DNA from: Paracoccaceae bacterium
GTDB lineage: Bacteria; Pseudomonadota; Alphaproteobacteria; Rhodobacterales; Rhodobacteraceae
Direction: 5' to 3'
Assembly: GCA_003561595.1 (NCBI GenBank)
Contig: PWWF01000303.1
Location: forward strand, 1-17,621
DNA length: 17,621 bases
The translations under genes and the position numbers were made by a program. Positions 1 through 17,621 of this stretch are shown in pieces. Numbering within the stretch: position 1 is the stretch's first letter; the number at the start of each line of letters is the position of its first letter. The notes beneath the pieces were generated by a model. That model ran no database searches. It was not told the origin of the DNA and saw nothing but the letters and a program-made list of their open reading frames with translations.

Positions 1-1
1 C

Positions 2-469
2 GCGGGGCAAGAGGCATTGCTGGCCGAGGTGCTGATCCTTGCGGCCTTTGTCGCGCCGATCATCGATATGGGCGGCAATACCGGCAGCCAGTCGGCCACG
101 ATGGTCATCCGCGCCATGGCGCTGGGGCAGTTGCGGCTGCAGGCACGCGATATCCGGTTCGTGATCCGCCGCGAAGCGCCGGTGCTGCTGGGGCTGGGGC
201 TGGTCGTGGCCAGTCTGATGGCCGCGCTGGCGGGCCTGGGGCAGGCGATCACGCCGCAGGTGCTGTGGGTGATCTGGCTGACCATGCTGGTGGTCACGGT
301 CACTGGTGGCGTGCTGGGCGCGATCCTGCCCTTTGCTGCCAAACATCTGGGCACGGACCCCGCCGCCATGTCGGCGCCGCTGATCACCTCGATCATGGAT
401 CTGGTCGGTGTCGTGATCTATTTCGCCATCGCCTGGGCATTGCTCGGGCCTGTTGCGGGGGCCGTCTGA
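2..469 (+). CDS. mgtE: MgtE/SLC41-type Mg2+ channel, C-terminal membrane part (left-truncated)
   Basis: The frame is open from the window edge and ends in TGA at 467-469, so the N-terminal and CBS parts lie outside, if present. The visible 155 residues hold about four hydrophobic helices. The first carries the MgtE pore signature PIIDMGGNTGSQ, and the last carries the LITSIMDLVGV segment, whose Asp matches the conserved pore Mg2+-binding Asp of MgtE (family knowledge). MgtE proteins are inner-membrane, Mg2+-gated Mg2+ channels that work as dimers. A second mgtE-like gene follows about 160 bases downstream on the same strand with a closely related motif (MGGNVGTQ), so the two could form a heteromeric channel (inference). 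The stop overlaps the ATG of a 34-codon frame by one base. Family assignment is secure; whether the full gene has CBS domains cannot be seen. Confidence 0.9.
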   Translation, partial: AGQEALLAEVLILAAFVAPIIDMGGNTGSQSATMVIRAMALGQLRLQARDIRFVIRREAPVLLGLGLVVASLMAALAGLGQAITPQVLWVIWLTMLVVTVTGGVLGAILPFAAKHLGTDPAAMSAPLITSIMDLVGVVIYFAIAWALLGPVAGAV

Positions 470-573
470 TGATCCGCGCCCCCCTGACCCTGTGCGTGTC
501 ATGCGCCTGTCAGACATCCTTGCGATGGATGCAGGACCATGTCGCGCTGGCGCGTGGCTGGGACCCGCCATAG
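469..573 (+). CDS. Possible 34-residue Cys-containing small protein (doubtful)
   Basis: An ATG overlaps the upstream mgtE stop by one base (TGATG, the usual coupling arrangement) and opens 34 codons ending in TAG at 571-573. The peptide contains CVSCAC (Cys 9, 12, 14), a possible metal ligand set, and ends WDPP. No Shine-Dalgarno sequence is visible beyond the coupling. I do not recognise the peptide and cannot exclude a chance frame. The rest of the 470-630 interval holds no other gene that I can support; a GGAG at 620-623 serves the next gene. Confidence 0.2.
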   Translation: MIRAPLTLCVSCACQTSLRWMQDHVALARGWDPP

Positions 574-630
574 GCAACCGCGCCCCTTCTCATTCGTTTT
601 CCGACCACATAAAGCCAATGGAGAAATCTC

Positions 631-1140
631 ATGGCAAGCACCACTATTGACACGATGGGCGCAAGCGGCGCCCCGAACCGCCCCGCCCGCGACCCAATTT
701 CGGAACGCATCCGCGACGCATTCGTCTATGTCAGTGACACCGCCACGGCGGCCGAGGCGATTGCCGCTGTCAGCCGCTCACGCGTGCCGACTGGGCAGGC
801 CGCTGTCGTCTTCGTCATCGATGACAAGGGGCATTACAAGGGCTTTGCCCGCCTCTCTGCCCTGTTGCGCGCCGACGGCACCACAAAGGTCACGACCCTG
901 AGCGACGGCGCCGGGCTGGCTGTGCGCCACGACACCGAACAGGAAGCCGCCGCGCGCGTGCTGCAAAACAAGGACGTGCCGCTTCTGCCGGTCATCAATG
1001 ACCAGTCCGAGATGATCGGCGTGCTGACCTTTGATGACGCGATGGACATTCTGGAACAGGAAGCCACTGATGACATCCTGTTCAAGGCCGGGTCGGCGAT
1101 GTGTTCAACTCTGACGATCACATCCGTTCCGAAAAACTGA
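631..1140 (+). CDS. mgtE: Frameshifted mgtE, 5' part: CBS-pair domain
   Basis: ATG at 631 follows GGAGA at 620-624. About 149 residues read as a CBS pair of the MgtE type: the first CBS covers roughly residues 28-85 (VFVIDDKGHYKGFARL), the second roughly 95-145 (VPLLPVINDQSEMIGVLTFDDAMDIL), followed by the linker EQEATDDILFKAG that in MgtE leads into the membrane domain. After FKAG the frame runs into 17 unrelated residues and stops, while the expected continuation (VGDVFNSDDHIRSEKLTQGP) is in another frame. One extra G in the GGG run at 1090-1092 would join the two parts into a 354-residue protein. The joined protein would still lack the alpha-helical N domain of classical MgtE (about 450 residues). 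The CBS pair normally senses cytoplasmic Mg2+ and adenine nucleotides. Either a real inactivating frameshift or a sequencing error is possible. Confidence 0.85.
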   Translation: MASTTIDTMGASGAPNRPARDPISERIRDAFVYVSDTATAAEAIAAVSRSRVPTGQAAVVFVIDDKGHYKGFARLSALLRADGTTKVTTLSDGAGLAVRHDTEQEAAARVLQNKDVPLLPVINDQSEMIGVLTFDDAMDILEQEATDDILFKAGSAMCSTLTITSVPKN

Positions 1141-1694
1141 CCCAGGGGCCGATCTGGTACACGGTCCGCGTGCGCATCCTGTTCCTGCTGGTCACGCTGG
1201 CCGGGGGCCTGATTGTCGGCGGGCTGATCGACCAGTTCGAGGATGTGCTGGGGGCGGTGCTGGCGCTTGCGATCTTTATCCCGCTGGTGATGGATATGGG
1301 TGGCAATGTCGGCACCCAAAGCTCCACCATCTTCGCGCGCGGCTTTGCGCTGGGCCATGTCCGGGTGCAGGATTTCTGGCGCAAGAATTTCGCGCGCGAG
1401 GCGTTGGTCGGGCTGACCATGGCCGTGGGGATCGCGCTTGTGGCCGGAACCGTCGCCTATTTCTGGCAGGGCGTGCCCAATGACATCCCGCAACTGGGGG
1501 TCGTGGTCGGCGTCGCGCTCTTCACCTCGGTCTTTCTGGCGGCCTGCCTCGGCTTCTTGCTGCCATATGTGATGGTCAAGCTGGGGGTGGATCATGCGCC
1601 GGGCGCGGACCCGTTCATCACCACGATCAAGGATTTCACGGGGCTTCTGATCTATTTCTCGATGGCCTCCTGGCTGATCGGGGTGGACATGTGA
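1101..1694 (+). CDS. mgtE: Frameshifted mgtE, 3' part: Mg2+ channel membrane domain
   Basis: The frame resumes the mgtE reading just after the GGG run at 1090-1092; the GTG at 1101 is only the first possible start in it and has no convincing ribosome site. The 197 residues hold five hydrophobic helices, the pore motif PLVMDMGGNVGTQSS and the last-helix Asp in ITTIKDFTGLLIYF, both expected for an MgtE pore. The motif after the first helix resembles the preceding mgtE gene, so the two are paralogues. Without the frameshift this is the transmembrane domain of the CBS-containing protein starting at 631. As read, it would be made only by reinitiation or frameshifting. A 12-bp perfect hairpin follows the stop. 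Confidence 0.88.
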   Translation: MFNSDDHIRSEKLTQGPIWYTVRVRILFLLVTLAGGLIVGGLIDQFEDVLGAVLALAIFIPLVMDMGGNVGTQSSTIFARGFALGHVRVQDFWRKNFAREALVGLTMAVGIALVAGTVAYFWQGVPNDIPQLGVVVGVALFTSVFLAACLGFLLPYVMVKLGVDHAPGADPFITTIKDFTGLLIYFSMASWLIGVDM

Positions 1695-1702
1695 TCCATG
1701 CG

Positions 1703-1731
1703 CAGGGCGGCGCATTGGCTGCGCCGCCCTG
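1703..1731 (+). terminator. Strong hairpin after the mgtE stop
   Basis: CAGGGCGGCGCA (1703-1714) and TGCGCCGCCCTG (1720-1731) form a perfect 12-bp stem around TTGGC, starting 8 bases after the TGA. No T-run follows, so it may be an mRNA 3'-end stabiliser or a Rho-associated end rather than a classical intrinsic terminator. Confidence 0.5.
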
Positions 1732-1769
1732 TCGCACTACATCTGCCGCACATCACGAAAGGAGCCGTC

Positions 1770-2027
1770 ATGACCGAGACCAGATTTCACCGTATGCGCC
1801 GCGCCGTCATCAGCCTGCACCGCACCGACATGCTTGTGCCGGTTCTGGGGCTGGCCTCGGTCAGTGCCTCTGCCATGGCGATGGCCGCGGTCGCGCAGGT
1901 CCTGCCCGAAACAGCCGGGCTCTCGGACGCGCTGGGCCAGTGCAACCCGCTGCAGGGCGATTTCGGCTGCGGGCACGGGTTCGGCTGCGCCTGCCACATG
2001 TTGCCGGACCCCGGCAGTGTTCTGTAA
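1770..2027 (+). CDS. Small single-pass membrane protein with Cys/His C-terminus
   Basis: ATG at 1770 is preceded by a good AAAGGAG (1758-1764). I prefer it to an in-frame start at 1698, which would put the 12-bp hairpin inside the gene. The 85 residues comprise a basic N-terminus (about 1-20), one hydrophobic segment (about 21-45, rich in Ala, Met and Ser), and a short C-terminal part with Cys 58, 67, 73 and 75 and His 69 and 76, including FGCGHGFGCACH. The Cys/His cluster could bind a metal, which fits the surrounding Mg/divalent-cation transport genes, but this is inference. I do not recognise a family. It lies between the split mgtE and the MgtE-N-like gene. Confidence 0.55.
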   Translation: MTETRFHRMRRAVISLHRTDMLVPVLGLASVSASAMAMAAVAQVLPETAGLSDALGQCNPLQGDFGCGHGFGCACHMLPDPGSVL

Positions 2028-2134
2028 GGGGCTGCCAGCATGGTGCTGACCGGAATACCATAGCCCCGTGTCCCAAGCCCCGGCTGCGCGCGGTCACGCC
2101 GGGACGGGGCCGCAACAGGACAAGGAGGGTCGCC

Positions 2135-2416
2135 ATGCCCCATCATCCCGCACAAGCGCCGGGCGCGCTGCGCAGTACGCATCTGCGCGCCTTCATCTAC
2201 GCCGACAGCCTCAAGCCCGGTCGCCCTGCCCTTCTGCGCCACCCGCCCGAGGCCATCGCCCAAGCCCTGACGCAGCTTTCCAGCGAAGAGGCCGCGCGCT
2301 GCCTCGCGCTCTTGCCCGCAGGTGTGCAGATCCCGGTTGCCGTGCGGCTGGACCGGCTGACGCGCGCGCGACTGGCGCGCGACTGGCGCGCGACTGTGCA
2401 GATTGGTTCGGGGTGA
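2135..2416 (+). CDS. Stand-alone protein resembling an MgtE N-terminal domain
   Basis: ATG at 2135 follows an excellent AAGGAGGG (2122-2129). The 93-residue product contains, at about residues 36-75, HPPEAIAQALTQLSSEEAA followed by a second helix ending in RLDRL. This pattern (HP-x-x-IA-x-x-L-x-x-L-x-x-EE-x-A-x-x-L-x-x-LP) is typical of the MgtE N-domain superhelix, which in MgtE sits before the CBS pair and binds Mg2+. The neighbouring mgtE lacks exactly this domain, so this protein may supply it in trans, or be a remnant of it (inference). The last residues are read through three copies of an 11-bp repeat, each in a different frame, so the C-terminus depends on copy number. No other family suggests itself. 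Confidence 0.6.
   Translation: MPHHPAQAPGALRSTHLRAFIYADSLKPGRPALLRHPPEAIAQALTQLSSEEAARCLALLPAGVQIPVAVRLDRLTRARLARDWRATVQIGSG
2364..2396 (+). repeat. Three perfect tandem copies of an 11-bp unit
   Basis: GCGCGCGACTG occurs at 2364-2374, 2375-2385 and 2386-2396. It lies in the 3' end of the MgtE-N-like gene. Eleven is not a multiple of three, so gain or loss of one copy would change the reading frame and C-terminus. Confidence 0.95.
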
Positions 2417-2507
2417 TCCCGGTCCTGCGCGCCTTTCAGGTTTCGGTTGCATCGCATGGCATGGCAGGTCAGATGACCCCTGTGGGCCGCGTGTAGGGAC
2501 AGGGCGC

Positions 2508-3650
2508 ATGACAGTTTCGCCAGAGATGACAGAGGCCACCGCCCTGCGCGACAAGCGTCGCGCGGCCTGGGCCGGGGTGGTGATGAATGGCCCGCTGGCG
2601 GCGGCCAAGATCATCGCGGGGCTTGCCGCCCATAGCCAGGCACTGGTCGCCGACGGGGTGCATTCGCTGTCGGATCTGGCCTCGGACGCGGCGGTGATCT
2701 GGGCGCTGGGGCATTCACACCGCCCGCCCGATGCCGACCACCCCTTCGGCCATGGCCGGTTCGAGACGCTGGCGACACTGGCCATCGCGGCGATGCTGGG
2801 GTTGGCTGCGCTGGGCATCCTGATCGATGCCGGCGCACGGCTGCTCGATCCGCCGCGCGCGGCACCGGGGCTGCTCGCGCTCTGGGTGGCGGGGCTGTCC
2901 ATCGCAATGAAAGAGGGGCTGTATCACTACACCCGCGCAGTGGCCCGGCGCACGGGCTCGGCCATGATGGCCGCGAATGCCTGGCACCACCGGTCGGATG
3001 CGGCGACCTCGGTCGTGGCGCTGGCGGGGATTGGCGCGGCGATGCTGGGCGCGCCCTGGGCCGATGCGCTGGGCGCGGCGATCATCGCGCTGATGCTGGG
3101 CCGGGTCGCGCTGCATTATGGCCGCCCCGCGATCCGCGAACTGGTCGATACCGCCCCGCCCGCAGAGATGTCCGACCAGATCACCGCCGCGCTGATCGCC
3201 ACGCCCGGCGTGCGCGATGCCCATGACCTGCGCCTGCGCAACATGGGCGGCAGCATTCAGGCCGATGCGCATATCACGCTCGATCCCGCGATGACCCTGT
3301 CCGAGGCCCATCGCCTGTCAGAGGCCGCGCGCAGCGCGGTTCTGGAACAGGTGCCCGATGTGACCGAAATCGTCATCCACCCCGAACCCGATGGCCATGC
3401 CGATGGCCCCGCCGCCCATGATGCCGCGCTGCGCCCCGAACTCGCGCAGGTCGTGCGCGACTGCCTGCAGGGGCAGGTGCCCGAGGGCGCGATCCGCGAT
3501 CTGCGGCTCGATTACCGCGATGACGGGGTGGTGGCCGTGGTCGAATTGCATGTCGAACCCGCCGAAGGGGTGCAGGCGCGGGTCGCGGAACGACTGCGGC
3601 AGGCAGGCAGCGACCTCTCGGAAATCCGCCTGCTCTGGGCGCCGCCCTGA
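2508..3650 (+). CDS. Cation diffusion facilitator (CDF) transporter with two C-terminal domains
   Basis: ATG at 2508 has AGGGA about ten bases upstream; 380 residues. CDF proteins are proton-coupled inner-membrane exporters of Zn2+, Mn2+, Co2+ or Fe2+ that act as dimers. Helix 2 carries ADGVHSLSDLASD with His52 and Asp56, and helix 5 carries NAWHHRSDA with His160 and Asp164, giving an HxxxD/HxxxD site. A usual ferredoxin-like cytoplasmic domain spans about 215-292 and ends VTEIVIHPEP. An acidic, His-containing linker then leads to a second similar domain at about 305-378 (LRLDYRDDGVVAVVELHVEP). Common bacterial CDFs are near 300 residues, so the extra 80 residues are unusual. The gene is codirectional with the mgtE genes upstream and the mgtC-like gene downstream. 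The transported metal cannot be decided from sequence. Confidence 0.92.
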   Translation: MTVSPEMTEATALRDKRRAAWAGVVMNGPLAAAKIIAGLAAHSQALVADGVHSLSDLASDAAVIWALGHSHRPPDADHPFGHGRFETLATLAIAAMLGLAALGILIDAGARLLDPPRAAPGLLALWVAGLSIAMKEGLYHYTRAVARRTGSAMMAANAWHHRSDAATSVVALAGIGAAMLGAPWADALGAAIIALMLGRVALHYGRPAIRELVDTAPPAEMSDQITAALIATPGVRDAHDLRLRNMGGSIQADAHITLDPAMTLSEAHRLSEAARSAVLEQVPDVTEIVIHPEPDGHADGPAAHDAALRPELAQVVRDCLQGQVPEGAIRDLRLDYRDDGVVAVVELHVEPAEGVQARVAERLRQAGSDLSEIRLLWAPP

Positions 3651-3702
3651 ACGCGCTGTCACGGTCCTGTCACACAGCTTCCATTTAACACCAGACACCT
3701 GC

Positions 3703-3783
3703 GCCCATGCCCGCCCCCGCAGGGGGCAAGCGCCCGCGAGCGGGGCATGGGCGGGCGGGTGGGCCCCCGAGCGGGCGCTTTTT
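3703..3783 (+). terminator. Hairpin plus T-run before the mgtC-like gene: terminator or attenuator
   Basis: AAGCGCCCGC (3728-3737) pairs with GCGGGCGCTT (3771-3780), with an inner GGGGC/GCCCC stem, and the right arm runs into TTTTT (3779-3783): an intrinsic-terminator shape. Upstream GCCCATGCCC (3703-3712) can instead pair with GGGCATGGGC (3743-3752), enclosing a small hairpin GCCCCC-GCA-GGGGGC (3713-3727). The two long pairings overlap topologically, so they could be alternatives. It sits 53 bases after the CDF stop and 36 before the next ATG, so it may simply end the CDF transcript or control the mgtC-like gene. Confidence 0.55.
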
Positions 3784-3818
3784 CCCCGCTGATACCACCA
3801 CGACCGAAAGGGAACGCC

Positions 3819-4394
3819 ATGCCAGACCTGATCCCCCTCCAGCCCGTCCTGAACCTGATCGCCGCTCTGTGCTTCGGTGCAGTCATCGGCATCGAGCGGC
3901 AATGGCGCCAGCGGCTGGCCGGGCTGCGCACCAATACGCTTGTCTCGCTTGGCGCGGGCATCATCTTTCGCGAAGGCTTCAACGTGCGCGGGCTGAACAC
4001 TGCGGCCACGCTGTGGTGCGCGGCAGCCATCGGCATGCTGGCGGGCGCGGTCGTCTTCGTCAATCTCGCGCTGCGCCCGCTGGCGCGCGTGCTGGACCGC
4101 CAGCCCATCCAGACCACCGAGTTGATCCGCTACCACGCGGTCGGGATTGTCTGCAAGGGCACGCAAGAGGCCCATGTCCGCGCGCTGATGCTGCAGGGCT
4201 TTGCCGAGAACGGGCTGCATCTGACCGGGCTGGAATCCGAGAATATCGAGGATACCGACCGCGTCGAGGTCACGGCAGAGGTCAATGCCGACACCACCTC
4301 GGACCCGGCGCTCGAACAGATCGTGGGTCGCCTGAGCCTGGAGCCCGCTGTCACCGCCGCGCGCTGGAGCATTCGCGAAACGGGCTATTCCTGA
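3819..4394 (+). CDS. mgtC: MgtC/SapB-family protein with internal deletion
   Basis: ATG at 3819 is preceded by AAAGGGA (3807-3813); 191 residues. The N-terminal segment IGIERQWRQRLAGLRTNTLV and the segment REGFNVRGLNTAATLWC are hallmarks of MgtC, and the end (ARWSIRETGYS) matches the end of the C-terminal ACT-like domain of MgtC proteins. MgtC is an inner-membrane protein linked to growth at low Mg2+ and to inhibition of the F-type ATPase in Salmonella. By comparison with the Salmonella MgtC sequence as I remember it, about 31 residues are missing between Ala46 and Gly47 (nt 3956/3957), namely the second membrane helix and the GRIAAQIVSGIGFLG-type stretch. The frame stays open, so a shortened protein is made, but its topology must differ. 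The context of Mg2+ channels supports a Mg2+ role; activity is doubtful. Confidence 0.88.
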   Translation: MPDLIPLQPVLNLIAALCFGAVIGIERQWRQRLAGLRTNTLVSLGAGIIFREGFNVRGLNTAATLWCAAAIGMLAGAVVFVNLALRPLARVLDRQPIQTTELIRYHAVGIVCKGTQEAHVRALMLQGFAENGLHLTGLESENIEDTDRVEVTAEVNADTTSDPALEQIVGRLSLEPAVTAARWSIRETGYS

Positions 4395-4456
4395 CGCATC
4401 CTTTCCGCAATCCTGCCCGATTCCTCTGCTAGCCCCTGCCCCATGCAGGACGCGAC

Positions 4457-5374
4457 ATGAGCGATTTCAGCACTGACACTGGCGCCCCGCACCCGTTCGG
4501 GGCCTGGTTGGGCACGGGTAACCGCGCCCATAAACTGCTGGTGGCCATCGGATCACTGATCACGAGCATCGTGCTGACGATGGGCAAGCTGGTCGTGGGC
4601 CTGCTGTCCGGCTCGCTCGCGCTGGTGGCAGATGCGCTGCAGGGGCTGATCGATATTGTCGTGACCGGGATCACCGTGCTGGTGGTGGGCCAGTCCGATC
4701 GCGGCGCCGATCCCGCCTGGACCTGCGGGCGCGAGAAATTCGAGGTCATGGCCGCGCTGGCCGAGGCGCTGCTGCTGGCCGTGATCGCCGTGTTCATCTG
4801 GCATCTGGCCGCGATGAAACTGGTGCACGGCACCCCCGCCATAGAGATCGAGGCCTGGTATCTGATCGCCGCCCTGACAGCGGCAGCAGCGGATTTCATC
4901 CGCCATCTGATCGTCAAGCGCGCCGCACGCGCGACCGGGTCCATGGCGCTGGCGGCCAATGCCGCGCATTTCCTGACCGACTCGCTGGGCACTGTGCTGG
5001 TGACGCTGGGGCTGTTGGGGGCATGGTATGGCTGGCCCGTGGCCGATACGCTCGCGGCTTTGGGCGTGGCGGCATTGCTCAGCTATACCTCCTTCGCTGT
5101 CGGGCGCCGCGCCATCGGCATGCTGCTGGATCGCACGGACCCTGACCTGTCGCTGGCTGTGCTGGAACGGATCGAGCAGGCCCCCGAGATCGCAACCATC
5201 CGCGCCCTGCGCATCCGCCGGATGCCCGACCGCTATCTGGTCGATCTGCGCGCCGATGCCCGGATGCAGGATCTGCAGGATATCGCACGGATCGAGGCGC
5301 TGCTGTCCGAGCAGATCATTGTGCTGCTTGGTCCGACCGATCTGGTCGCCGCCCTGCGCCCCTGCCCACTCTGA
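4457..5374 (+). CDS. Cation diffusion facilitator (CDF) transporter
   Basis: ATG at 4457, 305 residues, 62 bases after the mgtC-like stop and on the same strand; no strong Shine-Dalgarno sequence is visible. The CDF fold is shown by six hydrophobic segments, GSLALVADALQGLIDIV in helix 2, NAAHFLTDSLGTVLV in helix 5, and a short cytoplasmic domain from about residue 225. The metal-site positions read Gln62/Asp66 and His171/Asp175, so the usual Asp or His at the first position is Gln. It is only distantly similar to the CDF at 2508, so it is not a recent duplicate. It probably exports a divalent metal or an unusual substrate; specificity is unknown. It is the last gene of the plus-strand metal block. 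Confidence 0.9.
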   Translation: MSDFSTDTGAPHPFGAWLGTGNRAHKLLVAIGSLITSIVLTMGKLVVGLLSGSLALVADALQGLIDIVVTGITVLVVGQSDRGADPAWTCGREKFEVMAALAEALLLAVIAVFIWHLAAMKLVHGTPAIEIEAWYLIAALTAAAADFIRHLIVKRAARATGSMALAANAAHFLTDSLGTVLVTLGLLGAWYGWPVADTLAALGVAALLSYTSFAVGRRAIGMLLDRTDPDLSLAVLERIEQAPEIATIRALRIRRMPDRYLVDLRADARMQDLQDIARIEALLSEQIIVLLGPTDLVAALRPCPL

Positions 5375-5375
5375 T

Positions 5376-5405
5376 GCGCGATAAAAGTTACTTTAACAGT
5401 CGCGC
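5376..5405. terminator. Hairpin between convergent genes
   Basis: GCGCGA (5376-5381) pairs with TCGCGC (5400-5405), with an A/T-rich inner stem (TAAAAG/CTTTA). It lies between the CDF stop and the minus-strand stop at 5427. No clear T-run is present; possible bidirectional terminator. Confidence 0.35.
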
Positions 5406-5426
5406 CTTGGATATTGTTTCAGAAGC

Positions 5427-6470
5427 TTAATCTGCCGGATCAGACGATGCGCCGGAGGAAGACGGGTAATAGCTGCGATATTCCGAGAGCAGCCATTCCG
5501 CAGCACAGGTATCGATCTCTGCCAGACGCGGTGTCAGCCTGGCGCGCACGCGTGCGGAATTCATCAGCATGATGCGTCGCGCGACCGCTTGACGCCCCCG
5601 CGCGCTTTCAATGAAATCGCGCTCGGGAATCAGCGATGCGCTCGGGCTGCCCATCATGGCCAGGCTGTGATAGCTGCCCAAGGCCTCGTACAGTGCGAGC
5701 GTGCAGGCCGATTGCGTGCTGCTGCATTGCTTTGCGCAGGTCAGGCGCAGGGGCTGGGCCAGTTCGGCCCCCTGCAGCCAGTTGCGCAGGTCATTTTGCG
5801 GCACGGGCAGCCCGGCAAAACGGCGCATCGGATGGCCGCGCGGCAGGGACAGCGCCTCACCCATCGGCAATTTGCGGGCCGGACGCAGGTGGCGCAGCGC
5901 CTCGGGGAACCATGGTTGCGCGATCACCTCATCGGGAAAGCCGCGCTCGGTGCGGCTGACCTCGGCCAGCAATGCCTCGCGGCTGGCGCGCGCCTCGCCA
6001 TACTGGGCAAAGCCCTCGGCAATCTCGATCCCGCCGGGCAGGGTCCACAGGCGCAGCCACAGATCGGCCAACGGCTCATCTTCGGCTGCCGCCTGCATCC
6101 AGTTGCGCCCCGACAGCCCGCCGGGGCGGCGCAGCAATGCGATTCTGGTCTCGCGGTCCAGACCGCCCAGATAGGGGCCCTGCAACGCGCCGGTCTTGTC
6201 GATCAGCCCCAGCAGCATTTGCGCAGCGGTATTGCCCCCATCGGCCAGATCGGCAAGGGCCGGTAACGCGCCTTCCTCATCAGCATTCAACCAAAGAGCG
6301 AGCGCTTCGGCATAGGCGGGATCGTCGCTGCCCGCGATCTTGTCTGCAATTGCAGGGCCGCCTGTCACCCCCAGCACAACCACGGCGGAGACGGCCCAGG
6401 ACACGCGCCGCAGAGCGGACAGCAGGCAGCCCCGGAGACTTCGGCTTGTTCTGGTGCGACTCACTCCCAT
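5427..6470 (-). CDS. Exported or membrane-anchored protein of unknown function, weakly Sel1-like
   Basis: 347 residues, starting at ATG 6470. The N-terminus is basic (residues 1-22), then hydrophobic (about 24-40) and ends GGPAIADK, a plausible signal-peptidase site near 42, so the protein is probably periplasmic or anchored. Residues about 50-95 (ADEEGALPALADLADGGNTA, AAQMLLGLI) resemble a Sel1/TPR-like helix pair; the rest is helical-looking with many Leu and Arg. Four Cys lie in the C-terminal third, three of them close together (LTCAKQCSSTQSACTL) and one in EIDTCAAEWLL. I do not recognise a named family. The gene is isolated, convergent with the metal block and divergent from the gene at 6777. 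A promoter-like pair (6477-6505) places the transcript start on or next to the ATG. Confidence 0.75.
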   Translation of the reverse strand: MGVSRTRTSRSLRGCLLSALRRVSWAVSAVVVLGVTGGPAIADKIAGSDDPAYAEALALWLNADEEGALPALADLADGGNTAAQMLLGLIDKTGALQGPYLGGLDRETRIALLRRPGGLSGRNWMQAAAEDEPLADLWLRLWTLPGGIEIAEGFAQYGEARASREALLAEVSRTERGFPDEVIAQPWFPEALRHLRPARKLPMGEALSLPRGHPMRRFAGLPVPQNDLRNWLQGAELAQPLRLTCAKQCSSTQSACTLALYEALGSYHSLAMMGSPSASLIPERDFIESARGRQAVARRIMLMNSARVRARLTPRLAEIDTCAAEWLLSEYRSYYPSSSGASSDPAD

Positions 6471-6476
6471 AGCGAC

Positions 6477-6505
6477 AGTATGCTATCGCGTGCCGCGGGC
6501 AGCAA
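6477..6505 (-). promoter_or_regulatory. Predicted promoter of the exported-protein gene
   Basis: On the minus strand TTGCTG (6505-6500) and CATACT (6482-6477) are separated by 17 bases. A start about 7 bases further falls at 6470, the A of the chosen ATG, which would make the mRNA leaderless and fits the absence of a Shine-Dalgarno sequence. Confidence 0.35.
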
Positions 6506-6735
6506 GCACTGTGATCGCGCCACGGAGCTTGCTGATGACCGACGACTTGCCCGCTGCCCGGCGGCTTTGGCCAGGCTCGCCGCATAGCGATGGAACCTTG
6601 CGCGAATAGGGTCCGACTGCACAATCGCCCGCGCCCGCAGGCAATGACCGTCCCCCGGAAACAGTGCGCGCCCCCGCCCTTAACTTACCTGGCCGATCGC
6701 GGCACCGACCCCTTTGCCCCCCAGTTGCCTTTGGC

Positions 6736-6751
6736 TAGTCTGAAAAGACTA
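6736..6751. promoter_or_regulatory. Inverted repeat, possible operator, upstream of the hydrolase-like gene
   Basis: TAGTCT-GAAA-AGACTA is a perfect 6-bp inverted repeat 25 bases before the ATG at 6777. It lies between a TTGCCT (6725-6730) and an ACTATT (6748-6753) that have -35/-10 spacing of 17. It could be an operator or an RNA hairpin with a GAAA loop. The rest of 6471-6776 holds no gene I can support. Confidence 0.3.
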
Positions 6752-6776
6752 TTCAACCTGAGGGGTTTTCCAAGGC

Positions 6777-7712
6777 ATGCAGAACGCCGAAGACATCTTT
6801 CGCGAGATCGACCTGACCCGCGCGCCGACCGAGGCCGAGTGGCTGGCACGGCTGGACGAGATCGGGGACGAACTGGGGGCGTTCACACCGCTGGGGCAGG
6901 ACCATGTCGGGTTCTTTGCCGATGGGGACAACACGCTTCTGGTCAGTTTCGAAAGCGTCGCCGATATCCGCACGCAGCGGCCCGATCAGCGGCCCCTGGG
7001 GCTGACGATTGCGCTGCGGCATGGTTGGTCGAACCTGACCATGCTGGCGCGCGCGCCCCGCTGGTATCGCGATACCGAGGTGCTGGAATTCTTCGACGCC
7101 CAGATCGATTCCGCATTCTTCGACAGTTTCTCGCGCGTGCTGTTCTATGGCGCGGGCATGGGGGGCTATGCCGCTTGCGCCTTCAGCCTGGCCGCACCGG
7201 GTTCGACCGTGCTGGCCATCGCCCCGCAGGCAACGCTGGACCCCGCCATCGTCCCGTGGGAACGCCGCTTTCGACGCGCGCGACGGCTGGAGTTTCGCAG
7301 CCGCTTCGGCTACGCGCCCGACATGCTCGAAGGGGCGCGCAATGCGTTCATCGTCTATGACGGCGCGCGGCGCAGCGACGCAATGCATGCGGCCTTGTTC
7401 CGCCAACCCTTTGTCACGCTGCTGCGCAGCCCGGCGCTGGGGCGCGATACAGGGCAGGCGCTGGCGCGGATCGGGGCGCTGGATACGCTGATCGAGACTG
7501 CGGCGCGCGGACGCATGACGCCCGAGCGATTCCATGACCTGATGCGCAAACGCCGCGATGACCCCGCCTATCTGGACGCGCTGGTCCGGCGCTGCGTGCA
7601 GCGCCGCCATCCGGCGCTGACGGTTGTTGCCGCGCAAGCGGCACTGGCGGCGCGCCAAGGGGATGACCCGTCACACCCTGACATGCAGGAGCAGCTTGAA
7701 CTGAGTGATTGA
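6777..7712 (+). CDS. Alpha/beta-hydrolase-like protein lacking the nucleophile Ser
   Basis: 311 residues from ATG 6777, with GAGGGG (6760-6765) upstream. The segment [23 protein letters not shown] (residues 121-143) has the form of the nucleophile elbow of alpha/beta hydrolases (G-x-S-x-G-G, strand-turn-helix), but the nucleophile position, residue 127, is Gly. The following [12 protein letters not shown] is typical of the next strand in such proteins. This suggests a catalytically dead or repurposed hydrolase fold, cytoplasmic (no signal peptide). The C-terminal 60 residues are Arg-rich helices. It lies 65 bases upstream of pyrC on the same strand and may be cotranscribed, but no link to pyrimidine synthesis is evident. 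I do not recall a firm name for the family; automated annotations may differ. Confidence 0.8.
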
Positions 7713-7777
7713 GCGCGCCCTGCCTTTTGCAAAAATCCGACTGGAACAGCGCGCGCGCATTCGCTAGGACAACGGAC

Positions 7778-8821
7778 ATGACCCGTTCGCTGACCCTGCC
7801 CCGCCCCGATGACTGGCATCTGCACCTGCGCGATGGTGCCATGCTTGACGGGATCGCCCCGGAAAGCGCGCGCCATTTCGCGCGCGCGATCATCATGCCA
7901 AATCTGGTGCCGCCTGTCGTGACCGGCGCGCAGGCCGCCGCCTATCGCGACCGTATCCGCGCGGTCGCGGGGCCGGATTTCACGCCCCTGATGACGCTCT
8001 ATCTGACCGAGTCCACGGACCCTGCCGATGTCGTCGCCGCGCATCGCGACGGGATCATCACGGCCGTCAAGCTCTATCCGGCGGGGGCGACCACCAATTC
8101 CGCCAGCGGCGTGCGCGATTTCGACCGCGTGCGCGGTGTGCTGGACGCGATGGCCGAGGCCGGCATCCCGCTTCTGACCCATGGCGAGGTCACGGATCCC
8201 GAGATTGACATTTTCGACCGCGAGGCCGTGTTCATCGACCGCGTGCTGGACCCTATCCGCCGCGCGACACCGGGGCTGCGCGTGGTGATGGAACATATCA
8301 CCACATCCGACGCCATCGCCTATGTGAACAGCCAGCCCGACGGGCTGGGTGCCACGATCACCACGCATCATCTGGTCATCAACCGCAACCATATCCTGGT
8401 CGGCGGCATTCGTCCGCATTACTACTGCCTGCCTGTCGCCAAACGTGAAAGCCATCGTCAGGCGCTGGTCGGGGCCGCGACCTCGGGCGATGCGCGGTTC
8501 TTTCTGGGCACGGACAGCGCGCCCCATGCCGATGACGCCAAGGAATCGGCCTGCGGCTGCGCGGGCTGTTTCACGGCCACGAACACCATGTCGATCCTCG
8601 CGCAGGTGTTCGAGGATGCGGGCGCGCTGGACAAGCTGGAAGCCTTTGTCGCGCGCAATGGCCCCGGTTTCTACCGCCTGCCCGTCAACAGCGCGACCAT
8701 CACGCTGGAAAAGACCGACAACCCCGTCACCTACCCCGACAGGATCGACACTGGCGCGGGCCCGGTCACGGTGTTCGACCCCGGCTTCCCGCTCTACTGG
8801 CAGGTGGCGCAAGCAGGCTGA
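7778..8821 (+). CDS. pyrC: Dihydroorotase (PyrC, class II)
   Basis: 347 residues, close to the usual 345-350 of E. coli-type PyrC. The enzyme interconverts carbamoyl-aspartate and dihydroorotate, step three of pyrimidine synthesis, in the cytoplasm with a binuclear Zn site. All expected metal ligands are present: His14 and His16 in DDWHLHLRD, the carboxylated Lys98 in [14 protein letters not shown], His135 in LLTHGEV, His173 in VMEHITT, and Asp246 in [10 protein letters not shown] 7778 is chosen because it starts right before the conserved [12 protein letters not shown]; an AGGAC lies upstream. pyrE follows after 82 bases, so the two form a pyrimidine pair. Confidence 0.97.
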
Positions 8822-8866
8822 ACAGAACACCCTGTGCTTCATCTTGCCAAAAATACTCACTTTCCC

Positions 8867-8883
8867 GGCCCGCGCATCGGGCC
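8867..8883. repeat. Small hairpin in the pyrC-pyrE gap
   Basis: GGCCCG (8867-8872) and CGGGCC (8878-8883) form a 6-bp stem around CGCAT, 20 bases before the pyrE ATG. Just upstream is the phrase TTCATCTTGCCAAAAATACT (8838-8857), A/T-rich and unlike its surroundings. No T-run follows the hairpin, so termination is unlikely. Confidence 0.35.
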
Positions 8884-8903
8884 AGACGCCTGAGAGGACC
8901 GCC

Positions 8904-9572
8904 ATGATCCCTGCCACCTATCCTGACCGCGCCACTGTCGCGCGCCTGACCGCGCGGATGCTTCTGGACATAAAGGCCGTGCATTTCAACGCGGCCGAGC
9001 CCTTCACCTTCGCCTCCGGGCTGCAGGCCCCCACCTATATCGATTGCCGCAAGCTGATCAGCTTTCCGCGCATCCGTGCCGCGCTCATGGATTTTCTGAC
9101 CTGCCGCGTGATGGAAGATGCGGGGTTTGAAGCGTTCGACAATATCGCAGGCGGTGAGACAGCGGGCATTCCCTTTGCCGCGCTGGTGGCCGAGCGGATG
9201 GCCCTGCCGATGAGCTATGTGCGCAAGAAGCCCAAGGGCTACGGGCGCAATGCCCGGATCGAGGGCGCGATGTCCGAGGGGCAGCGTGTGCTGCTGGTCG
9301 AGGATCTGACCACTGATGGCGGATCGAAGCTCAGCTTTGTCGATGCGATCCGCGAGACCGGGGCCAGTTGCGCCCATACGGCGGTGATCTTTTACTATGG
9401 CATCTTCCCTGAAACCGAGCCGCGTCTGGCCGAACATGGGGTGCGCCTGCACTATCTGTGCACCTGGTGGGATGTGCTGGCCGAAGCGCGGCGCGGCGAA
9501 GATTTCGACGCGGGCACGTTGGACGCGGTCGAGGGGTTCCTGCGCGCGCCGCGCGACTGGCGCGCCAGCTAA
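8904..9572 (+). CDS. pyrE: Orotate phosphoribosyltransferase
   Basis: 222 residues from ATG 8904, with GAGAGGA (8892-8898) as ribosome site. The enzyme joins orotate to PRPP to give OMP. The PRPP-binding loop [13 protein letters not shown] is at residues 129-141, the catalytic flexible-loop region [10 protein letters not shown] at 105-114, and the substrate-binding [16 protein letters not shown] at 35-50. Length is normal for the family. It follows pyrC on the same strand. Its stop (TAA 9570-9572) overlaps the mmcB stop on the other strand (TAG on minus, 9571-9569), so the two convergent genes share CTAA. Confidence 0.97.
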
Positions 9573-10033
9573 CCCCCGACCGACATGGCCGCAGGGTCCA
9601 TCTGGCGCTGCAGCCGCCAGGCCGACTGGCGTGCAAAAGCGCGGGTCAGCGCCTTGCGCCGCGCCGGGGCCAGCCGCGCCTCGGACGCCATGCGCATCAG
9701 TTCGGCGCCATAGCTGTCGCCCAGAAACAGCCCTGCATCCTCTGGCAGCAACTCAGTCGGGAAATCGGGGGAAACGGCCCAGAAGAACCGGTCGCACCAG
9801 TCCAGATAGCCCTGCCATTTCTGGTCCGACTGGAAATCCGCGCGGCTGGATTTGCACTCTATCACCCAGACCTCGCCCCCCGGACCCAGCGCCATCACAT
9901 CGACCCGCAGCCCCCGCGCGGGCACGAATTCCACCAGCGGCGCAAAATCCATCGAGGCCAGGCACCGGCACACGCCGCGGGCCAGTTCGGCACCGGGCGT
10001 CAGGGCTGGCGAGGGGCTTGTATCACTGCGCAT
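9569..10033 (-). CDS. mmcB: MmcB-family DNA repair protein, PD-(D/E)xK nuclease-like
   Basis: 154 residues starting at ATG 10033. A longer in-frame start at 10075 would run the gene through the SOS box, so the shorter one is preferred. The core [21 protein letters not shown] (Asp45, Glu59, Lys61) is a PD-(D/E)xK nuclease-type motif, followed by [20 protein letters not shown], typical of the MmcB family (PF06319). MmcB of Caulobacter is SOS-induced and needed for resistance to mitomycin C (established knowledge); the product would act on DNA in the cytoplasm. A GTTC-N7-GTTC LexA site lies 11 bases upstream of the start, consistent with SOS control here. Function is inferred from the family and the operator. 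Confidence 0.92.
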
Positions 10034-10044
10034 GGGGCAAGTGT

Positions 10045-10059
10045 GAACAATAAGTGAAC
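10045..10059 (-). promoter_or_regulatory. LexA (SOS) box of mmcB
   Basis: On the minus strand GTTC-ACTTATT-GTTC (10059-10045) is an exact match to the alphaproteobacterial SOS box GTTC-N7-GTTC. It is 11 bases before the mmcB ATG, where LexA binding would block transcription. It could also influence the divergent promoter at 10076-10104. Confidence 0.85.
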
Positions 10060-10075
10060 ACAGGTCAAGCGTCAC

Positions 10076-10104
10076 TTGCAGAGCGGGGGCATGCGTCCTA
10101 TCTG
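10076..10104 (+). promoter_or_regulatory. Predicted promoter of the 6S-like RNA
   Basis: TTGCAG (10076-10081) and TATCTG (10099-10104) are separated by exactly 17 bases. The predicted start, about 10111, is the base just before the outer stem GGCAGG of the candidate RNA. Confidence 0.5.
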
Positions 10105-10110
10105 TGGATC

Positions 10111-10272
10111 AGGCAGGTTCTGCTCTTCGCGTGCGTGGCCCTTTTCCAGTGGCCGATAAGTTTGTCCGAGGGAGCTGGCTCTGGCGGGGTCCTGGCCTCG
10201 TTATCTGGCGCCCACCTGATGTTTCAGGCTCTCGGGAAATTCACGCCACCACGGTCGCTGCGGGCCTGCCGA
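10111..10272 (+). ncRNA. ssrS: Candidate 6S RNA (about 160 nt)
   Basis: The interval has no supportable protein and folds as one rod. The ends pair (GGCAGG 10112-10117 with CCTGCC 10265-10270). CGTG-C-GTGG near 10130-10138 pairs with CCACCACG near 10247-10254. A large unpaired region follows (CCCTTTTCCAGTGGCCGATA side against GGGAAATTCACG), then CCGAG-GG-AGC near 10166 pairs with GCTCTCGG near 10228, and an apical stem GGCGGG/CCCACC closes it with one mismatch. A closing stem, central bubble and apical stem in about 160 nt is the 6S RNA plan, which mimics an open promoter and binds sigma-70 RNA polymerase. A promoter is correctly placed. Identity as 6S is inference; a different structured RNA is possible, and a near-mirror fold also exists on the minus strand. 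The 3' end lies next to the stop of the convergent gene. Confidence 0.55.
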
Positions 10273-10274
10273 CT

Positions 10275-10580
10275 TTATCCCCTGTCGGATATGCGCACCG
10301 GAACCGGGTCAAACCCGCGCACGGGCATGCCGCGATCATCGTCGTCATCATCATCGTCGTCATACCCCATCCGCATGATGCGAATGGCGAATTGTACCCC
10401 GGCAAAAACCAGCCCGTTGAAGAAAAAAATCAGGAACAGACCCAAGAGACCATCATTCGACCCAAGCAATAGCCCGCGCAGCCCGACGATGTCGAAATAG
10501 ACAAGCAACGCTGTGAACACGGCCGAGAGGGCGAAACCAATGGCGACTTGTTGGATATATACCTTGATCAGCTTGGGCAT
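10275..10580 (-). CDS. Small two-helix inner-membrane protein with poly-Asp tail
   Basis: 101 residues from ATG 10580, with GGAGG directly upstream (minus strand); earlier in-frame starts lack a ribosome site. Two hydrophobic helices (about residues 11-30 and 42-66) are followed by nine consecutive Asp (74-82) encoded by a GAC/GAT run at 10335-10361, then a 19-residue basic tail. The acidic run is probably cytoplasmic or surface exposed and could bind cations, but no function is known to me. The run is a trinucleotide microsatellite, so its length may vary between strains. It follows the TIGR02186 gene by 94 bases and may be a separate unit. Confidence 0.75.
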   Translation of the reverse strand: MPKLIKVYIQQVAIGFALSAVFTALLVYFDIVGLRGLLLGSNDGLLGLFLIFFFNGLVFAGVQFAIRIMRMGYDDDDDDDDDRGMPVRGFDPVPVRISDRG

Positions 10581-10590
10581 GACCGCCTCC

Positions 10591-10607
10591 GTTGCTATAC
10601 ACGCAAC
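10591..10607 (-). promoter_or_regulatory. Inverted repeat over a possible -10 element
   Basis: On the minus strand GTTGC-GTGTATA-GCAAC overlaps TATAGC, which lies 17 bases after a TTCAGG. It ends 10 bases upstream of the ATG at 10580, so it may be the promoter and operator of the small membrane protein. Confidence 0.3.
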
Positions 10608-10674
10608 AGAGTAACCCCTGAACGCACAGCGACAAGCCTTGTCTGCGCCCTGCGGCAATGTCTCGCGCAGGCGA

Positions 10675-11427
10675 TCAGCGCATCAGACGGAATGCGGCAG
10701 ACGCGCCCCAGCCGAAAAACACTGCCAAGCCAAGTGCCAGCAGGCCATAGAGGAACGGTTGCTGATAGGCGAGGTTGAACAGCCAGCGTTCCAGCACGGC
10801 CTTTTGCACATCGATCACGGTTTCAAACACGTCGATCACGTCGCCCTCGCGCACCAGAAAGACCCGCGCGGCATAGCGCCCTTCAACGATGTTCTTGGGC
10901 AGGGTCATCCGGGTGGAAAACAGCGTGTCGCGTTCCAATGCCACCGCGTTTTCGCGGCTTTGATACAGACCCTCATCCTCGCGAATACGGATCAGCGCTT
11001 CGGTAAAGGCAGCCGGGTCGCGGGCCTCGGGCGCGGTGCGCGCCTCGAATATCGCGAGCCGGGTCGAAATGCGATGCGTCAGATCGGCGTCAGGTGACAG
11101 GATGTCGCGCAGCGGCGCGGTCGAGGCGACCGCGTAGTAGCTGGGTGCGGCGCGGACCTCCTGGCTTTCGGTATTCACCCAGATGCCCGCGCGCCGCGCC
11201 TTGCGCCAGATCACCGCCGGAAGGGGCGGCCCCTCGACCGAGATCACCACATCCAGCGGCCCTTCGGGCAGAGGGCCGTCGCGGCGCACAGCGCCATAGA
11301 TCAGGATTTCCGATCCCTCGAAATTCACGGTCAGCGACACGCGGTTCTGGCTGAGCCCGGCAATCACCTCTTCGCCGCGCGCAGGAAGGGCCGCGAGCAT
11401 CAGCAGGATGATCACAAGCACCCGCAT
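10675..11427 (-). CDS. TIGR02186 / Alph_Pro_TM family membrane protein
   Basis: 250 residues. A cleavable signal peptide (MRVLVIILLMLAALPARGEE, cut near residue 18) is followed by a periplasmic domain of about 200 residues and one C-terminal helix (about 224-244), so the bulk sits in the periplasm anchored to the inner membrane. The opening VIAGLSQNRVSLTVNFEGSE and the IYGAVRRDGPLP segment are typical of this alphaproteobacterial family, whose function is unknown. Its ATG overlaps the stop of the TauE/SafE gene by one base (TGATG), the usual partnership for this family, so the two probably act together in export of a sulfur compound or similar anion (inference). It is the last gene of the tightly packed minus-strand set. 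Confidence 0.88.
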   Translation of the reverse strand: MRVLVIILLMLAALPARGEEVIAGLSQNRVSLTVNFEGSEILIYGAVRRDGPLPEGPLDVVISVEGPPLPAVIWRKARRAGIWVNTESQEVRAAPSYYAVASTAPLRDILSPDADLTHRISTRLAIFEARTAPEARDPAAFTEALIRIREDEGLYQSRENAVALERDTLFSTRMTLPKNIVEGRYAARVFLVREGDVIDVFETVIDVQKAVLERWLFNLAYQQPFLYGLLALGLAVFFGWGASAAFRLMR

Positions 11428-12347
11428 CAGAACCGCCCCGGAATGGTGATGGAATACAGCTCTGACGGGGTCCAGAGCAGATCGAACGCGATCTTTGCGC
11501 AGACCGCCAGCACCAGCAGCGCCAGCAGGATGCGCAATTGCTCGGCCTTCAGCCGCAGCCCCACCCGCGTTCCGATCTGCGCCCCGACCACCCCGCCCAG
11601 GATCAGAAAGATCGCAAGCATCACATCGACGCTCTGGTTCGTGACGGCATGGGCCATGGTGGTAAACGCGGCCACGAATGTGACCTGAAACAGCGATGTG
11701 CCGATCACGACCTTGGTGGGCATCCCCAGAAGATAGATCATCGCCGGGACCAGCACGAACCCGCCGCCCACACCCATCACGGCGGCCAGAATGCCCACGC
11801 CCACCCCCACCAGAAGCGGCGGAAAGACCGAGATATACAGCCCCGAGGCACGGAATTTCATCTTGAACGGCAGGTTATGCAGCCAGATATGCGTATGCAG
11901 CTTGCGACGCGGCGCATTGGGGTTTTTCGACCGCAGGATCGCGCGCAGCGATTCATTGAACATCAGCGCGCCGATGATGCCCAGAAAGATCACATAGGAC
12001 AGTTGCACGATCAGGTCGATCTGGCCCAAGCGCTGCATCAGGTTGAAAAACCAGATGCCGATGACAGACCCGATCAGACCGCCCAGCAGCAGCACCAGCC
12101 CCATGCGCAGATCGACAGTCTTGCGCTTGAGATGCGCCAGCACCCCCGAGATCGAGGAGGCGACGACCTGATTGACACCTGTTGCCACGGCCACTGCGGG
12201 CGGCACGCCGATGAAGAACAGAAGCGGCGTGATCAGAAAGCCGCCCCCCACCCCGAACATGCCCGACAGCATGCCTACGCCGCCGCCCACGCCCAGAAGC
12301 GTGAACGCATTGACCGAGGTTTCGGCGATGGGCAGATATATCTGCAT
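11427..12347 (-). CDS. TauE/SafE (TSUP) family sulfite/anion exporter
   Basis: 306 residues with about eight membrane helices in two halves. Each half contains the TSUP glycine signature: GMFGVGGGFLITPLL near residue 30 and AAVMGVGGGFVLVPAM near 195. Members export sulfite, sulfoacetate or other organosulfur anions through the inner membrane. The two halves are joined by a basic loop of about 40 residues (RSKNPNAPRRKLHTHIW). It lies 28 bases after the permease gene at 12376 and is coupled to the downstream TIGR02186 gene. Its substrate is not shown by the sequence; the position behind an ABC importer may reflect read-through rather than a shared pathway. Confidence 0.93.
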   Translation of the reverse strand: MQIYLPIAETSVNAFTLLGVGGGVGMLSGMFGVGGGFLITPLLFFIGVPPAVAVATGVNQVVASSISGVLAHLKRKTVDLRMGLVLLLGGLIGSVIGIWFFNLMQRLGQIDLIVQLSYVIFLGIIGALMFNESLRAILRSKNPNAPRRKLHTHIWLHNLPFKMKFRASGLYISVFPPLLVGVGVGILAAVMGVGGGFVLVPAMIYLLGMPTKVVIGTSLFQVTFVAAFTTMAHAVTNQSVDVMLAIFLILGGVVGAQIGTRVGLRLKAEQLRILLALLVLAVCAKIAFDLLWTPSELYSITIPGRF

Positions 12348-12375
12348 GCCCCGACTTTCGCCCGTTCAGGGCTGG

Positions 12376-13341
12376 CTAGTGTTCCTTGACATAGGGCGTG
12401 CCGACCGCGCGCGGCGGGATGGCCTTGCCCACGAACCCTGCCAGAATGACCACGGTCAGGATATAGGGCAAGGCCTGCATGGCCTGCACCGGCAGGCTTA
12501 CCCCCAGAATCTCGATGCTCTGAAACCTGTTGGCCACAGCTTCCAGGAACCCGAACAGCAGAACCGCCCCCATCGCGTGCCAGGGCCGCCATTTGGCAAA
12601 GATCATGGCCGCCAGCGCGATGAATCCGCGCCCTGCTGTCATCTCCTGCACGAATCCGGCCGCGAGGCCCGTGGACAGATACGCCCCCGCCAGCCCGCAC
12701 AACACGCCCCCGATCGCGACCGCGCCGTAGCGCAACCCCACGACCGATATGCCGGCCGTGTCCACCGCTGCCGGGTTTTCACCCACAGCGCGCAGCCGCA
12801 GACCAAAGCGCGTGCGGAACAGCATGAACCATGTCAGCGGCACGCAGAGGAACGCCACATAGACCAGCAGTGCGTGGCCCGACAGGATGCCGCTATAGAT
12901 TGGCCCCAGCACCGGCACATCGCGCACCGCATCAGCAAAGGGCAAGTCGATCCGCGCCATCCGCCCCCCGCCCGACAGCGAAGGCGTGCGCCCCCCCTGG
13001 CTGAACCAGTTCTGCGCGACCACCACAGTCAGCCCGGCGGCCAGAAAATTGATCGCCACACCCGAGATCAGCTGATTGCCCCGGAACGTGATCGCGGCCA
13101 CCCCGTGCAAGAGCGATATCCCGACCGAGGCCACAATGGCAGAGGCCACGCCCAGCCAGACATTACCCGTCGCATAGGCGATGGCAGCCGCCATGAAGGC
13201 GGCGGCGAGCATCTTGCCCTCCAGCCCGATATCGAACACGCCGGCACGCTCCGAGATCAGCCCCGCCAGACAGGCGAACAGCAAGGGCGTGGCCAGCCGC
13301 AATGTCGAGCCCAGGATCTGAACCACCATGACCCAATCCAT
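12376..13341 (-). CDS. ABC transporter permease, BMP/nucleoside type (second permease)
   Basis: 321 residues and about nine hydrophobic segments. The motif SERAGVFDIGLEGKML (residues about 30-45) and the loop GENPAAVDTAGI (about 206-217), which contacts the ATPase, are characteristic of the BPD_transp_2 permease that pairs with BMP-family binding proteins (YufQ/NupQ-like). Such systems import purine nucleosides or related solutes. It starts within the stop of the first permease gene (one-base overlap, TGATG), so translation is coupled. Assignment to the family is firm; the substrate is inferred. Confidence 0.93.
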   Translation of the reverse strand: MDWVMVVQILGSTLRLATPLLFACLAGLISERAGVFDIGLEGKMLAAAFMAAAIAYATGNVWLGVASAIVASVGISLLHGVAAITFRGNQLISGVAINFLAAGLTVVVAQNWFSQGGRTPSLSGGGRMARIDLPFADAVRDVPVLGPIYSGILSGHALLVYVAFLCVPLTWFMLFRTRFGLRLRAVGENPAAVDTAGISVVGLRYGAVAIGGVLCGLAGAYLSTGLAAGFVQEMTAGRGFIALAAMIFAKWRPWHAMGAVLLFGFLEAVANRFQSIEILGVSLPVQAMQALPYILTVVILAGFVGKAIPPRAVGTPYVKEH

Positions 13342-14444
13342 CAGCGCCCCCTTGCCCTTGCCTGTGCGAACAGCCGCGCGATCGGTATGCGCACCATATT
13401 GTCCAGCGCGCCGGTGAACAGGATCACCAGCGCCTGTATTACCACGATCAATTCACGCGGGATGCCGGTCCAGAGCGCAAGCTCTGCCCCGCCCTGATAC
13501 AGGAACCCGAACAGGATCGCGGCCAGAAACACCCCGAACGGATGGTTGCGCCCCATCAGCGCCACGGCAATGCCGATAAAACCCGCCCCCTCGACCGCGT
13601 TCAGAACAAGGCGCTGTTGTTCACCCAGCACCGAATTGACCGCCATCAGCCCCGCCAGCGCGCCCGAGATCAGCATGGCATAGATGGTGATGCGCGCGGG
13701 GCTGATCCCGGCATATTCCGCTGCAGGCTCGGATTCGCCAAAGGCGCGGATCTGATAGCCCAGCCGCGTGCGCCACAGCAGATACCAGACGACAAAGCAC
13801 ATCGCGACCGCGATCAGCAGCGAGATGTTGACGGGCGGCACCCGGCTGAACGGGATACCGACCAGCGCGAGGATCTCATGCAGGCTGGGCAAGGCCGTTT
13901 CCGGTGGAAAGCGGGGTGAACTTGGATCCTGCGTGCCCTGCGGGCGCAGCACATTGACCAGCATATACCCCAGCAGCGAGGCCGCAATGAAGTTGAACAT
14001 GATCGTCGTGATGACGATATGACTGCCGCGTTTCGCCTGCAGCCAGCCGGGGATCAGCGCCCAGAGCGCGCCAAAGACCGCACCCCCCAGCATCGCCCCG
14101 ACCAGCGCCAGCGTCCAATGCGGCCAGGGGATATAGAGGCACACCAGCGCCACCCCCAGGCCGCCCACCAGCGCCTGCCCCTCGCCCCCGATATTGAACA
14201 GACGCGCCTGAAAGGCCACGGAAACGGCCAGCCCCGTGAACATGAAATTGGTGGCGTAATACAGCGTGTAGCCCCAGCCATAGCTGGACCCGAACGCCCC
14301 CTCGACCATCAGTTTCACAGCCTCCCACGGGCTTTCGCCGATGGCCCAGATCAGGATGGCAGAGATCATGAAGGCCAGCGCGACCGACACCAGCGGCACC
14401 AGCGTCACATCGGCCCAGTCGGGGATGCGTCCCTTCGCGCTCAT
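13341..14444 (-). CDS. ABC transporter permease, BMP/nucleoside type (first permease)
   Basis: 367 residues with about nine hydrophobic segments. It carries FNIGGEGQALVGGLG (about 83-97) and the coupling loop GESEPAAEYAGIS (about 232-244), the counterparts of the motifs in the second permease, and is of the YufP/NupP type. The two permeases would form the heterodimeric membrane channel. Its ATG overlaps the ATPase stop by four bases (ATGA) and its stop overlaps the next ATG by one base. No oddities are seen. Confidence 0.93.
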   Translation of the reverse strand: MSAKGRIPDWADVTLVPLVSVALAFMISAILIWAIGESPWEAVKLMVEGAFGSSYGWGYTLYYATNFMFTGLAVSVAFQARLFNIGGEGQALVGGLGVALVCLYIPWPHWTLALVGAMLGGAVFGALWALIPGWLQAKRGSHIVITTIMFNFIAASLLGYMLVNVLRPQGTQDPSSPRFPPETALPSLHEILALVGIPFSRVPPVNISLLIAVAMCFVVWYLLWRTRLGYQIRAFGESEPAAEYAGISPARITIYAMLISGALAGLMAVNSVLGEQQRLVLNAVEGAGFIGIAVALMGRNHPFGVFLAAILFGFLYQGGAELALWTGIPRELIVVIQALVILFTGALDNMVRIPIARLFAQARARGR

Positions 14445-15994
14445 GTCATGCCTGCCATCAACAGCCCCAGTTCCTGCGCATTCGTCTGATCGGACTGCCG
14501 TTCGCCCATGATCCGGCCATCAAACATGACCGCAATCCGGTCCGAGAGCGCCAGAATCTCATCCAGCTCTACCGACACCAGCAGAATGGCCGAGCCCTGA
14601 TCCCGCAGCCGGATCAACTGCTGGTGGATGAATTCGATCGCGCCAATATCGACCCCGCGCGTGGGCTGGCCGACCAGCAGGATCTCGGGGTTGCGCTCCA
14701 TCTCGCGGGCGAGGACCAGCTTCTGCTGATTACCGCCCGAAAACCCTTCGGCCTGCAGCAGCGGGTCGGGGGGGCGCACATCGAAATGCTGCATCTTGGC
14801 TTCGGTGTCGCGCATGATGGCGGCGTTGTTCATGCGCAGCGGCCCGGCGTTATAGGCCGCATCATGGTGATAGCCGAGCGCCATGTTCTCCCAGGCCATG
14901 AAGCGCAGCACCAGCCCGCGCCGATGTCGGTCCTCGGGCACATGAGCGACGCCCTGCCTGCGCCGCGAAATGGCGCCCGCGCCCGGACCGGCCAGCGGCA
15001 GATCCTCGCCCCTCAGTTGCGCCTGCCCTTCCGCGTCGCGCAGCCCGGCCAGCACCTCCAGCAGTTCCGACTGCCCGTTGCCCGCGACCCCGGCGATCCC
15101 CAGTATCTCGCCCGCGCGCACGTTCAGGGATATGCCGCGCAACCGCTCCACCCCCTGACTGTCCACAACGCGCAGATTATCGACCTGCAGCACGATCTTG
15201 CCGGGGCGCGCGGGTGGTTTTTCCACCCTGAGCAGCACCTTGCGGCCCACCATCAACTCGGCCAGTTCCGTGGGGCTGGTCTGGGCCGTGGGGCGGGTGG
15301 CCACCATCTCACCGCGCCGCATGACGCTGACATCATCGGTGACATCCATGATCTCGCGCAGCTTATGCGTGATCAGGATGATGGTCTTGCCCTGATCCTT
15401 CAGTCCGCGCAGGATGCGAAACAGATGATCGGCCTCGGACGGGGTCAGCACGCCGGTCGGTTCATCCAGGATCAGGATATCGGCCTCGCGATAGAGCGCC
15501 TTGAGGATCTCGACCCGCTGCTGATGGCCGACCGACAGATCCTCGACCTTCGCATCCGGGTCCACATTCAGTTCGAACTCGCGCGCCAGATCCTTCAAAA
15601 GCCCCCGCGCCCGCGACAGCGAGGGGCGCAGCATGCCCCCGGCCTCGGCGCCCAGGATGACATTCTCCAGCACGCTGAAATTCTCGACCAGCTTGAAATG
15701 CTGGAACACCATGCCGATGCCCGCCCGGATCGCGGATTGGCTGTCAGGGATCTCGGTTGCCTGCCCGTTGATCAGGATCTCGCCCGCATCGGCGCGGTAG
15801 AACCCATAAAGGATCGACATGAGCGTCGATTTGCCCGCGCCATTCTCGCCCACGATCCCGTGGATCGTGCCGCGCCGCACCTGGATCGAGATATCCTTGT
15901 TGGCCTGCACCGGCCCGAACGCCTTGGAGATGCCACGCAATTCGATCGCGTAATCAGTGGTCTGTGCCCGGGGCGATATGTCAGTGGCCGTCAT
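14441..15994 (-). CDS. ABC transporter ATP-binding protein, double cassette (BMP/nucleoside type)
   Basis: 517 residues, two nucleotide-binding domains in one chain. NBD1: Walker A GENGAGKST (49-57), Q-loop Gln98, signature LSVGHQQRVEI (153-163), Walker B ILILDEPT (173-180), His210. NBD2: the Walker A Lys is replaced (GVAGNGQSE, 302-310), signature FSGGNQQKL (418-426), and the Walker B Glu is Gln (ILLVGQPTRGVD). A degenerate second cassette is normal for the RbsA/YufO-like group, so only NBD1 is expected to be fully catalytic. Its ATG is six bases after the binding-protein stop, and it overlaps the permease gene by four bases. The protein powers uptake from the cytoplasmic face. Confidence 0.95.
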   Translation of the reverse strand: MTATDISPRAQTTDYAIELRGISKAFGPVQANKDISIQVRRGTIHGIVGENGAGKSTLMSILYGFYRADAGEILINGQATEIPDSQSAIRAGIGMVFQHFKLVENFSVLENVILGAEAGGMLRPSLSRARGLLKDLAREFELNVDPDAKVEDLSVGHQQRVEILKALYREADILILDEPTGVLTPSEADHLFRILRGLKDQGKTIILITHKLREIMDVTDDVSVMRRGEMVATRPTAQTSPTELAELMVGRKVLLRVEKPPARPGKIVLQVDNLRVVDSQGVERLRGISLNVRAGEILGIAGVAGNGQSELLEVLAGLRDAEGQAQLRGEDLPLAGPGAGAISRRRQGVAHVPEDRHRRGLVLRFMAWENMALGYHHDAAYNAGPLRMNNAAIMRDTEAKMQHFDVRPPDPLLQAEGFSGGNQQKLVLAREMERNPEILLVGQPTRGVDIGAIEFIHQQLIRLRDQGSAILLVSVELDEILALSDRIAVMFDGRIMGERQSDQTNAQELGLLMAGMT

Positions 15995-16000
15995 GTTCCC

Positions 16001-16996
16001 TCAGAATTCCGGGCAGGTGCTGTCGCTGCGATAATCATGCACACTGATCTCGCCCGCGATGATGGCGGCCTTTGCCGTCTCGACCGCTTCGACCATGTCA
16101 TCCGAGATCAGGTGTTCGTTATGCTCATCCACGGCATAGCCGACACCGCCTGCGGCCAGATCCATCTGCGCGATCCCGGTTTCCAGCCCCGGGCCTTCGG
16201 CAAAGGCGTCATAGACGGCCTGATCGACCAGTTTGAGCATCGAGGTCAGGACAGAGCCGGGATGCAGGTGGTTCTGGTTCGAATCCACCCCGATGGAAAA
16301 TACCCCTTCATCCGCGGCGGCCTGCATCACGCCAAGGCCCGTGCTGCCTGCGGCGGCGAAGATCACGTCCGAGCCCTGGCTGATCTGACCAAGCGCGATC
16401 TCGCTGCCGCGAACAGGATCGCTCCAGGCGGCAGGGGTATCGCCGGTGTAGTTCACGATCACCTCGATATCCGGGTTCACGGCGCGCGCGCCCTGCGCAT
16501 AGCCGCAGGCCGTGGCGGTGATCAGCGGGATCTGCATGCCGCCCACAATGCTGATCGTATCGCTTTGGGTCGTCATGGCAGCGATCATGCCGACCAGATA
16601 GGCGCCCTCATGCTCGGCGAAGATGACCGAGCGGACATTGGGCTGCTCCACCACCGCGTCGATCAGCACAAAGGCCGTATCGGGGTATTCGGGCGCGACC
16701 TCTTCCAGCGTGGGGGCATTCTCGAAGCCCAGAACGACAATGGGGTTGGCGCCGGATTCAGCCAGACGACGGGCGAATTGCACGCGCTGCGCGGCCGATT
16801 GCATCTGGATCTCGCGGTAACTGCCGCCTGTTTCCTCGCGCCAGCGTTCCGCCCCGTTAAAGGCCGATTCGTTGAAGGATCCGTCGAATTTCTCACCCAG
16901 ATCGAACATCAGCGCGGGGCTCGTGTCGGCCTGCGCGCCCAGTGCTGCGACAAAGGTAGCACACAGGCTGACAGGCAGCGACTTGCGGATTGCCAT
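16001..16996 (-). CDS. BMP-family (PnrA-like) periplasmic solute-binding protein
   Basis: 331 residues. A Sec signal peptide is seen (basic MAIRK, hydrophobic core to about 20, AQA before Asp24), without a lipobox. The mature protein begins ALMFDLGEKFDGSFNESAFNG, the typical BMP/PnrA opening, and contains GSDVIFAAAGSTGLGVMQAA and GVDSNQNHLHPGSVLTSM, the ligand-pocket regions of the family. BMP proteins bind purine nucleosides and similar solutes in the periplasm and deliver them to the permeases encoded downstream. ATG 16996 has GGAG in the expected place on the minus strand. A close paralogue precedes it; over 159 comparable C-terminal residues I count about 25 differences. Confidence 0.95.
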   Translation of the reverse strand: MAIRKSLPVSLCATFVAALGAQADTSPALMFDLGEKFDGSFNESAFNGAERWREETGGSYREIQMQSAAQRVQFARRLAESGANPIVVLGFENAPTLEEVAPEYPDTAFVLIDAVVEQPNVRSVIFAEHEGAYLVGMIAAMTTQSDTISIVGGMQIPLITATACGYAQGARAVNPDIEVIVNYTGDTPAAWSDPVRGSEIALGQISQGSDVIFAAAGSTGLGVMQAAADEGVFSIGVDSNQNHLHPGSVLTSMLKLVDQAVYDAFAEGPGLETGIAQMDLAAGGVGYAVDEHNEHLISDDMVEAVETAKAAIIAGEISVHDYRSDSTCPEF

Positions 16997-17021
16997 GGGT
17001 CATGCTCCGGTTGCACCAAAG

Positions 17022-17046
17022 GTAAGGTGGGTTTCACCCACCCTAC
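17022..17046. repeat. Palindromic element 1 between the two BMP genes
   Basis: GTA-A-GGTGGGT (17022-17032), loop TTC, ACCCACC-C-TAC (17036-17046): a near-perfect inverted repeat with one mismatch. The form resembles short repetitive extragenic palindromes; genome-wide recurrence cannot be tested here. Confidence 0.6.
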
Positions 17047-17062
17047 GCGGCGGACAAGGTAA

Positions 17063-17079
17063 GGTGGGTAGAACCCACC
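17063..17079. repeat. Palindromic element 2 between the two BMP genes
   Basis: GGTGGGT (17063-17069), loop AGA, ACCCACC (17073-17079). The arms are identical to those of element 1 and are preceded by the same GGTAA context, so this is a second copy differing in the loop. Confidence 0.6.
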
Positions 17080-17112
17080 CTGCACTGCGCAGCAGGGGCG
17101 CGCAGTGCAGGG
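17078..17112. terminator. 13-bp perfect hairpin, possible intercistronic terminator or stabiliser
   Basis: CCCTGCACTGCGC (17078-17090) pairs with GCGCAGTGCAGGG (17100-17112) around a 9-base loop. It starts 21 bases after the stop of the first binding-protein gene in its direction of transcription. No T-run follows. It shares bases with element 2, so the two stems compete. The GGTGCGCC after it may belong to the same repeat type. Confidence 0.45.
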
Positions 17113-17132
17113 TGCGCCATGCTCAGCATTGC

Positions 17133-17621
17133 TCAGAATGCCGGGCAGGTGCTGTCTGTGCGGTAGTCATGCACCGTCATCTCGCCCGAGATGATCGCGG
17201 CGCGTGCTTCCTCGACTGCTTCCGACATCTCGGCGCTGATCAGATGCTCGTTATGCTCATCCACCGCATAGCCCACGCCCTCGGCGGCCAGATCCATCAA
17301 CACCACCCCGGTTTCCAGCCCCGGGCCTTCGGTAAAGGCATCATAGACGGCCTGATCGACCAGTTTCAGCATCGAGGTCAGCACCGATCCGGGATGCAGG
17401 TGGTTCTGGTTCGAATCGACCCCGATGGAAAACACGCCTTCATCCTCGGCGGTCTGCAACACACCCAGCCCGGTGCCGCCCGCCGCCGCGAAGACGACGT
17501 CAGAGCCCTGGCTGATCTGGCCCGATGCAATCTCGCTGCCGCGCACGGGATCGTTCCACGCCTCGGGCGTGGAGCCGGTGTAGTTCACGATGATCTCGAT
17601 ATCGGGGTTCACGGCGCGCGC
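17133..17621 (-). CDS. BMP-family solute-binding protein, paralogue (5' part beyond window)
   Basis: The frame enters from the right edge, and 162 C-terminal residues are visible. They align without gaps to the neighbouring binding protein: GVDSNQNHLHPGSVLTSM and MLKLVDQAVYDAF are identical, and both end in the same HDYR-x-DSTCP-x-F. The pair arose by tandem duplication. A second periplasmic binding protein probably widens the substrate range of the same permease complex (inference). A GTG at 17612 is internal (ARAVNPDIE matches the paralogue), so it is not the start. 136 bases with three palindromes separate the two genes. Confidence 0.93.
   Translation of the reverse strand, partial: ARAVNPDIEIIVNYTGSTPEAWNDPVRGSEIASGQISQGSDVVFAAAGGTGLGVLQTAEDEGVFSIGVDSNQNHLHPGSVLTSMLKLVDQAVYDAFTEGPGLETGVVLMDLAAEGVGYAVDEHNEHLISAEMSEAVEEARAAIISGEMTVHDYRTDSTCPAF

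Follow-up and report, generated by a model that had tools for sequence, protein, structure and literature searches.

A gene almost certainly encoding 6S (SsrS) RNA, ordinary but easily overlooked, between mmcB and a convergent small-protein gene in a Rhodobacteraceae genome

What is encoded by an unlabelled interval of about 159 nucleotides that lies between the divergent DNA-repair gene mmcB and a convergent gene for a small protein? The question is raised by a stretch of 17,621 nucleotides from a Paracoccaceae bacterium (contig PWWF01000303.1; the whole stretch that was analysed is referred to here as the window), in which a first-pass annotation, made from the letters alone, had proposed a 6S-like RNA. 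The comparative evidence makes the identity of this interval as 6S close to certain, and it almost certainly is the single 6S (SsrS) RNA gene of the genome, with a role at RNA polymerase that would be the one known for the family. It is therefore a gene of a known kind, ordinary but easily overlooked, and an interval of the window that carried no label is now given an identity. Judged by the names of the closest relatives of MmcB and of the convergent protein, the host is a Roseinatronobacter/Natronohydrobacter-type member of the Rhodobacteraceae: among the named loci (the best 80 of 564) the closest MmcB, 93% identical, comes from a Rhodobacteraceae metagenome genome and the next-closest loci are mostly named Natronohydrobacter, while relatives of the convergent protein are named Roseinatronobacter and Natronohydrobacter. 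Many members of this genus are haloalkaliphilic.

When the region 9900–10450 (551 bases) was scanned by E-value, the Rfam model RF00013 matched positions 10114–10270 of the plus strand over its full length (model positions 1–187), with 41.8 bits and an E-value of 4e-7. Among all Rfam families, 6S alone had a meaningful E-value in this region, the two further matches, with E 3.9 and E 6.7, being no better than chance. The proposed identity is thus upheld by the search in Rfam, albeit with a score 4.6 bits short of the curated gathering cut-off of RF00013 (46.4 bits), which is a threshold set by the curator and not a biological feature; a scan of the whole window at curated cut-offs listed zero RNAs. 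A 6S RNA is expected to be encoded by one gene per genome, and in the 3,308,399 bases of the assembly (440 contigs, completeness 100) RF00013 gave this one match at E ≤ 10, with an E-value of 5.8e-7. A clear 6S gene elsewhere in the genome, which had been named as the observation that would speak against the proposal, does not appear at that threshold.

Scores below the cut-off are also found among the relatives. Within the genus, 19 of 23 relatives have a match to RF00013, three of them above the cut-off, and three of the four relatives that do not match it are recognised by R1, a family-specific model built from 67 sequences. The curated score cut-off omits most 6S matches in the Rhodobacteraceae sample: in a search run with strict filters, RF00013 matches 182 of the 198 genomes at E ≤ 0.1, and the score reaches the cut-off in 45. 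As far as the model cut-off is concerned, the earlier remark that annotation often misses 6S thus holds; in 137 genomes a match is present and none is above it. R1 recovers 6S in six of the 16 family genomes that RF00013 does not match, which brings the total to 188 of 198, and the remaining ten, several of them rated more than 95% complete, have no 6S by either model. The window itself, which was in the training set of R1, is scored by that model at 160.3 bits, against 41.8 with RF00013. In one genome, 82% complete, 6S is matched over its full length twice, on different contigs (G047:C260 and G047:C266; L252 and L251, respectively), either as two copies or through a mixed assembly.

The predicted fold of the interval is the rod that had been described for it, with paired ends, a central bubble and an apical stem, and its outer stem spans 10112–10270. 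Folding energy alone (-70.6 kcal/mol, z = -1.24) is not beyond chance, given that 24 of 200 shuffles fold equally well, and this modest z, together with long plus-strand open reading frames at 10054–10500 and 10104–10472 that overlap the interval, is what could be said for the idea that there is no RNA gene here and that the letters hold a coding stretch or a chance structure. The alignment of 67 sequences makes that idea hardly credible. Its consensus structure consists of 36 pairs in five helices; standard pairs occupy 98.0% of the cells, and pair-preserving two-sided changes are found at 15 pairs, in four of the five helices. Such changes fill 152 cells, against a shuffle mean of 37.4, and none of 500 shuffles, which ignore kinship, reached any of the five measures. 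When the partner was slid by one column pairing fell to 55.5% or 45.9%, a comparison in which the consensus structure is favoured by having been derived from the same alignment. In addition, the relatives show gaps whose lengths are not divisible by three, and the E-value to 6S also argues against a coding or chance origin. The architecture expected of 6S, that is, a conserved closing stem, an open central bubble and an apical stem, is present. Taken together, the full-length E-value with RF00013, the covariation in the 67 sequences and the conserved -35 and -10 islands of the promoter place the 6S call above chance.

Within the central bubble, the 3' strand is predicted to form a small hairpin as well. 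Across the 67 sequences 97.0% of its cells are paired. All 24 double changes fall at a single pair, three of the five pairs are invariant and hence uninformative, and shuffles equal the hairpin on two measures. This hairpin is an alternative to the inner closing pairs, and the two compete. A published study (PMC8414754) mentions, in its text and in the titles that it cites, a hairpin at this place and a conserved hairpin that takes part in release.

Upstream of the RNA, the promoter hexamers that had been proposed, TTGCAG and TATCTG, occur exactly where they had been placed (10076–10081 and 10099–10104), and a start at 10111/10112 fits the claim that transcription would begin one base ahead of the outer stem, which begins at 10112. 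Counted with a script that picks the best pair of hexamers, and that therefore favours agreement, the TTG of the -35 element is found in 20/20 genus, 117/126 family and 11/14 class loci (the latter from other families), the TA of the -10 element in 19/20, 124/126 and 13/14, and a spacer of 17 in 19/20, 118/126 and 12/14, respectively. A 60% consensus taken over the 70 nt ahead of 6S in the genus, with no search for pairs, consists of the islands AACA, GTCAAG, CTTG.A, GC..CCTAT.T and GG; the first can be read as the margin of the LexA box, the second as the -35 element of mmcB on the opposite strand, and the rest as including the -35 and -10 elements of 6S. Reading the family loci in that fixed register leaves only CC.TT and a single C at 60% or more ahead of the RNA, because spacing varies. 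A strict E. coli-type promoter scan found no site here, the promoter being weak by the E. coli consensus. One match in the genome and a conserved promoter are the two features of a single-copy 6S gene with its own promoter.

The other end of the gene is less clear. A terminator scan of both strands of 9950–10700 listed no terminator-like site. TTTT is enriched in the 22 nt at and after the end of 6S (4/20 genus, 25/126 family and 5/14 class loci, compared with 8/500, 133/3150 and 27/350 comparison windows, respectively), yet it forms no conserved tract, and an intrinsic terminator after 6S was rejected as a candidate. As none was found, the 3' end of 6S is left unexplained; this counts against the 6S reading, as do the score below the Rfam cut-off, the unremarkable folding energy and the weakness of the promoter by the E. 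coli consensus.

Coordinates of the 6S gene, its elements and the adjacent features in the window
Feature	Position	Strand	Basis
6S (SsrS) RNA gene (almost certain), ~159 nt	10112..10270	+	RF00013 match 10114-10270, fold, covariation, sole genome match
mmcB, divergent SOS-type DNA-repair gene, 154 aa + stop	9569..10033	-	PF06319 MmcB-like, E 1e-46
LexA box GTTCACTTATTGTTC of mmcB	10045..10059	-	GTTC-N7-GTTC sequence; tracks mmcB
Putative -35 element TTGACC of mmcB	10063..10068	-	GTCAAG island conserved in genus; role by inference
-35 element TTGCAG of 6S promoter (preceding C gives CTTG)	10076..10081	+	conserved island in genus
-10 element TATCTG of 6S promoter, spacer 17	10099..10104	+	conserved island CCTAT.T in genus
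Predicted pRNA start, template U in GGCCGAUAAG	10157	+	sequence features
Hairpin CCUGA/UCAGG, 3' strand of central bubble	10215..10228	+	predicted fold; 67-sequence alignment
Convergent small-protein gene, 101 aa	10275..10580	-	ORF; stop codon 4 nt past 6S match

How the RNA would work can be proposed by analogy with characterised 6S RNAs. The sigma-70-type promoter CTTGCAG-N17-CTATCTG would direct the synthesis of an RNA of about 159 nt, which would fold as a rod that imitates an open promoter. With growth slowing down, this RNA would bind the holoenzyme of the housekeeping RNA polymerase and hold it in check. During outgrowth, the polymerase would copy a short pRNA from the bubble, and the hairpin on the 3' strand of the bubble may help to release it. 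The start of the pRNA is predicted at U10157, at the edge of the bubble (GGCCGAUAAG, 10151–10160): a pRNA begun there would read 5'-AUCGGCC, toward lower coordinates, with GG at positions 4/5 and with A10158 beside the start. These are features expected of a pRNA template, since one study describes GG at positions 4/5 in the pRNAs that have been verified in E. coli, A. aeolicus and R. sphaeroides, and a conserved A immediately upstream of the pRNA start (PMC8414754). Polymerase binding, growth-phase control and pRNA synthesis in this host would be those of the family.

The genes that flank 6S are conserved in part. A divergent mmcB lies within 400 nt of 6S in 18/20 genus, 65/126 family and 0/14 class loci, in a count that used one MmcB query and may therefore miss distant copies. 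Seen from the side of mmcB, 74 of the 80 named loci (the best 80 of 564, some of which share genomes with the training set of R1) have a 6S match, all 74 divergent and three of them cut by a contig end. Among the papers listed, outside the original R. sphaeroides study, no title or opening of an abstract reports 6S beside mmcB, and no claim of priority is made. On the far side of mmcB, a dihydroorotase gene (pyrC type) adjoins a gene with a phosphoribosyltransferase domain (7709–9572, plus strand), and the latter gene runs at its end into the 3' end of mmcB; the two are likely a pyrimidine pair. More distant parts of the window hold two cation-efflux family genes close together (2403–3647 and 4457–5371, plus strand), four genes that resemble a putative vitamin B6 ABC transporter at scores below the NCBIfam cut-offs (12376–16996, minus strand) and a further Bmp-type substrate-binding gene, by Pfam (17133–17612, minus strand).

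The first-pass annotation had also described the promoter region of 6S as shared with the LexA site of mmcB. The box exists, and GTTCN7GTTC is listed as the SOS box of Caulobacter crescentus in a study according to which mmcB is SOS-regulated in that species (PMC9578287), but the box of the window lies outside the 6S promoter, between the putative -35 element and the start codon of mmcB, and it tracks mmcB. The distances are short, with 16 bp between the box and the 6S -35 element, which do not overlap, and the two -35 elements back to back, 7 bp apart; in the 18 genus loci that have the box, its start relative to that of the 6S match is -76, -70 or -69. Such proximity is what would favour a part for 6S in the SOS response, whereby LexA would repress 6S at the shared spacer or transcription of mmcB would compete with it after DNA damage, an arrangement that must be considered very unlikely. 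The survey took in 145 of the 146 loci of the genus and the family. A divergent mmcB lies within 400 nt in 83 of them, and 58 of these have a perfect box no more than 140 nt from 6S; among the 62 others, where 6S is retained, the count is 0. Shuffled sequence gave 55 in 29,000. The other 25 of the 83 comprise ten loci with a box farther up, beside mmcB, and 15 without a perfect box. In seven of the nine loci whose mmcB was found at a distance above 400 nt, the box adjoins mmcB, and two genus loci with no mmcB in view (L062 and L063) keep 6S and have no box. Among named loci, the box is within 140 nt of 6S in 33/71. Moreover, its position relative to 6S varies over the family, and among the genus and family loci it clusters, for instance, in 16 loci at -76 and in 7 at -65; the helical phasing that was considered (p of about 0.03 at 10.5 bp for 30 distinct family positions) is unconvincing and was set aside, eight periods having been tried on related loci. 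Since its occurrence follows mmcB across the loci, the LexA box belongs to mmcB and not to 6S, and control of 6S by LexA was rejected as the main reading; the 6S promoter has no overlapping box conserved together with the gene, as a member of the LexA regulon would have.

On the opposite side, the question is whether 6S also acts on its convergent neighbour. The 101-aa protein has nine aspartates in a row and, judged by eye, two hydrophobic stretches; by this judgement it is probably membrane-bound. It receives no family name from Pfam or NCBIfam and has 278 homologues at E ≤ 0.001. A homologue converges on 6S in all 20 genus loci, with its stop codon within 60 nt of the end of 6S in 19 of them (median 4 nt), and in four of the 20 (L021, L026, L028 and L030) the reading frame runs 46–47 nt into 6S in antisense. 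The frames of these four loci have in common the tail RQARSNRGGVNFPRA, or one near it, presumably owing to the conservation of 6S. According to papers that cite the R. sphaeroides study, the 6S gene of that species is followed closely by a salt-stress membrane-protein gene on the other strand, which is raised in the 6S deletion, and this deletion grows more slowly at 250 mM NaCl (PMC8414754, PMC13414033, PMC8998176); the gene is called sspA in a review (PMC13414033). The use of this name for the convergent gene of the window was rejected, because the two correspond by position only. It is conceivable, though doubtful, that beside its global role 6S has a local one, in which its transcript overlaps the convergent mRNA and the RNA, or the act of its transcription, lowers that mRNA in cis, through antisense pairing or through collision of the two transcriptions. 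The tight convergence in the genus, the antisense frames and the lack of terminator-like sites on both strands point in this direction. Nevertheless, the overlap is not general, for the family has a convergent homologue at 62/126 loci, within 60 nt in 29/62, with a median of 64 and overlap in five (one of these, L141, only since the alignment ran across the stop codon), and the named loci have one within 400 nt of 6S in 45/71; deletion of 6S could affect a neighbour through plain polar effects, and the R. sphaeroides gene is likened to the 101-aa protein by position only. A wider proposal, which seems improbable, is that in this genus 6S is an overlap hub that acts in cis on an osmotic-stress membrane gene and is throttled upon DNA damage through competition with the mmcB promoter; the 3' end of 6S would then be antisense to the end of the salt-stress mRNA and, in the four loci mentioned, to its coding frame as well. 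If it were true, a global regulator of the polymerase would also act in cis on an osmotic-stress gene. The tight convergence in the genus makes an action of 6S in cis on its neighbour open to test.

The preferred reading is that of a single 6S gene whose role at the polymerase would be that of its family. Beyond this label, three things are of use: the scores that fall short of the curated cut-off in the family sample, the conserved order mmcB, 6S, membrane gene, which can serve as an annotation marker, and the tight convergence in the genus. Compared with RF00013, the RNA of the window shares the full-length match (1–187), the closing stem, the large bubble, the apical stem and the hairpin of the 3' bubble strand, and it differs in being shorter (about 159 nt, against a model of 187 positions) and 4.6 bits below the cut-off. 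In Cereibacter ovatus, whose genus now also includes R. sphaeroides, 6S and mmcB are likewise divergent and a LexA box lies at -78, whereas the stop codon of the homologue of the convergent protein is about 366 nt from 6S, against 4 nt in the window. The 6S RNA of R. sphaeroides itself (Elkina et al., 2017, as described in papers that cite it) is similar in belonging to the same bacterial family and in having an opposite-strand membrane-protein gene just downstream; the difference is that 6S and pRNA were measured there, while the gene of the window is known from sequence alone. A more distant counterpart is Ms1 RNA of mycobacteria and other actinobacteria, which, according to two reports, is a 6S-like RNA that also binds RNA polymerase and is distinguished by its binding to the core enzyme and by its occurrence in another phylum (PMC4191392, PMC9130861).
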